The notes below the pieces were generated by a model that was not told the origin of the DNA, did not search any database, and was given only the letters and a program-made list of their open reading frames with translations. The position numbers and the translations under genes were made by a program. From NCBI RefSeq assembly GCF_016734805.1, contig NZ_JAERQG010000001.1, positions 496,001 through 560,000 on the forward strand: 64,000 bases of DNA. The letters are read 5' to 3'. This document shows positions 1 to 64,000 of the stretch, piece by piece. This DNA comes from Marivirga atlantica. Lineage in GTDB: Bacteria > Bacteroidota > Bacteroidia > Cytophagales > Cyclobacteriaceae. Positions within the stretch are counted from its first letter, which is position 1. The number at the start of each line of letters is the position of its first letter.

Positions 1-2079
1 GCCTTTTATTTTAAGGTGAGCGCAGCCGGGGTGCAAACAGATATTTTAACAAGTCGAAACAGCCAAGATTATAACTGGGATGCAGTTTGGCGCAGTGCTG
101 TACAAATTACAACAGAAGGCTGGCAGGTAGAAATTGAAATTCCATATGCTGCAATTAGGTTTGCACAGGCAGATGAGCAAGAGTGGAATATTAACATCAT
201 GCGTAAGATTCAGCGACTCAATGAAACTGCTTATTGGAGCTATGTTGATAACTCCATTGATGGATTGATCAACCAATCGGGTACACTTACAGGATTGTAT
301 AATTTAAAACCACCACTTAGGTTATCACTTTCTCCCTATATCACAGGATACATCAATAAGGCTGGTGATGAAAGTAATTTAACAGGAACAATTGGTGCCG
401 ACTTAAAATATGGAATCAATGAAAGCTTTACTTTAGACATGACTTTAATACCTGATTTTGGTCAGGTAGTTTCTGATAATCTTATATATAATTTGGGTCC
501 ATTCGAAGTTTATTATTCAGAGAACAGACCATTTTTCACAGAAGGTATTGAGTTGTTTAACCGAGGTAATGTTTTCTATTCCAGACGTGTAGGGCAAAGT
601 TTTGGAGAGCTAAATATCGAAGATCAAGACACGGTAGTATCAGCACCAAATAGCGCACCACTGATTAATGCAACTAAACTTACGGGAAGAACAAAAAATG
701 GAACTGGTCTTGGTCTTTTTAATGCTGTTACCAATAGAACTTTTGCAGAAGTAAGAGATACTGTTACTGGCGAAATAAGAAAAGTTCAAGTGGATGACCT
801 AACAAATTTTAACGCAGTAGTGATTGATCAAAACTTGAAAAATAACAGTAGTGTAAGTTTGATTAATACCAATGTGCAAAGACTCGATGGTGGCCGAGAT
901 GCTAACGTAATAGCAGGTGATTTTAATTTGCGGGATAAAACCAACACTTATCAATTGAGCGGTGGTGGCGCATATAATTATATATCTTCTGATACAGGAA
1001 AAATCTCAGATGGACATACTTATAATGCCAGCCTTGCCAAAATAAGTGGAAATTATCAGTTCGATATAGGCTTTAATGTTGAGAACGATACCTATAACCC
1101 GAATGATTTTGGATTCCTGAGTAGTCCGAATGAGGTTTTTTATTACGCTTGGGGAGGTTATAGGCAGTTTCAACCAACGGGAATTTTTAATGAATATAGT
1201 TATTGGTTAGGAGTAGATTACAGCCAGCTTTATGCGCCAAGGTCTTACCAAAGGTTAGGCACAAGTACAGAGTTTTGGGGCCAGTTAAAGAACTTTCATG
1301 AGGTTTATGTAAACTTTAACTACAGACCCTTAAGAAGTTTCGATTATTTTGAGCCAAGAGTGGATGGTAAAAAATACTTCCGAACATGGAATTATAACAC
1401 CAACTTTAACTATTCCACAGATGGAAGAAAAAGGCTACAGCTCAACTTCAACTTTGGAGTATGGCAAGCACCAGACCGAAACCAATTTGATTATTGGTAC
1501 GGTTTATCACCAAGGTTTAGGGTGAACAACAAACTATCCACTTCTTACTCTGTCAGCTATAACAAGCAAAACAGTTCTATTGGTTATGCAATAGCCTCCA
1601 ACGATGAGCTAGGCTCTGATGACATGATTTATTTTGGCGAAAGAGACATTTCGGTATTAAGCAACTTATGGCAAGTAAATTATACCATTAATAATAAAAT
1701 GGGCTTCAATTTTAGACTGAGACATTATTGGAGTAAGGTAGACTATTTCAACTACTTTCAGTTGATGAATGATGGTGACATTAGAGATATTGCCTATAAC
1801 GGCAGGCCAACAGCAGAGCACGAACAAGAGATAGATGATACAAACTATAATGCCTTTAGTATTGATGCAGTTTACAGTTGGCAAATTGCCCCCGGTAGTT
1901 TTGTAAATATTGTCTATAAAGATAACCTGCAGGAAAGCAACGAGTTGGTAAACCTTAACTATGGTGAAAACCTAAACAGTATATTTTCCACCACACATTA
2001 TCAGAGTCTAAGTTGTAGGTTAATTTTCTATCTGGACTACGCGACAATAGCCAGGAACTTGAGGAATAAGAAAGGTTAA
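1..2079 (+). CDS. DUF5916 domain protein, N terminus cut by window edge
   Basis: The frame is open from the first base, so the true start and any signal peptide lie outside the window; about 692 residues are visible. The first 55 or so visible residues (ending in IEIPYAAIRF) look like the tail of a CBM9-like carbohydrate-binding module, which usually precedes DUF5916. The body carries the DUF5916 hallmark ENRPFFTEG and the preceding LIPDFGQV segment, followed by alternating aromatic, amphipathic strands ending in a hydrophobic/Arg tail, as in an outer-membrane beta-barrel. The family is common in Bacteroidota and its function is not established; a cell-surface or outer-membrane role is inferred. 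The stop codon shares a TTAA tetranucleotide with the stop of the convergent regulator gene. No function beyond family membership is claimed. Confidence 0.85.
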   Translation, partial: AFYFKVSAAGVQTDILTSRNSQDYNWDAVWRSAVQITTEGWQVEIEIPYAAIRFAQADEQEWNINIMRKIQRLNETAYWSYVDNSIDGLINQSGTLTGLYNLKPPLRLSLSPYITGYINKAGDESNLTGTIGADLKYGINESFTLDMTLIPDFGQVVSDNLIYNLGPFEVYYSENRPFFTEGIELFNRGNVFYSRRVGQSFGELNIEDQDTVVSAPNSAPLINATKLTGRTKNGTGLGLFNAVTNRTFAEVRDTVTGEIRKVQVDDLTNFNAVVIDQNLKNNSSVSLINTNVQRLDGGRDANVIAGDFNLRDKTNTYQLSGGGAYNYISSDTGKISDGHTYNASLAKISGNYQFDIGFNVENDTYNPNDFGFLSSPNEVFYYAWGGYRQFQPTGIFNEYSYWLGVDYSQLYAPRSYQRLGTSTEFWGQLKNFHEVYVNFNYRPLRSFDYFEPRVDGKKYFRTWNYNTNFNYSTDGRKRLQLNFNFGVWQAPDRNQFDYWYGLSPRFRVNNKLSTSYSVSYNKQNSSIGYAIASNDELGSDDMIYFGERDISVLSNLWQVNYTINNKMGFNFRLRHYWSKVDYFNYFQLMNDGDIRDIAYNGRPTAEHEQEIDDTNYNAFSIDAVYSWQIAPGSFVNIVYKDNLQESNELVNLNYGENLNSIFSTTHYQSLSCRLIFYLDYATIARNLRNKKG

Positions 2080-2753
2080 AGAATTAGCTTATATCCGTAA
2101 CCTCTCACATTTACAATTTGAATATTAGGGTCTTTATCTAACTTCTTGCGCAATTTACTGATGAATACATCCATGCTTCGCGCATTAAAGAAATCATCTG
2201 AACCCCAGAGTTTTTTAAGAATAAGTGAACGATCAGTTAAATCGTTTTTATGTTGAATTAGCTCATGCAGAAGCTGCGCTTCTCTATGAGTGAGGCATTC
2301 CTCTTCCTCATTAAATTGTAAAAGCTGCTTTTGTAAATGGAAACGATATTTTCCAAGACTAATCCATTCGTTCAATTGTGGTTTTTCAGCTCTGTTGACC
2401 AATGCCTTTATTCGAACAATCAGCTCCTCCATACTAAAGGGTTTCTTAATGTAGTCATTGGCACCATAACCAAAACCTTCTACTACATCTTCTGTGCGGG
2501 ATTTAGCTGTTAGAAAAATTATTGGAATAAATGGATCTTGCTTGCGAACAGCTTGCGCCACCATAAAACCATCTTTTTTAGGCATCATAATATCTAGTAC
2601 TAAAGCATCTGGTTTTTCTTTTTCGTAAGCCATTAAGGCTTCCTCACCATTTTTACAAAGTGTTACCTGAAAATTTCGGCTCTCAAGACTTTCCTTCACA
2701 ATCATGCCTAATGAGGGTTCATCTTCTGCCAGTATAATAGAAACCGTACTCAT
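2076..2753 (-). CDS. OmpR/RprY-type response regulator
   Basis: This 225-residue two-domain regulator has an N-terminal receiver (about 4-118) and a C-terminal winged-helix DNA-binding domain (about 128-225). Visible receiver residues are the acidic pocket E10/D11, phospho-acceptor D54 in LVLDIMMP, T82 and the conserved lysine K104 of KKPF. The C-terminal half ends with the winged-helix pattern SKLRKKLD followed by VRGYGYKL. It would accept phosphate from the kinase encoded immediately upstream, whose stop overlaps its ATG by 4 bases (ATGA), implying translational coupling. OmpR-family proteins bind direct repeats one helical turn apart; such repeats lie in the divergent promoter region at 4323-4358, so autoregulation and control of the GLPGLI/beta-barrel genes is inferred. 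Confidence 0.93.
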   Translation of the reverse strand: MSTVSIILAEDEPSLGMIVKESLESRNFQVTLCKNGEEALMAYEKEKPDALVLDIMMPKKDGFMVAQAVRKQDPFIPIIFLTAKSRTEDVVEGFGYGANDYIKKPFSMEELIVRIKALVNRAEKPQLNEWISLGKYRFHLQKQLLQFNEEEECLTHREAQLLHELIQHKNDLTDRSLILKKLWGSDDFFNARSMDVFISKLRKKLDKDPNIQIVNVRGYGYKLIL

Positions 2754-4282
2754 GGCAGAGTGATTTTAAAAATGGTTTTTTTGAGATTACTCTCAACTTC
2801 AATAGTACCACCATGCTTTTCAATAATGGTTTTTGTATAATATAGGCCAATACCGAAGCCCTTTACATCGTGTACATTCCCCTTAGGAATACGATAAAAC
2901 TTTTCAAAAATTCGTTGCTGTTGCCCTTTCGGGATATTGCCACCATCATCTGTTATAGTTAAGTTAATTTTTTGTGCTTTCTTAAGCCCTACTTCAATAT
3001 GCTTTCCCCCATATTTAGCAGCATTGTCTATCAGGTTAGAAAGCACATTTTCAAAATGAAATTCATCTACATAAACAGCAGTTTTATCCTCTAAATCTAA
3101 GGAGAAGACTTTTTCAGGGTGTATGGTTTCATACTTTTCTATAAGCTGCTTCAACAGCAGAGGCAGATTAACAGCTTCTTTATGCAACTCTAGCTGTTCA
3201 CTATCCATTGTGGCAGTTTCAAGAAGCTTTTCAACCATTTGGTTAAGCTTGATGAGTTGCTGATCTGAGATTTGAAGGTACTTGCTTGTTTTTTCTGCAT
3301 CGTTCGCGTCATTAAAGTTTTTAATACCTTCAATGGCCGTGGACACAGTAGCAATAGGCGTCTTAAATTCATGCGTAATATTGCTGATCAAATCGTTCTT
3401 GATTTCTGAGAGCGCTTTTTGGGATTTAATAATCCTGTAGAGAAAAATTAGAACGGCACTTACTAAAAGAGTGAAAAATATAGAAAGCAAAATATTCCAT
3501 AAACCTTTTCTCAAAATGATCAATGAAGCATTTTCAAAATTCATGCTGAGAGATTGCCTCTTGGGTAGATATATAGAATTTGAAGTCGTTTTGAAAGGAA
3601 GAAGCTTTTGGCTTTCAGCATTAAACTGTCCACGGACTGAATCTTTTACGAAATGGCTTAATGAATAAACAATTGAATAACCGTCTCTCTCAAGCTCTTT
3701 TTGAAGAATTTGATTTAGCTTTTCAAAGTCCAGCGTATCCCTTGTAATGGAGATAATGATTTTATTGGCCAGGTTTTTAAGCTGTGAAATACTATCGAGT
3801 TTATGATCACCTTTTAGCATCATTATTTCATTTTGCTCATCGAGCATGATATGATTTGTATCACTTTCAATCGTTTCTACAGAAATGTAAGAGATATTTA
3901 AACTATCAATTTGTTTGGCTGAATACTTATTAAATCCTGTCAGTGAATCAAGCTTTTTAATATGTTCTCCGGCAAGCTTACTGTTACTAAACCTCTGAAA
4001 GAAGCTTTTAATGATAATGGAATCATTTCCTTGTTCTAAAGAGTCTGAAACACCAAACTCAATATCGAAATCTCGGGTATCAGTAAAAGTTAATACATCG
4101 GTTTTAGCTAATTCAGCATAGTACACCTCAACACTTCTGTCAAGTGCTTGCTGTACTTCAAGTTTGTATGCCTTTTTATTATCTAAATAATCGCTGTATA
4201 GATAAATACCTTGAACAACAGTTGTTAGTCCTATTAAAAGCACAACTGTCACTCCTACCCATTTGAATTTCCGAGCATTCAT
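2750..4282 (-). CDS. Two-component sensor histidine kinase
   Basis: This 510-residue inner-membrane kinase has a first membrane helix at about 9-29, a periplasmic sensor region of about 230 residues without a recognisable named fold, and a second helix at about 262-284. The HisKA domain follows with phospho-accepting H304 in SNITHEFKTPI, then the ATPase with N-box NLIDNAAKY near 417-424, a G1 box read as TDDGGNIP (a variant of the usual DNGxGI) and G2 GFGIGL at 475-480. There is no HAMP domain or receiver. It partners the overlapping response regulator. Its start faces the GLPGLI gene across a 118-base divergent promoter region. The signal sensed cannot be read from the sequence; the large acidic periplasmic domain suggests an envelope cue (inference). 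Confidence 0.93.
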   Translation of the reverse strand: MNARKFKWVGVTVVLLIGLTTVVQGIYLYSDYLDNKKAYKLEVQQALDRSVEVYYAELAKTDVLTFTDTRDFDIEFGVSDSLEQGNDSIIIKSFFQRFSNSKLAGEHIKKLDSLTGFNKYSAKQIDSLNISYISVETIESDTNHIMLDEQNEIMMLKGDHKLDSISQLKNLANKIIISITRDTLDFEKLNQILQKELERDGYSIVYSLSHFVKDSVRGQFNAESQKLLPFKTTSNSIYLPKRQSLSMNFENASLIILRKGLWNILLSIFFTLLVSAVLIFLYRIIKSQKALSEIKNDLISNITHEFKTPIATVSTAIEGIKNFNDANDAEKTSKYLQISDQQLIKLNQMVEKLLETATMDSEQLELHKEAVNLPLLLKQLIEKYETIHPEKVFSLDLEDKTAVYVDEFHFENVLSNLIDNAAKYGGKHIEVGLKKAQKINLTITDDGGNIPKGQQQRIFEKFYRIPKGNVHDVKGFGIGLYYTKTIIEKHGGTIEVESNLKKTIFKITLP

Positions 4283-4286
4283 AAAT

Positions 4287-4294
4287 CAAATATA
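4287..4294 (-). promoter_or_regulatory. Possible -7 promoter element for the kinase-regulator operon
   Basis: On the minus strand this reads TATATTTG, an exact fit to the Bacteroidota -7 consensus TAnnTTTG. It lies only 4 bases before the kinase ATG, so a transcript from it would be nearly leaderless. No clear -33 TTG is seen, which weakens the call. Confidence 0.35.
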
Positions 4295-4322
4295 AGGAAT
4301 GCTTTTGCCTTAAATATGGAAT

Positions 4323-4358
4323 TTAACACTCGTTAACACTTCTTAACGCATTGTTAAG
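4323..4358. promoter_or_regulatory. Four helically phased TTAAC/TTAAG direct repeats, candidate response-regulator binding site
   Basis: TTAACACT occurs at 4323 and 4333, TTAACGCA at 4343 and TTAAG at 4354, giving steps of 10, 10 and 11 bases, i.e. one DNA turn each. Tandem direct repeats on one DNA face are the classic operator layout of OmpR/PhoB-family regulators, and such a regulator is encoded in the divergent operon. A 7/8 match to TAnnTTTG (CAGCTTTG, 4366-4373) lies just downstream towards the GLPGLI gene, so the array would sit where an activator replaces a missing -33 element. Regulator identity and direction of control are inferred. Confidence 0.6.
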
Positions 4359-4400
4359 ACTAGATCAGCTTTGTTTGTAGCAAAACAAAAACAAACAACG

Positions 4401-5234
4401 ATGAAAAATTTTAACTACATTTTAGCGATTCTACTCTTTAGCTTTTTTTTCAATGAAAGTCTTTATGCCCAAAATTTCAGCGGTATAGCTACTTATAAAA
4501 CAAGCTCACAGCTAAAAATTGAATTGGATAGCACGGCTATGTCCCCAGCACAAATGAAGGCTATACAGGACAAGCTACAAAAGCAATTGCAGAAGGAATA
4601 TACCTTGGCATTCACAACATCAGAATCTGTATGGAAACAAGTGGAGTCTTTAAATTCCGGACCAGCAAGTGTTTCATCCAACGGCATGGAAGTGATGGTT
4701 GCTGATGGAAGTGGCAACAGTGTACTTTATAAAAACATAGCCAAAAAGCAATTTGAGGAGGGCTCAGACCTGATGGGCAAAAGATTTATAGTAAAAGGAG
4801 AGTTAACCGAATATGAATGGAAGTTGACAGGAGAAACTAAAAAAATTGGAAATTATAACTGCCAAAAGGCTGTCAATTCCCGCATAGTAGATGCCAAGAA
4901 GTTTTCTACTGGCATGAAGGAAATGGAAGTTACTAAAGACACAATAGTCACAACTGCCTGGTTCACAATGGACATTCCAGTAAGTAATGGGCCTGAAAAA
5001 TATTATGGTTTACCAGGACTGATTCTGGAAGTGCAGCGAGGAAATAAAACTATAATTTGTACCAAAATAGAATTGAACCCATCCGAGAAAATTAAAATAG
5101 AGAAGCCTAAAAAGGGTAAAGTGGTGACTCCAGAGGAGTATGTAGAAATCTCCGAGAAAAAGATGGAGGAAATGATGAAAAGATATAGTGGAGGAAATGA
5201 TGGTGAGCAGATCGAAATCAGAATAGGCGGATAA
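4401..5234 (+). CDS. GLPGLI family exported protein
   Basis: The start is placed at the ATG at 4401 rather than an upstream in-frame TTG (4371), because it begins a proper signal peptide (MKNFNYILAILLFSFFF, cleavage after SLYA with Gln at +1). The mature protein is about 255 residues with the family-naming motif GLPGLILEV near residue 217, followed by a Lys/Pro/Glu-rich tail. GLPGLI proteins are Bacteroidota-specific periplasmic or surface proteins of unknown biochemical function. They are commonly found beside CarboxypepD_reg/OMP_b-brl_3 proteins, as here (37-base gap, same strand, probably one transcript). The phased repeats upstream suggest control by the divergent two-component system. 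Confidence 0.9.
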   Translation: MKNFNYILAILLFSFFFNESLYAQNFSGIATYKTSSQLKIELDSTAMSPAQMKAIQDKLQKQLQKEYTLAFTTSESVWKQVESLNSGPASVSSNGMEVMVADGSGNSVLYKNIAKKQFEEGSDLMGKRFIVKGELTEYEWKLTGETKKIGNYNCQKAVNSRIVDAKKFSTGMKEMEVTKDTIVTTAWFTMDIPVSNGPEKYYGLPGLILEVQRGNKTIICTKIELNPSEKIKIEKPKKGKVVTPEEYVEISEKKMEEMMKRYSGGNDGEQIEIRIGG

Positions 5235-5271
5235 GCAAAAGCCTTTAGCAACCATCAATATTTCTTGAATC

Positions 5272-7953
5272 ATGAAAAAGCTGTATTTCCTATTTGTTTT
5301 CTTTTTAGCTGCAATTACTTCAAAAGCTCAAACAATCTATTTTGAAGGGAAAGTGGTTGACTCTGTGTCAACGCCCATTGAGTTTGCCAATGTTATTGCT
5401 CAGGATACAACGACTAAAGCCATTACAGGCTTTGCTGTGACTGATACAGAAGGACGCTTCAAACTTGCTTTAAAGTCGAACAGTGTTTATTTGTTAAAAG
5501 TGTCTTTTGTTGGTTACGTTACCTTTGAAAAGGAATTCAACACCCAAACAGAAGATTTCAAAAATGTAATCATAGAATTAGAGGTGGCAAACGACTTACT
5601 AAATGAAGTGCAGGTGGTTCATGAAATGCCTGTAACAATGTCTGGTGATACCTTGATATATAAATCAGAAGCGTTTACAAATGGTAGCGAACGAAAGCTG
5701 GAAGATGTGCTGGCTAAATTGCCAGGGATGGAAGTGGATGAGAATGGTGAAGTGAAGGTACAAGGCAAGAAGGTAAATAAAGTGCTGGTAGACGGGAAAC
5801 AGTTTTTTGATGGAGACACTAAAATGGCCACAAAGAACCTTCCCGCCAATGCCGTTGATAGAGTTCAGGTACTCAAAAACTATAATGAAATAGGACCTAT
5901 GGATGGCTTAGGAGGAGAAGACAATCTGGCTTTAAATATCCAATTGAAAGAAGGTAAAAAGAATTTATTATTCGGTGATGTTACCCTTGGAGCGGGACCA
6001 CAAAGTCGCTATCTGGGCCATGCAAACCTTTTTTACTATTCTCCTAAAACCAATGTGAACCTGATTGCTGATGCCAACAATATTGGGGAACAGGCTTTCA
6101 CGATGCAAGACTATTTCCGCTTTAGTGGAGGTCTTTCATCAATTGCTGCTAATGCCGGTACGGATATGAATATTTCTAATGAAGATTTAGGTTTTCCTAT
6201 GGCCAACAGAGAAACGGCACAAGACTTATCCACTAAATTGACGGCTGCAAACTTTAATTTTAATCCGAATAAAAAATGGTACCATTCTGGCTTTTTTATT
6301 GGATCAGCAGCCCAAAATACTTTTGGTAGTTTAAGTCAACGGAGGTATTTAAGAGAAGGAGCGGGATCAGAGGAGCTTTTAGCAACAGAGCTAACTACGC
6401 AACAGAGGTCAGGCTTATTGAAATATGCTGCCACTTATACGCCAAAGAAAGAGACCTTTTTGCGTTATAGTTTATTTGGTAAGCTTTCCTCACAAAACAA
6501 CCTTAACAACAGGCTTTCCATAGTTTCTGGAGCCCAAAACAGCATTAGACAGACTCAGGAGCAGAAGCCCTACAGCCTGGAACAGCAATTGGAATGGTAC
6601 CATACACCTTCTGAGAAAAATGTTTTTTCTTTGGAGTCCAACTATACTTATAAGCGTTTCGACCCATCAATAGAATTGGAGAGTGACCAACCGCTTTTTG
6701 ATAGCTTTTTGCCTATTACTTCTACACAAGAGCATAGGCTGAAACAATCAAGAAATATTGAAAGCCAGCAATCAACAACAGCCTTCAATTATTATAGAAT
6801 TCTCAATAAAACTAATCATGTGAATTTATCATCAGGCTATCATTTACAGCGTCAAAATTACAGTTCTTCCATAGAACAAGTTTTGGATGAAACCACCATT
6901 ATGTTTGATTCTTCAGCTTTCAATAATGAGAATCAATATAATTTCTTGGATATGTTTGCAGGCCTCACTTACAAAACTAAAATGGGTCCTGTTATAATCA
7001 GTCCATCCATGTATTTACACAGTTATCAGGTAAAAGATAAGCAGCAAGAAAGCCTGAAAAAAAGAAATCCAAGCTTGTTACTACCTGCTGTTTATGCCAA
7101 GTGGACTATCAGAAGCACCCAGAGTTTATCATTCAGGTATGCCATGGAAGCTAAGTTTGCCGATGTTAGACAACGCGCTTTAGGTATAACCATTGCAGAT
7201 TATAATGCTCTGTGGAGAGGAAATAGATTACTCACAAATGGACTTACCCATAGCTATAATCTGTATTACAATTATTTTGATTTGTTCAGCGGTATGAATT
7301 TGTTTGGAAATATGAGCTATCAATATAAAATAAAAGATTTCTCCAATAGTACTGCATTTGAAGCCTTTAACAGGCTAAATGGGGTTTTTAACAGTATTGA
7401 ACCTAATGAGCATCTTAACGCAATGTTTAGGGTGGACAAGCGCTTTAACCTATTTAAGATTAAGGCTGGAGCCGAATTGATAGCTTTTAGAAACAACAAT
7501 AATATTAATGGTGTAGCTACAAACAATAGATCTGTAACGCAACAATATAATGCCGGAATTAATACAACCTTTTTTAAAAAGTTGGACTTTGAGCTTGGGT
7601 ATAAGCAGAACATCAATCAATATACTTCTTCAGCTATCAAAAACAGCTTTATTACCTATAATCCTTATGCACGTTTAGATTGCGACTTTGGTAAAAGAAT
7701 TCACTTCCAAACCAGCTATAATTTTAATGCTTTTGAGAACAAAGAAACCAAGAGCGCGAGTGAGTTTTCAATATGGAATGCTTTTATCAGGTATCGAAAA
7801 AGTTCCACTCCATGGGAGTTTAAGTTAGCAGCCTATAACCTGTTAAACACTCAAGGTGTAAGGCGAGACAGTTTTAATGAAAACCTAATCAGTTCTTACG
7901 AATATTATATTCAACAGCGCTATTTCACTTTTTCTATACGCTATGAGATTTAA
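5272..7953 (+). CDS. CarboxypepD_reg-like / TonB-receptor-like outer-membrane beta-barrel protein
   Basis: This 893-residue outer-membrane protein starts with a signal peptide (about 1-19, cleaved ITSKA before Gln). A carboxypeptidase-regulatory-like beta-sandwich follows (about 23-110), then a plug-like region (about 115-235, with KLPGMEVDENGEV and VNKVLVDGKQFF), and a long barrel with alternating aromatic strands of the OMP_b-brl_3 type. It resembles TonB-dependent receptors but shows no obvious N-terminal TonB box, so active import is not certain. The gene follows the GLPGLI gene by 37 bases, a pairing seen repeatedly in Bacteroidota, and the two probably act on one substrate. Its stop shares a TTAA with the convergent J-domain gene. 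The substrate is unknown. Confidence 0.88.
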   Translation: MKKLYFLFVFFLAAITSKAQTIYFEGKVVDSVSTPIEFANVIAQDTTTKAITGFAVTDTEGRFKLALKSNSVYLLKVSFVGYVTFEKEFNTQTEDFKNVIIELEVANDLLNEVQVVHEMPVTMSGDTLIYKSEAFTNGSERKLEDVLAKLPGMEVDENGEVKVQGKKVNKVLVDGKQFFDGDTKMATKNLPANAVDRVQVLKNYNEIGPMDGLGGEDNLALNIQLKEGKKNLLFGDVTLGAGPQSRYLGHANLFYYSPKTNVNLIADANNIGEQAFTMQDYFRFSGGLSSIAANAGTDMNISNEDLGFPMANRETAQDLSTKLTAANFNFNPNKKWYHSGFFIGSAAQNTFGSLSQRRYLREGAGSEELLATELTTQQRSGLLKYAATYTPKKETFLRYSLFGKLSSQNNLNNRLSIVSGAQNSIRQTQEQKPYSLEQQLEWYHTPSEKNVFSLESNYTYKRFDPSIELESDQPLFDSFLPITSTQEHRLKQSRNIESQQSTTAFNYYRILNKTNHVNLSSGYHLQRQNYSSSIEQVLDETTIMFDSSAFNNENQYNFLDMFAGLTYKTKMGPVIISPSMYLHSYQVKDKQQESLKKRNPSLLLPAVYAKWTIRSTQSLSFRYAMEAKFADVRQRALGITIADYNALWRGNRLLTNGLTHSYNLYYNYFDLFSGMNLFGNMSYQYKIKDFSNSTAFEAFNRLNGVFNSIEPNEHLNAMFRVDKRFNLFKIKAGAELIAFRNNNNINGVATNNRSVTQQYNAGINTTFFKKLDFELGYKQNINQYTSSAIKNSFITYNPYARLDCDFGKRIHFQTSYNFNAFENKETKSASEFSIWNAFIRYRKSSTPWEFKLAAYNLLNTQGVRRDSFNENLISSYEYYIQQRYFTFSIRYEI

Positions 7954-8777
7954 TGCATCAACATTAAAGCAAACTGTACCAAGAAGCAAAAGCCCATATA
8001 AATTATTAGGTTAAGCTGTCGTTCAGGATTTTTTGCGCTGAAGAAAAGCAAGAGAAACAGTGCTTGTAAAAATATGATGAAGGCAAAAGTTTTAAATACG
8101 TTTACTCCGTTGAAATATTCATATCCGTTGCGGTTGTCTTGTAAGGATAGTTGATAACCGAAAAGTAATGACTTTTTGATTCTGAATAATTCAGCCTGTC
8201 CGAGATAACGTGTTGATTCTTTACCCAGGTAGAAGATGTTTCCATTTGCGAATTTTAACTTATACGTGCTGCCTTTAGTACCATCAGCATTAACTACAGG
8301 TTGAACTGTATCTAGTTTCGAGACACTCTCTTCTGTAGGCATTAAATAATCGAAGAGTAAAAAGGAGTTTAATACCAGCACCACGTATACAAACAGCTTG
8401 GATTTCTTGACGATCTTTAAAATTAAAGCCTTTCTGGCTTCCTGCTCTTTTCTTTTTCGCTCTCGGTATTTTCTTCTTTTTTCTTTTCTCTCTTCACTAT
8501 AATAATCCCTCCGCCTGCTGTGAGTACCCTTCTCTGTTTCCTGATAATGGGTAGTGGTACTTTCCTGATAAGTATATGAAATCGGTTGTGAATAATTATT
8601 GCGCTTTAAGTATTGATAAGCCTGATTGATGCGCTTAAAGCTTTCTCCATTATCTCCTTTATAAAGGTCTGGGTGATATTTTTTTGATAACGACCGAAAG
8701 GCTGCGCGCACCTCATCCTTGCTTGCTCCTTCAGCCAAACCAAGCGTTGCAATTGCATCATAATAATTATTTATCAT
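7950..8777 (-). CDS. Membrane-anchored J-domain (DnaJ-like) protein
   Basis: This 275-residue protein has an N-terminal J domain (about 4-62) with the essential HPD tripeptide at 35-37, which stimulates Hsp70 (DnaK) ATPase activity. A highly charged Arg/Lys/Glu segment follows (about 88-125), then a membrane helix (about 128-147). After an extracytoplasmic stretch come two closing helices (about 230-252 and 256-274). There is no zinc-finger or DnaJ C-terminal domain, so it is not a general DnaJ but a J-domain adaptor fixed at the membrane. Its start overlaps the end of a 47-residue membrane peptide gene by 11 bases, and that gene overlaps the M14 peptidase gene; the three are probably translated from one message. 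Confidence 0.85.
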   Translation of the reverse strand: MINNYYDAIATLGLAEGASKDEVRAAFRSLSKKYHPDLYKGDNGESFKRINQAYQYLKRNNYSQPISYTYQESTTTHYQETEKGTHSRRRDYYSEERKEKRRKYRERKRKEQEARKALILKIVKKSKLFVYVVLVLNSFLLFDYLMPTEESVSKLDTVQPVVNADGTKGSTYKLKFANGNIFYLGKESTRYLGQAELFRIKKSLLFGYQLSLQDNRNGYEYFNGVNVFKTFAFIIFLQALFLLLFFSAKNPERQLNLIIYMGFCFLVQFALMLMH

Positions 8778-8910
8778 CGAAAACGGAATAGATAAAACCT
8801 AAGCCTACAACAAAACCGATTCCCATTCCTATCTCTATACTTCCTATAAGGTAACCTAGCAGAGAACCTATCAGGAATGAGATGACAAAACTAATGACTT
8901 TCCGTTTCAT
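8767..8910 (-). CDS. Small Gly-rich membrane peptide (47 aa) between M14 peptidase and J-domain genes
   Basis: An ATG at 8910 opens a 47-codon frame ending with TAA at 8767-8769. The product begins MKRKVISFVISF and is one or two hydrophobic segments with many small residues (LIGSLLGYLIGS, then GMGIGFVVGLGF), ending VFDDK. The ATG overlaps the TGA of the M14 gene (ATGA) and the 3' end overlaps the J-domain ATG by 11 bases, so both junctions look translationally coupled. The frame exactly fills an otherwise unexplained gap of about 130 bases, and glycine spacing resembles a glycine-zipper membrane peptide. Function unknown; perhaps a partner or assembly factor of the membrane J protein (inference). 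Confidence 0.72.
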   Translation of the reverse strand: MKRKVISFVISFLIGSLLGYLIGSIEIGMGIGFVVGLGFIYSVFDDK

Positions 8911-10649
8911 GGAGCCATTAGCCTGTATATTGGGTATTGCAAGTGAGCTTTTTCGTAATGTTCTGATCTTTTGTAAATCCAGTCTAGCTGTGCATAATTA
9001 CTGTTAGCAAAAGCAGTATCTGTTTTTTGCAATTTGGAAAATTCAGCCTGTTCAGCTTCAGGCATATTGGCTAAAATTTCTTTTGCTTTAGGTTCAAACA
9101 CATAATCAGAAAAGCCTTCTTTTTGCTGAAGAATCGTGTCAAAGAAATTCCAATTAAAGAATGAGTCTTGAGCTTCAGGTTCTAATACTTCTACAATATA
9201 TTTTTTTGCTAATTGATTAGTAGGAACCAGATAATCACCTTTTCTGAAGCTCAAATTTTTCATATCTGCACTAACAGAAGTGTTATAGTGTAAATAATGA
9301 CCTTCATATGCCATGCCTGCAGTTTTATAATCGCTGATGTGGTAGGCTTCCACATTAAATACAGTATCTTTTTTCAGCTTATTCATTTTTACATCGTTGG
9401 CTCTAAGCCTGTCTATTAGGCCTTGCCAAGCTTGCGGAATTATATAATAATCAGGAACAGCTACTTTCTTAGTGCTGGTATAACTATTATAAAAAGGCAC
9501 TTCTTTTTCAATAGGTTTATCTCTATTGTAATGTAGTAATGGATTTCCCGTGAGCTCACTTTCAGGATAGCTGGTTTCGTAGCCTTTTAAAGTAATCATC
9601 CTAAAGCTTTCTTTATCGTTTTTCCACTGAACAGTTAGTGAGTCAGCATTAAGTAAAGCCTGTCGGTCAGCTTCACGCTTTGCTTTAATTGTTTCACCTT
9701 CTTTTGCTGTAAGCGCCACCATGGCTTCCAGAAAATCGTAGGTGTTTTCCACTCTTTGCTGATAAGGTTTCCACATGTGGCTTTCGCTAATGAAACCTAA
9801 AGTTTGGTATAGGCTTGTGTAACCACTTGAGTAACGTGCGGCATCCCAAAATTGAGTCCAACCATTGTTTGGAGTATCACCATGTACATTCACATATACT
9901 ATCGGCTCGCGGTCTTTTTGACGAAGCCTTTCAAATAAGGCGTTTTCAAAGTTGTTTTCGAGATAGTTTCCCAGCTCCCCATCTAATTTATTCCACTGCG
10001 TACTAATCAACGTTAATACATGTTGATGATCCGTACCATTAGTTACATGAGTATCCACAAAAACTTCAGGGTCTAATGTTTTGAATATTTGAACAAAGGA
10101 GAAAGCATTCTTAGAGTCCATTTTAATGAAGTCTCTGTTAAGGTCGAAATTTCTTGCATTGCCTCTGAAGCCGTAAGCTTTTGGTCCATTTTGATTTACT
10201 CGGGTGGTGCTATTTCTATTTAAAACACCACCAATATTGTAAAAGGGAATAAGAGCAATATTTACCGAATCAAGAAAGGAATAAATGCCACTATTTTGAG
10301 CAAAATTTCTGAGCAGCATCATGCTGGCATCTACCCCATCAGTTTCTCCGGCATGTATACCATTATTGATAAAAATGGTTGGCTTCTCACTTTTAGCTAA
10401 TGCCGATAAATCAAAAACTTTGTCTTTACTGAAAATAATAAGATGCAAAGGCTCTCCACTATCAGTGTCCCCCATCTTCTGCATATGAATTTCAGAAAAC
10501 TTATCTGAAAGCTTTTTCCAATAAGCTATCCCTTCCTGATAAGTAACCGTTTCTTTTCCATTTGATTGCTCAAACTTGGTTTGTAAATTCTGAGCATTAA
10601 CTTTTAATGATATGGAAAGAATAATAATGAAGCCTAATAACCTTAGCAT
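8907..10649 (-). CDS. M14-family zinc carboxypeptidase, secreted
   Basis: This enzyme of about 580 residues carries a signal peptide cleaved KVNA before Gln. I prefer the ATG at 10649 (MLRLLGFIII...) over a TTG at 10667, which would add six residues. Using the longer numbering, the M14 zinc motif is NNGIHAGETDG (H105, E108) with the third ligand H207 in VDTHVTNGTDHQH; the catalytic Glu is probably E295 in GFISESHMW. The substrate-binding NARNFDLNRDF motif is present near 170-180. M14 enzymes remove C-terminal residues from peptides; the large C-terminal half (about 330-586) is not assigned. It probably works in the periplasm or outside the cell. It is first in an apparent operon with the 47-residue peptide and J-domain genes. 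Confidence 0.88.
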   Translation of the reverse strand: MLRLLGFIIILSISLKVNAQNLQTKFEQSNGKETVTYQEGIAYWKKLSDKFSEIHMQKMGDTDSGEPLHLIIFSKDKVFDLSALAKSEKPTIFINNGIHAGETDGVDASMMLLRNFAQNSGIYSFLDSVNIALIPFYNIGGVLNRNSTTRVNQNGPKAYGFRGNARNFDLNRDFIKMDSKNAFSFVQIFKTLDPEVFVDTHVTNGTDHQHVLTLISTQWNKLDGELGNYLENNFENALFERLRQKDREPIVYVNVHGDTPNNGWTQFWDAARYSSGYTSLYQTLGFISESHMWKPYQQRVENTYDFLEAMVALTAKEGETIKAKREADRQALLNADSLTVQWKNDKESFRMITLKGYETSYPESELTGNPLLHYNRDKPIEKEVPFYNSYTSTKKVAVPDYYIIPQAWQGLIDRLRANDVKMNKLKKDTVFNVEAYHISDYKTAGMAYEGHYLHYNTSVSADMKNLSFRKGDYLVPTNQLAKKYIVEVLEPEAQDSFFNWNFFDTILQQKEGFSDYVFEPKAKEILANMPEAEQAEFSKLQKTDTAFANSNYAQLDWIYKRSEHYEKAHLQYPIYRLMAP

Positions 10650-10783
10650 AACAAAACGTTTTTTCAAATTCCAAAATACAAAATAAAGCCTGAACAGTTA
10701 AGTAATAAATTGATTAGCATTATAGAAAGATATTAATGGACTGATAATCAATTTTTAAGAGGTGAGCTTGATTATTCTTCATT

Positions 10784-10806
10784 CTAAGTGTAAATTGTAC
10801 ACTAAG
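10784..10806. promoter_or_regulatory. Operator-like dyad upstream of gltB
   Basis: CTAAGTGTA (10784-10792) and TACACTAAG (10798-10806) are inverted half-sites matching at 8 of 9 positions around an AATTG spacer, 39 bases before the gltB ATG. TACTTTTT at 10810-10817 is a 7/8 match to the -7 consensus right next to it. The position suits a repressor of glutamate synthase, but no regulator gene is adjacent, so the protein is unknown. Confidence 0.45.
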
Positions 10807-10845
10807 CTTTACTTTTTAGGCTACAAAAACCCTTGAACTCATTCT

Positions 10846-13800
10846 ATGCAAACACATAAAGGCTTATATCAACCTGACTTTGAACATGATGCCTGCGGAA
10901 TAGGTGCTATCGTTAATATTGATGGTCAACAAGAACATCAGCTCATTCAAGATGCGCTGGACATGCTCGAGAATATGGAGCATCGTGGAGGTACTGGAGC
11001 AGATCCTTCTACTGGTGATGGTGCTGGTATTATGCTTCAAATAACTCCGGCACTAGTAGCATCTTTTGCGAAGGAAGCAGCACTGGAATTAGACCCAGAT
11101 CTACCCGTTGGGATAGGAATGTTTTTCTTTCCTACTATTTCTTCAGTAGTAGCACAATGCAAGGATGTAATTGAAGACTATGCTAAAAAGCTCAACTTAG
11201 CCATTGTTGGTTATAGGGAAGTGCCCGTTGATAAAACCGTTCCTGGTGCTGGGGCTAAAAAAGTGGAGCCACTTACAGAGCAAATTTTTGTTCAGCCACA
11301 AAAGCCTATGAATAACGATGAATTGGAGCGCAAGTTATTTGTAATGCGAATGGCTGCTACCCATCATATTGGTCATAATGTGGAAGGAAATAATAAAGCA
11401 TTTTACGCTTGTAGTCTTTCTACAAAATCAATTATTTATAAAGGTCAATTGAGAACAAACCAGCTCAGACCTTATTATAAAGACCTCACTAATGCTAAAA
11501 TTGCCAGCACTTTTGCTATTATCCATTCACGTTTTTCTACCAACACCTTTCCTAATTGGAAGCTTGCACAGCCATTCCGTTTTATAGCCCATAATGGTGA
11601 AATAAACACAATTCGTGGGAATGTAACAAAGATGAAATCTAAGGAAGCAAACTTTAAATCTAAAGTTTTCTCTGACGATGAATTGCAAATGTTGCTTCCA
11701 GTAACAAACCCGGAACATTCTGACTCTGCCAATTTAGACGCCTTGGTAGAAATGCTTGTGCTCGATGGCCGACCTCTTGAACAGGTAATGATGATGATGG
11801 TGCCCGAAGCCTGGCAGAATAATGATTATATGGACAAGGAGCGCAAAGCTTTTTATAAATATTTTGCCTCACTGATGGAGCCCTGGGATGGACCGGCAGC
11901 TCTTATATTCACAGATGGCCATAAAGTGGGCGCTACCTTAGACAGAAATGGACTTCGTCCAGCTCGCTTTGCAGTAACAAAAAATAATAGGTTTATTTTA
12001 GCCTCAGAAGCAGGAGCCCTCATTATACCCGAAGAAGATATTATTCAAAAAGGACGACTACAGCCGGGTAAAATGATAGTAGCAGATTTTTCTAATAATC
12101 TACTCAAGTTTGATGATGAAATAAAACAGAAAATTGTAAAGAAAAACCCCTACAGCGAGTGGATCAATGCACATAGAATGAAGTTGCGCTTGCTGCCAGA
12201 ACCCGAAGAAGGCCCCCAGGCTATACCCACAAAGGATTTATTTACTTATCAAAAAGCATTTGGTTACACCTCAGAGGAGCTCAAGGTAATACTGCAGGAT
12301 ATGGCCGAAAGAGCCACAGAACCGATAGGTTCAATGGGTGCAGATACCCCTTTAGCCATTTTAAGTAAGCAAAGTCAACATATTGCTAATTACTTTAAGC
12401 AACTATTTGCCCAGGTAAGTAACCCACCGATTGATCCCATCAGGGAGCGCATGGTGATGTCTCTTTTCACCAGAGTAGGAAAAAGTCATAATATTTTAAA
12501 GGAAACAGCTGATCACGCACATCAGATTCATATTTCGCAACCAGTACTGTTGGCCGCTGATCTTGCTAAATTTAAGTACCTGTCTGATATAGGTTTTGGC
12601 TATCAAACAATCAACTGTGTATTTGAGGCTGACGGTAAAAATGGAAGATTAGAAGAAGCCTTAGATAGAATCTGTCTGGAGGCGGAACAAGCTGCTATTG
12701 CTGGCAAAGTGGTGTTGATTTTATCTGATAAAAAGATTGATGAAAATCATGCACCTATTCCTTCACTATTATCAACTGGTGCTGTACATCAACACTTGGT
12801 AAAGAAAAACCTTAGAACTGAAACAGGCTTAGTTGTTGAAGCTGGTGATGTACGCGAAACGCATCACTTTGCTACTATTATTGGCTATGGTGCCAGTGCT
12901 GTAAATCCTTATTTAGCACTTCAAACCATTGAAGAGCTTTATGAAAAAGGCAAAATTGATATTGAGGGTGACTCCAGAAAAGCACTTGAAAATTACCAAC
13001 AAGCTATTGGTTATGGCTTATTGAAAATCCTTTCCAAAATGGGAATCAGCACTTTGCAATCTTATCAGGCAGCGCAAATTTTTGAGGCGCTAGGTTTAAG
13101 TCGTAAAGTGGTGGATAGATGCTTTACTGGAACCATCAGCAGAATTGAAGGTCTTGATTTTGATGGATTGGCAAAAGAAGTACTTGTTAAGCATCAGCAG
13201 GCATATAAAAATGCTGAGCTTTTCAATCGACTTGAAGTAGGTGGTGTTTATCAATGGAAATATAGGGGTGAAAAACATCTCTTCAATCCTGAAACTATTC
13301 ATCTATTACAGCAGTCAACCAAGACCAATAACTTTGATTTATTCAAAGAGTATACTACCAAGATAAATAACCAATCTAAAGAAGCGATTACACTGCGCTC
13401 TTTACTTGAGTTTAAAAAGCGCACACCAATTGATATTTCTGAAGTTGAGCCGGCTGAGAAAATTATGAGGCGCTTTGCAACAGGTGCTATGTCATTTGGT
13501 TCTATTTCACATGAAGCGCATTCCACTTTGGCTATAGCCATGAACCGTATTGGCGCCAAAAGCAATAGTGGTGAAGGAGGAGAAGACGAAGTACGTTTTG
13601 AAATGAAGCCTAATGGAGACTTAGAAAGGTCAGCCATCAAACAAGTGGCATCAGGCCGCTTTGGTGTAACAAGTTATTACCTCACTAATGCCGATGAGTT
13701 ACAAATTAAAATGGCTCAAGGTGCTAAGCCAGGTGAAGGTGGTCAGCTGCCCGGCCATAAGGTAGATGATTGGATTGGTAGAGTAAGACATTCCACTCCC

Positions 13801-15369
13801 GGAGTTGGTTTAATTTCGCCACCACCACATCATGACATTTATTCTATTGAAGACTTAGCCCAGCTCATTTACGATTTAAAAAATGCCAATCGCCAGGCAC
13901 GGATTAATGTGAAGCTGGTATCACAGGCAGGTGTTGGTACAGTGGCTGCAGGTGTTTCTAAAGCAAATGCAGATGTTGTACTTATCTCTGGTGCCGATGG
14001 CGGAACAGGGGCTTCTCCTTTAAGTTCTATTCGCCATGCAGGTTTGCCTTGGGAACTAGGTTTGGCTGAAGCCCATCAAACACTTGTAAAAAATGATTTG
14101 AGGAGTAGGATTACCGTTCAGACTGATGGCCAAATAAGAACTGGACGAGATTTAGCTATTGCCACCTTACTAGGAGCAGAAGAATGGGGAATTTCAACTG
14201 CGGCACTAGTTGTTGAAGGCTGTATAATGATGCGCAAGTGTCATACCAATACTTGCCCGGTTGGCGTTGCCACGCAAAATCCAGAGTTAAGAAAGCTGTT
14301 TACTGGTAAGCCGGAACATGTGGTGAACTTCTTTAACTTCTTGGCGGAAGACTTAAGAGAAATCATGGCTTCTCTCGGGTTTAGAACAGTTAACGAAATG
14401 GTAGGCCATTCTGAAATTCTGAGGATGCGTCATGATGTGAACCACTGGAAACTTGAGGACATTGATTTAAATGCTGTGCTTTATCGAGAGCATGTGCCTG
14501 AACATGTAGGTATTTACAAACAGATAGAGCAAGAGCACGAACTGGAAGAAGTGCTTGATCACCAATTACTCGAAAAAGCACAACCAGCTATTAAAGAAGG
14601 TAAAAAGGTAAAACATGAATTTGCCATTAGGAATATCAATAGAGCTGTAGGAGCCATCTTATCAAATGAAATCAGCAAAGTGCATAAAGGCGATGGTTTA
14701 GCTGAAGATAGCATCCATTATAAGTTTACAGGTTCAGCTGGTCAAAGTTTTGGAGCCTTTTTGGCCAAAGGTGTTCACTTTGAAGTGGAAGGTGAGTCGA
14801 ACGATTACTTCGGTAAAGGTTTATCAGGAGGCTTCATCACCATTTATCCATCAAAAAAATCATCTATTAAGGCAGATAACAACATCATTATTGGCAATGT
14901 AGCTTTTTATGGAGCCACATCAGGTAGCAGCTTTATTAATGGAATGGCCGGAGAGAGATTCTGTGTAAGAAACTCAGGTGTAACAACGGTAGTAGAAGGC
15001 GTGGGCGATCATGCTTGTGAATACATGACAGGCGGTCGTGTAGTGGTGCTAGGAGAAACAGGACAAAACTTTGCAGCAGGAATGAGTGGTGGAATCGCTT
15101 ATGTATTTGATGAGGAAAGTATTTTCGAAAGCAGATGTAACAAAGCAATGGTAAGTTTGGAAGATGTGGTCGACAAAAAGGAAGAGGAATACCTGAAAGG
15201 GTTAATTGAAAAGCATCTTGAACTAACCAATAGTATCAAAGCTAAAAAGGTGTTAGATAACTGGGAGTTTAACCTTTCAAAATTCATCAAAGTAATACCT
15301 TTCGACTATAAGCGTGTATTGGAAGAAAGAGAGAATAAAGAAAAAGCAAAAAATAAAATAGTAGCATAA
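10846..15369 (+). CDS. gltB: Glutamate synthase large (alpha) subunit
   Basis: This 1507-residue enzyme (normal family length) makes two glutamates from 2-oxoglutarate and glutamine. A short propeptide ends before C17 in HDACGIGAI, the N-terminal nucleophile of the class II glutamine amidotransferase domain (to about 430). A central linking domain follows, then the FMN-binding synthase domain (about 870-1240, with GGTGASPLSSIRHAG). The 3Fe-4S cysteines appear in CIMMRKCHTNTCPVG, and the C-terminal beta-helix (about 1280-1480) is Gly-rich. The small subunit gene begins on the last base of its stop (TAATG), giving coupled 1:1 synthesis. The inverted repeat at 10784-10806 may regulate it. Confidence 0.97.
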   Translation: MQTHKGLYQPDFEHDACGIGAIVNIDGQQEHQLIQDALDMLENMEHRGGTGADPSTGDGAGIMLQITPALVASFAKEAALELDPDLPVGIGMFFFPTISSVVAQCKDVIEDYAKKLNLAIVGYREVPVDKTVPGAGAKKVEPLTEQIFVQPQKPMNNDELERKLFVMRMAATHHIGHNVEGNNKAFYACSLSTKSIIYKGQLRTNQLRPYYKDLTNAKIASTFAIIHSRFSTNTFPNWKLAQPFRFIAHNGEINTIRGNVTKMKSKEANFKSKVFSDDELQMLLPVTNPEHSDSANLDALVEMLVLDGRPLEQVMMMMVPEAWQNNDYMDKERKAFYKYFASLMEPWDGPAALIFTDGHKVGATLDRNGLRPARFAVTKNNRFILASEAGALIIPEEDIIQKGRLQPGKMIVADFSNNLLKFDDEIKQKIVKKNPYSEWINAHRMKLRLLPEPEEGPQAIPTKDLFTYQKAFGYTSEELKVILQDMAERATEPIGSMGADTPLAILSKQSQHIANYFKQLFAQVSNPPIDPIRERMVMSLFTRVGKSHNILKETADHAHQIHISQPVLLAADLAKFKYLSDIGFGYQTINCVFEADGKNGRLEEALDRICLEAEQAAIAGKVVLILSDKKIDENHAPIPSLLSTGAVHQHLVKKNLRTETGLVVEAGDVRETHHFATIIGYGASAVNPYLALQTIEELYEKGKIDIEGDSRKALENYQQAIGYGLLKILSKMGISTLQSYQAAQIFEALGLSRKVVDRCFTGTISRIEGLDFDGLAKEVLVKHQQAYKNAELFNRLEVGGVYQWKYRGEKHLFNPETIHLLQQSTKTNNFDLFKEYTTKINNQSKEAITLRSLLEFKKRTPIDISEVEPAEKIMRRFATGAMSFGSISHEAHSTLAIAMNRIGAKSNSGEGGEDEVRFEMKPNGDLERSAIKQVASGRFGVTSYYLTNADELQIKMAQGAKPGEGGQLPGHKVDDWIGRVRHSTPGVGLISPPPHHDIYSIEDLAQLIYDLKNANRQARINVKLVSQAGVGTVAAGVSKANADVVLISGADGGTGASPLSSIRHAGLPWELGLAEAHQTLVKNDLRSRITVQTDGQIRTGRDLAIATLLGAEEWGISTAALVVEGCIMMRKCHTNTCPVGVATQNPELRKLFTGKPEHVVNFFNFLAEDLREIMASLGFRTVNEMVGHSEILRMRHDVNHWKLEDIDLNAVLYREHVPEHVGIYKQIEQEHELEEVLDHQLLEKAQPAIKEGKKVKHEFAIRNINRAVGAILSNEISKVHKGDGLAEDSIHYKFTGSAGQSFGAFLAKGVHFEVEGESNDYFGKGLSGGFITIYPSKKSSIKADNNIIIGNVAFYGATSGSSFINGMAGERFCVRNSGVTTVVEGVGDHACEYMTGGRVVVLGETGQNFAAGMSGGIAYVFDEESIFESRCNKAMVSLEDVVDKKEEEYLKGLIEKHLELTNSIKAKKVLDNWEFNLSKFIKVIPFDYKRVLEERENKEKAKNKIVA

Positions 15370-16820
15370 TGGGACAGCTAGATGGTTTTTTAAAGTATGA
15401 CAGAGAATTGCCTGACAGCAGGCCGCCAGAGAACAGAGTTGGTGATTTTAAAGAAATCTACCAGCCATTTCCTGAAGAGAAAACCAAGAAGCAAGCCGCG
15501 CGCTGCATGGATTGCGGTATTCCTTTTTGTCATTCAGGCTGCCCCTTAGGAAATATAATTCCTGAATTTAATGATGCAGTTTATCAGGAAGATTGGGAAG
15601 AGGCAGCATCTATTTTACATAGCACTAATAACTTTCCTGAGTTTACAGGAAGGATTTGTCCTGCTCCATGCGAGGCGAGTTGTGTTTTAGGAATTAACAA
15701 GCCTCCTGTTGCCATTGAGCATATCGAGAAAACCATTGCTGAAAAAGCTTTTGAACTGGGTTACATTAAACCCAAACCGCCCAAAAATAGAACAGGAAAA
15801 AAAGTAGCTGTCATAGGTTCGGGCCCTGCAGGCTTAGCCGCAGCAGATCAGTTGAATAAAGCAGGCCATTGGGTGACGGTTTTTGAAAGAGAAAATAGAA
15901 TTGGCGGTTTACTGCGTTATGGTATCCCTGACTTCAAACTTGAAAAGCCAATCATTGACAGAAGGCTTGACATTATGAACGAAGAAGGTGTAATCTTTAA
16001 AATGAATGCTGAAGTCGGTAAAAACATTAATCCTGAAGGTTTAAAAAATGACTTTGATTCTATTGTGATCTGCACGGGCTCAACTAAAGCGAGAGATTTA
16101 AACATACCCGGCCGTGATTTAGAGGGCGTACACTTTGCAATGGATTTTCTAAGCAGACAAAACAAAGAAGTTGCCGGAGATAATATACAAGATCCTATTT
16201 CTGCCAAGGATAAAAATGTTGTAGTAATAGGTGGAGGAGATACCGGTTCTGACTGTATTGGAACTTCACACAGACAAGGAGCTAAATCTGTTTTACAATT
16301 AGAGTTAATGCCAAAACCTCCGAAGGAAAGAGGTGAAAAGGATCCGTGGCCCTTATGGCCTATGACGCTCAGAACTTCTTCATCTCATGAAGAAGGTGGA
16401 GAAAGAAAATGGAGTATTCTCACTAAAACCTTTCAGGGAGAGGAGGGCAAGCTCACACACATAGAGTTGGTTGATATTGAGTGGGTGGAAAAAGATGGAC
16501 GCAAAGAAATGAAAGAAATAGAAGGTTCTTCCAGATTGGTGCCTTGTGAATTAGCCTTGTTAGCTATTGGCTTTGTAAGCCCAGAGCAATCTCTTTTGAA
16601 AAGCTTTGGTGTAAATGCCACTAAAACCGGCTTAGTAAAAGCAGATAAATATAAAACTAACCAGGAAGAAATTTTCACTGCCGGAGATGCCAGAAGAGGC
16701 CAGTCACTAGTAGTTTGGGCTATTATGGAAGGTAGAGAAGCAGCCAGATCGGTTGATAAATTCTTAACCAACAAAAGCATTTTGCCTGCTAAGAAAAAGT
16801 CTGTTTATCAGGTGGGATAA
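15369..16820 (+). CDS. gltD: Glutamate synthase small (beta) subunit
   Basis: This 483-residue flavoprotein passes electrons from NAD(P)H to the large subunit. The N-terminal domain carries two cysteine clusters for 4Fe-4S centres (RCMDCGIPFCHSGCPLG near 46-62 and GRICPAPCEASC near 94-105). Two Rossmann segments follow: FAD-binding VIGSGPAGLAAA near 150 and NAD(P)-binding VIGGGDTGSDC near 287. A final AGDARRGQSLVVWAI motif belongs to the FAD site. Length and domain order match bacterial GltD. The ATG overlaps the gltB stop by one base. It is followed by an imperfect inverted repeat at 16828-16883 that may help end the transcript. Confidence 0.97.
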   Translation: MGQLDGFLKYDRELPDSRPPENRVGDFKEIYQPFPEEKTKKQAARCMDCGIPFCHSGCPLGNIIPEFNDAVYQEDWEEAASILHSTNNFPEFTGRICPAPCEASCVLGINKPPVAIEHIEKTIAEKAFELGYIKPKPPKNRTGKKVAVIGSGPAGLAAADQLNKAGHWVTVFERENRIGGLLRYGIPDFKLEKPIIDRRLDIMNEEGVIFKMNAEVGKNINPEGLKNDFDSIVICTGSTKARDLNIPGRDLEGVHFAMDFLSRQNKEVAGDNIQDPISAKDKNVVVIGGGDTGSDCIGTSHRQGAKSVLQLELMPKPPKERGEKDPWPLWPMTLRTSSSHEEGGERKWSILTKTFQGEEGKLTHIELVDIEWVEKDGRKEMKEIEGSSRLVPCELALLAIGFVSPEQSLLKSFGVNATKTGLVKADKYKTNQEEIFTAGDARRGQSLVVWAIMEGREAARSVDKFLTNKSILPAKKKSVYQVG

Positions 16821-16827
16821 TTTAAAA

Positions 16828-16883
16828 GTCAGACGACAGTCGGACGGATACGTGCTATTAGCATTATCCGACTACCGTCTGAT
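16828..16883. repeat. Imperfect inverted repeat downstream of gltD
   Basis: The left arm (16828-16850) and right arm (16865-16883) pair over about 17 bases except for a two-base mismatch and a 4-base insertion, with a 14-base loop. The left arm itself contains two copies of GTCRGACG, 11 bases apart. The remaining gap to 16923 is a C/A-rich tract of CCCAA-like units. It lies between convergent genes, so it may act as a bidirectional terminator, but there is no T-run and the shape resembles dispersed palindromic intergenic repeats. Confidence 0.55.
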
Positions 16884-16923
16884 TAATTACATCTCCCAAA
16901 ACCTAACTCCCAATCCCCAACTC

Positions 16924-17523
16924 CTAATAGTTATTCACAAAACTTACTTCGTAGTCGAACCTTCCATAGGTAACCTCTATGTTTTCACCGGGTATGGTAA
17001 AGCTGAAGGTTCCAGAAATGATAACTGATCCTTCTTCAAATAGGCTTACGGAAACGTCTGCCCTTTTAACACTTTTAAAATAAATTTGACCTACCCCGCC
17101 TGCATAAGTTTCATCAAATAAAAGAGATTCCATGATGGCTGTATTTTGTGCACCATCAAGCTGAATTTTTTGTTCATCCAGCTTTACCAATTCACGAGCT
17201 TCATCAATGCCGAAGTCTTTCAGACTAAAATGTAGTAAAAGATCTTCACGCTCATCAAGTAGGCCATAAAATGTGATAATAAGACTATCAGCATCATCAT
17301 AGCTTACCACGTCAATATCTGATTCATAAAAGTTGTAATCATAATTGTAGTAGTCATCTGTAGACCATATATCACCATTGATTAGTGCTGCACTGGCATT
17401 GTTACCATCTTCAGTATATTTCACTAATCTAGGATCAAGCGGATCAGGAATAAAAACACTATCCTGACAGCCAGCTAGAATAGCAATGCAGAACAAAGCG
17501 GAGATTTTAATAAGTTTAGTCAT
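16924..17523 (-). CDS. Unknown lipoprotein
   Basis: This 199-residue protein has a lipoprotein signal peptide with lipobox LAGC (Cys19) followed by QDS. The mature part is acidic, Asp/Tyr-rich near residues 55-75 (DDYYNYDYNFYESDIDVV), and then shows alternating beta-strand character with no catalytic motif I can name. It follows the beta-barrel gene with an 8-base overlap, so the two are co-translated and probably work together at the outer membrane. No family was recognised, and no function is proposed. Confidence 0.75.
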   Translation of the reverse strand: MTKLIKISALFCIAILAGCQDSVFIPDPLDPRLVKYTEDGNNASAALINGDIWSTDDYYNYDYNFYESDIDVVSYDDADSLIITFYGLLDEREDLLLHFSLKDFGIDEARELVKLDEQKIQLDGAQNTAIMESLLFDETYAGGVGQIYFKSVKRADVSVSLFEEGSVIISGTFSFTIPGENIEVTYGRFDYEVSFVNNY

Positions 17524-18130
17524 TTCCTGAAAGTTTGAATTTTATTCCTAATGAAACCATGGTATTATGTATGTCTTCAATCTTACCATTAAAATTGCCT
17601 ATTTCATCAATCCTTTGGTAGCTTACCATGGGTAAAATTCCGTAAGAAGCATTGACATATATGCTTAACATATTGCCTTCGAATAGATTGAAACCGAATA
17701 CCGCAGCTATATCCTCTCTACGGTAGTTGTATTTATATTCCTCCTCTCTAAGTACCATCATTCTAAATTGCGCACCCGCCTCCACAGAAATAGCGTCTGA
17801 GAGCTGCAATTTATAGAGTAAAGGTAGCGCAAGGTATTTAAACCTTTTGGAGTAAGTAGTTTCGTCAAAATCTTGGTTATACCCAGCTACCATAAATAGA
17901 ATTCCTGTTTTTAGGTGATGAATAGAGCTGTCTTTTAACTGAAAGCTTGTTAAAAGGCCAATCGTTGGCGTGACTATCGCTTTTTGATTTGGCAAAACGC
18001 CATCATTCATCGCGTATGAATAATTTAAACCTGCTACGGCTTCTACTTGTGAGAAGGCCTTTTGATGACCCAAAAACCATAATGCGACAAGCAAAATGAG
18101 AAGTTGGCAGTTTTTGATTTTTAAGGGCAT
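17516..18130 (-). CDS. Small outer-membrane beta-barrel protein (PorT-like)
   Basis: This 204-residue protein begins with a signal peptide (about 1-28, cleaved KAFS before Gln). The rest alternates short amphipathic strands typical of the 8-stranded PorT/OMP_b-brl class: GLNYSYAMND, ISVEAGAQFRMMV, and a last strand MVSLGIKFKLSG. It overlaps the downstream lipoprotein gene by 8 bases, forming a two-gene unit. The function of such small barrels is generally unknown. The nearest upstream gene is divergent, with 150 bases between; a 9-base inverted repeat with a 30-base loop (18193-18201 / 18232-18240) lies there, and I cannot assign a role to it. Confidence 0.75.
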   Translation of the reverse strand: MPLKIKNCQLLILLVALWFLGHQKAFSQVEAVAGLNYSYAMNDGVLPNQKAIVTPTIGLLTSFQLKDSSIHHLKTGILFMVAGYNQDFDETTYSKRFKYLALPLLYKLQLSDAISVEAGAQFRMMVLREEEYKYNYRREDIAAVFGFNLFEGNMLSIYVNASYGILPMVSYQRIDEIGNFNGKIEDIHNTMVSLGIKFKLSGND

Positions 18131-18280
18131 TGTGAAATGATCGTTAAGTCCGGAATAGTGACACAGTTTAAGGCAAAAAGGTTTGAAGTTGAAGAATAGC
18201 AGTAATCTTTTGCAAGAAAGAAAGAACTTGATGCTATTCTAAAACCAATGAACTATACTAGCTGTTTAAGCGCGTAATAA

Positions 18281-18685
18281 ATGCGATACGCTACATTTCA
18301 AAAAATAGGGGATAATTGTTTTAAGGTAGTATTTACTGGAGAAAAGGCTACTAAAAGAAACTTTCAGGAATACCTGGATGATCTGCAATACTGTCATCTG
18401 GATAGAAAGCCTGTGACCATATTGTTTGATGCTACAAAGGCCAAGGTGCCAGCCTTGAATTTACAAAGAAAGCAGGCAGATTGGATGAGTATCAATAGGA
18501 TAATGATTGAAAAGTACTGTTTAGGAACAGCCTATGTGATAGATAAGCCTGCTATCAGATTAGTGCTTGAACTTATTTTTTCTTTTTACAACCAACCTGC
18601 TCCATTTAAAATCTTTAAATGTGAGGAGGAAGCCCTGGAGTGGCTTCAAAGTTTAGAGTTAGAACAGGAAAGACTTCAGGCATAA
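18281..18685 (+). CDS. SpoIIAA-like (STAS/SEC14-type) protein
   Basis: This 134-residue cytoplasmic protein has no signal or membrane segment. The pattern KPVTILFDATKA (strand then loop), a long helix, a further strand (GTAYVID) and a final acidic helix EEEALEWLQSLE follow the layout of SpoIIAA-like STAS/SEC14 proteins, which often bind lipids or act as small regulatory modules. The resemblance is structural and by pattern only. It is a single gene with its own terminator (18801-18828) and no operon partner. Function unknown. Confidence 0.6.
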   Translation: MRYATFQKIGDNCFKVVFTGEKATKRNFQEYLDDLQYCHLDRKPVTILFDATKAKVPALNLQRKQADWMSINRIMIEKYCLGTAYVIDKPAIRLVLELIFSFYNQPAPFKIFKCEEEALEWLQSLELEQERLQA

Positions 18686-18800
18686 TCCATTCTATAAGCG
18701 AAGTAAGAATTATTAAGCGCTAATGGATTAAGAAATTACGCGAGGGTATTTTAACTTACTCCCAATTTTGACAATAAGTAACGCTTAATAGTCTTTAATA

Positions 18801-18828
18801 AAAAAGGACTGTATCAACAGTCCTTTTT
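18801..18828. terminator. Bidirectional intrinsic terminator
   Basis: An 11-base stem (GGACTG core plus A/T pairs) with loop TATCAA is flanked by A-run and T-run, so it works on both strands. It separates the SpoIIAA-like gene (+) from the gltX-67aa operon (-). Confidence 0.9.
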
Positions 18829-18843
18829 TTGTAAATGAAAAAC

Positions 18844-19047
18844 CTACTCTTCTTCGTCTTTATTTAAGTTAAGATCATCTCGATCTTTCAGTTTTTTATC
18901 TTCAACCTCTTTATTTAAAAAGCTGTTAATTTTATCGATATCAAAACTGGTTTTTATTTCGCCAAATCTGTTAATCTTTACATCGAAACCTTCAAGTTTC
19001 GGATTAACCTTTGGCTTTTTATCTGATTCATCTTTCTCTTTGCTCAT
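18844..19047 (-). CDS. Small charged protein (67 aa) following gltX
   Basis: This 67-residue, very hydrophilic protein (Lys, Asp, Glu) has a central less charged core GFDVKINRFGEIKTSFDID and an acidic end (KDEEE). There is no signal peptide, cysteine or catalytic motif. It starts 6 bases after the glutamyl-tRNA synthetase stop on the same strand and is followed directly by a strong terminator, so it is almost certainly the last gene of the gltX transcript. Composition is normal for the neighbourhood, and the tight spacing supports a real gene. No family recognised and no function proposed. Confidence 0.68.
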   Translation of the reverse strand: MSKEKDESDKKPKVNPKLEGFDVKINRFGEIKTSFDIDKINSFLNKEVEDKKLKDRDDLNLNKDEEE

Positions 19048-19053
19048 GTTAAC

Positions 19054-20592
19054 TTACTCTTGGTCCTTCAGAGTAGTTAACGCCAAACGGATGCGTTCTG
19101 TTATTTCTTCTTTTCCTAAAATCTCAATTATATCCATCAAATCCGGCCCTCCGCCTTCTCCGGTTATAGACACACGCAGAGATTGCATCAATTTACCCAT
19201 GCCCATACCCTCCTGCTCCAAAACATCTGTTAGAGTAGATTTAGCAATATTTGCATCTAAATGATTAACTTTTTCAAGTGCATCGGCATATTTACCCAAT
19301 ACACTTGCCACTTCGGCATTCCATTTTTTTCTGATTACTTTTTCATCATATGAGGCTGGTTTCTGGAAGAAGTACTGTCCTGTCGTCCAGAATTCAGAAA
19401 GAAAAGTAACACGCTCTTTCATGGCATGCACTATTCGCTCTAATTTTTGCTCATCAAAAACCACATTATTTTCGGTTAGTAGCACTTTAAGTTGGCTAGC
19501 TAAGGCTTCATCAGACTTGTTTTTCAAATATTGTTGATTAAACCAGTTCGCTTTTTGGATGTCAAACTTGGCACCTGATTTACCAATTCGTTCAATTGAA
19601 AATGCTTCAATCAGCTCGTCAATACTAAATAATTCCTGTTCACTGCCAGGGTTCCATCCCAGAAATGCAAGGAAGTTTAAAAAGGCATCAGGCAGATAGC
19701 CTTGTTCTTTAAAACCTTCGAGCTGCTCGCCTGACTTAGGATCGTTCCACTGAAGTGGGAAAATAGGGAAACCATGTTTTTCTGCATCACGCTTACTTAG
19801 CTTTCCATTACCATCAGGCTTTAACAGCAATGGTAAGTGAGCAAACTGCGGCATGCTGTCTGCCCAGCCTAAAAATTGATATAATAAAACATGTAGCGGA
19901 GCAGAAGGCAACCATTCTTCGCCTCTAATAACATGGGTTATTCCCATCAAATGATCATCAACCACATTGGCTAAATGGTAAGTTGGCATGCCGTCAGACT
20001 TCATAATGATTTTATCATCCATCTGTGAAGAATGAACCATCACCCAGCCCCTAACCATATCATTCATGCGAACCTCTTCTTTGGTAGGTATTTTTAGTCT
20101 GATCACATAAGGCTCTCCCGCATCAAGTTTCTGCTTCACTTCTTCTTCTGAAAGAGTTAAAGAGTTTTTCATCTGCATACGCGTAATGGCGTTATACTGT
20201 GGCGTATTTACCTTGGCAGCTTTAAGCCTTTCGCGCATGGCTTCTATTTCTTCAGCAGTATCAAAAGCGTAGTAAGCATGACCACTATCAATTAATTGTT
20301 GGGTGTATTTTTGATAATGCTCTTTTCTTTCACTTTGTCTGTAAGGGCCAACTTCTCCTTTATCATTCCAAGGACTTTCATCAGGAGTAATACCTAACCA
20401 TTCTAAAGATTCTTTGATATAATTTTCAGCGCTCTCAACATAACGCGTTTGGTCGGTATCTTCAATTCTTAAAATGAATGTACCGCCTTCTTTCTTTGCG
20501 AAAAGATAGTTGTAAAGTGCAGTTCTAACTCCACCAATATGTAACGCACCTGTTGGGCTTGGTGCAAATCGAACGCGAACTTTATTGCTCAT
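19054..20592 (-). CDS. gltX: Glutamyl-tRNA synthetase
   Basis: This 512-residue class I synthetase charges tRNA-Glu with glutamate in the cytoplasm. The HIGH signature is in PSPTGALHIGGVRTAL near residue 18 and the KMSKS-type loop is KLSKRDAE near 263. The C-terminal half is the all-helical anticodon-binding domain ending NLR-type segments (EEITERIRLALTTL). Length is usual for bacterial GltX. Whether it is discriminating or also charges tRNA-Gln cannot be judged here; no glnS or gatCAB lies in the window. A TAATTTTG -7 box lies 26 bases before the ATG. Confidence 0.96.
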   Translation of the reverse strand: MSNKVRVRFAPSPTGALHIGGVRTALYNYLFAKKEGGTFILRIEDTDQTRYVESAENYIKESLEWLGITPDESPWNDKGEVGPYRQSERKEHYQKYTQQLIDSGHAYYAFDTAEEIEAMRERLKAAKVNTPQYNAITRMQMKNSLTLSEEEVKQKLDAGEPYVIRLKIPTKEEVRMNDMVRGWVMVHSSQMDDKIIMKSDGMPTYHLANVVDDHLMGITHVIRGEEWLPSAPLHVLLYQFLGWADSMPQFAHLPLLLKPDGNGKLSKRDAEKHGFPIFPLQWNDPKSGEQLEGFKEQGYLPDAFLNFLAFLGWNPGSEQELFSIDELIEAFSIERIGKSGAKFDIQKANWFNQQYLKNKSDEALASQLKVLLTENNVVFDEQKLERIVHAMKERVTFLSEFWTTGQYFFQKPASYDEKVIRKKWNAEVASVLGKYADALEKVNHLDANIAKSTLTDVLEQEGMGMGKLMQSLRVSITGEGGGPDLMDIIEILGKEEITERIRLALTTLKDQE

Positions 20593-20617
20593 ACTTACAG
20601 TGTTTTATTTTAGGCTG

Positions 20618-20625
20618 CAAAATTA
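20618..20625 (-). promoter_or_regulatory. Candidate -7 promoter element of gltX
   Basis: The minus strand reads TAATTTTG, an exact fit to TAnnTTTG, with the gltX ATG 26 bases downstream. No good TTG is seen about 20 bases upstream. Confidence 0.45.
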
Positions 20626-20684
20626 ATAATTAAAGTGGGTAAAAAGAGCATCTGTATGAATTCTTCGAAAGAATCAGCCACAGC

Positions 20685-21170
20685 CTAGCAGATTAACTTG
20701 ATCAATTCTTTACGGCTATCAACAATACCTTTTTTAAAGCGGGCAACAACCAGAATATAGCTACACACCTGAACAATTACAGGTACTACCAACCAATAGA
20801 TAGCCTGCTTTTCTATGTAAGCAATAAGAGTTAAGGCCAATAGCAGAAAAAACCAAAAGCCGAAAAACCAATTAACACTTTTAAACAACGAATACTGAAC
20901 AAGAACTCTGCTCCCTTGCTCAAATGGTAATACCTTACCGTTTATTAATGGAAGAAAGTTATCAGGTTTATCCACTACTTTAGAAATAGAAAAACCTTTT
21001 TCTGAAATTAGGCCATTAAAAAGGAATAATTCCTGTTCCTCTCCATCAAGTTTTTGGTTATGAAAGGATTGCTTCTTAACCGGCTTTACTGTGATTTCCA
21101 GCCTTCGGAGTACTTCCGTAGGTGGATATTTGCTGATGAGTTGTTCCTTATATTTTGGCCAATAACCCAC
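20685..21170 (-). CDS. Unknown membrane protein co-translated with ridA
   Basis: This 161-residue protein has a soluble N-terminal part (about 1-100) followed by two membrane helices (about 101-119 and 124-142) and a basic C-terminal tail. The only possible start is a GTG that shares its first G with the ridA stop (TAGTG); no Met occurs later, so translation is probably coupled to ridA. The N-terminal region has beta-rich segments (RRLEITVKPVKKQ) but no motif that I recognise. It may be a membrane partner of the upstream enzyme or simply co-expressed; nothing in the sequence decides this. Confidence 0.7.
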   Translation of the reverse strand: MGYWPKYKEQLISKYPPTEVLRRLEITVKPVKKQSFHNQKLDGEEQELFLFNGLISEKGFSISKVVDKPDNFLPLINGKVLPFEQGSRVLVQYSLFKSVNWFFGFWFFLLLALTLIAYIEKQAIYWLVVPVIVQVCSYILVVARFKKGIVDSRKELIKLIC

Positions 21171-21550
21171 TACTTCACAGCAATACAGCTAATTTCCACA
21201 TTAACATCTTTTGGTAAACGCGCCACCTCAACGGTTTCTCTTGCGGGAGCATTTTCTTTGAAATACTGACCGTATGCCTCGTTTATTGTGGAGAAGTCAT
21301 TCATGTCTTTTACAAAAATACTGCACTTAACCACATTAGCGAAACTCATAGCTGCCTCTTCAAGTATTGCTCCCATGTTTTTCATTACCTGATGAGTCTC
21401 CTCAGTAATGTTTTCATTAATCATTTCACCACTGTGTGCATCTAATGCAATTTGACCACTCACGTAAAGGGTGTCGTTTGCTAAAACTGCTTGATTATAG
21501 GGGCCAATTGGAGCTGGAGCTTCCTTTGTTTCAATGATTCTTTTTGTCAT
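21170..21550 (-). CDS. ridA: RidA-family reactive imine/enamine deaminase
   Basis: This 126-residue protein has the full length of the YjgF/YER057c/UK114 family, which works as a homotrimer. Visible family motifs are IGPYNQAV, the glycine-rich YVSGQIALD, the Arg needed for imine hydrolysis in ARETVEVARLP (about residue 105) and the C-terminal VEISCIAV. RidA hydrolyses 2-aminoacrylate and related enamines released by PLP-dependent threonine/serine dehydratases. Such an enzyme is encoded 2.2 kb away (23715-24665), which fits the known metabolic link. Divergent promoters with the degenerate dehydrogenase gene meet at 21567-21592. Confidence 0.93.
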   Translation of the reverse strand: MTKRIIETKEAPAPIGPYNQAVLANDTLYVSGQIALDAHSGEMINENITEETHQVMKNMGAILEEAAMSFANVVKCSIFVKDMNDFSTINEAYGQYFKENAPARETVEVARLPKDVNVEISCIAVK

Positions 21551-21566
21551 GTCTGTTTTTGTAAAT

Positions 21567-21592
21567 AGTTAATTAACTTTGATTCAAAAGTA
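21567..21592. promoter_or_regulatory. Facing divergent -7 boxes and a palindrome between ridA and the dehydrogenase-like gene
   Basis: TAACTTTG (21574-21581, plus strand) and TACTTTTG (21592-21585, minus strand) are both exact TAnnTTTG matches. Because they point at each other the two transcripts would overlap. AGTTAATTAACT (21567-21578) is a perfect 12-base palindrome overlapping the plus-strand box. No -33 TTG at the ideal distance is seen on either strand. Mutual interference or a shared regulator is inferred. Confidence 0.45.
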
Positions 21593-21599
21593 ATAAAAT

Positions 21600-22268
21600 A
21601 TGAACATTCTGATTGTAGGCTCAGCCGAAAACTATAATGAAGCATCAAACCGATTGAAGGACCATAAACTTCACCATGTAGAAGACTTATCTGCAATTGA
21701 TGAAGACCTTTTTTTTAGTATTGAACTAGTTTTCGATTTTATTTCACATGAAACGCCAGAGAGCCTTTCATTCTATGAACAAAACCCTGAACTGATAGTT
21801 TTTCTCAACTCAGTTATGAGTACTTTCTCAGAGATCATGCTTTACGCTGATCCTGTAAAAAATCAAGTATATGGTTTCAATGGCTTGCCAACATTCTTTG
21901 ATAGGCCAATTTTGGAATGCACTGTTCCGACTGGTGGAAAAAAGCAATCACTAAAAGAAGTGATGAATAAACTAGGCTGGGATTTTGAAGTAGTAGAGGA
22001 TAGAGTTGCTATGGCAACACCTCGAATCATTTGTATGATTATCAATGAAGCCTTTTATACAGTTCAAGAAGGCACGGCTTCTAAAGAGGACATCGACCAA
22101 GGAATGAAACTCGGAACGAACTATCCGTTTGGACCTTTTGAGTGGGCCGATAAAATAGGTATTGAAAATGTGTTTGAGATACTCAACAACATTTACGAAG
22201 ATACCAGAGAAGAGCGTTATAAAATATGTCCTCTTCTAAAGAAAGAGTATCTGCAATCTTTAAATTAG
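21600..22268 (+). CDS. Degenerate 3-hydroxyacyl-CoA dehydrogenase homologue
   Basis: This 222-residue protein has a C-terminal half (about 140-215) with the clear 3HCDH C-terminal helical domain (TPRIICMIINEAFY, then GTNYPFGPFEWADKIG). The N-terminal half should be the NAD-binding Rossmann domain but begins MNILIVGSAENYNEA, without the GxGxxG loop. The catalytic His-containing segment (usually HFFNP) reads GLPTFFDRP, with no His. It is therefore shorter than normal 3-hydroxyacyl-CoA dehydrogenases (about 280-310) and probably not active as one. It lies 23 bases before glutamate dehydrogenase and is likely co-transcribed with it. A CoA-ester-binding or regulatory role is possible (inference). 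Confidence 0.75.
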   Translation: MNILIVGSAENYNEASNRLKDHKLHHVEDLSAIDEDLFFSIELVFDFISHETPESLSFYEQNPELIVFLNSVMSTFSEIMLYADPVKNQVYGFNGLPTFFDRPILECTVPTGGKKQSLKEVMNKLGWDFEVVEDRVAMATPRIICMIINEAFYTVQEGTASKEDIDQGMKLGTNYPFGPFEWADKIGIENVFEILNNIYEDTREERYKICPLLKKEYLQSLN

Positions 22269-22291
22269 AACTTTAACATCAACACAATTAT

Positions 22292-23710
22292 ATGTCACAG
22301 GAAAAAGAATATAGCTTATTTGAAGAGGTTAGTAGTTTCATAGACGAAGCAGCAGCCCACATGGATTTACATCCAGGATTGGTTGATCAAATCAAGCAAT
22401 GTAATAGTATTTATAAGTTTAACTTTCCTGTGCGAAAGCAGGATGGCTCTTATGAAGTAATTAAGGGTTATCGCGTGCAGCATTCACATCATAAATTACC
22501 TGTAAAAGGTGGTATCAGATATAGCGAGTTGGTAAATGAGCAAGAGGTAATGGGGTTGGCTGCGCTTATGACTTTTAAGTGTGCTATGGTTAACATTCCT
22601 TTCGGAGGAGCCAAGGGCGGTGTAAACATTAATCCAAAAGATTATAGTGTTGATCAGCTGGAGAGAATAACCAGGCGTTATACTTCTGAACTTATTAAGA
22701 AAAAGTTTATTGGTCCTGCTATTGATGTTCCAGCTCCAGATTATGGAACAGGTGCCAGGGAAATGGCGTGGATCGTTGATACCTACGAAGCGTTTAACCC
22801 AGAAACTATTAATGCAAAGGGTGCTGTAACGGGTAAGCCGCTTTCTCAACATGGTATTGAAGGAAGAACAGAGGCAACGGGCTTAGGCGTTTTCTTTGGT
22901 ATTAGAGAGGCCTTAAGTGTTGAAGAAGATATGAAAGAGTTGGGTTTAACCACAGGAACGAAAGGTAAAAGAATTATCGTTCAGGGCTTTGGTAATGTAG
23001 GGTATTATTCAGCGCTTTATTTGCATCAGTCAGGGGCAAAAGTTGTGGGTGTAGCTGAGTACAATGGTGGTATATTCGATGAAAACGGCTTAGATATTGA
23101 GGCGCTTAAGAAACATCAAAATGAACACGGTACTTTAAAGGACTTCAAAAATGGGAAGTTTGTGGAAAACTCATTAGAACTTTTAGCTTACGAATGTGAT
23201 GTACTTGTACCTGCTGCTTTAGAAAATCAGATAACTATTGATAATGTAGCTGGTATAAAGGCTAAAATAGTTGCCGAAGCTGCAAACGGCCCTGTTACTA
23301 AAGATGCTGAAAAGGAATTACTTAAAAAGAATGTGATGATTATCCCTGATATGTATTTGAATGCAGGGGGTGTTACTGTTTCTTACTTTGAGTGGCTGAA
23401 AAACCTATCAAGAGTCTCTTTCGGTAAATTGGAGAAACGGTATGAGATGGAAAAATATAAGCTGTTACTGGATAGTATAGAGAATGCTACTGGTGATACT
23501 TTCAGTGATGAAGAGCATCAAAAAATTGTTAAAGGAGCGAGTGAGCGAGACCTTGTAAATTCAGGTTTGGAGGAAACTATGGTAAACGCCTATCATGAGC
23601 TAAATGCCAAACGAAAAGAAAAAGGCATTAAAAGCTTAAGAACCGCTGCCTTTATTTTGGCAATGGATAGAATTGCTATTAGCTATATGGATTTGGGTAT
23701 ATTCCCTTAA
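22292..23710 (+). CDS. gdhA: Glu/Leu/Phe/Val dehydrogenase (glutamate dehydrogenase)
   Basis: This 472-residue enzyme is at the long end for the hexameric type. The substrate domain carries PVKGGIRYSELV, the catalytic-lysine segment PFGGAKGGVN and the catalytic Asp in DVPAPDYGTG. The Rossmann domain has VQGFGNVGYYSA (about 228-240). Later come AAANGPVT-type residues binding substrate. It interconverts glutamate with 2-oxoglutarate and ammonia; cofactor choice is not decided by what I can see. Together with gltBD upstream it gives both routes of glutamate metabolism in one region. It ends 4 bases before the convergent dehydratase stop, without a visible terminator. Confidence 0.93.
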   Translation: MSQEKEYSLFEEVSSFIDEAAAHMDLHPGLVDQIKQCNSIYKFNFPVRKQDGSYEVIKGYRVQHSHHKLPVKGGIRYSELVNEQEVMGLAALMTFKCAMVNIPFGGAKGGVNINPKDYSVDQLERITRRYTSELIKKKFIGPAIDVPAPDYGTGAREMAWIVDTYEAFNPETINAKGAVTGKPLSQHGIEGRTEATGLGVFFGIREALSVEEDMKELGLTTGTKGKRIIVQGFGNVGYYSALYLHQSGAKVVGVAEYNGGIFDENGLDIEALKKHQNEHGTLKDFKNGKFVENSLELLAYECDVLVPAALENQITIDNVAGIKAKIVAEAANGPVTKDAEKELLKKNVMIIPDMYLNAGGVTVSYFEWLKNLSRVSFGKLEKRYEMEKYKLLLDSIENATGDTFSDEEHQKIVKGASERDLVNSGLEETMVNAYHELNAKRKEKGIKSLRTAAFILAMDRIAISYMDLGIFP

Positions 23711-23714
23711 TCTG

Positions 23715-24665
23715 TTAAAAGGGCAATTTTTCCAGATCAACATTTCCACCACATAAAACTAAGCCAACTTTCTTTTTCTGGAAGTTGGCTTTTTCTTTTA
23801 TTAGAGCGGCCAAAGGAACAGCAGCTGAGGGCTCTATTACTTGCTTTAAATAAGTGAAAATTAACTTCATAGCATCAACAATCTCTTGCTCTGAAACGGT
23901 AATAATATCATTAACCCCCTTCATTATAATAGGATAAGTTAGGTCACCTAATGATGTTTTTAAACCATCTGCAATTGTATCAGGATTCTTAGATGGAATA
24001 AACGAACCAGCTTTTAGAGACTGGTAAGCATCATCAGCTTGCTCTGGCTCTGCTCCGATCACAGTTGTGTTAGGGCTAAAATATTCAGCACTGAGAATGG
24101 AGCCTGAAATTAAACCACCACCACCAATAGGAATGAAGGCGGCATCTAGTTTGTCTATTTCCTCTACCAATTCTTTCATCATGGTTGCCTGGCCGGCAAT
24201 GATGTCATAACTGTTATAAGGCAGGATAAACATGGCACCAGTCTTATTTACAATATTTTTTAAGGTTGTTTCTCGAGCTTCCAATGTAGGTTGGCAGAAA
24301 GTAATGTGGGCACCATAACCCTCAACTGCTTGTACTTTTACCTTTGGAGCATTTTCAGGCATAACTATGTGAGCTGTTAACCCTTGATTTTTAGCGGCAA
24401 GTGCGAGAGCCTGAGCATGATTCCCCGATGAGTGAGTCGCAACACCATTTTTTAATGATTCCTTATTTAACAGTATAGCATTCGTGGCCCCCCTGATTTT
24501 AAAACTTCCGCCTTTCTGCAGGTTTTCAGCTTTAAAAAACATCTTTACACCAAAAAGCTTGTTGAGTTTTTGAGAGGTCAGTACAGGTGTAAAGTGAACA
24601 AAATTTCTAATTCTTTGATGAGCGGCAATAATTTCTGACTTACTGGGGACCTCTTGTAGGTGCAT
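23715..24665 (-). CDS. Threonine/serine dehydratase-type PLP enzyme
   Basis: This 316-residue fold-type II PLP enzyme has the Schiff-base lysine K56 in KGGSFKIRGA, the substrate-binding HSSGNHAQALA (about 80-90) and the phosphate-binding glycine loop PIGGGGLISG (about 177-186). It has no C-terminal ACT regulatory domain, so it resembles catabolic threonine deaminase, serine racemase or L-threo-3-hydroxyaspartate dehydratase rather than biosynthetic IlvA. The expected reaction is dehydration of threonine or serine to 2-oxobutyrate or pyruvate through an enamine, the species that RidA (21170-21550) hydrolyses. Exact substrate not decidable. Confidence 0.88.
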   Translation of the reverse strand: MHLQEVPSKSEIIAAHQRIRNFVHFTPVLTSQKLNKLFGVKMFFKAENLQKGGSFKIRGATNAILLNKESLKNGVATHSSGNHAQALALAAKNQGLTAHIVMPENAPKVKVQAVEGYGAHITFCQPTLEARETTLKNIVNKTGAMFILPYNSYDIIAGQATMMKELVEEIDKLDAAFIPIGGGGLISGSILSAEYFSPNTTVIGAEPEQADDAYQSLKAGSFIPSKNPDTIADGLKTSLGDLTYPIIMKGVNDIITVSEQEIVDAMKLIFTYLKQVIEPSAAVPLAALIKEKANFQKKKVGLVLCGGNVDLEKLPF

Positions 24666-24745
24666 AATATTAATTTTATGTTAAATTGATTTTTTAAATT
24701 CTAACTATGAACCAACTAATTCCGTTTTCTAAACAAACTATAAGA

Positions 24746-25960
24746 ATGAATACTTCAAATTATAAATTAATTTTAGGCTTATTTTTAAGTCTACTCCTTT
24801 TTTCATGTGATCAAGAAGATGTAAACAATGAACCTTCATTTGATTATGTTGTAAGTTACGAATTTGTTGAAACTGTAACTGAAGAGGAAATCGAAGCAAG
24901 ATTCGGTAACGATCCTTTAGTGGTTGATATAATAAACTTTGATGTTGATGCCTACACATTGACCTATAATACTATGAACTATGACAATAGTATGGTGGAG
25001 GCTTCTGGTTTAGTGCTTATTCCGAAGGTATCGGGGAAAGTAAAACTTACGAGTTTTCAGCATAGTACTTTAGCAAAAGATCCTGATCCTCAAATTGATC
25101 AGGAAAATAGAGCACCATCATACCTATCACCAGACAATGCAGAAGTATATCTTTCAGCTTTTCTTTACGCCTCAAACGGATACCTCATTTCAGCTGCAGA
25201 TTATATTGGCTATGGAAGTACTAAGGAACTTTTTCACCCATATGAGCATGCACAAACAGCAGCTACTACCTCTTTCGACATGTTGAGAGCAGCAAAGGAA
25301 CTAGGAACTTTTTTAGAAGTAGAAATGGTTTCTAAAACTTATTTAATGGGATATAGTCAGGGAGGAAACTCGACTATGGCTCTACATAAGTACATGGAAG
25401 AAAACAATTTAACAGAAGAGTTTCCTATAGCTAAAAGCGCTATGGGTGCTGGAGCCTATCATAAATCAGCAGTAGGTAATTATATTTTTAACTTTGAAGG
25501 AGATTTAGGCTTTCCTATTAGCTTATACCTATGGGTAATGGACAGTTATGATAAGGTTTACCCAGAGCTTCAAAATGGATTATCATATTATTTAAAAGAG
25601 CCCTATGCAACTGAGGTAATTGAAAATGGTTATTTTGCCATTAGTAGCTCTAATCCTCAAACTGTTTTCACGGATCAATTCATAAACGACATCAATAACC
25701 CATCAAGCGCATTCAGTCAGGCATTGGCTGATAATAACATTCATAATTGGCGAGCTGAAGCACCTATAAAGCTATATCATCACATTGATGATGAGTTGGT
25801 TCCATACTTTAACTCTGAGGACGCATTAGCAGCTATGAATGCTATGGGAAGCACAGATGTTACTTTGGAGACTTACAACTTCACAACAATTGACGGGAAT
25901 GTACATGGTACTGCCGGAGCCCGTTATTTCCAAGATGTCTTATTAGGCTTTTTTAGATAA
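24746..25960 (+). CDS. Alpha/beta-hydrolase (lipase/esterase-like) lipoprotein
   Basis: I place the start at the ATG at 24746, giving a compact lipoprotein signal peptide (MNTSNYKLILGLFLSLLLFSC, lipobox LFSC); an in-frame ATG at 24707 would add 13 residues. The mature enzyme of about 384 residues has the alpha/beta-hydrolase fold. The nucleophile elbow is GYSQG (near residue 210 of the long form), a DDELV segment near 350 gives the likely acid, and VHGTAG near the end gives the likely His. It resembles secretory lipases/PHB-depolymerase-like esterases. Surface or periplasmic lipid or ester hydrolysis is inferred; the substrate is unknown. A receiver-domain gene follows 20 bases later. Confidence 0.82.
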   Translation: MNTSNYKLILGLFLSLLLFSCDQEDVNNEPSFDYVVSYEFVETVTEEEIEARFGNDPLVVDIINFDVDAYTLTYNTMNYDNSMVEASGLVLIPKVSGKVKLTSFQHSTLAKDPDPQIDQENRAPSYLSPDNAEVYLSAFLYASNGYLISAADYIGYGSTKELFHPYEHAQTAATTSFDMLRAAKELGTFLEVEMVSKTYLMGYSQGGNSTMALHKYMEENNLTEEFPIAKSAMGAGAYHKSAVGNYIFNFEGDLGFPISLYLWVMDSYDKVYPELQNGLSYYLKEPYATEVIENGYFAISSSNPQTVFTDQFINDINNPSSAFSQALADNNIHNWRAEAPIKLYHHIDDELVPYFNSEDALAAMNAMGSTDVTLETYNFTTIDGNVHGTAGARYFQDVLLGFFR

Positions 25961-25980
25961 AATTATTGTAAATCATATCA

Positions 25981-26400
25981 ATGGGCATAGATACTCTAAT
26001 TGTAGATGATGATGAAATGACAGTATTTCTTCATCAGGTTTTTGTTAAAGAAAATAACTTTAATGACAATTCTAAAACCTTTTATAACGGAAAAGAGGCC
26101 TTAGAATATCTTGATGAAAACCATCATGAAAAGCAAAATGAGTATTGTATTTTGCTTGATCTTAATATGCCCGTATTTGATGGTTGGGACTTCCTGAAAG
26201 GTATACAAGAAAAGGGTTATAAGGATAAGGTCAAGGTGGTAATATTAACCTCATCGGTTAACGAGCTTGACAGACAAAAAGCTAATGGTTATCCGCAGGT
26301 TGTGGCCTTTCTGGAAAAACCTCTAAATGATGAAAAGATCAATAACTTAAAGGTTTTGGAGCCATTCAAAGCATATTTTGACAATAAAGAGGAGGTATAA
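25981..26400 (+). CDS. Stand-alone receiver domain (CheY-like response regulator)
   Basis: This 139-residue protein consists of one receiver domain: acidic pocket D9/D10/D11 in VDDDEMTV, phospho-acceptor D60 in LLDLNMP, T90 in ILTSSVN and K113 in LEKPL. No output domain. It resembles the numerous short response regulators of Cytophagales, thought to relay phosphate or bind other proteins. No kinase gene is adjacent. It may be co-transcribed with the hydrolase gene 20 bases upstream. Its stop lies one base from the convergent BrkB gene, with no room for a terminator. Confidence 0.92.
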   Translation: MGIDTLIVDDDEMTVFLHQVFVKENNFNDNSKTFYNGKEALEYLDENHHEKQNEYCILLDLNMPVFDGWDFLKGIQEKGYKDKVKVVILTSSVNELDRQKANGYPQVVAFLEKPLNDEKINNLKVLEPFKAYFDNKEEV

Positions 26401-26401
26401 A

Positions 26402-27310
26402 TTACCTCTCTCTTTCTACTTCTTCTAATTTGATAGCAACAGCATTACTGTTGGGTAAAATAGTTCTCCCCATATGTTTGGCATGAACATAAGTAATTTG
26501 TGCTCCGAGTAATAAGATAATTATAGAATAGTACACCCAGGTTAACAACAGTACTAGAGAACCAGCTGCTCCATAGGTGTCGTTTAAATTAGAGGTTCCT
26601 AAATAATAACCGATACCAAACTTACCGGCTACAAATAATAATGTAGTTATAAAGGCTCCTATCCATACATCTCGCCACTTTAGTGTAGCATCAGGAAGCA
26701 CTTTATAAATGACCGCAAATATCAACAGAATTAAAGAAATAGAGATAAGTAGATTAATAGATTGAGCTAGAAAATATATGGAGTCAGGCAGAACTGTAAA
26801 TACCTTGTCGTGCAGAACGGTAATCAGTGTGTCTGCCAACAATGAAACTAAAATTAAAAAGCCTAATGACACTACCATAGCCAGTGACAACAACCGATTA
26901 AGTATAAATTTTATAGCTTCTTTTTTTGGCTTAGGTTTAATCCGCCAAATATAATTTAAGCTATCCTGCAAAGAAACAAATACTGTAGTAGCACTAAATA
27001 TTAAGGTACCAATACCCACAGCCTTTAAAAATATCCCAGCATCCGAAATATAAGCTTGCCCCATCAGATCTTCTATTTGTTTTGCACTGGCATCACCCAT
27101 CAATAATTTAATTTGGGTGATTAGCTGTTCGCGCACAACAGTGTCTTCGTAAAAGTAACTGGCTACTGTTATGGATATGATAGCCATACCCGGAAGAGAA
27201 AAGATGGTGAAAAACGCAGTGGCTGCACCATGTTTCCAAGGGTTATCCTGAAAAAATCTGGAAACGGCTCCTTTAAAAATTTGAAACCATTTTTTGAAAA
27301 AGTATTTCAT
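26402..27310 (-). CDS. YihY/BrkB-family inner-membrane protein
   Basis: This 302-residue polytopic protein has about six membrane helices. Family features include the start region with RFFQDNPWKHGAATAFFTIFSLPG, the LYxxxP-type soluble loops and the late GAAGSLVLLLTWVYYS segment that is diagnostic of BrkB. The family was once annotated as ribonuclease BN, which is wrong; its transport or envelope function is unresolved. It follows the MtfA-like peptidase gene by 24 bases on the same strand and may share a message with the GH15 gene further upstream. Confidence 0.9.
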   Translation of the reverse strand: MKYFFKKWFQIFKGAVSRFFQDNPWKHGAATAFFTIFSLPGMAIISITVASYFYEDTVVREQLITQIKLLMGDASAKQIEDLMGQAYISDAGIFLKAVGIGTLIFSATTVFVSLQDSLNYIWRIKPKPKKEAIKFILNRLLSLAMVVSLGFLILVSLLADTLITVLHDKVFTVLPDSIYFLAQSINLLISISLILLIFAVIYKVLPDATLKWRDVWIGAFITTLLFVAGKFGIGYYLGTSNLNDTYGAAGSLVLLLTWVYYSIIILLLGAQITYVHAKHMGRTILPNSNAVAIKLEEVERER

Positions 27311-27334
27311 TTATTTGTCGCTAATGCTTGGTAG

Positions 27335-28132
27335 TTAACTTCTTAAAATTGTAAGAGGGTTTTGCTGAAGTAAAATAGTTAAAGCCTCATACAATGCCTT
27401 ATTGTAATCATATAAAGCCTTTGATTGTTCAAAAAACAACTCTATTACAACAGCGAAAAACTCATATTCATCAACTGCTGCATAATTTCTGAAAAAGGTG
27501 TTTGTGCCAAGTTCTATAGTTATTCGCTCTTTATTTGATTCGTGAACATAAACTTTCCATGCTTCATAGTTAAAAAAACCATACTCTTCATTTTTGATTC
27601 TGTTTTCTAAATGAAGTGCATGCGCTAGTTCATGCAAACCTAAGCTTAAACCATCGGTGGGTTTACTCATACCGCTGACAAAAGCATCCCAAGATAGCAC
27701 GATGATGCCGAACCTTGGGTTAACCTCTCCTTTATGATACTGATTGTTAATTGTAGAATAATACTTAGAAGGATATACTAATATTTTATTGAAATGAGCT
27801 AGATAAATTCGCTGTAAACCAAAAGTTAATTGAATAGCTACTGACGAAATCAACACTTTCATTTCGTCAGTAACATGAGACATTTGCCTGGGAATAAAGG
27901 TTTTGCTGTTCATGAACAGCAAAACACGTTTTTCAAATTCTCTCTTGTATTTGGGTTTTAGCCTTCTGTAAAAGTCTGAATACTTGTTAAGGGAATCGAG
28001 ATGAGCAGGTTTAAGCTGGCCTGATAGAAAAAAAGGTATGTTCCATGTATTGAATCTGCTAAAGCCGTTAGACTTGATAATTTGAACAAAGGCCCATACC
28101 ACTAAAACAATTAGAAAACCTATTATTTCCAT
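27335..28132 (-). CDS. MtfA-like (M90) zinc peptidase, membrane-anchored
   Basis: This 265-residue protein has a single N-terminal membrane helix (about 3-20) and a catalytic region with the zinc motif HELAH at 167-171 followed by a downstream Glu (ENRIKNEE), as in the MtfA family. In Escherichia coli MtfA binds the repressor Mlc and affects glucose uptake, but that partner is not expected here, so only the peptidase family is asserted. The domain layout (helical 45-110, beta segment FGIIVLSWDAFV, zinc helix, acidic C-terminal helices) agrees. It lies 5 bases after the GH15 stop and 24 before brkB. Confidence 0.88.
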   Translation of the reverse strand: MEIIGFLIVLVVWAFVQIIKSNGFSRFNTWNIPFFLSGQLKPAHLDSLNKYSDFYRRLKPKYKREFEKRVLLFMNSKTFIPRQMSHVTDEMKVLISSVAIQLTFGLQRIYLAHFNKILVYPSKYYSTINNQYHKGEVNPRFGIIVLSWDAFVSGMSKPTDGLSLGLHELAHALHLENRIKNEEYGFFNYEAWKVYVHESNKERITIELGTNTFFRNYAAVDEYEFFAVVIELFFEQSKALYDYNKALYEALTILLQQNPLTILRS

Positions 28133-28137
28133 AAGCT

Positions 28138-29925
28138 CTATGGAAGAAAATCTGGTTTATCTAATTTATTGTTAATTCTGTAAGCGGCATTTACCAAGCC
28201 GACATGACTGTATGCCTGCGGAAAATTACCCCACATGCTTCCATCCGATGATTTAACATCCTCACTTAGTAATCCCACATGGTTGGCATAGCTTATGACT
28301 TCTTCAAAAGCTTCCATGGCGTCATCTGTTCTGTTTACACAAGCAAGCGCCTCTACATACCAAAAAGCACAAATTAAGAAGGTGGTTTCTGGCTCACCAA
28401 AGTCGTCAGCATGTTTATATCGGTAGAATAATCCTTTCCCAACTTTTAAGTCTTCTTCTAATGCTTTTAAATGATCTTTCGCTTTTTGACTGTCATGCGG
28501 AATATAATTCATCATAATTAATTGCAGCGTGCTGGCATCCATTCTGTTAACACCTTCTGCCTGGGCATATGCTTTTCTATCTTTCAAATAACAATTATCC
28601 AGATGCTGTTTAGCCTTTTTACGAAGCTTTTCAGCTCTTTTACCCAAATCATCTGCACCAATTTCCTTAGCAATTTTACAGGCGGCATGGCTTCCTGCCC
28701 ATTGAAATAAATGGGTATAGGCATGCTTTTGCTTAAGGTTTCGGAATTCCCAAAGTCCTGCATCAGCTTCATCAATAGTGAATTCTATCTTTTCCAAAAT
28801 AGTGCTTAATAAAGGCACAGACTCACTCCTTTCCATTTTGGCAAAACGCTTATCAGTATACAGTGGAAGAATTGCTAATAGGATTTGGCCATAAACATCA
28901 TTTTGAATATGCGTATAGGCATCGTTACCTAGTCTTACAGGTTTGTTGCCCAAGTATCCTGGAAGATCTAATTCTGTTTCAACAATTTTATTTTGACCTA
29001 CTATGTCATAAAGAGGCTGAATTCTTTCCTTTCCGCTCATAGGTAAATTGGTGAGATAGAGGAAATACTTTTCCATTTCTTCGAAGTGACCAATGTTATT
29101 AAAAGCAGTTAAAGTATAATACGTATCTCTCATCCAGCAATACCTATAATCCCAGTTTCGGGTACTGCCGGGTGATTCTGGTAGAGACATAGTGGGTGAG
29201 GCAATAATGCCCCCGGTGTCCTCATACTGATGAATCTTTAAAGCTAGTGCAGAACGAATTACCTGTTGTTGGTAATGCATGCCTATGCTGGTTGATTTTA
29301 CCCAATTTTGCCAGTAGTATGTTGTTTTTCTTATAAAACTTTCTGCTGTTTCCTGAAGCTCGGCCTCTAAGGGTGCGCCATAAGTCATTATTAAATATCG
29401 AGGCTTTGTTAATACGAAACAGGTACTATCCATGACCATGTTGATGGGGATATCCGTTGTTACCCTTAAAGTTTCTGGCAAACCAAAATATCTGATATGG
29501 CTACTACCTCTTTCTCTTCTTAATCTTTTCTCACCGTAATCACCTACCGGATCGCAAACCACTTTGAGTTGAGGTGTTCCACTTAATGGTTCAATTTTTC
29601 TTATCAACATTTGAGGCCGGTAGTACCTATCAAACTGCCTGAAACGTGGTGCACAGTCCGTTACCTTGTAGGAATATTCATCAGTAGTGATGATGGTTTC
29701 AAGCACATTGGTGTTTTGAATATATCGTTGTTCCGATTTGAAGCTTTCCTGATTGGGCTTTACAGAAAACTCACCGCCTTTCTCGCCACCAATGAGGCTG
29801 CCAAATATAAAGGAGCTGTCAAAGCGAGGCATGCACATCCATGAAATGTTTGTATCTAAGCCAACAAGCGCAAGATATGCGCAGTTTCCGATTAGTCCGA
29901 AATCATAGGTATGTCTATTAGCCAT
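28138..29925 (-). CDS. Glycoside hydrolase family 15 protein (glucoamylase/trehalase-like)
   Basis: This 595-residue cytoplasmic protein has an N-terminal beta-sandwich (about 1-215) and an (alpha/alpha)6 barrel. The family signature STRNWDYRYCWMRDTYYTL lies near 255-273, and acidic candidates for catalysis are in the ELDLPGYLG region, LWEFRN and FGEPETTFLICAFWYVEAL near 500. There is no signal peptide. Bacterial enzymes of this layout hydrolyse terminal alpha-glucosidic bonds, with trehalose or malto-oligosaccharides as typical substrates; I cannot choose between them. It leads a run of three same-strand genes with the MtfA-like and BrkB genes. Confidence 0.9.
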   Translation of the reverse strand: MANRHTYDFGLIGNCAYLALVGLDTNISWMCMPRFDSSFIFGSLIGGEKGGEFSVKPNQESFKSEQRYIQNTNVLETIITTDEYSYKVTDCAPRFRQFDRYYRPQMLIRKIEPLSGTPQLKVVCDPVGDYGEKRLRRERGSSHIRYFGLPETLRVTTDIPINMVMDSTCFVLTKPRYLIMTYGAPLEAELQETAESFIRKTTYYWQNWVKSTSIGMHYQQQVIRSALALKIHQYEDTGGIIASPTMSLPESPGSTRNWDYRYCWMRDTYYTLTAFNNIGHFEEMEKYFLYLTNLPMSGKERIQPLYDIVGQNKIVETELDLPGYLGNKPVRLGNDAYTHIQNDVYGQILLAILPLYTDKRFAKMERSESVPLLSTILEKIEFTIDEADAGLWEFRNLKQKHAYTHLFQWAGSHAACKIAKEIGADDLGKRAEKLRKKAKQHLDNCYLKDRKAYAQAEGVNRMDASTLQLIMMNYIPHDSQKAKDHLKALEEDLKVGKGLFYRYKHADDFGEPETTFLICAFWYVEALACVNRTDDAMEAFEEVISYANHVGLLSEDVKSSDGSMWGNFPQAYSHVGLVNAAYRINNKLDKPDFLP

Positions 29926-29991
29926 GCTGAAAAATTTAGGTTATAAGCAGATAAGTTAACCAATTTTGTATGTATTGGTTAAAATAAAAAG

Positions 29992-30019
29992 AAAAAGGGA
30001 TGAAATTTCATCCCTTTTT
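29992..30019 (-). terminator. Perfect-palindrome intrinsic terminator after the TPM gene
   Basis: AAAAAGGGATGAAA (29992-30005) is followed directly by its exact reverse complement (30006-30019), ending in a T-run on the minus strand. It ends the LemA-TPM-TPM operon just before the GH15 promoter region. Confidence 0.9.
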
Positions 30020-30031
30020 TAATGCAAACGT

Positions 30032-30817
30032 TTACCAGCTTCCGCTAGAACCTCCCCCGCCAAAGGAGCCACCACCGAAGCCGCCAAAACCACCTCCGCC
30101 TCCACCGAAGCCACCACCTCCAGAGTTGAAGTCATTCCAGCTACCGCCATGTCTATTACCACTACCCATTAGCATGAGTATGGTAAGTATATCCATGCTA
30201 CCACCACCCATATGGTGATTTCTCACACGCCTGATTCTGGAAATGATGGTTATGATTATAAAGAATATGATGAGAAAGGCTCCGAGTCCTATACCTTTGG
30301 TATTATTGCCGTTGGCTATTTTATCAGCTTTATATTTACCTGCTGCCAAGTCAAAAATGATAGTAATGGCATCATCCAAACCCTTATAATAATTTCCATT
30401 TCTAAAGGCCGGCTTCATATATTCTTCTCTTATGGTAGAAGTTGCTGCATCAGTCACTCTATCTTCCATACCATAACCAGTAGAAATGGCCATTTTTCTT
30501 TCATCCATGGCCACCGAAATCAAGATTCCGTTATCCTTACCTTTTTGGCCGATGCCCCAATTCTCCGCAACCCTTGTTGTGTAATCCATCGCGGCATAAC
30601 CGTTATAATCCGGCACCATTAGGATAACAACTTGCGTGGATGTTGAATCATTATAAGCTAGCAGCTTTCTTGTTAAAGCTGCTTTTTCCTGAGTACTTAA
30701 AGTATTAGTAAAATCATTTACTAGCTTATTTGTGTTTTTAGGCAACTCTTGGGCGCTAAGGTTTAGGCTGTAAAGAGCCATAAAACCACCTATTATAGTA
30801 ATTAGTAATCTCCTCAT
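30032..30817 (-). CDS. TPM-domain (YgcG-type) exported membrane protein with Gly-rich tail
   Basis: This 261-residue protein has a signal peptide (cleaved NLSA before Gln) and a TPM domain (about 27-150; GIGQKGKDNGILISVAMDERKM is its conserved core). A membrane helix lies at about 178-198, and the cytoplasmic tail ends with about 45 residues of almost only Gly, Phe and Ser (GGGGG, GGFGGG, GGSFGGGGSSGSW). This is the standard YgcG layout. TPM proteins are linked to membrane-protein quality control and photosystem repair in plants; the bacterial role is unsettled. The gene follows a second TPM gene by 3 bases and lemA, a conserved trio. Confidence 0.9.
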   Translation of the reverse strand: MRRLLITIIGGFMALYSLNLSAQELPKNTNKLVNDFTNTLSTQEKAALTRKLLAYNDSTSTQVVILMVPDYNGYAAMDYTTRVAENWGIGQKGKDNGILISVAMDERKMAISTGYGMEDRVTDAATSTIREEYMKPAFRNGNYYKGLDDAITIIFDLAAGKYKADKIANGNNTKGIGLGAFLIIFFIIITIISRIRRVRNHHMGGGSMDILTILMLMGSGNRHGGSWNDFNSGGGGFGGGGGGFGGFGGGSFGGGGSSGSW

Positions 30818-30820
30818 GTT

Positions 30821-31264
30821 TTAATCTTTTCCGAATGAAATTTCATCTGACAACTCATTTTCATCATCATCTTGATATGGGAAGTGAGAGGAAAGCTTTT
30901 CTCCGGCTTTTAAGATACCCTCACTTAGGCCTTCGCCAAATTTATTTTCTCTGAACTTGGCTATCACGTGATCTTTAATGCTATCCCAAAAGCCTTCTTC
31001 AACTTTTTGGTTAATACCCATGTCGCCAAGTATTGCGAATTTATGGTCTTTAATAGCCAGGTAGAAGAGCACTCCATTGCGCTCTTTCGTTTCGTGCATC
31101 TTCAACGTTTTAAAAACGTGTGCGGCACGATCAAGTACATCTTCCTTGCAATGCTTGTCAACGTGTACTTGTATTTCTCCTGAGGTTTTCTTTTCAGCAG
31201 ACTTAATAGCTTTTACTATTTCTGCCTTATCTAGAGCACTTAGTTTGTCAGATGTATTTGCCAT
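30821..31264 (-). CDS. TPM-domain protein, soluble form
   Basis: This 147-residue protein has a TPM domain over most of its length (SGEIQVHVDKHC, then RNGVLFYLAIKDHKFAILGDMGIN) but no signal peptide or membrane helix, and ends with an acidic tail (DDDENELSDE). It differs from the neighbour at 30032 in lacking the membrane anchor and Gly-rich tail. It lies between lemA (2-base gap) and the anchored TPM gene (3-base gap), so the three are one transcript. A common function in membrane-protein turnover or envelope maintenance is inferred from the conserved lemA-TPM association. Confidence 0.88.
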   Translation of the reverse strand: MANTSDKLSALDKAEIVKAIKSAEKKTSGEIQVHVDKHCKEDVLDRAAHVFKTLKMHETKERNGVLFYLAIKDHKFAILGDMGINQKVEEGFWDSIKDHVIAKFRENKFGEGLSEGILKAGEKLSSHFPYQDDDENELSDEISFGKD

Positions 31265-31266
31265 AA

Positions 31267-31857
31267 TTAAAATTTAACTTCTGGTGCTTTTTCTGCCCCT
31301 GCATCAGCTTCGAAATATCCTTTTTGTTCAAAGCCATACATGCCGGCTAAAGTTACTTGAGGAAACTTTTTGATGTATGCATTATATTCTTTCACTTGCT
31401 CATTAAAGCGTCTTCTTTCAACGGCAATTCTGTTTTCAGTCCCTTCCAACTGACTTTGCAACTGAAGGAAGTTTTGGTTGGCCTTTAAGTCAGGATATCT
31501 TTCAACCACTACCATTAACCTGGAAAGCGCGGAGGTAAGGCCTTGTTGCGCCTGCTGGAATTGCTGAATATTTTGTTCGTTTAAATTAGAAGCATCAACA
31601 TTCACGCTGGTAGCTTTTGCTCTAGCCTCAATAACGCCCTGAAGTGTTTCTTTTTCAAAATCAGCATAGCCCTTTACAGTATTAACAAGATTAGGAATAA
31701 GATCAGATCTTCTTTGATAAACGTTTTCAACCTGACTCCAGGCCTCAGAAACTGTTTCTTGTTTCTCAACCATGTTGTTATAGGTGCCAGCAAATAATCT
31801 GTAAAGTATGATGACTACAAGCAGAATAATTCCGCCAATTATTAATCCTCTTTTCAT
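31267..31857 (-). CDS. lemA: LemA family protein
   Basis: This 196-residue protein has an N-terminal membrane helix (about 4-23) and an extended helical, coiled-coil-like domain carrying the family motifs VENVYQRRSDLIPNLVNTV (about 46-64) and ERYPDLKANQNF (about 118-129). It ends with a short hydrophobic/acidic tail. LemA proteins have a short exposed N terminus and a large cytoplasmic bundle; molecular function is unknown. It is the first gene of the lemA-TPM-TPM unit, divergent from the decarboxylase gene with 81 bases between. Confidence 0.93.
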   Translation of the reverse strand: MKRGLIIGGIILLVVIILYRLFAGTYNNMVEKQETVSEAWSQVENVYQRRSDLIPNLVNTVKGYADFEKETLQGVIEARAKATSVNVDASNLNEQNIQQFQQAQQGLTSALSRLMVVVERYPDLKANQNFLQLQSQLEGTENRIAVERRRFNEQVKEYNAYIKKFPQVTLAGMYGFEQKGYFEADAGAEKAPEVKF

Positions 31858-31938
31858 TTTGTGTTCAATTAATAGTTATTTTGATTTTTAGCTTTACTAA
31901 GCTAATACATACGTCACTCACAAAGAAATGTTAATTAT

Positions 31939-33357
31939 ATGCTCAACAATCAATCCTTTAAAGAAGAAGCCTTAAAACTGGTAAACTGGATGACGCAATA
32001 CCTGGAGGAGGTTGAGCATTATCCTGTTTTGTCAAATGTTAAACCTGGAGAAATAGCTTCAGAAATTCCCGATACTTATCCTGAAGAGGCGGAAAAATTC
32101 CAGAAGCTGTTTTTAGATTTTGAGGAGAAGATAATGCCGGGCTTAACCCATTGGGAAAGCCCTAACTTCTTTGCTTATTTTCCGGCATCAAAAAGTAAGG
32201 CCTCAATACTGGCAGAAATGTTAACAGCTACATTAGGGGTGCAGGGCATGGTTTGGGCAACTTCACCTGCAGCAACAGAATTAGAGGACAAGCTGATGAT
32301 TTGGATGCAACAACTTTTAGGTTTGCCTCAGGCCTGGTCTGGTTCTATTCAGGACACCGCAAGTAATGGGACTTTAAATGCCTTACTAACCGCAAGAGAA
32401 AAAGCTACCAATTATCAGATAAATCAAAATGGATTCAGAGAACAACCTGTTTTCAGAATTTACTGTTCGGAGCAGGCCCATAGCTCAATTGATAAGAATG
32501 TTAAAATCGCAGGCTTCGGGATAAACAACCTTGTTAAGATTGAAGTAGACGAGAGTTTTGCGCTTATACCTGAGAAACTTGAAGAAGCCATTAAATCAGA
32601 CATTGAAGCAGGCTATCAACCACTGTTTGTGATGAATGCTTTGGGAACAACTGGCTCTACGGCTGTAGATCCGTTAGAAAAAGTAGGAGCAATATGTCAG
32701 AAATATAACTTGTGGTTGCATGTGGATGCCGCTTATTCTGGAGCTGCACTAATAATTCCAGAGTTTAGGTGGATGAGCAAAGGCATTGAAAAGGCAGATT
32801 CATTCGTTTTTAATCCGCATAAGTGGCTTTTCACCAACTTTGATTGCAGTCTCTACTATGTGAAAGATAAGCAAGCTTTAATTAATACATTTTCCATTAC
32901 GCCTGAGTATCTCAAAACAGAAAATGACGATATAGTTAACAACTATAGAGATTGGCACATCCAGTTAGGAAGAAGGTTTAGGTCGTTAAAACTTTGGTTC
33001 GTAATAAGAAGCTTTGGCGCTAAAAAGCTCAGAACCATCATTCAACAACATTGTGATTGGGCTTTGTGGTTAAAGCAACAAATTGATGAACATAATGATT
33101 TTGAAATGCTGGCGCCTGTTTCCGTTAATCTTGTTTGTTTCAGGTTTAATAATAGAAAGATTAGTGAAGAAGCGCTTAACAGCTTCAACGAAAAGCTGTT
33201 AAAAAACATAAATGAAGCTGGTAAAATTTACATGACGCACACCAAGCTTAATGGGAAGTATACCATTAGGTGGGTTGGTGGACATCCGGAACTTACCAAA
33301 ACACATGTAGAGAAGGCCTGGCAGATAGTTTTAGATCATGCTTGTAAATTGAATTAA
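31939..33357 (+). CDS. Aromatic L-amino-acid decarboxylase-type PLP enzyme
   Basis: This 472-residue group II PLP decarboxylase has the animal-like aromatic amino-acid decarboxylase motifs in order. H181 in EQAHSSIDK would stack on PLP, D263 in HVDAAYSGA would bind the pyridine nitrogen, the Schiff-base lysine is K295 in FNPHKWLF, and LGRRFRSLKLWFV follows near 350. The catalytic Tyr (Y324 in PEYLKTE) and H181, which distinguish decarboxylases from aldehyde synthases, are both present. Expected reaction: decarboxylation of Tyr, Trp, Phe or DOPA to the amine. Cytoplasmic. A small lipoprotein gene begins 3 bases later. Confidence 0.92.
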   Translation: MLNNQSFKEEALKLVNWMTQYLEEVEHYPVLSNVKPGEIASEIPDTYPEEAEKFQKLFLDFEEKIMPGLTHWESPNFFAYFPASKSKASILAEMLTATLGVQGMVWATSPAATELEDKLMIWMQQLLGLPQAWSGSIQDTASNGTLNALLTAREKATNYQINQNGFREQPVFRIYCSEQAHSSIDKNVKIAGFGINNLVKIEVDESFALIPEKLEEAIKSDIEAGYQPLFVMNALGTTGSTAVDPLEKVGAICQKYNLWLHVDAAYSGAALIIPEFRWMSKGIEKADSFVFNPHKWLFTNFDCSLYYVKDKQALINTFSITPEYLKTENDDIVNNYRDWHIQLGRRFRSLKLWFVIRSFGAKKLRTIIQQHCDWALWLKQQIDEHNDFEMLAPVSVNLVCFRFNNRKISEEALNSFNEKLLKNINEAGKIYMTHTKLNGKYTIRWVGGHPELTKTHVEKAWQIVLDHACKLN

Positions 33358-33360
33358 CGA

Positions 33361-33894
33361 ATGAAAAAGACCATATTCTTTTTGATGATGGCTCTAATTT
33401 TTGCCTGCGCAACGGGTACATCAAGGTTAATTGAAGAAGAAAAGCTCAACTTCAATTATACGGATGACGCCTATTTATTCTTTAGGAACATGCGCCAGAC
33501 AAACTATTCACTTGAGAACATGGAAAAAGAAGGCCTCAGGTTATATACGCATGATGATTATGCTGAAGAAACTCCTTTAAAGACAACTTTAGTGGTAAGT
33601 TGGAAGGCCAATAATGCATATTCCATTATGCAGCTTAAAGATTCCGTTTCAAATCAGGATGCGAAGTTCTATTTTCAAAAGAAAGGTGAGAAGAAGGAAA
33701 TTAAATTTCCAAACTTAAGAAGACAGGGTGAGTTAGTGGTTTTAACTAAACTCTATAATCACTTATTACAGGAAGACACACTATTTATAAAAAGAAAAGG
33801 CCAAAAGCTTGAGCCACTTTTTATTGATCAAGATAGCCGAGAAGCTTTTCGCGTAAGTATGTATGATTTTTACCGTTTAACAGGAGTGCTTTAA
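33361..33894 (+). CDS. Unknown small lipoprotein
   Basis: This 177-residue protein has a signal peptide MKKTIFFLMMALIFAC with lipobox IFAC and then TGTSR. The mature part is basic and Tyr-rich with a region of beta strands (TTLVVSWKANNAYSIMQL, then ELVVLTKLYNHL) and no known motif. It starts 3 bases after the decarboxylase stop and is likely to be co-transcribed with it. A related function is not evident, and no family was recognised. Confidence 0.75.
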   Translation: MKKTIFFLMMALIFACATGTSRLIEEEKLNFNYTDDAYLFFRNMRQTNYSLENMEKEGLRLYTHDDYAEETPLKTTLVVSWKANNAYSIMQLKDSVSNQDAKFYFQKKGEKKEIKFPNLRRQGELVVLTKLYNHLLQEDTLFIKRKGQKLEPLFIDQDSREAFRVSMYDFYRLTGVL

Positions 33895-33936
33895 AATTGG
33901 CATGTTGCTTGTATTTACCATCATAAATAATTGACT

Positions 33937-34635
33937 ATGAAAAAGTATCTTATCATTCCAGTATTGCTTGTATTAAGCTTTAGCCTGGAAGCACAGCATC
34001 AAAAATTATCAGAGACACTCAGAACCATTGCCGTAAAAGGTAAAGCTGAAAAGGAAGTTTCACCTGATATTATCTACTTCAGTATTACATTGAGAGAGTA
34101 CAGCTATAAGGAAGACGGTAAAATTGGTATAGCTGAATTGGAAAAACAATTGACATCTGCGGTTAAAAAGGCAGGTATACCTAGTGAGGATCTAGTTGTT
34201 GAAAATGTATATGGCTATAATTACAACTGGAGAGAAGAGAATAAAAACTTCATGGCCCGAAAGCAATTTGAGCTGAAGGTAAGTTCACCTGATGTAATCA
34301 ATAATATTTTAAGCAAAATTGATCCTAAAGGGATTGAGAATGCCAGAATATCAAAATACACTCATTCAAAAATTGAAGAGATGAACGAAGCGCTTCAAAT
34401 TGAAGCTATAAAAAATGCAAAAGCTAAAGCACAGGCCTTATTAGAGCCTCTAGGAGAAGAACTAGGAAGAGTAATTGAGATTCAGGAAAATGCCAGAGGT
34501 TATCAACCTGTTTACTACTATCAAAACAATAATAGAATGATGGCTATGGATATGGCCTCAAGCACGGAGAGCTCTGCACCTTTTAAAAACATTAAGATTG
34601 AAGCTGAAATACAAATAGTGTTTTCCATTAAATAA
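33937..34635 (+). CDS. SIMPL (DUF541) domain periplasmic protein
   Basis: The ATG at 33937 is preferred to an upstream TTG (33931), as it starts the signal peptide directly (MKKYLIIPVLLVLSFSLEA before Gln). The mature protein of about 212 residues is one SIMPL domain: TIAVKGKAEKEVSPDIIYFSI is the typical first strand pair, then a helical portion (EALQIEAIKNAKAKAQALLEPLG) and a last strand IKIEAEIQIVFSI. SIMPL proteins form ring-like periplasmic or surface assemblies; some have been linked to oxidative-stress protection, but the role here is unknown. A hairpin with T-rich trail follows at 34659. Confidence 0.88.
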   Translation: MKKYLIIPVLLVLSFSLEAQHQKLSETLRTIAVKGKAEKEVSPDIIYFSITLREYSYKEDGKIGIAELEKQLTSAVKKAGIPSEDLVVENVYGYNYNWREENKNFMARKQFELKVSSPDVINNILSKIDPKGIENARISKYTHSKIEEMNEALQIEAIKNAKAKAQALLEPLGEELGRVIEIQENARGYQPVYYYQNNNRMMAMDMASSTESSAPFKNIKIEAEIQIVFSIK

Positions 34636-34658
34636 TAAGTATTTGGTAACTTAATTAG

Positions 34659-34688
34659 AAAGGTCATTTGCTTTTGCTTTTGACCTTT
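34659..34688 (+). terminator. Probable terminator after the SIMPL gene
   Basis: AAAGGTCA (34659-34666) pairs with TGACCTTT (34681-34688) across a 14-base T-rich loop and is followed by T-rich sequence. The stem is only 8 pairs, so this is a moderate call. Confidence 0.55.
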
Positions 34689-34720
34689 TATAATGTATTT
34701 TTCCTGCTTAATTTATTAAA

Positions 34721-35593
34721 ATGGTTAAATACAACCCACGTACCTGGCTAGCACTCATATTTCATCCTTACAGTCGTCAGGTTGTTAAAACACTATTTCC
34801 TGCGCTAGCAGCTATGGGTGTTTATACGGCACTAATTATTTTTTTAATAGATGATTACTTCGGACTTGAGTTTGAAAGCACAACTGTTGTTCATTCCTTA
34901 TTAGGAATTGTATTGGGTTTATTCCTAGTATTTCGAATTAACTCAGCCTATGATCGCTGGTGGGAAGGGCGTAAGTTTTGGGGTAGCCTGCTCAATAACT
35001 CTCGAAATTTGGCTACAAGAATTAGTGTAATGTTGCCTCAGTCGGACAAAGAAATAAAAAATGAAATAGGCAGTTTAATTGCCGCATTCGCCGCATCTCT
35101 TAGGTTGCACCTAAAAGACAAATTAAATAAGGAGAGTAGAATCTTTAATGAATTTCCAATTATAGCAGATTTGGTTGATAAGGAACATATTCCCAATGCT
35201 ATCATCTGGACATTGACAGACAGAATTAATCGACTTTATCTTTCAGGAAAGCTTTCAGGAAAGCAATTATTTTTAATCGATAAAGACTTAAAGGAGCTTT
35301 CGGATATACTTGGTGGTTGTGAAAGAATAAAAAACACACCTATTCCCTATTCATATAGCATGTATATCAAGAAATTTATTTTTACCTATACTATTACCTT
35401 GCCTTTTGCCTTTATTACTGAGTTTGGTTATGTAAGCATCCCAATAGTACTTTTGATCTTCTTCATTTTGGTTAGCGTAGAACTGGTTGCAGAAGAAATA
35501 GAAGATCCTTTTGGGAATGATGCAAATGACTTACCGACTAAAGAACTTAGCGAAAAAATAAAAAGAAATGTTTACGAGCTAATGGCAGATTAA
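34721..35593 (+). CDS. Bestrophin-family ion channel protein
   Basis: This 290-residue protein has bacterial bestrophin (UPF0187) features. An N-terminal membrane segment (about 25-45) is followed by a second (about 58-76), and the conserved motif VFRINSAYDRWWEGRKFWG lies near 75-93. Two more hydrophobic segments are at about 216-235 and 238-256, the latter containing IPIVLLIFFILVSVE, then the acidic IEDPFG motif. Bestrophins form pentameric channels; animal members pass anions while some bacterial ones pass cations, so selectivity is left open. It is a single gene with no operon partner. Confidence 0.92.
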   Translation: MVKYNPRTWLALIFHPYSRQVVKTLFPALAAMGVYTALIIFLIDDYFGLEFESTTVVHSLLGIVLGLFLVFRINSAYDRWWEGRKFWGSLLNNSRNLATRISVMLPQSDKEIKNEIGSLIAAFAASLRLHLKDKLNKESRIFNEFPIIADLVDKEHIPNAIIWTLTDRINRLYLSGKLSGKQLFLIDKDLKELSDILGGCERIKNTPIPYSYSMYIKKFIFTYTITLPFAFITEFGYVSIPIVLLIFFILVSVELVAEEIEDPFGNDANDLPTKELSEKIKRNVYELMAD

Positions 35594-35636
35594 TATAAGT
35601 TTGTATATAGGAAATTCTTATAAATAAACATTAACT

Positions 35637-36101
35637 ATGAACCCTGTAAAAATTACCAGCTTTGAAGAATTTAAGGCTTTTGAAGGAAAAGAAATTGGTG
35701 TATCAGATTGGCACGTAATTGATCAGAAGCAAGTTCAACAATTTGCTGATGCTACTTTAGATCATCAATGGATTCATCTGGATGAAGAAAGAGCTAAGGA
35801 GACGCAGTTTGGAGGTACTATTGCGCATGGCTATTTAACATTAAGCTTGGCGCCTTATTTATGGGAACAAATTGCTGAGGTAAGTAACCTTAAAATGATG
35901 ATCAACTATGGAATTGAAAAACTCAAGTTTAATCAGCCAGTAAGAACAGGTTCAGCAGTAAGGCTAGTAGCCAAACTGAATTCAATAGTTGACTTAAGAG
36001 GAGTGAGTAAAGCGCAGTTGGACATTACGCTAGAAATAAAAGACGAAAAGAAGCCAGCATATACAGCTTCTCTGGTCTTTTTATATCATTTTCAGAAATA
36101 G
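35637..36101 (+). CDS. MaoC-like (R)-specific enoyl-CoA hydratase
   Basis: This 154-residue hot-dog-fold protein has the MaoC signature with catalytic pair D42 and H47 in ATLDHQWIHLDEE, and FGGTIAHGYLTLSL (IAHG at 62-65). Such enzymes hydrate trans-2-enoyl-CoA to (R)-3-hydroxyacyl-CoA, linking fatty-acid oxidation to other uses; many orthologues have no proven substrate. Cytoplasmic. It lies 43 bases after the bestrophin gene and converges on a tiny lipoprotein gene with a one-base gap between stops. Confidence 0.9.
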   Translation: MNPVKITSFEEFKAFEGKEIGVSDWHVIDQKQVQQFADATLDHQWIHLDEERAKETQFGGTIAHGYLTLSLAPYLWEQIAEVSNLKMMINYGIEKLKFNQPVRTGSAVRLVAKLNSIVDLRGVSKAQLDITLEIKDEKKPAYTASLVFLYHFQK

Positions 36102-36102
36102 A

Positions 36103-36237
36103 TTATACTGTAGCCTCTATTTCCTGATTGTTTTCTACTGGGGTATTAGCATAAGTTGGGCATGTACGTTGTGCACAAGCAGAAGCTAATAAGATTACAC
36201 CTGCTACTATTGCGAATAATTTAGTCGTTCTTTTCAT
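36103..36237 (-). CDS. Tiny lipoprotein (44 aa)
   Basis: An ATG at 36237 opens a 44-codon frame ending TAA at 36103-36105. The product starts MKRTTKLFAIVAGVILLASAC, a complete lipoprotein signal with lipobox ASAC (Cys21), and the mature peptide has only 24 residues (CAQRTCPTYA then an acidic tail) with a second Cys at 26. An exact Bacteroidota -7 box (TACCTTTG, 36272-36265) lies 28 bases upstream, supporting expression. Similar peptides with CAQRTCPTYA occur, to my recollection, in other Cytophagales, but this was not checked. Function unknown; a lipid-anchored peptide in the envelope. Confidence 0.75.
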   Translation of the reverse strand: MKRTTKLFAIVAGVILLASACAQRTCPTYANTPVENNQEIEATV

Positions 36238-36264
36238 AATTGATGCTGTTATATTAACACCTTA

Positions 36265-36272
36265 CAAAGGTA
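36265..36272 (-). promoter_or_regulatory. Promoter -7 element of the 44-residue lipoprotein
   Basis: The minus strand reads TACCTTTG, an exact TAnnTTTG and the same octamer as the rpsU promoter at 43265-43272. The expected transcript start is about 20 bases before the ATG. The -33 TTG is not obvious. Apart from this and the box at 36401, I see nothing more in 36238-36529. Confidence 0.55.
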
Positions 36273-36400
36273 CCCTAAAAGTAATGCCTCTAAAAATGGC
36301 TAACGACCAAAACATTACGCTCATTGCTAAAAAGGGCTGTTTTTTAAGAATTATCGACAAATACATATAATATAACTACTGAATTCTGTTTATATCTCGA

Positions 36401-36408
36401 TAAATTTG
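36401..36408 (+). promoter_or_regulatory. Possible -7 element for the M28 gene
   Basis: TAAATTTG fits TAnnTTTG exactly and would give a leader of about 115 bases before the M28 ATG at 36530. No TTG at the right distance upstream is visible, so the call is weak. Confidence 0.35.
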
Positions 36409-36529
36409 TGATGTTAACAATGAATTAATACTTACACAAGTACATTATTTGTTAATAAATTGAAAAACTTTCAAAAAACGAGTTAAACAATACATTAAGC
36501 TGAGGCTTTCGGACACATAAACAATTTCC

Positions 36530-37543
36530 ATGATCAATAAAAAGTCAATTCTCAATATTTTCTGTTGCTTGTTGCTTGTTTCTCTTTATAGCTGTGGCGA
36601 TAAAAAGTCGGAGAAAGAAACCAAAACAGTAGAGGCAAAAGTTGTTAAGGCCCCTGCTTTTTCGGCAGCTAAGGCTTATCAATATGTTGAAGAGCAAGTG
36701 GCCTTTGGTCCAAGAGTACCCAATACGGAAGCACATCAGTTGACGGAAGCATATCTAATAGCTCAGCTTGATAGCGTTGGTGCTAAGGTTCAAACCCAGA
36801 AGTTTCAGATGGATACTTATGACAATGAAAGCTGGAACTTAACTAATATTATTGGTAGCATACAACCAGAAAAGAAAAAGCGAATACTGTTGGCAGCCCA
36901 TTGGGATAGCCGAAAAATGGCTGATAAAGATACAGAAAGACAAAATGAACCTATCGATGGAGCAAATGATGGCGCTAGCGGTGTTGCGGTAATTTTGGAA
37001 ATATTAAGAACCATTCAACAGTCTGAGCAAAAGCCTAATGTTGGTATAGATGTGATTTTCTTTGATGGAGAAGATAACGGAGAGCCTAATAATGGACCGA
37101 ACGTACGAACAGCAGATCCTGATGGTTCATGGTGGTGTCTTGGCTCACAATATTGGTCCAAAAATAAACATGTTTCAGGTTACTCAGCCTATTATGGAAT
37201 ATTGTTTGATATGGTTGGAGCTGAAAATGCTACTTTTCATTTAGAAGGCTGGACTATGAAGTTTGCGCCTTCTATTGCCAATAAAATTTGGAATATTGCT
37301 GAATCAATAGGCTATGGACAGTATTTTGTGCCTAATGAAGTACCACCAATCACAGATGATCATTATTATGTGAATAAATATGGCAAGATTCCAATGGTTG
37401 ATATTTTAGCGTATGATCCGCTTTCTGGGCAGTTCTTCCCGGATTATCATCATACCCATAAAGACAATATGAATATTATTTCGCAAGAGACCTTAAAAGC
37501 AGTTGGTCAAACAGTTCTACAAGTTATTTACCAGGAGAAATAG
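36530..37543 (+). CDS. M28-family lipoprotein, probable glutaminyl-peptide cyclotransferase
   Basis: This 337-residue protein has a lipoprotein signal with lipobox LYSC (Cys22). The M28 zinc-binding core is readable: LAAHWDSRK (H124), GANDGASG (D147), FFDGED (E181) and HHTHKDN near 307-313. The combination of AHWDSR, PIDGANDGASG, WCLGSQYWSKN (202-212) and a single-zinc pattern (D147, E181, H308) resembles animal-type glutaminyl cyclase rather than an aminopeptidase. Such an enzyme would convert N-terminal Gln of exported proteins to pyroglutamate; Gln at +1 is universal among the nine clear signal-peptidase-I substrates here. It would act in the periplasm. An M28 aminopeptidase remains possible. 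Confidence 0.8.
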   Translation: MINKKSILNIFCCLLLVSLYSCGDKKSEKETKTVEAKVVKAPAFSAAKAYQYVEEQVAFGPRVPNTEAHQLTEAYLIAQLDSVGAKVQTQKFQMDTYDNESWNLTNIIGSIQPEKKKRILLAAHWDSRKMADKDTERQNEPIDGANDGASGVAVILEILRTIQQSEQKPNVGIDVIFFDGEDNGEPNNGPNVRTADPDGSWWCLGSQYWSKNKHVSGYSAYYGILFDMVGAENATFHLEGWTMKFAPSIANKIWNIAESIGYGQYFVPNEVPPITDDHYYVNKYGKIPMVDILAYDPLSGQFFPDYHHTHKDNMNIISQETLKAVGQTVLQVIYQEK

Positions 37544-37563
37544 ATTTGCTATAAAACAAAAAA

Positions 37564-37583
37564 GCTCAGTATTTAAACTGAGC
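37564..37583. terminator. Bidirectional intrinsic terminator
   Basis: GCTCAGT (37564-37570) pairs with ACTGAGC (37577-37583) around ATTTAA, with an A-run before and a T-run after. It separates the M28 gene from the convergent YcxB-like gene. Confidence 0.9.
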
Positions 37584-37604
37584 CTTTTTTAGCAGAATAA
37601 AAGC

Positions 37605-38081
37605 TTACTTCTTAATAAGTTCTTTTCTCTTAAGTATAGTCTCTAAAAACTTTCTCTCATTCTGTGTATTAAATATTTTATAAGGCAGGTAAATAAACTG
37701 AGCCTTTGAAATCACTAATGTAAAGGCGTTCTTTCCTACTTTAGCAGCTTTTATCTGATCCCACTTAATAGGCATTCCTTGCTTAGTATTTAGCTTAATC
37801 AGAATTTGCTGAGAAGTAATTTCGTAGCTTAACTTTTCGAACAACATCTTGTATTGCTCTAGCTGAGTAACTCCTGCAAATTGAATTAGCCAAAACAGAA
37901 AATAAAGTACCAATGCTATTCCCGTACCAATAAACCACCAGGCACTAGGAGCCAGAAAATAGCCACAGCAAAGAGCAATTACGATTAATGAAACCCACCA
38001 CTGCTCTTTAATGATATTCAATAAACCTGTTTTTATGTAAGTACCGTTTTCTAATTTGTATTTCTTTGTTTTTACAAGCAT
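37605..38081 (-). CDS. YcxB-like membrane protein
   Basis: The start is set at the ATG at 38081 (MLVKTKKYKLENG); an upstream GTG (38114) would add 11 unlikely residues. The 158-residue product has a short N-terminal segment, two membrane helices (about 28-45 and 49-70) and a C-terminal YcxB-type domain (about 75-150) with ITSQQILIKLNTKQG and the WDQIKAAKV...FIYLPYKIF pattern. YcxB-like proteins are small membrane proteins of unknown function. It lies 83 bases downstream of nadC on the same strand. Confidence 0.75.
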   Translation of the reverse strand: MLVKTKKYKLENGTYIKTGLLNIIKEQWWVSLIVIALCCGYFLAPSAWWFIGTGIALVLYFLFWLIQFAGVTQLEQYKMLFEKLSYEITSQQILIKLNTKQGMPIKWDQIKAAKVGKNAFTLVISKAQFIYLPYKIFNTQNERKFLETILKRKELIKK

Positions 38082-38164
38082 TGCTGTAATATTTTTATAT
38101 AAAAGTAAAGCCACTGATTAGTGGCTGATCATTTCGGACTGCAAATATATTTGATTTCTTGGTA

Positions 38165-39025
38165 TCAGGAAACAGCTTTAAGGCTGATGTCCAAACTTTT
38201 GTAAGAATGAGTTAGGGCTCCTACGGAAATATAGTCAACTCCAGTTTCGGCTATGGGCACAATTGTTTCTTCAGTTATTCCTCCTGAGGCTTCAGTTTCA
38301 CACCTTCCATTGATAAGCGTAACAGCTTCTTTCATCATATCAACGGACATATTATCAAGCATAATAACATCAACTGCATTCGTATCCAGTGTTTCCTTAA
38401 CTTCTTCTAAGTTTCTTGTTTCTACTTCAATCTTTAAATCTAGCTTTTTGTCTTTCAAGTAGGCCTGTGTAGCTTCAACGGCTTTCGTAATACCTCCGGC
38501 AAAGTCATTATGGTTATCTTTTAGCATGATCATATCAAAAAGGCCAAATCTATGATTTTTACCACCACCAATTTGAACAGCCCATTTTTCTGCTAAGCGG
38601 AAATTTGGAGTGGTCTTTCTGGTGTCAAGGAGTTTTGTATTAGTATGGCTTATCAATGCAGCCATGTTATGGGTATAAGTAGCGATGCCGCTCATACGCT
38701 GCATGCAGTTAAGTACTAATCTTTCAGCCGTAAGTATTGAGACCGCACTTCCAGAAACTTCTAAACCAATGTCTCCATTACTTACTTTATCGCCATCTGT
38801 TTTAAAGTATTCAACATAAAGCTTAGGATCAACATAATTGAAGATGTGATTCGCCAACTTCACCCCTGCCAATATGCCATTCCCTTTAATAAGGAGTTGG
38901 GCTTTGCTTTCTTTCCCTTCAGGAATTGATGCTAACGAAGAATGATCTCCAGTATTAACATCTTCCTTTATAGCTTCTTCAATAAAGTGATTAATGTACT
39001 CTTCTTTTAAATAGTTATATGCCAC
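38165..39025 (-). CDS. nadC: Nicotinate-nucleotide pyrophosphorylase (carboxylating)
   Basis: This 286-residue enzyme joins quinolinate to PRPP, giving nicotinate mononucleotide, CO2 and diphosphate in NAD synthesis. Typical motifs are NCMQRMSGIAT (about 106-116), LLDTRKTTPNFRLAEKWAV (about 132-150), GGGKNHRFGLFD and MLKDNH (about 168-173), IEVETRN and the C-terminal ASGGI phosphate site. Length and order fit the family. The only in-frame start near the N terminus is a GTG. No other NAD-pathway gene lies in the window. Confidence 0.96.
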   Translation of the reverse strand: MAYNYLKEEYINHFIEEAIKEDVNTGDHSSLASIPEGKESKAQLLIKGNGILAGVKLANHIFNYVDPKLYVEYFKTDGDKVSNGDIGLEVSGSAVSILTAERLVLNCMQRMSGIATYTHNMAALISHTNTKLLDTRKTTPNFRLAEKWAVQIGGGKNHRFGLFDMIMLKDNHNDFAGGITKAVEATQAYLKDKKLDLKIEVETRNLEEVKETLDTNAVDVIMLDNMSVDMMKEAVTLINGRCETEASGGITEETIVPIAETGVDYISVGALTHSYKSLDISLKAVS

Positions 39026-39092
39026 TAGATTAGTCTTTTATAATCACAAAATTAACAATGTTTTTATGCCTTTTAAGGAAAGATCAAATATT

Positions 39093-40415
39093 CTATTGCT
39101 GTAAATTTTCTTCTTTGACTTGAGCATGAAAATCAATTAAGAATAAGGCGATAAGAAAGAAAGGGATCATTACAATTCGATAGCGTGATAGTGTACCAAA
39201 ATTATAAGTAGATATACCCACCCCAAAGGCAAAAAGTAAGGAAAAAATAAGGCAGAAAAGAATGATGGGTGATTTTAAGCTTTGAATCACAAGCTTGAAT
39301 CGGTTTTTCCATAAGATGTAAACAACAAGCAGCAAGAGCGCCAATGCCTCAAGCGCGGATAATAACATTAATGGATTATTCACCTCCCATAAATAGGGCC
39401 TGAATAATGAAACGTTTACAGCGCTTGGTGCTAGTTTTATCATGCTCCAGTAAGTACCATCAAGCTCGCCAAGCGAATAGCCTGAACCTGCATCTTTCCC
39501 TGTCCAATAGCGAATATCATAAGCGGTTACTTGTGCGGTTTCTGCTATTTTATCAAGCCTATAACGATCACTTGTTTCACCTACTTCACGCGCTAATAAG
39601 AAGGCGATTAGCAAACCCAAGCCTATGAATACCGGAGCAAGTAAAATCCGTAACGCTACCTGGCTAATACGACCAACCCTATATACGAAAAACCATACAA
39701 TTAATGCTGGCGCTATACTCAGTAATATGTAGAGCTTAATGTTAAAGATTACATAGGCCATTATGAGAGCCAGAAGAATATTGAGAACAATACGTCTTCT
39801 TTCAAAGAAAATCTGAATAAAGGCATAAACTAAAAACCCTGTTGCTCCTAGTGTTAAGGTGTCTTTTAGAATTCCACTTCCCCAAAAAAATACAGTGGGG
39901 ATGAAAAAGATAGCTATGGCAAACTGCTTATTTAGTTCAGGATATATTCTATAAAATGCCTGGTACATTAGCCAGAGTCCCCAGAACGAAAGAAACGCAA
40001 ACCACAAGGCCACGGAACTATAAGCATTGAAAGAGATCAGGCTAAGAATGGAGGCTATCCGAACCACAAAAAATGAGCTTGCATCACGATAGGTCCAAAT
40101 TTTGGAGCTGTACTTATAGGTTTCAGGATCAAATTCACCATTTGATGTGAGCAACTTGAATCCCGTGCCAATATCATCTACAAAGGCATCGAAAACATGA
40201 GAGGCACCATGGGTAAAAAAGGTAAAAGTATCACCCCCGCCATAATAGAACTGATAAATAAAGCCTACTCCTAAGGCGCCAACAATTTTGAGTAAAAGAG
40301 CAGGGTAGAAATATCGCTTGGTTTCATTAGATGCGGTAGTTTTTCTTAATAAATAGGCTAGGGCCATAATTAAGAAAAAGGCTAAAGGAGTTACTATGAG
40401 GTCAAGCGGCTTCAT
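39093..40415 (-). CDS. Polytopic membrane protein of unknown function
   Basis: This 440-residue protein has about ten predicted hydrophobic segments. The N-terminal portion includes a short extracytoplasmic loop YYGGGDTFTFFTHGASH (about 58-74), and a larger loop (about 285-330) contains RYWTGKDAGSGYSLG. The general look is that of glycosyltransferase- or O-antigen-polymerase-like membrane proteins, but I find no defining motif, so no function is assigned. It follows the TPR protein gene by 11 bases on the same strand, and the two are probably one operon. Confidence 0.75.
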   Translation of the reverse strand: MKPLDLIVTPLAFFLIMALAYLLRKTTASNETKRYFYPALLLKIVGALGVGFIYQFYYGGGDTFTFFTHGASHVFDAFVDDIGTGFKLLTSNGEFDPETYKYSSKIWTYRDASSFFVVRIASILSLISFNAYSSVALWFAFLSFWGLWLMYQAFYRIYPELNKQFAIAIFFIPTVFFWGSGILKDTLTLGATGFLVYAFIQIFFERRRIVLNILLALIMAYVIFNIKLYILLSIAPALIVWFFVYRVGRISQVALRILLAPVFIGLGLLIAFLLAREVGETSDRYRLDKIAETAQVTAYDIRYWTGKDAGSGYSLGELDGTYWSMIKLAPSAVNVSLFRPYLWEVNNPLMLLSALEALALLLLVVYILWKNRFKLVIQSLKSPIILFCLIFSLLFAFGVGISTYNFGTLSRYRIVMIPFFLIALFLIDFHAQVKEENLQQ

Positions 40416-40426
40416 TTAGCCTAAAA

Positions 40427-41599
40427 CTACAAATCTTTAAGCTTTTCTTTTGCTTTTTTTCTAACAGACTGGTCTCTGTCGGCATTCTTCTTTACTTTTT
40501 TGTAGTAATCTTTTGCTTGGTCTTCATTCCCGTTTTTCTCGGCAATCATTCCTAGGTGTAATAAACTATACAAATAATAGCCGGCTTCTTCTTCTTCTGC
40601 CTGCTCTGAAAAACTTACAGCTCTTTTGTAATAATGCTCTGCCTCATCAGTTTTTCCTTGTCGTTCATAAATTTGACCTAGGAAAAAGCCGGCATACCTT
40701 CCTGATGTTGGTCCGTAGCCTGTTTGAGCGCTATCAATAGCTTGCATTATATCTAGACACTCTCGCTCAGCATCGGTTATTTTACCGGTTGAATATAATA
40801 GACGGGCATAGAAGCGATGGAAATATGCGTTTTGTGGGAATGTTTCATGTAAATATTCACTCACTTGAAGCCCTTCATATATTTTGTCTTCTTCAATTGA
40901 AAGAATTCTCATGAGAAAATACTGTGCCTCAGTTCTGGTGTAGAAGGCTGTTCTTGAAACTGTGGTGAGCTGTTTTAGCCCTAATTCCTTATCACCGTCA
41001 TCAAACAAACGCATTACCGGTTTCAGGATCGGATAGTTTTCCGGGATCCATTCTGCATAGTAGTTATAAAGCCCATCACCAAATAAAAACTCGGGACTCA
41101 GGTCTTTCTTTCCCTTGCTTAGCTCAAGATAATTTAATGCTGATTTGGCCTGAAAGGCACCCTTGGTCCAACTACCAGTTTCAGCGTAAAGCCTACCTTT
41201 AAAAGCATGTCCTGCTGCCAAAAAGAAGGCGGCTTCAATGTTACTTTCATCTTCCTCAAAAATTTTCTCGGCATAGTAGATCGCACTGTCCATATAAGCA
41301 ATAAACCTATCATCGTATTCTCTATTCTGTGGCTCAGGAAGAATTTTCCACCACTCATTTAGGCCGTATAAAAAGTAAGGAAGTGGATGATTAGGAAATC
41401 TATATCTGATCCATCTAAAATCTTTTTCAGCCTTCTCGTGCTCCGCGTTGTAAATAGCATTAACCGTAGCAGTAACCTCCATTTGTATGTACATATTGTT
41501 AATTAATATGTTACTGTCCTGCTCCATTAAATACTGTGCACTTAGGGTATTTAACTTTACAATGAGAATGAATACTAAAATTAGAATCCTGTTAATCAT
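40427..41599 (-). CDS. Exported TPR-repeat protein
   Basis: This 390-residue protein has a signal peptide cleaved LSA before Gln (about residue 21). The remainder is helical and consists of tetratricopeptide-type pairs, most clearly at the C terminus (RYAGFFLGQIYERQGKTDEAEHYYKRA and LLHLGMIAEKNGNEDQAKDYYKKV, about 300-380). TPR proteins scaffold protein assemblies; being periplasmic, it may help an envelope complex. It precedes the polytopic membrane protein gene by 11 bases; function is unknown. Confidence 0.85.
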   Translation of the reverse strand: MINRILILVFILIVKLNTLSAQYLMEQDSNILINNMYIQMEVTATVNAIYNAEHEKAEKDFRWIRYRFPNHPLPYFLYGLNEWWKILPEPQNREYDDRFIAYMDSAIYYAEKIFEEDESNIEAAFFLAAGHAFKGRLYAETGSWTKGAFQAKSALNYLELSKGKKDLSPEFLFGDGLYNYYAEWIPENYPILKPVMRLFDDGDKELGLKQLTTVSRTAFYTRTEAQYFLMRILSIEEDKIYEGLQVSEYLHETFPQNAYFHRFYARLLYSTGKITDAERECLDIMQAIDSAQTGYGPTSGRYAGFFLGQIYERQGKTDEAEHYYKRAVSFSEQAEEEEAGYYLYSLLHLGMIAEKNGNEDQAKDYYKKVKKNADRDQSVRKKAKEKLKDL

Positions 41600-41673
41600 A
41601 ATAATTTAAAAAGGTACTTATTCTAAATATCAAATAGCATACCGATTTTGAAGGCTTAATGTTCATTAAAAAA

Positions 41674-41691
41674 GCCCGAAATACTTCGGGC
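41674..41691 (-). terminator. Intrinsic terminator after hpf
   Basis: On the minus strand GCCCGAA pairs with TTCGGGC around a 4-base loop and runs into a T6 tract. It ends the rpsU-xerC-hpf transcript. Confidence 0.9.
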
Positions 41692-41721
41692 TCTAAATAG
41701 GTGAATTAAGATAATTGGCTT

Positions 41722-42021
41722 CTAATGAACCATTTGCTTTTCTTTTCTCTTTTTTACCTGCCTTCTAAGAGCTTCGCAAGAAGCATCGGCTGCTGCTTCG
41801 AACGAGTCCTTACGTTCTTTAGCGAATATTTGTGCTCCTGGCAGGTTCAGTTTAATTTCTACAATTTTATTAGAGTTTTGATCGTCTTTATCAAGCCTTA
41901 AAAAAACCTCACCGTCAATAAACCTGTCGTAAAAGGTCTCTAGTTTGTCTACTCTTTTCTGAATAAAATCTAACAATTTCTCATCTGCGTCAAAGTGAAT
42001 AGAGTGCATTTGTAGCTTCAT
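41722..42021 (-). CDS. hpf: Ribosome hibernation promoting factor, short form
   Basis: This 99-residue protein is the short HPF/YfiA form, lacking the C-terminal dimerisation domain of long HPF. It has the expected beta-alpha-beta-beta-beta-alpha pattern: MKLQMHSIHFDADEKL, a helix with KRVDKLETFYDRF, then VEIKLNLPGAQIFAKER and the final helix with SFEAAADASCEALRRQVKKRKEK, rich in Lys/Arg for rRNA contact. It binds the 30S subunit and silences ribosomes in stationary phase. It is the third gene of rpsU-xerC-hpf, a grouping conserved in Bacteroidota, and is followed by a clear terminator. Confidence 0.93.
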   Translation of the reverse strand: MKLQMHSIHFDADEKLLDFIQKRVDKLETFYDRFIDGEVFLRLDKDDQNSNKIVEIKLNLPGAQIFAKERKDSFEAAADASCEALRRQVKKRKEKQMVH

Positions 42022-42046
42022 GGTCTTTTCTTTTTAAGGGTTAAAC

Positions 42047-42928
42047 TTATGCTTTAGGATGTGCCTGATCAAAAACGGATTTGAGTTTGTCAAGCGAATT
42101 ATGGGTGTAAACCTGAGTGGCAGCAAGACTATTGTGACCAAGTAGGTCTTTAACCGCGTTAAGGTCTGCACCTTTATTTAATAAATGTGTAGCGAACGAA
42201 TGTCTTAATACATGTGGGCTTCTTTTATCTATGGTTGTAAATAAATCTAAGTATTTTCTTACCACTCTGTAAATCATTACTGGATATGCTGGTTTTCCAG
42301 TATTTGTAACGAGTAAAATATCGTGGTCGTTGTAGCCAAAGAGTTCTTTTTTATGAAAATTATATTGTGTTATCCTATCAATTAATTTTTTATGGAGCGG
42401 AATAATTCTCTCCTTGTTGCCTTTCCCTAAAACTTTTAACTGTGCTTGATAGGTATTAATGCTTGAATGTCTGGTACTTATTAATTCGGATAGCCTGATA
42501 CCTGTGCCATATAGCATTTCAAGGATTAAAGCGTCTCGACTATCTTCGAAGCAATCTTCGAAATCAAAATTATTTAACAGATTGTCAAGGCTTGCTTCCT
42601 GTACAAATTGGGGGATTTTTTTAGCAGTCTTTAAAGTTTGAATCTTTAAGGTTGGATTCTGCTTGATAACATCACGTGATAAACAGAATTTATAAAATGT
42701 TCGTAGCGCTGCTATTTTCCGGTTAGTAGAAGTAGCACTAACTTTCTGATTCATTAACTTAACTATCCAAGCCCTGATATGCCGATGCTCGGCTTTTGTA
42801 GGATCATTTAGTTGATATGCTTCGGATATAAAGTCTTGAAATTGCTCTAGATCAGTTTCATAAGAAATAAGCGTATGCTTACTGTAGCGTTTTTCAAACT
42901 GAAGGTATTTGAGGAAAGTATTGAGCAT
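42047..42928 (-). CDS. xerC: XerC/XerD-type tyrosine recombinase
   Basis: The ATG at 42928 gives a 293-residue protein with the usual Xer start (MLNTFLKYLQFEKRYSKHTL); an ATG at 42952 would add 8 residues lying across a terminator-like hairpin. The N-terminal SAM-like DNA-binding domain spans about 1-85 and the catalytic domain about 100-290. Catalytic residues are visible: Arg in GTGIRLSELI, a Lys in the beta-hairpin LGKGNKERI, HxxR in HVLRHSFATHL, the second His in LGHNSLAATQVYTH and the nucleophile Tyr of that motif. It would resolve chromosome dimers at dif. Its place between rpsU and hpf marks it as the housekeeping enzyme, not a phage integrase. Confidence 0.92.
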   Translation of the reverse strand: MLNTFLKYLQFEKRYSKHTLISYETDLEQFQDFISEAYQLNDPTKAEHRHIRAWIVKLMNQKVSATSTNRKIAALRTFYKFCLSRDVIKQNPTLKIQTLKTAKKIPQFVQEASLDNLLNNFDFEDCFEDSRDALILEMLYGTGIRLSELISTRHSSINTYQAQLKVLGKGNKERIIPLHKKLIDRITQYNFHKKELFGYNDHDILLVTNTGKPAYPVMIYRVVRKYLDLFTTIDKRSPHVLRHSFATHLLNKGADLNAVKDLLGHNSLAATQVYTHNSLDKLKSVFDQAHPKA

Positions 42929-42934
42929 AAAAAA

Positions 42935-42971
42935 AGTTAGTACCCTTTCCATAATCGGAAGAATACTAACT
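42935..42971 (-). terminator. Terminator-like hairpin between rpsU and xerC
   Basis: On the minus strand AGTTAGTA (42971-42964) pairs with TACTAACT (42942-42935) across a 21-base loop and runs straight into T7, which ends at the xerC ATG. It would stop part of the rpsU message before xerC-hpf, i.e. act as an attenuator giving more bS21 than XerC/HPF (inference). The stem has only 8 pairs, mostly A/T. Confidence 0.6.
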
Positions 42972-43003
42972 TAGTAAATAGTATTGAAAAAAGCTAAGAT
43001 ATC

Positions 43004-43195
43004 TTAGCTCTCCATATCTCTCATTTTTTGCCTATAAGAGGCACGGATAACTTCTTTTCTTCTTTTAACAGAAGGTTTTACGAAGTGCTGACGAGAACGC
43101 AATTCTTTCAATGCACCAGTCTTCTCAAATTTCTTCTTAAAGCGTTTAAGCGCTTTGTCGATAGATTCATTTTCTTTTACGTTTACTACGATCAT
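43004..43195 (-). CDS. rpsU: 30S ribosomal protein bS21
   Basis: This 63-residue basic protein has a full bS21: MIVVNVKENESIDKALKRFK, then a Lys/Arg-rich helix and RKEVIRASYRQKMR at the end. Tyr54 is present; in Bacteroidota ribosomes bS21 with this Tyr was reported to help bury the anti-Shine-Dalgarno of 16S rRNA. Its own message carries a perfect Shine-Dalgarno (43202-43210), unlike the other genes I inspected here, consistent with bS21 autoregulation. It is first in rpsU-xerC-hpf, with a good promoter at 43265-43295. Confidence 0.96.
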   Translation of the reverse strand: MIVVNVKENESIDKALKRFKKKFEKTGALKELRSRQHFVKPSVKRRKEVIRASYRQKMRDMES

Positions 43196-43201
43196 ATTTT
43201 A

Positions 43202-43210
43202 CACCTCCTT
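43202..43210 (-). promoter_or_regulatory. rpsU: Strong Shine-Dalgarno of rpsU
   Basis: The minus strand reads AAGGAGGTG ending 6 bases before the rpsU ATG, full complementarity to the anti-Shine-Dalgarno. The other starts I checked (gltB, ridA, infB, MaoC and more) have none, so it stands out. Ribosomes lacking bS21 would prefer it. Confidence 0.88.
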
Positions 43211-43264
43211 CCGTTGTAATAGCATTTAAAGAAAAGCATTTATGAGTCTTTTCTTTAAGGACTG

Positions 43265-43295
43265 CAAAGGTAGATTTATTATTCGTATATTCCAA
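43265..43295 (-). promoter_or_regulatory. Promoter of rpsU-xerC-hpf
   Basis: The minus strand has TTG (43295-43293), 20 bases, then TACCTTTG (43272-43265): both Bacteroidota elements at consensus spacing. Expected start about 43258 gives a leader of about 60 bases. It supports starting the opposite-strand gene at 43320 rather than 43242. Confidence 0.75.
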
Positions 43296-43319
43296 TTATC
43301 TTTTATAAATCAAATAGTT

Positions 43320-43688
43320 ATGTCTAAATTTTTACTAAACGTTATCTTAATAGTTATTACTCTACTTAACTCATCAGATTTAAATCTTGAACAAGGGCAG
43401 TTATCGGGTAAATGGTTACACTACAGAGAAAAAGATGAGCACAATGTGAAGCTATTTGTAAAAAGTGGAAGTGCTGATTTACCTCCTGCTCGCTTTAGAC
43501 AGTATTTTTACTTTAGGCCAGATGGTAGCTGTGAATATAATACTATTGCCCCAACTGACGGTAAACTCACCGTAGATGGCAGCTTTGAATTGACGGATGA
43601 TAAACTAATTGTTAAGGATGGTAGGGACAATGACGTATTTGTATATCAGATAATAGAACGTAGTAGTACCGAGCTAAAACTTAAATAA
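43320..43688 (+). CDS. Small exported protein of unknown function
   Basis: The ATG at 43320 gives 122 residues with a signal-like N terminus (MSKFLLNVILIVITLLNSSD); a longer frame from 43242 would run across the rpsU promoter and is less likely. The mature part is short beta strands (GKWLHYREKDE, RQYFYFRPDGSCEYN, VDGSFELTDDKLIVKDG, ELKLK), a layout similar to lipocalin-like DUF proteins of Bacteroidota. There is no cleavage before Gln and no lipobox, unusual in this window. No function proposed. Confidence 0.65.
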   Translation: MSKFLLNVILIVITLLNSSDLNLEQGQLSGKWLHYREKDEHNVKLFVKSGSADLPPARFRQYFYFRPDGSCEYNTIAPTDGKLTVDGSFELTDDKLIVKDGRDNDVFVYQIIERSSTELKLK

Positions 43689-43694
43689 AATACA

Positions 43695-44297
43695 CTAACT
43701 TTTCTTCGGTTGATATAATACGACAACTTGAATAATAATAGCTAATAAGACAAGCACATATACTTCGATATGTGTAAAAAGCTCAACCATGTCTAACTCA
43801 CGCTGGCTTATTAACATTTGTCTCTGACCTTCCTTCAGCTGTATTTCAGAAAGGCTGATAAGTACATCTTTAATCGCATGTGTTTTTTTCTGAAGCGATT
43901 CAGATTTTGAATATAAAAGAGCTTTCGGTTCATTATTGGCCTCATCACTCATTAGCGCTTCTATTTTTGACTTTAAGCTGCTAAAAGCGTCTTGTTCTTC
44001 TTTGGTGAGACTTGTTTGCTGATATGAATTCAGGAGAAGTTTTATTTCAGCATTTACTGTTGTGTTGCGTTCATTAAAGAAGGAGGAGTCTTTCTTAGCG
44101 AGCGCTAATTCTTTTTCATGAATTAGAGCAGATAATTTAAGAATGAGGTTTTTAGCAATTAAACGATCCTCATAGATAGATACTACGGAATCTTTAACTT
44201 TTGAAAAGCTATTTCTATCAATAAGATTGGTAGTGAGTATCAGGAAAAACACCATTAAAATTCCTAATACCCACTTTACTTTGTTGTATACAGTCAT
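43695..44297 (-). CDS. Orphan four-helix-bundle (4HB_MCP-like) membrane protein
   Basis: This 200-residue protein has a membrane helix at about 8-25, a long all-helical extracytoplasmic region (about 30-170, Lys/Glu/Ser-rich) and a second membrane helix at about 173-193, ending in a few basic residues. This is the layout of the MCP four-helix-bundle sensor domain, but no HAMP, kinase or methyl-accepting module follows. It must therefore act through a partner or have another role. It is a single gene with no operon partner. Family assignment rests on architecture only. Confidence 0.7.
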   Translation of the reverse strand: MTVYNKVKWVLGILMVFFLILTTNLIDRNSFSKVKDSVVSIYEDRLIAKNLILKLSALIHEKELALAKKDSSFFNERNTTVNAEIKLLLNSYQQTSLTKEEQDAFSSLKSKIEALMSDEANNEPKALLYSKSESLQKKTHAIKDVLISLSEIQLKEGQRQMLISQRELDMVELFTHIEVYVLVLLAIIIQVVVLYQPKKS

Positions 44298-44375
44298 AAT
44301 AGAGTTGATAAAACCTGGTTACTCGCTTAAGTATAACGCTACAATAAATACCAAGGTTTTACGAGCGGAAGTGTT

Positions 44376-45515
44376 CTACTTCAAGATTGCTCTGCTAATG
44401 ACAAGTTTCTGAATTTCAGATGTTCCCTCTCCTATGGTACAAAGTTTAGAGTCTCTATAGAATTTCTCAACAGGATAATCCTTAGTATAGCCATAGCCAC
44501 CAAAAATTTGAACAGCCTCAGTTGAGTTTCTTACTGCCACTTCAGATGCGTAGTACTTTGCCATGGCTGATTCTTTGTTGACATTCACCCCTCTGTTTTT
44601 CATGTCAGCAGCCTGGAAGGTAAGTAATTTCGCAGCTTCTAATTCAGTGGCCATATCAGCAAGTTTAAACGCTATTCCCTGGAAGTTAGCAATTGGCTGA
44701 TTGAATTGCTCTCGTTCTTTACTATATGCCAAAGCGGCCTCATAGGCGCCTTCTGCGATACCTAATGATAATGCGGCAATTGAGATACGGCCACCATCTA
44801 AAACTTTCATGGCTTGAATAAAACCTTCACCAACATTACCTAACATATTATCTTGATGCACACGGCAATCTTCAAAAATCATTTCGGCAGTTTCTGAAAG
44901 GCGCATGCCTAATTTATTTTCCTTCTTTCCACCTTTAAAGCCTTCTGTTCCACGTTCCACTACGAAAGCCGTCATTCCATGTGAGTCACCTTTTTCTCCT
45001 GTTCTAACGATTACAACTGCTACATCACCTGATTTACCATGGGTAATCCAGTTCTTGGCACCATTTATTACCCAATAGTCACCGTCTTGCTCTGCCGTAG
45101 TTCTCATATTTCCTGCGTCAGAACCTGTATTAGGTTCGGTAAGGCCCCAGGCACCTATCCATTCACCACTTGCCAGTTTAGGTAACCACTTTTTTTTCTG
45201 TTCATCTTTGGCGAACTGTAATATATGTCCTGTGCATAAGGAGTTATGGGCAGCCATTGATAAACCTATGGAAGGATCAACTTTAGCGAGCTCCATGATG
45301 GCTGTAACATACTCTTCATAACCGAAGCCAGAACCGCCATATTCTTGAGGCACTAAAACCCCAAGAAGGCCAAGTTCTCCAAGTCCTTTCATTACTTCTA
45401 CTGGAAAATATTGTTCTTCATCCCACTGATCGCGCTTAGGAGTAATTTCTTTGCCACCAAAGTCGCGTATCATTTGTGCAATCATTTTCTGATTCTCGTT
45501 CAAGCCAAAATCCAT
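44376..45515 (-). CDS. Acyl-CoA dehydrogenase
   Basis: This 379-residue FAD enzyme has the short/medium-chain acyl-CoA dehydrogenase length. Visible features are the FAD/substrate loops AWGLTEPNTGSDAG (122-135) and VINGAKNWITHG (149-160), and the C-terminal helical domain with REQFNQPIANFQ and GGYGYTKDYPVEKFYRD. The catalytic base is E363 in IGEGTSEIQ. It oxidises acyl-CoA to trans-2-enoyl-CoA with electrons to ETF. Chain-length preference is not readable. It is a single gene behind a strong operator-like dyad (45567-45586). Confidence 0.95.
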   Translation of the reverse strand: MDFGLNENQKMIAQMIRDFGGKEITPKRDQWDEEQYFPVEVMKGLGELGLLGVLVPQEYGGSGFGYEEYVTAIMELAKVDPSIGLSMAAHNSLCTGHILQFAKDEQKKKWLPKLASGEWIGAWGLTEPNTGSDAGNMRTTAEQDGDYWVINGAKNWITHGKSGDVAVVIVRTGEKGDSHGMTAFVVERGTEGFKGGKKENKLGMRLSETAEMIFEDCRVHQDNMLGNVGEGFIQAMKVLDGGRISIAALSLGIAEGAYEAALAYSKEREQFNQPIANFQGIAFKLADMATELEAAKLLTFQAADMKNRGVNVNKESAMAKYYASEVAVRNSTEAVQIFGGYGYTKDYPVEKFYRDSKLCTIGEGTSEIQKLVISRAILK

Positions 45516-45542
45516 AGGTAAATATTTTTATTTTTCGGATGT

Positions 45543-45586
45543 CAAAGATACTAAAGTTTCGACATCTAACTAACATTCGTTAGTTA
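45543..45586 (-). promoter_or_regulatory. Promoter and perfect operator-like dyad of the acyl-CoA dehydrogenase gene
   Basis: TATCTTTG on the minus strand (45550-45543) fits the -7 consensus 28 bases before the ATG. TAACTAAC (45567-45574) and GTTAGTTA (45579-45586) form a perfect 8-base dyad with a 4-base spacer, sitting over the place where -33 would be. Dyads of this size in fatty-acid genes are typical of TetR-family repressors; the repressor gene is not in the window, so this assignment is inferred. Confidence 0.7.
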
Positions 45587-45626
45587 AATTGGTTTGGCTC
45601 TTTCGGCATTTAAATTGTTAAAAAGA

Positions 45627-47126
45627 TCAAAAAGTAAGTTTTAATTCTACTCGTCTATTGGCTGAACGCCCATTTTCAGTAGAATTTGATTTTAGTGGTT
45701 GGGTTTCGCCTTTGCTAATTAGATTTATTTGATTGGCATCAACTTTATTTTTTAACAAGTATTTTTGCACAATACGGCCTCTTTCTAAGCCTAGCTTATA
45801 GTTGTAATTAGAGCTTCCGACATCATCGGTATGGCCGATTATATCGATTTTAACCTGTTTATTGTCTTTTAGTATTTCAACAATTGTTGACAAATAGCTA
45901 ATGTCAGTTTTCGATAATTGAGTTTCATCAAAACCAAAATTGAATGTATAAGATGGAGATTCTACTACATGTGAAAGAAATGAAAATTTACCGGTTTTTG
46001 CCTCTTTTATTATTGAGTCGTCTGCCGGTTGAATAGTTACTTTATTAATTTTACCATTACTCTGAAGTCCCTTTGATTCTAGTGGTTTCAGAGGGTCTAA
46101 TCTTTCAATCATAAAGTGCGGTATATTATTATCTTGTTCTTCTTGGACTTTAGCTTTCTTTAAATTTTTCTTATTTCTGAAGCCTATGGCTATTTCAAAT
46201 GCACTAGAATTCACAACATTTTTGTTGAATATGGCTACATCATAATTAAAACCAAATGAGAGGTTTTTCATTTGATATTGAACTGCGCAAATTAGTTCAC
46301 TATTTGTGCTGAATTTCGTTACCAGATCTAAATGTCTTTCTTCATTTGTTATGTTATCTGGAAAGTACTGAAACCTTGCTCCAGCTAGTAATAGGTTACC
46401 GTTCTTGTTTAGGTTGATCAACGCTTCAGGCAAAATCTTTAAGCGAAGCTCTTGATATATCACTCTTTTGTAAGTTGCAAGTAAGACTGGTTCTACTGAT
46501 TCAGAAAGTGCTCCATTAGTAATAGTTGGGTTATTAATATTATAAACAGATAGACCTATTTCCTGCTCTAAGTATTTGCGTCTAGTTAGCTTTCTAATAA
46601 TAATGCCTGCATCGAGGCCAAGATAGCCATCTGTTTGATTAAGAACACCAAAGGTTTCACCAGACGGCAGTCCGGTATCGAACCCTCGGTATTCAATAAA
46701 TTGAGCACCAGTTGATAGATCCAAAGAGTTAAATGATCGCCTGCTATAGCTGGTTTGTATTCCAAAACTAATTGAAAGTAGTCTTCTTAACGGAACATTA
46801 ATAGAGTAGCCTACTCTCAAACTATTTAGTTTGTAAATTGAATTACCGCTAGTTTGATCATTTAGAAAGCCGGCATTGAACCCTGACCAAGCTCTCTTTG
46901 AATTTAAAAATGGAACTGAGACCTCTATGTTATTTGTTTCGAATCCATATTCTGTCCCAGTATTTTGTCTTCGGTGTATGAGATCTGCTTTCCAGTATGA
47001 ATCAACAGAGGAGTATGCAGGGTTTACTCTTGAATCCGAAAAGTCATACATTTTAAAATTAAAGTATTGAGCCTTCGAACTAATACAATAAAATAATACA
47101 AAAATTAGGAGAATCTTTGCTTTCAT
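45627..47126 (-). CDS. PorP/SprF-family type IX secretion protein fused to an OmpA domain
   Basis: This 499-residue protein has a signal peptide (cleaved SSKA before Gln). Residues about 20-310 form the PorP/SprF barrel, which opens with YDFSDSRVNPAYSS and contains FGVLNQTDGYLGLDAGIII. A linker of about 80 residues follows, and an OmpA-like peptidoglycan-binding domain fills about 393-499 (GHTDDVGSSNYN, LGLERGRIVQ, SANRRVELKL). PorP/SprF proteins are needed for secretion or surface attachment of specific T9SS cargoes; the OmpA domain would tie this one to the cell wall. Its ATG overlaps the stop of the type B cargo gene just upstream by 4 bases, so cargo and partner are co-translated. It is the last gene of the sigma-TonB-cargo operon. 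Confidence 0.9.
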   Translation of the reverse strand: MKAKILLIFVLFYCISSKAQYFNFKMYDFSDSRVNPAYSSVDSYWKADLIHRRQNTGTEYGFETNNIEVSVPFLNSKRAWSGFNAGFLNDQTSGNSIYKLNSLRVGYSINVPLRRLLSISFGIQTSYSRRSFNSLDLSTGAQFIEYRGFDTGLPSGETFGVLNQTDGYLGLDAGIIIRKLTRRKYLEQEIGLSVYNINNPTITNGALSESVEPVLLATYKRVIYQELRLKILPEALINLNKNGNLLLAGARFQYFPDNITNEERHLDLVTKFSTNSELICAVQYQMKNLSFGFNYDVAIFNKNVVNSSAFEIAIGFRNKKNLKKAKVQEEQDNNIPHFMIERLDPLKPLESKGLQSNGKINKVTIQPADDSIIKEAKTGKFSFLSHVVESPSYTFNFGFDETQLSKTDISYLSTIVEILKDNKQVKIDIIGHTDDVGSSNYNYKLGLERGRIVQKYLLKNKVDANQINLISKGETQPLKSNSTENGRSANRRVELKLTF

Positions 47127-49582
47127 CGCGTAAGGTGAACTTTACCTTCCTTCGAATTATTGAGTTTTAGTTCCTGATTGCTGTCTGTGAAACTTCCTGA
47201 AACTCTCCAATAGTATATCCCTGATTGAGCTGGACCACTACTACTTTCACCGTTCCAGCCACTTGAGCGCATAAATTCAGCATCTGTTGTTTCAAAGACG
47301 AGATTTCCTTTTCTATTGTAAATTTGAAAATGAAATCCTTCTACTTGGTTTAAGCCATAGATCAGTAACTTGTCATTAGTCCCATCATTATTTGGGGTGA
47401 ATAATTCTGGTATAAAAGCCTCTTTTTTAACGTTTATTCTAATACTGTCTATTGTTTGACAAGTTCCATTTTTATAGCCCTCAACATAGTAAACGGTGTT
47501 TTCTAAAGGAGATACCATAGGCTGAGGCGATTCAACATCATTAATATTCGCATTTGGTGACCAATAATAGTTATCGGCATTAGTCGCTTGTAATTGTAAT
47601 TCCTCACCTTCCGTAATTTCTATAAGGTCACCGTTTGTTATTGTTACGGATGTTGTATCGTATTTAATAGTAAGCGAATCTGCTATTAGGCATGAATTTG
47701 CATATTGATATGCTATTAAAGTATCTGAGGAAATAACATTGAATAGCTCCGAGTGTAGCGTATCTTTTTCAAAACCATTTAATTTTACCCATAAAGCACT
47801 ATCTAAAATAGTATAAGTATTTAAACTAATGTATGTAGGTTGACAAAACTCAATAGTTTCATTAGCAAATAACTCATCTCCCAGAGGTGTAATTATGATA
47901 GCATTATTATCTGAACAGTCTGCCTTATCAATACTATTATAGTAAACAGTATCCAGCTCATTAGTATTATAAATTATGCCATTGCTTATTCCTAAGAAGC
48001 CTTGATTGCTCGAATACCAAGCAGTGCGTAGTGTGTCGTTTTCTAAAATTAATGATTCGCCCTCACATGCGAACATGCTCTTATATTGTATTGAATCTGG
48101 TGAACATATTTGAAATTTTCCGCAAGCTATTCCTGGAGGGCAATCTGACGATCCTGAACCACCATTACCACTTCCATCAGTAGGGATAACAGAAAGAGAA
48201 TTGTCAATTGCTTGTATTCCATAATAGAGAGTTTTACCTATATCACCAGAAACACCAATCTCATTGGCGAATAAGAGGTTACCTCTTTGTGCTAAAATCC
48301 TATATAGCGGATAATCAACGCTATAATTAGGGGCAATTATTTCGGTTCCTCTTTCTTCAGAGCTTAATTGGATATCATAGGTATGATTTTGTTCAGGGCT
48401 GTGATCGTCAAAGGAATTCGACCAAACTAAAATGGTTCCGTTAGATGTTGTAATATCAGTATGGTAAGAGGGTCTAGATGGTCCGTAATTTTTATCTTCT
48501 TCTTTATTTTCATATTGATGAATAATATTGATACTGCTGTCTTTCGAAAGTTCCAGAATGTCCAAGTCACCATCCTCATCATTATCAAAAAACGCATTAT
48601 AAATACCAGAGGAACTTAGTTGCAGTGTATCTATATAGAAGTTTAACAGACTATCGGATTCAATTAGATATGAGTTAACCACAGAATCAGCATTATTAGT
48701 TTTTATAATTAAATCCAGATAACCATCAGAGTTGAAATCAGCCATAAAACTAAAATCAATTCTTCCTTTTATATTTGCGGCTATGGAATCAAAATTAATA
48801 CTCTTTAGTTTTGACGAGTCTTCATAAATGATTCTAATCGAATTTGACGAAGCAATGAATAGGTCTAGCTTTCCATCTAAATTAATATCACCGAATGAGA
48901 TATTGTGCACTGTGTCTACAGATATGACAGAGTCTTTGATAATTGCGCCTTTTTCATTGAAAAATATGTGCGACCCTGGGCCATGAATAGCATTTACTAT
49001 TATATCAGGATATCCATTATTTGAGATGTCAGCAAACAATAGACTCTTTTGGTTTTCGAAAGTTTCAATTTCTATGATGTCTGTAGAAAATCCGCTTTTA
49101 CTATTCTCAATCAATTGCAGTCTTGGAGAATTTAAAAGGATATCTTTATACCCGTCATTATTCCAATCAGCTATGTGAAAAGACGTTACCTTATTCACAC
49201 TTTTATTATAAATACTGTTGAGCGTATTACCGTCCAATTGAAAGACGTTCATGGATAACCTATCTCCTACATCTAACAATCCTATTATCTCTAAGCTGTT
49301 GTCATTATTCACATCTTCAAACTGTAATGGATGGGCGATAAGGCCCGGAATTATTAGTGTATCCGAGCTCAAACCCTGAACGGAATCGTACACAATAATA
49401 AATCCTAAGGAGTCATCATTAATTTGTACAATTGGATTTGGTTGCCCATCCTTATCAATATCTATCCAGTTGAGACTGTGAACATTTTTTTTATTCACAA
49501 TAATCGAATCTTGGCTTTCAAATTGTTGGGAAGTTGCCAAAAGGGGAATGAATACTAGTAGTGATATTATAATTTGTTTCAT
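47123..49582 (-). CDS. Type IX cargo with seven FG-GAP-like repeats and type B sorting domain
   Basis: This 819-residue secreted protein has a signal peptide (about 1-18, ATS before Gln) and seven DxDxDG-type repeats, e.g. DIDKDGQPN, DWNNDGYKD, DINLDGKLD, DFNSDGYLD, DNDEDGDLD. They start at residues 41, 90, 139, 185, 232, 282 and 333, i.e. every 46-51 residues. That periodicity predicts a seven-bladed, calcium-binding beta-propeller. A Gly/Ser hinge lies near 470 and Cys-containing and Ig-like regions at about 480-730. The last 85 residues are a gliding-motility-type (type B, CHU_C) T9SS sorting domain (FTPNNDGTNDKLLIYG, then GKVHLTR). It should be displayed on or released from the cell surface. 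It precedes the PorP-OmpA gene (4-base overlap). Confidence 0.93.
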   Translation of the reverse strand: MKQIIISLLVFIPLLATSQQFESQDSIIVNKKNVHSLNWIDIDKDGQPNPIVQINDDSLGFIIVYDSVQGLSSDTLIIPGLIAHPLQFEDVNNDNSLEIIGLLDVGDRLSMNVFQLDGNTLNSIYNKSVNKVTSFHIADWNNDGYKDILLNSPRLQLIENSKSGFSTDIIEIETFENQKSLLFADISNNGYPDIIVNAIHGPGSHIFFNEKGAIIKDSVISVDTVHNISFGDINLDGKLDLFIASSNSIRIIYEDSSKLKSINFDSIAANIKGRIDFSFMADFNSDGYLDLIIKTNNADSVVNSYLIESDSLLNFYIDTLQLSSSGIYNAFFDNDEDGDLDILELSKDSSINIIHQYENKEEDKNYGPSRPSYHTDITTSNGTILVWSNSFDDHSPEQNHTYDIQLSSEERGTEIIAPNYSVDYPLYRILAQRGNLLFANEIGVSGDIGKTLYYGIQAIDNSLSVIPTDGSGNGGSGSSDCPPGIACGKFQICSPDSIQYKSMFACEGESLILENDTLRTAWYSSNQGFLGISNGIIYNTNELDTVYYNSIDKADCSDNNAIIITPLGDELFANETIEFCQPTYISLNTYTILDSALWVKLNGFEKDTLHSELFNVISSDTLIAYQYANSCLIADSLTIKYDTTSVTITNGDLIEITEGEELQLQATNADNYYWSPNANINDVESPQPMVSPLENTVYYVEGYKNGTCQTIDSIRINVKKEAFIPELFTPNNDGTNDKLLIYGLNQVEGFHFQIYNRKGNLVFETTDAEFMRSSGWNGESSSGPAQSGIYYWRVSGSFTDSNQELKLNNSKEGKVHLTR

Positions 49583-49588
49583 TTTACC

Positions 49589-50332
49589 TCATTCAGATTT
49601 ACTAAAAGTTAACGGCAGACTCATTTTAGTTTCAATCGCATTACCGTTCATTCTGGCAGGTTCCCATAACGGCATGCTTAATAGGAGCCTTTTGGCTTCC
49701 TCATCAAATGCTTCACCTAATGAGTTTTCTATAACTATGTTCTTTGCTTTTCCTGCAGTATCAATGGTAAACAACACATTTACAGTTCCGCTAACCGTGT
49801 CCGGTTGATTTGTGCTTTCGGGATACCTTATTGAGTTGTTGAGATATGCGTACAATGAGTCGAAACCTACAATTGGATAAGCTTGCTGAAATCTTTCTTC
49901 TACTGTTTTGATTTTTTCAGGGCTCGACTCTTTTTGTGGTTGCTCATTTCTTTCATTGTTATTTAGCCTATCATCATTTTCATTCTGTCCTGTCTTACTT
50001 TTATGCTGATTTTCTTGAGTATCAGTTGCAGGTTTCATTTTCACTTTAATAGGTGTTGGTTCCTCTAACAGTATTGAGTCCTGCTCTAAAGCTGATATAG
50101 GGGCGAGGAAAACCTTTTTCTTCTCTTGTTTATGTCTGTTTAGTACAAATATGGAAGTGGAAAGAATAGCAAGTGCTAATATGCTCCAACTTAAGTTTTT
50201 AATAAGCCTAATTTTCTTATTTCGCTTAATGATAAATTGATTCCTTCTATGAAGTAAGCCATCGAAGTCCTTTTTACTCCGAATTTCAGCATTGCTTATG
50301 GCAGGTAATTTATGTTTTAGATTAATTTTCAT
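49589..50332 (-). CDS. TonB-like transmembrane protein in anti-sigma position
   Basis: This 247-residue protein starts with about 45 cytoplasmic residues, rich in charge (AEIRSKKDFDGLLHRRN), then one membrane helix (about 46-64), a hydrophilic Gln/Asn/Glu/Lys linker (about 66-145) and a C-terminal TonB-type domain (about 158-243: NSIRYPES, GTVNVLFTIDTAGKAKNIVI, EEAKRLLLSMPLWEPARMNG). Ordinary TonB proteins have only a short cytoplasmic start, and here the gene overlaps the ECF sigma gene by 4 bases where an anti-sigma factor usually lies. A hybrid TonB/anti-sigma role is therefore proposed, but no ZAS-type motif is seen. It precedes the T9SS cargo gene by 6 bases. Confidence 0.85.
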   Translation of the reverse strand: MKINLKHKLPAISNAEIRSKKDFDGLLHRRNQFIIKRNKKIRLIKNLSWSILALAILSTSIFVLNRHKQEKKKVFLAPISALEQDSILLEEPTPIKVKMKPATDTQENQHKSKTGQNENDDRLNNNERNEQPQKESSPEKIKTVEERFQQAYPIVGFDSLYAYLNNSIRYPESTNQPDTVSGTVNVLFTIDTAGKAKNIVIENSLGEAFDEEAKRLLLSMPLWEPARMNGNAIETKMSLPLTFSKSE

Positions 50333-50898
50333 GACTCTTCAATGGCTATTCTTATTTTATCTAATATTCTGTAACACCTTACCTTTGCATTATTTTCTGT
50401 TATGGCCAGTATTTGACCTATTTCTTTGAAAGATAGGGACTCGTAAAACCGTAGTTGTAGTAGTTCTAGCTCATGCTTCTTTATCTTTTTAAAAGCATGC
50501 TCAACGGGTTTAAAATCATCTACGTGCTCTGTAAGCTTTATTTCTTCCGATAAACTTTGAACTACATCCTCATTGAGCAAAAGCGTTTGCTTTTTCTTCT
50601 GCTTTCGGAAATACATGTTTGATTCATTGAGGGCAATCCGGTACAACCATGCACTAAATGGAGCGCCTTTTTGCTTGAACTTCTTTAGCTTTGTTATGGC
50701 TTTAAAAAAGGTGTCTGATGTTAATGATTCTGCAATATCCAGATTGGTGTGCCTCTTCAATAAGAACTTGTAAATTCGCTCATAATACTTCTCGTATAAT
50801 GGCTTAAATCTTTGAGGATTATTTTTCGCCTCCTCAATGAGTGATTTCTCTTGTTCCTGATTCACTAAGTGTTCTGTATATGAGATTAAATCTTCCAA
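50329..50898 (-). CDS. ECF-type RNA polymerase sigma factor
   Basis: This 189-residue sigma-70 family factor has region 2 at about 25-95 (PLYEKYYERIYKFLLKR, then FSAWLYRIALN) and region 4 at about 125-185 (ELLQLRFYESLSFKEIGQILAITENNAKVRCYRIL). No ATG is available in the open frame before codon 20, and the likely start is a TTG at 50898, which implies weak translation. The stop overlaps the TonB-like gene (ATGA). The operon continues with the T9SS cargo and PorP-OmpA genes, so this sigma probably controls its own envelope module. Its target promoter motif could not be read. Confidence 0.92.
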   Translation of the reverse strand: MEDLISYTEHLVNQEQEKSLIEEAKNNPQRFKPLYEKYYERIYKFLLKRHTNLDIAESLTSDTFFKAITKLKKFKQKGAPFSAWLYRIALNESNMYFRKQKKKQTLLLNEDVVQSLSEEIKLTEHVDDFKPVEHAFKKIKKHELELLQLRFYESLSFKEIGQILAITENNAKVRCYRILDKIRIAIEES

Positions 50899-50980
50899 CT
50901 TTTTTAACGGTTTTCAACTTTATAATGCTAAAGCCCGAAAAAGATACAGACAAATTGAAAAATTCCTTAAAACAAAAAAA

Positions 50981-51003
50981 GCATCCTGCTATTAACAGGA
51001 TGC
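50981..51003 (-). terminator. Intrinsic terminator after infB
   Basis: GCATCCTG (50981-50988) pairs with CAGGATGC (50996-51003) around a 7-base loop and, on the minus strand, is followed by T7. It ends the rimP-nusA-infB transcript. Confidence 0.9.
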
Positions 51004-51033
51004 TTTTCGAATTCTTTTGATTTATTGTTAACC

Positions 51034-53904
51034 TTATAAGGTTCTTTTAACTTCTCTTTCTTCAAAGCCTTCAATTACGTCTCCAACTTTAATATCATTG
51101 TATCCCTTGATACTGATACCACACTCGTAACCTTTTTTCACTTCAGCTACATCATCTTTGAAACGTTTCAATTGATCAATTTCACCGGTGTACTTCACAA
51201 TACCGTCTCTAATTAAACGGATTTGATTGTTTCTCTTCACATAACCATCGGTTACCATACAACCAGCAACTGTACCAATTTTAGAGATTTTGAAGATTTC
51301 TCTTACTTCAATGTTACCCGTGATAACTTCCTCTGTAGTAGGAGCCAACATGCCTTCCATTGCGTCTTTAATTTCGTCAATGGCATCATAAATGATTGAG
51401 TACAGTCTAATTTCAATCTCCTCTTTATCGGCAATGTTTCTTGCATTAGCAGAAGGTCTTACCTGGAAACCTAAAATAATCGCATCAGAGGCAGAAGCCA
51501 GTAGCACATCACTTTCTGAAATCTGACCTACTGCTTTATGAATGATGTTAACTTGAACCTCATCGGTAGAAAGCTTCAATAATGAATCTGATAAGGCTTC
51601 AATAGAACCGTCCACATCACCTTTGATAATTACATTAAGCTCTTTAAAAGAACCAATCGCCAATCTACGACCAATTTCGTCAAGTGTAATGTGCTTCTTA
51701 GTTCGCATAGATTGCTCACGCTGAATCTGCTCACGTTTATTGGCAATTTCTCTTGCTTCACGGTCAGAATCCATTACGTTAAACTTATCTCCTGCCTGAG
51801 GTGCTCCATCCAAACCTAAAACTAATACCGGTGTTGATGGCCCGGCCTGATCAAGCTTTTTACCTCTGTGATCGAACATAGCCTTTACTTTACCATAGTG
51901 AGCTCCGGCCAACATTACATCACCAATTTTCAAAGTACCCGATTGTACCATGATTGTGGTAACGTAACCTCTACCTTTATCTAGCTCTGCCTCAACAACC
52001 GATCCTGTTGCTTTTCTATCAGGGTTAGCCTTTAACTCAAGTACTTCAGCCTCGAGTAATACTTTCTCAAGCAAGTCTTCAATACCTGCACCTGTTTTGG
52101 CTGAAACTTCCTGACACTGGTATTTACCACCCCAGTCTTCAACTAAGATATTTATATTAGCCAATTCTTCTTTTATCTTATCAGGGTTGGCATTTGGCTT
52201 ATCAACCTTGTTAATGGCAATTACCATTGGTACACCAGCTACTTGTGCGTGATTGATAGCCTCTTTAGTTTGAGGCATCACTGCGTCATCAGCAGCCACT
52301 ACAATTACGGCAACATCCGTAATTTTAGCACCTCTGGCACGCATTGCTGTAAATGCTTCGTGACCAGGTGTATCTAGAAATGCTACTTTCTTACCAGAAT
52401 CTGTCATTACATCGTAAGCACCAATGTGCTGTGTAATACCACCAGCTTCACCTGCAGTAACTTTTGATTCACGGATAAAATCTAGTAATGATGTTTTACC
52501 GTGGTCAACGTGACCCATTATTGTAACGATTGGCGCTCTCTCTAAAAGATCTTCCGCCTTATCTTCTTCAACAATAACTTCAGTTTCATCATCTGTTTCA
52601 GTGAACTTCACATCATAACCAAATTCATCGGCAATAATTGTGATAGTTTCAGCATCAAGTCTTTGATTAATGGAAGCAAATATGCCTAAGGCCATACATT
52701 TAGCGATAACATCGTTTACGCTTACATCCATCATAGAGGCTAAATCATTGGCTGAAACAAATTCTGTTGTTTTCAACACCTTAGATTCTTGCTCCTGCGC
52801 TTGCAGATCGCCCTCCCTTTTATCGGCCTGTGTTTGCCTTTTTTCTCTTCTGTATTTTGATCTATTACCACCGCCTGAGCTGCCTTTGCCGCTTAATCGG
52901 GCCATGGTTTGTTTGATCTGTTCTTGAATTTCCTTTTCAGTTGGTTCTGCCTTCTGGTTTCTTCCAGTATTTCTACCGCCACCGCCTTTTTGGTTTTTAG
53001 CACGCGGATCGTGCTGAGGTCTGTTACCGGCAGTGCTACCAGGCTGTATTCTTTTACGAGGACGTTTACCTTTGCCTTCTTTTTTATCATCGGAAGAGGC
53101 AACTGGCTTAACACCTTTCTTCCCTCTTCTTTCTTTTTCCTTAGGCAATTCAATTTTACCTAATACTGTAAGTCCTTTTAAAGAATCAGCTTTGGCAGAA
53201 ATGGTTTTATCTGCTGGTTTTTCTTCTTCAGCTTCTTTCTTTTCAGGTTTTTCTTCAGTCTTTTCCTTTGGAGCCTCTTTCTTAACTTCAGGCTTCTTCT
53301 CTTCAGCCTTTTCTTTAGGTGCTTCTTCTTTAGGTTCTTCTTTCTTCTCCTCCTTCTTACTTTCTACCTTTTGTTTAGGCTCCTCTTTTTTCTCTTCCTT
53401 CTTAGGTTCTTCTTTTTTAGGCTCCTCTTTCTTTTCTTCTTTGGCTTCAGGCTGAGGCTTTTTCTTGTCCTCAAGATCAATCTTACCTAAAACTTTTATA
53501 CCCTGAAGCTTAGGCGCTTCAGATTTGTGAACATCCTCTTCGGGTTTCTTTTCTTCTTTTTCAGAAGTCTTTTTATCAGAAGTTTCAGCCGATGATGATC
53601 CTGAGTTTTTGATAAGGATTTTTTCTTCTTCGTCCTCTTTGCTCTCTTTTGTTTCTCCTTCAGAATCAATTACAACATTGCCAGCATGCTTTTTACCTAT
53701 GGTAAGGCCAGAGGCCTCCTCTTTTTCCATAGCAGAGCTGGCAAATTCTTTCGCGAGCATGTTAAACTGCTCTTCTGAGATTTTAGAATTTGGTTTGCTG
53801 TCAACCTCAAAACCTTTATTGCTCAGAAAATCTGTGATTGTAGATAATCCTACATTCAATTTTCTGGCCGCAAGGCTGAGACGCATCATTTTTTCTTCTG
53901 ACAT
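51034..53904 (-). CDS. infB: Translation initiation factor IF-2
   Basis: This 956-residue GTPase brings fMet-tRNA to the 30S subunit. The N-terminal module (about 1-60) is followed by an unusually long Lys/Glu/Pro-rich low-complexity region (about 90-275, with repeated EEPKKEE- and KEEKK-type units), a basic part and the second N-terminal domain (about 370-430). The G domain begins near residue 460 with GHVDHGKTS and includes DTPGHEAF and NKVDKP. Domains II, III and IV follow to the C terminus. The core is canonical; only the linker is expanded. It is the third gene of rimP-nusA-infB. Confidence 0.97.
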
Positions 53905-53963
53905 AAATGCTTTTGTGTTCTTCTAAAAAATTTTGATTTAAACAGGGAGGTCTTTATTACCTA

Positions 53964-55211
53964 TTACTCCTGCTCAAATTCTTGACTAAATATTTTAAAT
54001 ATTTCGTCAATAGTTTCTTCTTCTAAGTCGGTTCTTCTGATTAGCTCTTCTCTGCCTAATTCAAGCACACGCTTTGCTGTATCTAAACCTATCTTTTTAA
54101 GTTCTTCTATTACCCAGTCCTCCAACACATCGCTGAACTCATCAATCAATACATCTTCTTCTTCTGATTCAGAAAGCTCTCTGAATACATCGATTTCAAG
54201 ACCTACTAATTTACTGGCTAATTTAATATTTTGTCCGCCTTTACCGATGGCTAATGACACCTGATCAGGCTTTAAGTAAACTGATACCCTTTTATTTTCT
54301 TCATCAATTTTGATTGAAGATATTTTTGCAGGACTTAAAGCACGCTGAATATAAAGCTCCAGGTTATCAGTATAGTTAATTACATCGATATTCTCATTCT
54401 GTAATTCTCTTACAATACTGTGAATTCTTGAGCCCTTCATACCTACACAAGCACCCACAGGGTCAATTCTGTCATCGTAAGATTCAACTGCTACTTTAGC
54501 TCTTTCGCCCGGCTCTCTCACTATTTTTTTCATAGTGATAAGCTCATCGTATACTTCTGGCACTTCTTGCTCGAATAGTCTTTCAAGGAATACCGGAGAA
54601 GTTCTGGATAGAATGATCTTTGGATTACCATTGATCATTTCTACTCTGTGTACTACTGCACGAACGTTATCCCCTTTTCTAAATCGATCTTTAGGGATCA
54701 TTTCAGATTTAAGCAATACTAATTCGTTACCATCAGCATCTGTCAATAGAATTTCTCTGCTTAGTATTTGATAAACTTCACCAGCAATGATTTCACCTAC
54801 CAACTCTTTGTACTTAGCAAAAAGAATATCCTTCTCAAGGTCTTTAACCTTTTGAATCAAGGTTTGACGCGCAGTAGTTACAGCTCTTCTTCCGAAGTCG
54901 ATTAGCTTAACTTCTTCTGCTACTTCTTCACCAATTTCAAAATCTGGTTCAATCTTTTTAGCATCAGACAAGCTTATTTTGTCATGCTCCCAGATGTCTT
55001 CAGAATTATCATCAACAATTTCACGGAAACGCCAGATTTCCAAATCGCCTTTATCCGCGTTGATGATGATGTCAAAATTATCATCCGTTTCGTACTTTTT
55101 ACGGATCATAGTTCTGAACACATCTTCCAGGATGCGGATCATTGTTGGTCTGTCAATGTTTTTCTGCCGAGCAAAGTCAGCGAACGATTCTATTAAATTT
55201 AAAGTGTCCAT
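53964..55211 (-). CDS. nusA: Transcription termination/antitermination factor NusA
   Basis: This 415-residue protein binds RNA polymerase and nascent RNA. It contains an N-terminal domain (about 1-125), an S1 domain (about 135-200), two KH domains (about 230-300 and 305-375; the GACVGMKGSRIHSI and SLAIGKGGQNIKLAS loops are visible) and an acidic C-terminal tail with a short helix-hairpin-helix (about 375-415). The two C-terminal acidic repeats of the E. coli protein are absent, normal for Bacteroidota. It starts 1 base after the rimP stop and is followed by infB. The terminator-like hairpin upstream of rimP suggests possible NusA autoregulation. Confidence 0.96.
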   Translation of the reverse strand: MDTLNLIESFADFARQKNIDRPTMIRILEDVFRTMIRKKYETDDNFDIIINADKGDLEIWRFREIVDDNSEDIWEHDKISLSDAKKIEPDFEIGEEVAEEVKLIDFGRRAVTTARQTLIQKVKDLEKDILFAKYKELVGEIIAGEVYQILSREILLTDADGNELVLLKSEMIPKDRFRKGDNVRAVVHRVEMINGNPKIILSRTSPVFLERLFEQEVPEVYDELITMKKIVREPGERAKVAVESYDDRIDPVGACVGMKGSRIHSIVRELQNENIDVINYTDNLELYIQRALSPAKISSIKIDEENKRVSVYLKPDQVSLAIGKGGQNIKLASKLVGLEIDVFRELSESEEEDVLIDEFSDVLEDWVIEELKKIGLDTAKRVLELGREELIRRTDLEEETIDEIFKIFSQEFEQE

Positions 55212-55212
55212 G

Positions 55213-55680
55213 TTACTTAAATGAAACTAAGACTTTAGTCTTTTGTATATCGCTAAAGGGAATGTTTGTTTCCTCTTCAACTGTTTTATTTTTACCTTTT
55301 TCCTTTACAAGCTGATTAACGATGATGTAATCATTTTCAACCTTAAGAAGTTCACCTTTAATGGTTTTTTCACTAGTTTCTACCTTTACATCACGACCTA
55401 TATTTTTAATATACTGTCGTGTATTCATTAAAGGATGATCTAAACCTGGCGATGAAACTTCCAAAATGTAGGCGTTTGTTAACACCTCATCTTCTTCCAT
55501 TCGGTGGCCCAATTGCCTACTAACACTGGCGCAATAGTCTATATCTACACCATTATCACCATCTAATAACACAACAATTTTTTTTCTGTCGTTTCCGGAA
55601 ATTACAATCTCAACCACAAAATACTGCGGATCAGTTATGATTTCCTTAAGGTATCCTTCAATAATTGAATTCAATTCCAT
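55213..55680 (-). CDS. rimP: Ribosome maturation factor RimP
   Basis: This 155-residue protein has the usual two-domain RimP. The N-terminal alpha/beta domain (about 1-83) contains VEIVISGNDRKKIVVLLDGDNGVDIDYC, followed by EVSSPGLDHPL, a diagnostic family motif. The C-terminal SH3-like beta domain is about 88-155. It helps mature the 30S subunit. It is the first gene of rimP-nusA-infB. A terminator-like hairpin (55692-55719) lies directly upstream and a good promoter beyond it (55745-55776). Confidence 0.95.
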   Translation of the reverse strand: MELNSIIEGYLKEIITDPQYFVVEIVISGNDRKKIVVLLDGDNGVDIDYCASVSRQLGHRMEEDEVLTNAYILEVSSPGLDHPLMNTRQYIKNIGRDVKVETSEKTIKGELLKVENDYIIVNQLVKEKGKNKTVEEETNIPFSDIQKTKVLVSFK

Positions 55681-55691
55681 GCCGCTACGAT

Positions 55692-55719
55692 AAAAAAGAG
55701 GGGACTTTAAAGTCCCCTC
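55692..55719 (-). promoter_or_regulatory. Terminator-like hairpin in the rimP-nusA-infB leader (possible attenuator)
   Basis: GAGGGGACTTT (55698-55708) is followed at once by its exact reverse complement (55709-55719), and on the minus strand the stem runs into T6 (55697-55692), 11 bases before the rimP ATG. Upstream on this strand there is no gene (cysS diverges), only the promoter at 55745-55776, so the hairpin is in the operon's own leader. NusA controls its own operon by leader termination in Bacillus subtilis; the same could apply here, though the leader of about 58 bases is short. Confidence 0.7.
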
Positions 55720-55744
55720 ACAATTGTTAAATGCTAACTTTGTG

Positions 55745-55776
55745 CAAATTTAGAAGAAATATCTGAGCAAAACAAA
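55745..55776 (-). promoter_or_regulatory. Promoter of rimP-nusA-infB
   Basis: The minus strand has TTTG (55776-55773), 20 bases, then TAAATTTG (55752-55745), both consensus elements at ideal spacing. The start is expected near 55738, about 58 bases before the rimP ATG and upstream of the hairpin at 55692-55719. Confidence 0.75.
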
Positions 55777-55929
55777 TAGGCTTATTTTAATAATAAATTA
55801 AGTCTGTGTGAGTTGAGGGTTGTTTTTAAGTATTTACTAAACATCTTACAATGTTCTCAAAATTTATAATTAAGAATCTTTTGGTATAACCTGCTCGATT
55901 CGAACGGAAATCTTCAAACCTTTCAAAGA

Positions 55930-55954
55930 ATAAACGTTTATCAATGTTTATCAA
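55930..55954. promoter_or_regulatory. Palindrome and direct repeats before cysS
   Basis: ATAAACGTTTAT (55930-55941) is a perfect 12-base palindrome, and GTTTATCAA occurs at 55936 and 55946, 10 bases apart. A 7/8 -7 match TAATTTTA (55966-55973) follows. The group lies 24-48 bases before the cysS ATG and may be a regulator binding site; no regulator is named. Confidence 0.4.
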
Positions 55955-55977
55955 ATGCATTTTTATAATTTTACGGC

Positions 55978-57465
55978 ATGATTAAAGACCTCAAAATTCA
56001 GAACTCGCTTACGCGCAAGAAGGAATTGTTTGAACCTATCAATCCGCCATTTGTGGGCATGTATGTTTGCGGACCTACTGTTTATAGTGATGTGCATATG
56101 GGTAACGTGCGTACTTTTATGAGTTTTGATGTGATTAATCGCTATCTGCGCCATTTAGGTTATAAAGTGCGATACGTGCGCAACATAACTGATGTAGGCC
56201 ACTTGGTTGGTGATGCTGATGAAGGAGAAGATAAAATTGGGAAGAAGGCAAAGCTTGAAAATTTAGAGCCTATGCAAATTGTGCAGCGTTATGCCAATGG
56301 CTTCCACCAGGTGATGGATATGTTCAATACCTTACCACCTGATATTGAGCCAACAGCCACAGGTCATATAGTGGAGCAAATTGAAATTGTTAAAGTACTT
56401 TTAGAAAAAGGCTGGGCTTATGAAGTAAATGGATCCGTATATTTCGATGTAAATAAGTTTGATGAGGCACATGAATACGGCATTTTAAGTGGTCGAAAAA
56501 TTGAAGACCTATTGAGCAATACAAGAGAATTAGATGGGCAAACGGATAAGAATAACCCCTTAGATTTTGCTATATGGAAAAATGCTTCAGAAGACCATAT
56601 CATGCGTTGGCCGTCACCTTGGGGAGATGGTTTTCCCGGCTGGCATTTAGAGTGTACAGTAATGAGCACCAAGTATTTGGGTGAAACATTTGACATACAC
56701 GGTGGAGGAATGGATTTGAAATTTCCGCATCATGAATGTGAAATTGCTCAATCAGTTGGAGCTACTGGAAAGAAGCCTGTAAACTATTGGATTCACACCA
56801 ATATGCTTACTGTAAACGGTCAGAAAATGAGCAAGTCGTTAGGCAATTCTTTCTTACCAACAGAACTGGTAACTGGAGATCATAAAATGCTTGATCAGGG
56901 TTATACGCCAATGACAGTGCGCTTCTTCATGTTGCAAACTCATTATAGCAGTACCTTAGATTTTAGTAATGAAGCCTTAAAAGCATCACAGAAAGGCTAT
57001 AAAAAATTAGCCAATGGATTAAAGGTTGTAAAATCATTAAACTATATAGCTGATGATGGAGCAAAGAATGACAAGCAGATAGAGCAGATTAATAAAATAT
57101 GTGATAACTGCTACCATTCTATGAATGATGATTTCAATACCGCTAAAACAATAGCAGAATTGTTTAATCTGGTTAAGAAAATCAACTCACTGCAAACGGG
57201 TCAGCTAAAGTTTACAGAAATAGGTGAAGATACTTTTAACCGACTTAAAGAAACATATATCTCTTTTATGGAAGAGGTACTAGGCCTTAAAGAAGAAATG
57301 CCAACGGCTGCCGGTCCTCTGGTTGATGCTATGCTTGAGTTTTATAAAAAGGCAAAAGCAGAGAAGAATTACGAGCAGGTAGATGAAATCAGAAATATCC
57401 TCAAAACCAACAAGCTAATCATTAAAGACATGAAAAGCAGCGTAGAGTGGGGATATGAAGAGTAG
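55978..57465 (+). CDS. cysS: Cysteinyl-tRNA synthetase
   Basis: This 495-residue class I synthetase charges tRNA-Cys in the cytoplasm. The HIGH-equivalent is in CGPTVYSDVHMGN (about 30-42), where the Cys of YVCGP is also a zinc ligand; further zinc ligands are in WHLECTVMS and HHECEIAQS. The KMSKS signature is KMSKSLGN (about 281-288). The C-terminal helical bundle and final domain end EWGYEE. Length is usual. It diverges from rimP with 297 bases between, which contain the two regulatory blocks listed. A perfect 16-base inverted repeat follows the stop. Confidence 0.96.
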   Translation: MIKDLKIQNSLTRKKELFEPINPPFVGMYVCGPTVYSDVHMGNVRTFMSFDVINRYLRHLGYKVRYVRNITDVGHLVGDADEGEDKIGKKAKLENLEPMQIVQRYANGFHQVMDMFNTLPPDIEPTATGHIVEQIEIVKVLLEKGWAYEVNGSVYFDVNKFDEAHEYGILSGRKIEDLLSNTRELDGQTDKNNPLDFAIWKNASEDHIMRWPSPWGDGFPGWHLECTVMSTKYLGETFDIHGGGMDLKFPHHECEIAQSVGATGKKPVNYWIHTNMLTVNGQKMSKSLGNSFLPTELVTGDHKMLDQGYTPMTVRFFMLQTHYSSTLDFSNEALKASQKGYKKLANGLKVVKSLNYIADDGAKNDKQIEQINKICDNCYHSMNDDFNTAKTIAELFNLVKKINSLQTGQLKFTEIGEDTFNRLKETYISFMEEVLGLKEEMPTAAGPLVDAMLEFYKKAKAEKNYEQVDEIRNILKTNKLIIKDMKSSVEWGYEE

Positions 57466-57487
57466 TAGTTAGGCCTCGGGTTTTGGG

Positions 57488-57533
57488 AGAAAGGCATTAC
57501 TCATTTTAAAGTAACATTGAGTAATGCCTTTCT
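57488..57533. terminator. Long inverted repeat between cysS and tamL, probable terminator
   Basis: A 16-base arm (57488-57503) and its exact reverse complement (57518-57533) flank a 14-base loop between convergent genes. A T/A-rich stretch follows on the plus strand, so it probably ends cysS; the long perfect stem is striking. Confidence 0.7.
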
Positions 57534-57583
57534 TTAATTAAAGTCAAAAACCAATACCCAATTGCTTTTAACTTACTTGCAAA

Positions 57584-59905
57584 TTAGAAGGGATAACCAA
57601 TTGCAAAGTTCCAAACTATGTTTTGTTGCCTCCAGCTTTTGTTACCAAACTGATAGTTATCTTGCCAGGTGAAAGTACCGTTTGCATCGGCTTTTCTTAG
57701 AGGCGTAGCTACATCTAGCCGAACTACCACAAATTGAATATCCAGCCGCAAACCTATACCGGCACCAACGGCTATCTGATTGGACCAATCTTTAGTAAAC
57801 TCTCCTTCAAAATTATTTTCAGGGTCTCCATTTTGCAGCCAAACGTTTCCTGCATCTGCAAAAACGGCACCTTTAAAGTAAGAGAAAATTGGAAAACGAT
57901 ATTCGAGGTTGCCCTCTACTTTAATATCTCCTGTCTGGTCGAAAAATGAGCTGGTCGATGTTTCATCTGTAGTAGAGTAGTTTCCTGGTCCTACAGATCG
58001 AATTCGGAAAGCACGCAAACTATTTGGCCCACCTGAAAAATACTGTTTGGAATATGGCAAGCTTTGAGAATTGCCGTAAGGAAATCCCCAGCCGGTAAAT
58101 AAGCGAGTCACAAATTGCGAGTTTTGAGTGACTTCAAAATAGTTTCTGACATCAATATCGAACTTATTGTACTGCGCATATTCTACACCAAATAAAGATT
58201 TATTGGTACCAGAATTGCCACCGATATTTTGAATGAGCCCAAACATATTTCCTGCCAATTCAGCATTAAACAAAACAAGAAAACGGCTTCTCTGCTCTGT
58301 AAGCAACAACTTATTGTATTGATAGCTGTAGCTTAAAGCGGGAATAAATTGTTGCTCAAAACTTCTTCTTAAAAAGGAGTTATCGTTGAGTAGCTCCTCA
58401 AAGGCTGCGGTTTTTTTGGCAATGTTAATAAGGTTAACTGAGATTGGGTTCAGGTTGTGGGTAACATACGCATTTACATTCCATTCATAGCCAACTAAAC
58501 CAAGAAACGAGTTCAACGAATAATATTGCACTCTGCGAAGCACATCATAAGACAGCCTAAACTTGGTTTTAGGGATGGAGTATCTGAATTTTTCGTGCAA
58601 ATGAAAAGGTGAAACCAAACGAGGTACTCGGTACTCTGCTGCAATACCGGTTTCCAAACTATTTAAACCTGATAGTTCACCTCCTGCTAATTGAGCCTCA
58701 TAACCAACTTTTCCTTTTAAACTGAAGGTTTCCGCTCCATGAAAAATGTTTCTGTTCAAGTACTCTAGTGTTAGGGCTGTGCCCACAAAGTTGTTTGATT
58801 TTGAGGTGCCCTGAAATTCAGCTACGAACGAACGCTTTTTTAATGGAGAAAGATAAATTGAGGTATTAAGTGTTCCATACCCACTTGCAAGTGTAGAATC
58901 ACGTTGGAAGCGGATGCTTACATATCTATAGTTTTGCAAGGAATTTAAACGCCTGCTAGTAAATCGCTCCTCCTCTTCATCGTATAAATCCCCCTCCTTA
59001 AATAAGAGATAGGGATGCAATTTGGCAGGGTAGAAATAAATACCATCTTGAATATATTCCACACCTTTATAGATTGCCGTGTCATTACCAGTTTTGGTGC
59101 TGTCATTCAATAAAGTGTAATGAGGGAAAACAGTTATGTCACCAATTTTATACTGAGCAAGTGCGGCCTGCGGAGTATTTTCTTTCACCATTAAGGTTAA
59201 TTTGACCCTATTTGGTTCAGTGGTATTAACAGAATCAGCATCAAAAATTAGATAATCGGCATTGAAATAATAGTAACCTTGCTCTTTGAGATAGTGAGAG
59301 ATATTAGATCTTGCTTGTTTTAGCATGTAAAGGTCAAAAGGGGCTTTAGGCTTAATGGTTTTTTCTCTGCTCGTATACTCAGTTAATAAGCTATCCATTA
59401 AGGGAATACCTACAGAATCATATTCATATTCACTGATTAACAACCTTGTGCCAGGGCGGATTGTAAACTTGGTAACTCCAGTTAGTCTGCCAGGAGATTT
59501 TTTAGAACTAATTTGGCTGTAGAAATATCCCTTGTTTTCTAACCTATTACGCATAAGTTTATTTGTGCTGTTAAGGTCTATTTCGCTTAACAACACAGCT
59601 TCTTCACCTATTCTTTTGTTTATCCATCTGGAATAAAAAGTAGATACGCCTCTATTTACTCGTTGTCTTGCCCAAAGACCCAAGCGTATACCAAGAATTT
59701 TTTCATTGGGTTTTGGCCGAGTTACTAAATTAAGCTCTTCTTTTAATTCTCCTTTTTCATAGCGGCTTAGTTTACCCTTTATTGAAATATCCGCACCTGT
59801 GTATAGCTTTTCGTCTTCAGGAATATACTTTAATGTATTGCAGCTGCTTGCTAGAAAAAGCATGCTTAAAAGGCATATGATATGGTAATTGAGCCTATTC
59901 TTCAT
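57584..59905 (-). CDS. tamL: TamL: lipoprotein TamA/BamA-family outer-membrane assembly protein
   Basis: The ATG at 59905 is preferred (an ATG at 59938 would add 11 residues) as it starts a lipoprotein signal MKNRLNYHIICLLSMLFLAS with lipobox ASSC. The 773-residue protein has N-terminal POTRA-type domains (about 30-420) and a C-terminal Omp85 barrel (about 430-773) ending with hydrophobic F (NFAIGYPF). A lipidated TamA with TamB partner is the TamL-TamB arrangement described in Bacteroidota. It would insert outer-membrane proteins. Its start overlaps the end of the TamB-like gene by 11 bases, so the two are translated together. Confidence 0.9.
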   Translation of the reverse strand: MKNRLNYHIICLLSMLFLASSCNTLKYIPEDEKLYTGADISIKGKLSRYEKGELKEELNLVTRPKPNEKILGIRLGLWARQRVNRGVSTFYSRWINKRIGEEAVLLSEIDLNSTNKLMRNRLENKGYFYSQISSKKSPGRLTGVTKFTIRPGTRLLISEYEYDSVGIPLMDSLLTEYTSREKTIKPKAPFDLYMLKQARSNISHYLKEQGYYYFNADYLIFDADSVNTTEPNRVKLTLMVKENTPQAALAQYKIGDITVFPHYTLLNDSTKTGNDTAIYKGVEYIQDGIYFYPAKLHPYLLFKEGDLYDEEEERFTSRRLNSLQNYRYVSIRFQRDSTLASGYGTLNTSIYLSPLKKRSFVAEFQGTSKSNNFVGTALTLEYLNRNIFHGAETFSLKGKVGYEAQLAGGELSGLNSLETGIAAEYRVPRLVSPFHLHEKFRYSIPKTKFRLSYDVLRRVQYYSLNSFLGLVGYEWNVNAYVTHNLNPISVNLINIAKKTAAFEELLNDNSFLRRSFEQQFIPALSYSYQYNKLLLTEQRSRFLVLFNAELAGNMFGLIQNIGGNSGTNKSLFGVEYAQYNKFDIDVRNYFEVTQNSQFVTRLFTGWGFPYGNSQSLPYSKQYFSGGPNSLRAFRIRSVGPGNYSTTDETSTSSFFDQTGDIKVEGNLEYRFPIFSYFKGAVFADAGNVWLQNGDPENNFEGEFTKDWSNQIAVGAGIGLRLDIQFVVVRLDVATPLRKADANGTFTWQDNYQFGNKSWRQQNIVWNFAIGYPF

Positions 59906-62900
59906 CTCTATTATTCCATAAGTCTTTAAATTGCTCAAACTCTTTATTAAACTGAACTGATAAGCCTGTTACAGTTACCTGACCCTCAATTAGGCCTTCA
60001 AACTCATTTTTTCTGTAACCAGTTAGTTTATAAGTACCATCTTCAGTAAGTAGATATTCGATTAATACATTGCCAAGAATGTCTGTTGCACTTTGGTCTT
60101 GGCGTTGCTGACCTTCCAAATCTACCTGGCTACCAATTTGCACTCTAAACCTGTTATTGAATAAACTTTTACTCAGACTCAATCCTAATTGGGTTCTATC
60201 CTTAGCGGTGCCACTTTCATAATCTTTATAGCTGTCTAAATCTAAGCTCAGATCAATTCCTTTAATGTATTGATCACTAATTTTATTCAATTGATTAGTT
60301 AGAATCTGGCTGGCAGAATTTCGAGCTATTACTTCTGAATCGGGGCCAGTGCCTGATGAACCACGAGGGAAAAATTGATTAAGCACAAGCAAAGAAAAAA
60401 CCTGCTTGTTCAATTCGGCTTCATTGTTATTAATGGATTGAATTTGCTGATAAACTTGTCCACCGAAGGTGCCTCTTACATCCTGCGGCATGTTTAAACC
60501 AAAAGTAATTTCAGGACTTGAAAGGCTACCATTTATAAAAAGGTTTACTATAAAGGGTACTTTTTGTCTGTATTGTGATTTTGTTTGAGAGCTACTTGAA
60601 GGATCAGCCATTAATGTGGATGGAGAAGTTTCCACCTGGTAGTTAGCTGTAATATCCAGACCTGCCTCATAAGGATCACCATACCATTTTACCTGGCTGC
60701 CCGATTGTATTTCAAATTTACGTTTTACTAAATCATAAAGGCTGAGTTGATAGTAGCCTTCGTTTACCAAATAGTTTCCTGTGAGGTTAATTGTTCCGGC
60801 TTCATTTAACCCTAAGTTTAAGTCACTTTCACCTGAAATAATTAGGTAATCACCTCTACGCTCATCTACCACTACTTTAAATTGAGCATTTTTATCTGTT
60901 TTAATGAGGGCATCTAACTCAATTCCACTTATATCGACATTCTTTGAGGTACTATCGCCCTTTACCTTTAAGCTATCGAGCGCTTCATAAGGGCTGCGAA
61001 AACGAACAATTCCTTCCCGTTCAATAATATCAACTGTTGAAGGAGGTACTACATAAGTGAAGCTGGTATTATCATTTATGGTTAATTCTGAATTAATTTT
61101 TGGCCTGTTTAGAGTGCCTTTCCAGCTTATATTGGCATCCACATAAACTTTCCCATAATAAGTCTCATTATTACTTTTATCGGTATTCATTAGCTGGAAA
61201 TTATTGGCTTTTAACTCAAGCTGAATATCAGGATTAAGTAGTTCATTTGTGTAGATATCTCCAGTTAGCTGCATTTTATTATTCTGTTCATCTAAAACAG
61301 TAAAGTTGTCTAAATGGATAGTTTGGTTTTTTAGCAATAGCTTCTCATTAGGGAGCTTAAATTGTGTATTTAAATCGGTTGAAAATACGCTGGCATCTTT
61401 AAATCGGATATCACCTGAATAATCGAAATTGTCAATGTTACCTTTGATTTTGAAGTTTCCTGCAATCGTGCCTGAGGCTTCTTTAATAAACCCTTCAGAA
61501 AAAGCTGTTACAAATGGTAATGAAAGCTTGAGCATTTCCAGGTCAATGTCAAATGTTGGGCTTTCCGTATTAGTGTCTATCCAACCACCACCTTCTAAAT
61601 CAAGCGGTCCTTTGGCATCTATCTTTAAATCATATTTATGATTTTCAATTTGTTTTGCTGATAAGCTCAAGTTGCCACCGTCTTTATCGAAAACAGAAAT
61701 GTTCTTTAAGTTTATATCAGCAGTGAAATCCAAGGGGTTATTATAATCTGCCAGACGAAACTTTCCATCTAACATGCCTTTAAGTATTATTTCTTCAGGG
61801 TTTAGAAGCGAAATAAAATTCTCGATCCGGAACTGACTAAAATCTATAGCTAAACCATTTGAGTTTTCATTTTCTATGGTTTCAATTGCCAAAGACTGCT
61901 CCCCTTGTTTTAAGCGGAGACTTTCAATACGCAATTTATTATCTGTAAACTTGAAAGTATTATCGTCATTTACCTCCCATCTTGAACCATTTAACAGCAA
62001 CCTATCAGGGTTAATTTTCCAGTTTAAGGAATCATTATACTCTTTTGCAGTCGCATTAATAAAGAACAAACTATCAGAAAGTTCATCAAGCATGAATAGC
62101 TTAAAATTAGCTTGTTCCTGGTTTACATCTGCCAGTAGCGAAGTTTCATAAATATTGATGAAGCCGGATTCAATTTTCTTTATAGTATTTTCAAGTTTTA
62201 AGGAGTTGGTATCGGCTTTAATATCCATTGCTAAACTATCGATGCTAATATCTTGATAAGTAAGCTGAGGGAGGTTTAATTGGAAATCAAGCATTTTCTT
62301 TTTCGACAGATACTCACCGTGAAACCTTAATGGATCAAAAGTGAGAGATTCATTAAGCAGGGCATTTACATTTTCGCTTAGGGCGGCCTTAATGTCTACC
62401 TTAACATCTACCGGTTTGTATGTGGAATCCACATTGAAAAGCTCTAAAGCCAGAATATTTTCCGCATTATATTGAATTCTGCTAAGCGCATTTAGTGGCT
62501 GATTGAGTTTTACCTCACCCGAAATTTGCTCCCACTCTAAAGAAATGTAGCTGCTGTCTGCATCGTTACCCACTTTAAGTTTGAGAGGATCAAAAGTGAA
62601 AAAATTTGTCTGATCGGCATAAGACATTCGCTCGATTTTCAGGTCAATATATTGAGAGCTATCGATCAGTAAAATATCTGAGTTTAAATGAAGCTGGGCA
62701 TAAGCCAATGAATCTGCGATGCCAAAAGTCTGAAGGTTAAGTTTATCAAGATTCAGGTCTAAAGTGATTTTTTGCTGAGTAGAATCGAGTTTTCCATTTG
62801 CAGTAAGCTGATAGGCTAGTTTATTATCTTTGTATTTACTGTTTAAGTTTAGCGAGTCCTTTATCACTTGCAAATCGAGAAAAAGGGAGTCGAAGTCCAT

Positions 62901-64000
62901 TTGTTGATAACTAAACTTAGGAATAATGATGCTGGCATCAGTTGTTAAATTAGGCCATTTAAATCCTGAGCCTTCGGCATTTACAAAAACATCGGTTGGT
63001 TCAAAACTAATAGAGTCTTGCAACCACTTGTCTAAAGCCAATTTACTTGCTTTTAGGTCAAGCTTATAATCTTGTTTTTTGGTCAGGTTTAGGAATCCTT
63101 TTACATCTAGTTGAGAATAGTTATCAATAACAGCATTAGCATCTGCCGATACTTTTTGGGGAGAATAAAATCCCTTTCCAGTTAACTCAACTTTTTGAGG
63201 GTAATGATTGGGGTAGTCGGATGGCATGAAAAAAGAGAAATCATTGGTACTCGCATTCAAGGTTAAATCATTAAGAGTTACTTGAATGCTGTCAGCATTC
63301 ATCCATCTCTCTACTGAACCTTTGGTATTGATGCTTGATTTCTCACCGTAAAAAACAACGAGCTTTTCGATATCAGTTTTTAGAGCATTACCTTTTAGCT
63401 GGCCATATAAAGCAATTGGGTGTTTGGCCAGAGAATCATAGGGAGCAACTTTTTTCAGGCTTGGAGAGAAATAATATGCATCATTAAGAGCAACCTTTGT
63501 TCCCGCTTTAAATTGAATGTTAGCATTGATTTTATTCAGGTCAGCTTCTATCAGTTCATCAAAGGAATTATACTGTAAAATGATATCACCATCAATATTT
63601 GTTTGATTGGCTTGTAGCTTTAAACCAATTAATGAAATTCCTTTGTCGTTAAAGTCAAGATCTGTTTTAAGTTGTTTGAGGTTAAAGTTGTTTTTGTCCT
63701 GAGCGGAAAAACGAAGCTCATCGGCCTTAATCTGCTTAGAAGAAAAAGAAAGTGATTCAGAAGAAAGATTTATGTGGCTATAATTGAGGTGATTTGCATC
63801 AAAGCTTTTAGTCTTGACAGGTTTGCCCATGTTAATAGCCAGCTGCCGCAAGTTGAAGTCGATTTCACCAACATCAATAGTCCAGTCAGGTAAAGTAAAG
63901 GGTTCGTCAGAGTTGTTGTTGACAGAATCACTTTGAGCACTTGTGGTATCTGTAGTGGGTAACAGTAAAGAGAATGATTGCTGCTGGTTCAAAAGCCTTT
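59895..64000 (-). CDS. tamB: TamB-like (DUF490) translocation and assembly module protein, N terminus cut by window edge
   Basis: About 1367 residues are visible and the frame stays open at the window edge, so the membrane-anchor start is missing. The product is a long repetitive beta-structure (alternating hydrophobic strands, Asn/Asp/Ser/Leu-rich), as in AsmA/TamB proteins that bridge inner and outer membranes. The last about 400 residues form the conserved TamB C-terminal domain (VPPSTVDIIEREGIVRF, FGLNMPQDVRGTFGGQVYQQ, NQFFPRGS). It partners TamL, encoded 11 bases into its end. Role: outer-membrane protein insertion and possibly phospholipid transfer. Confidence 0.92.
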   Translation of the reverse strand, partial: RLLNQQQSFSLLLPTTDTTSAQSDSVNNNSDEPFTLPDWTIDVGEIDFNLRQLAINMGKPVKTKSFDANHLNYSHINLSSESLSFSSKQIKADELRFSAQDKNNFNLKQLKTDLDFNDKGISLIGLKLQANQTNIDGDIILQYNSFDELIEADLNKINANIQFKAGTKVALNDAYYFSPSLKKVAPYDSLAKHPIALYGQLKGNALKTDIEKLVVFYGEKSSINTKGSVERWMNADSIQVTLNDLTLNASTNDFSFFMPSDYPNHYPQKVELTGKGFYSPQKVSADANAVIDNYSQLDVKGFLNLTKKQDYKLDLKASKLALDKWLQDSISFEPTDVFVNAEGSGFKWPNLTTDASIIIPKFSYQQMDFDSLFLDLQVIKDSLNLNSKYKDNKLAYQLTANGKLDSTQQKITLDLNLDKLNLQTFGIADSLAYAQLHLNSDILLIDSSQYIDLKIERMSYADQTNFFTFDPLKLKVGNDADSSYISLEWEQISGEVKLNQPLNALSRIQYNAENILALELFNVDSTYKPVDVKVDIKAALSENVNALLNESLTFDPLRFHGEYLSKKKMLDFQLNLPQLTYQDISIDSLAMDIKADTNSLKLENTIKKIESGFINIYETSLLADVNQEQANFKLFMLDELSDSLFFINATAKEYNDSLNWKINPDRLLLNGSRWEVNDDNTFKFTDNKLRIESLRLKQGEQSLAIETIENENSNGLAIDFSQFRIENFISLLNPEEIILKGMLDGKFRLADYNNPLDFTADINLKNISVFDKDGGNLSLSAKQIENHKYDLKIDAKGPLDLEGGGWIDTNTESPTFDIDLEMLKLSLPFVTAFSEGFIKEASGTIAGNFKIKGNIDNFDYSGDIRFKDASVFSTDLNTQFKLPNEKLLLKNQTIHLDNFTVLDEQNNKMQLTGDIYTNELLNPDIQLELKANNFQLMNTDKSNNETYYGKVYVDANISWKGTLNRPKINSELTINDNTSFTYVVPPSTVDIIEREGIVRFRSPYEALDSLKVKGDSTSKNVDISGIELDALIKTDKNAQFKVVVDERRGDYLIISGESDLNLGLNEAGTINLTGNYLVNEGYYQLSLYDLVKRKFEIQSGSQVKWYGDPYEAGLDITANYQVETSPSTLMADPSSSSQTKSQYRQKVPFIVNLFINGSLSSPEITFGLNMPQDVRGTFGGQVYQQIQSINNNEAELNKQVFSLLVLNQFFPRGSSGTGPDSEVIARNSASQILTNQLNKISDQYIKGIDLSLDLDSYKDYESGTAKDRTQLGLSLSKSLFNNRFRVQIGSQVDLEGQQRQDQSATDILGNVLIEYLLTEDGTYKLTGYRKNEFEGLIEGQVTVTGLSVQFNKEFEQFKDLWNNRDEE

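Follow-up and report, generated by a model that had tools for sequence, protein, structure and literature searches.

In the window analysed here, a stretch of 64,000 nucleotides of Marivirga atlantica, four neighbouring genes encode an ECF sigma factor, a TonB-like membrane protein, a type B cargo of the type IX secretion system (T9SS) with FG-GAP repeats, and a PorP/SprF shuttle fused to an OmpA domain. Taken as a whole, they are probably best explained as one autoregulated unit, in which the TonB-like protein acts as a membrane anti-sigma factor resembling those of class II.

Layout and conservation of the four-gene unit

All four open reading frames are found on the minus strand (Table 1), and the junctions of 4, 6 and 4 bases described in the original prediction correspond to an ATGA overlap of 4, a gap of 6 and a second ATGA overlap of 4. 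The prediction had also placed the TonB-like protein in the position of an anti-sigma factor; indeed, its gene lies directly behind that of the sigma factor, and the TonB_C domain is found behind one membrane helix, with residues 1-48 forming the cytoplasmic segment. The sigma factor contains only regions 2 and 4, as expected of an ECF sigma factor, and exceeds the cut-off of TIGR02937. Cargo and shuttle are identified as a type B pair by the CHU_C/TIGR04131 sorting domain of the former and by the adjoining PorP_SprF gene; the NCBIfam models 'T9SS type B sorting domain' for the cargo and 'PorP/SprF family' for the shuttle are both above their cut-offs. The flanking genes, infB upstream and an acyl-CoA dehydrogenase gene downstream, are not part of the unit.

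Table 1. Features of the four-gene unit, with their positions in the window
Feature	Position	Strand	Evidence
ECF sigma factor, 189 aa, TTG start	50329-50898	-	Pfam Sigma70_r2 1.2e-13, r4 1.5e-7
Putative membrane anti-sigma factor with TonB C-terminal domain, 247 aa	49589-50332	-	Pfam TonB_C 8e-10; conserved N-terminal tail; AF2 model
Conserved sigma-linked motif in cytoplasmic tail, about residues 13-27	50252-50296	-	Alignment; Phe23 nearly invariant in family
Single membrane helix, about residues 49-68	50129-50188	-	Sequence not conserved
Periplasmic TonB C-terminal domain, residues 169-243; proposed sensor head	49604-49828	-	Pfam; structure match
T9SS type B cargo, FG-GAP repeats (propeller), 819 aa	47123-49582	-	FG-GAP_3 7.6e-17, CHU_C 3.7e-15
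CHU_C sorting domain of cargo	47195-47413	-	Pfam and NCBIfam
PorP-OmpA protein, 499 aa	45627-47126	-	PorP_SprF 1.7e-20, OmpA 6.8e-21
PorP/SprF outer-membrane shuttle part	46179-47078	-	Pfam and NCBIfam
OmpA-type domain of shuttle, presumably peptidoglycan-binding	45654-45938	-	Pfam
Candidate autoregulated promoter, TGTATCTTT (-35) N11 GCATTA (-10), ~25 bases ahead of the sigma start codon	50923-50948	-	Exact match

The comparison of gene order across Cytophagales, which had been proposed as a check, found the unit in at least 25 of 148 genomes of the family, the window counted, by a search with the TonB-like protein and reading of the neighbourhoods; one of these genomes is without the sigma gene, its contig ending there. 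The unit is also present in further families of the order (f5, f9, f16, f19 and f20, the f16 copy being cut by a contig end), and 4-base overlaps are frequent among the family copies. Since the same order recurs in so many genomes and in other families, the arrangement is not due to chance. Identity among operon orthologs is 35-46% (about 40%) for the sigma factor and about 30% for the TonB-like protein; the proteins have thus strongly diverged, indicating that gene order was kept over long times. Two members of the family (L045 and L071) carry the pair of sigma factor and TonB-like protein alone, without the T9SS genes.

Some other observations were made on these loci. In one relative the PorP and OmpA parts are found on two overlapping open reading frames (L061:4370-5994), representing either a split gene or a sequencing frameshift. 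The window also encodes, at 43695-44297 on the minus strand, a protein of 200 aa with a 4HB_MCP_1 four-helix-bundle sensory domain and no signalling domain within the open reading frame. Elsewhere in the genome, a second ECF sigma factor is followed by a CarbopepD_reg_2/TonB_C membrane protein with a different N-terminal part (L003:3-1809; G000:C9, about 167636-169444), and a BlaI-type repressor by a fusion of M56 peptidase and TonB_C (L005:245-1863; G000:C8).

The cytoplasmic tail and its sigma factor

Alignment of the TonB-like proteins revealed in the cytoplasmic tail a motif of roughly K-K-I......(S)DEEI.(S)Y.(D/N)F(D).LL, whose Phe is nearly invariant, whereas helix and linker have no conserved motif; mean pairwise identity is 0.17 for the helix, 0.32 for the tail motif and 0.44 for the TonB domain. 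A profile built on the tail only is present in 56 of 241 genomes of the order and in 126 of 395 genomes of the class, while outside the class it matched one sampled genome of the phylum, a chance match to a histidine kinase. Linkage of the tail to a sigma gene is nearly obligatory: 105 non-identical copies are encoded directly behind an ECF sigma factor of one subfamily (E <= 1e-10, mostly 1e-60 to 1e-79), in loci that were gathered by the tail (within the family, by the TonB-like protein) and not by the sigma factor, with L038-L041 as exceptions. Among the true tail matches examined, L101 is the sole one lacking a sigma gene in the 1.5 kb upstream; it encodes a tail-bearing membrane protein of 90 aa (L101:1501-1773; G275:C351), possibly an orphan or displaced anti-sigma factor.

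The bodies that follow the tail are highly variable, including a TonB end, a bare anchor of ~90 aa in all, and heads of 200-600 aa, no Pfam family being matched by the large ones; in L038 and L039, found by scanning with the sigma factor, a tail without TonB domain comes directly after the sigma gene. Tail and sigma factor are all that the loci have in common and, as the bodies differ so widely, the linkage is one of sigma factor to tail. On the sigma tree, five head labels require 16 changes, compared to 57 with shuffled labels, and well-supported branches force repeated exchange. As read from these sequences, the pattern is that of a sigma-binding domain with exchangeable sensors. In four loci with large heads, L038 (7476-7886), L144, L149 and L151, the gene immediately preceding that of the sigma factor encodes a free, secreted-looking TonB_C protein of 136-163 aa; thus, TonB_C is tied to these sigma factors even when it is not fused. 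An apparent natural fusion of sigma and anti-sigma factor in L137 proved to be an artefact of ORF picking, since the two genes overlap there.

The class-wide distribution of the tail bears on the possibility that the TonB-like protein is an ordinary energy transducer for the outer-membrane protein of the operon, with the sigma gene as an unrelated neighbour. Its TonB_C fold is genuine, being recognized by Pfam and modelled with confidence in the window protein, where it superposes on solved TonB C-terminal domains, 6i97_D being the best match (rmsd 1.9). However, PorP-OmpA is not a TonB-dependent receptor, the operon is without exbB and exbD, and the helix is unconserved and does not contain the stretch common to the other short TonB proteins of the genome; moreover, the tail is bound to the sigma gene throughout the class, either with or without TonB. 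A plain energy-transducing TonB, very improbable on all these grounds, was rejected for the tail-sigma linkage and the unlike membrane helix.

With regard to the known classes of regulators, the TonB-like protein has no match to Pfam anti-sigma families up to E 1, and its cytoplasmic part, below 50 aa, does not correspond to the ASDI or zinc-finger domains of class I; a FecR-type regulator was also discarded, no FecR domain being recognized by Pfam. The layout, with a cytoplasmic domain of less than 50 aa ahead of a membrane helix and the gene beside that of the sigma factor, is instead class II-like.

The original prediction considered the N-terminal segment of ~45 residues long enough to bind a sigma factor, and proposed structure prediction of the two partners. 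Since the window genes overlap in different frames, the pair of an ortholog with the full T9SS operon (L082, identical to L109) was folded in their place; there, the genes of sigma factor and TonB-like protein share a reading frame and are separated by a single stop. The chain consisted of the sigma factor and residues 1-47 of its partner, with the stop read as glycine, and the alignment contained 13 such pairs plus unpaired rows. AlphaFold2 returned this single fused chain with a mean pLDDT of 85.8 and a pTM of 0.83, the tail helices reaching pLDDT 91-94. Only two strands are present in the model, one at sigma residues 102-104, in the linker between regions 2 and 4, and one at chain residues 193-195, corresponding to tail residues 7-9 and of lower confidence (block mean 66); as strands need partners, the tail contacts the sigma linker in this model. 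The window TonB-like protein folded alone displays a tail without strand, with a confidence of 58-79 for residues 1-20. Coevolution between sigma factor and tail was analysed on 102 pairs (effective number 72), and the top inter-protein scores exceeded most shuffled pairings, but the top pairs within the sigma factor are not sensible contacts. The class-wide linkage to the sigma gene, together with the contact predicted in the ortholog, is in agreement with the proposed role of the segment, and the tail is very probably the sigma-binding part of the TonB-like protein.

The sigma factor of L082 is predicted in a closed form, as in anti-sigma complexes, which AlphaFold2 may however prefer anyway. 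Compared to solved structures, both of its domains superpose on SigW of SigW-RsiW (Z 14.4) and on CnrH of CnrH-CnrY (Z 13.7, rmsd 3.2 over 142), while superposition of both domains on ECF sigma factors bound to RNA polymerase is obtained only with an rmsd of ~26. The tail would, with good probability, inhibit the sigma factor. The opposite reading, a positive partner comparable to FecR and required for stability or activation of the sigma factor, is unlikely: dual regulators are known among FecR-type systems and polarity, either release or retention, is not legible in sequence, but a closed sigma factor carrying the tail on its linker resembles the inhibited CnrH-CnrY and SigW-RsiW, and the FecR domain itself is lacking.

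Promoter and predicted regulon

A de novo search for dyads in the regions preceding the family's sigma genes identified the motif TGTATCTTT-N11/12-GCATTA, which is mostly located 40-120 bases upstream of the conserved sigma start. A score of at least 13 out of 15 was reached in 57 of 103 upstream regions, and in 22 of 28 of those of T9SS type, compared to 0.4% of dinucleotide shuffles. The 4.19-Mb genome contains two exact sites, one at the operon and one at a lipoprotein gene, and none for the reversed control; the second site is found just before a 170-aa lipoprotein open reading frame without Pfam family (L182:1501-2061; G000:C9:205944 onward). In 12 relatives possessing the operon there are 7 exact sites, six of which are the operon's own promoter, the seventh preceding an NHL-repeat-like lipoprotein gene. 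Since the sites are nearly unique and most of them are at the operon, the regulon of the sigma factor most likely comprises its own operon and hardly anything more. The motif thus also speaks for the earlier proposal that the sigma factor re-expresses the module, and autoregulation, as predicted from the promoter, is highly likely.

In 12 genomes of relatives carrying other heads, 2-11 motif sites are present in each, versus 0-2 for controls. Many relatives have CGTTAT as -10 box. Apart from those at sigma genes, motif sites are found ahead of gldM in six order-mates (G162, G270, G292 and G328, assigned by Pfam; G219 and G258, by coordinates) and ahead of gldN in G219, while in G206 gldN comes directly after the sigma pair. 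In family f16, the motif precedes gldM (one of two copies) and gldN at loci L225, L231, L232, L236 and L221. GldM and GldN are core (motor) components of the T9SS, and these sites suggest that the sigma family regulates T9SS core genes in the f16 relatives.

The proposed circuit and its relation to known systems

In the mechanism that we propose, the cytoplasmic tail of ~45 residues would grip the ECF sigma factor and keep it in a closed form incompatible with RNA polymerase; the single helix would span the inner membrane and the TonB C-terminal domain would reach into the periplasm. Here the head would either meet or lose a partner in the outer membrane, the likeliest being the periplasmic side of PorP-OmpA or a waiting cargo, and the signal could accordingly have either sign. 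The tail would then free the sigma factor, probably through proteolysis or a conformational change, and the freed sigma factor would direct transcription at the TGTATCTTT-N11-GCATTA promoter, both of its own operon and of one lipoprotein gene; as an outcome, sigma factor, sensor, cargo and dedicated shuttle would be made together. That the TonB head acts as a sensor appears reasonably likely, while PorP-OmpA or the cargo as its ligand is proposed only tentatively. As the TonB head shares the periplasm with the shuttle's OmpA domain, a mutual contact is conceivable, co-location alone being no argument for it.

The same sigma/anti-sigma pair could also be directed at a wider signal, with the TonB head sensing the general state of envelope, peptidoglycan or outer membrane, or another outer-membrane protein, and with cargo and PorP as output only; this has a little less than an even chance. 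TonB-headed pairs recur without T9SS genes, in L045, L071, L110, L120, L128 and L132-L136, so that the ligand need not be the cargo or the shuttle of the window; in addition, other heads work without any TonB domain, TonB_C also ends two other regulators of the genome, and the presence of the motif ahead of gldM and gldN in relatives suggests that the sigma family may monitor secretion or the envelope in general. On the other hand, all 30 loci of the non-redundant set in which cargo and PorP come next carry a TonB-type head, hinting at a head matched to them, as the proposed circuit would imply.

Among known anti-sigma factors, the closest in layout is the class II CnrY of Cupriavidus metallidurans, which holds CnrH closed with a cytoplasmic domain of less than 50 residues ahead of the helix. 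The modelled L082 sigma factor superposes on CnrH and some members of the tail family are bare anchors of ~90 aa; conversely, the tail family has a strand on the sigma linker in addition to helices, and its periplasmic heads are diverse, with TonB in the window, the likeness to CnrY being one of structure and layout. The FecI-FecR and FpvI-FpvR systems also combine an ECF sigma factor with a single-pass regulator and a signal from an outer-membrane protein, the latter only proposed here, and the sigma factor drives the genes of that system. Differently from them, the window regulator has neither FecR nor STN domain and carries TonB_C fused to itself, and its proposed outer-membrane partner is a PorP/SprF shuttle instead of a TonB-dependent transducer.

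The original prediction presented the circuit as a new kind of feedback, and this holds in part. Feedback from a cargo to an ECF sigma factor has a precedent in Porphyromonas gingivalis, where PorA, a surface protein with a T9SS CTD, acts on T9SS gene expression through PorXY and the autoregulated ECF sigma factor SigP (PMC7712824). There, however, a two-component system with a PglZ-type PorX lies in between, whereas in the window a single membrane protein, encoded within the operon, would serve as regulator; it is this putative one-step TonB/anti-sigma hybrid that is new, and the literature searched contained no TonB/anti-sigma protein. In Flavobacterium psychrophilum, the ECF-type SM6 promoters, with a CGT -10 box, are found ahead of an ECF sigma/anti-sigma pair, gldN and porU (PMC9723704). 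They resemble the CGTTAT -10 boxes and the gldM/gldN targets of the relatives, which does not imply that their sigma/anti-sigma pair is the same as that of the tail family; unlike here, no type B cargo operon is listed among the SM6 targets (PMC9723704). To find the shuttle gene immediately behind that of its cargo is ordinary, as for SprB-SprF and Fjoh_3952-3951 (PMC12618676), but the window differs in that the shuttle has a fused OmpA domain and that the pair is preceded by dedicated genes for a sigma and a putative anti-sigma factor. Neither a cargo and shuttle under a private sigma/anti-sigma pair nor the tail family was found described in the limited literature searched.

The chances are about even that the tail represents a family of short anti-sigma domains that is so far undescribed, extends over the class Bacteroidia and has exchangeable heads in the periplasm, and that this family and its ECF sigma factor jointly control the T9SS: gldM and gldN in some lineages, and a TonB-headed, self-reporting cargo-shuttle module in the lineage of the window. 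In a published survey, class I anti-sigma genes were neighbours of only 6% of ECF sigma genes in Bacteroidetes but of 32% when all phyla were taken together, and its authors suggested that anti-sigma factors of other classes could prevail in Bacteroidetes (PMC7406223). The tail family, for which a tail motif and a promoter motif are defined and the predicted regulons are short, is a concrete candidate for filling part of this gap. Should the TonB head read the shuttle or the cargo, it would provide a one-protein route from a secretion event in the outer membrane to transcription.
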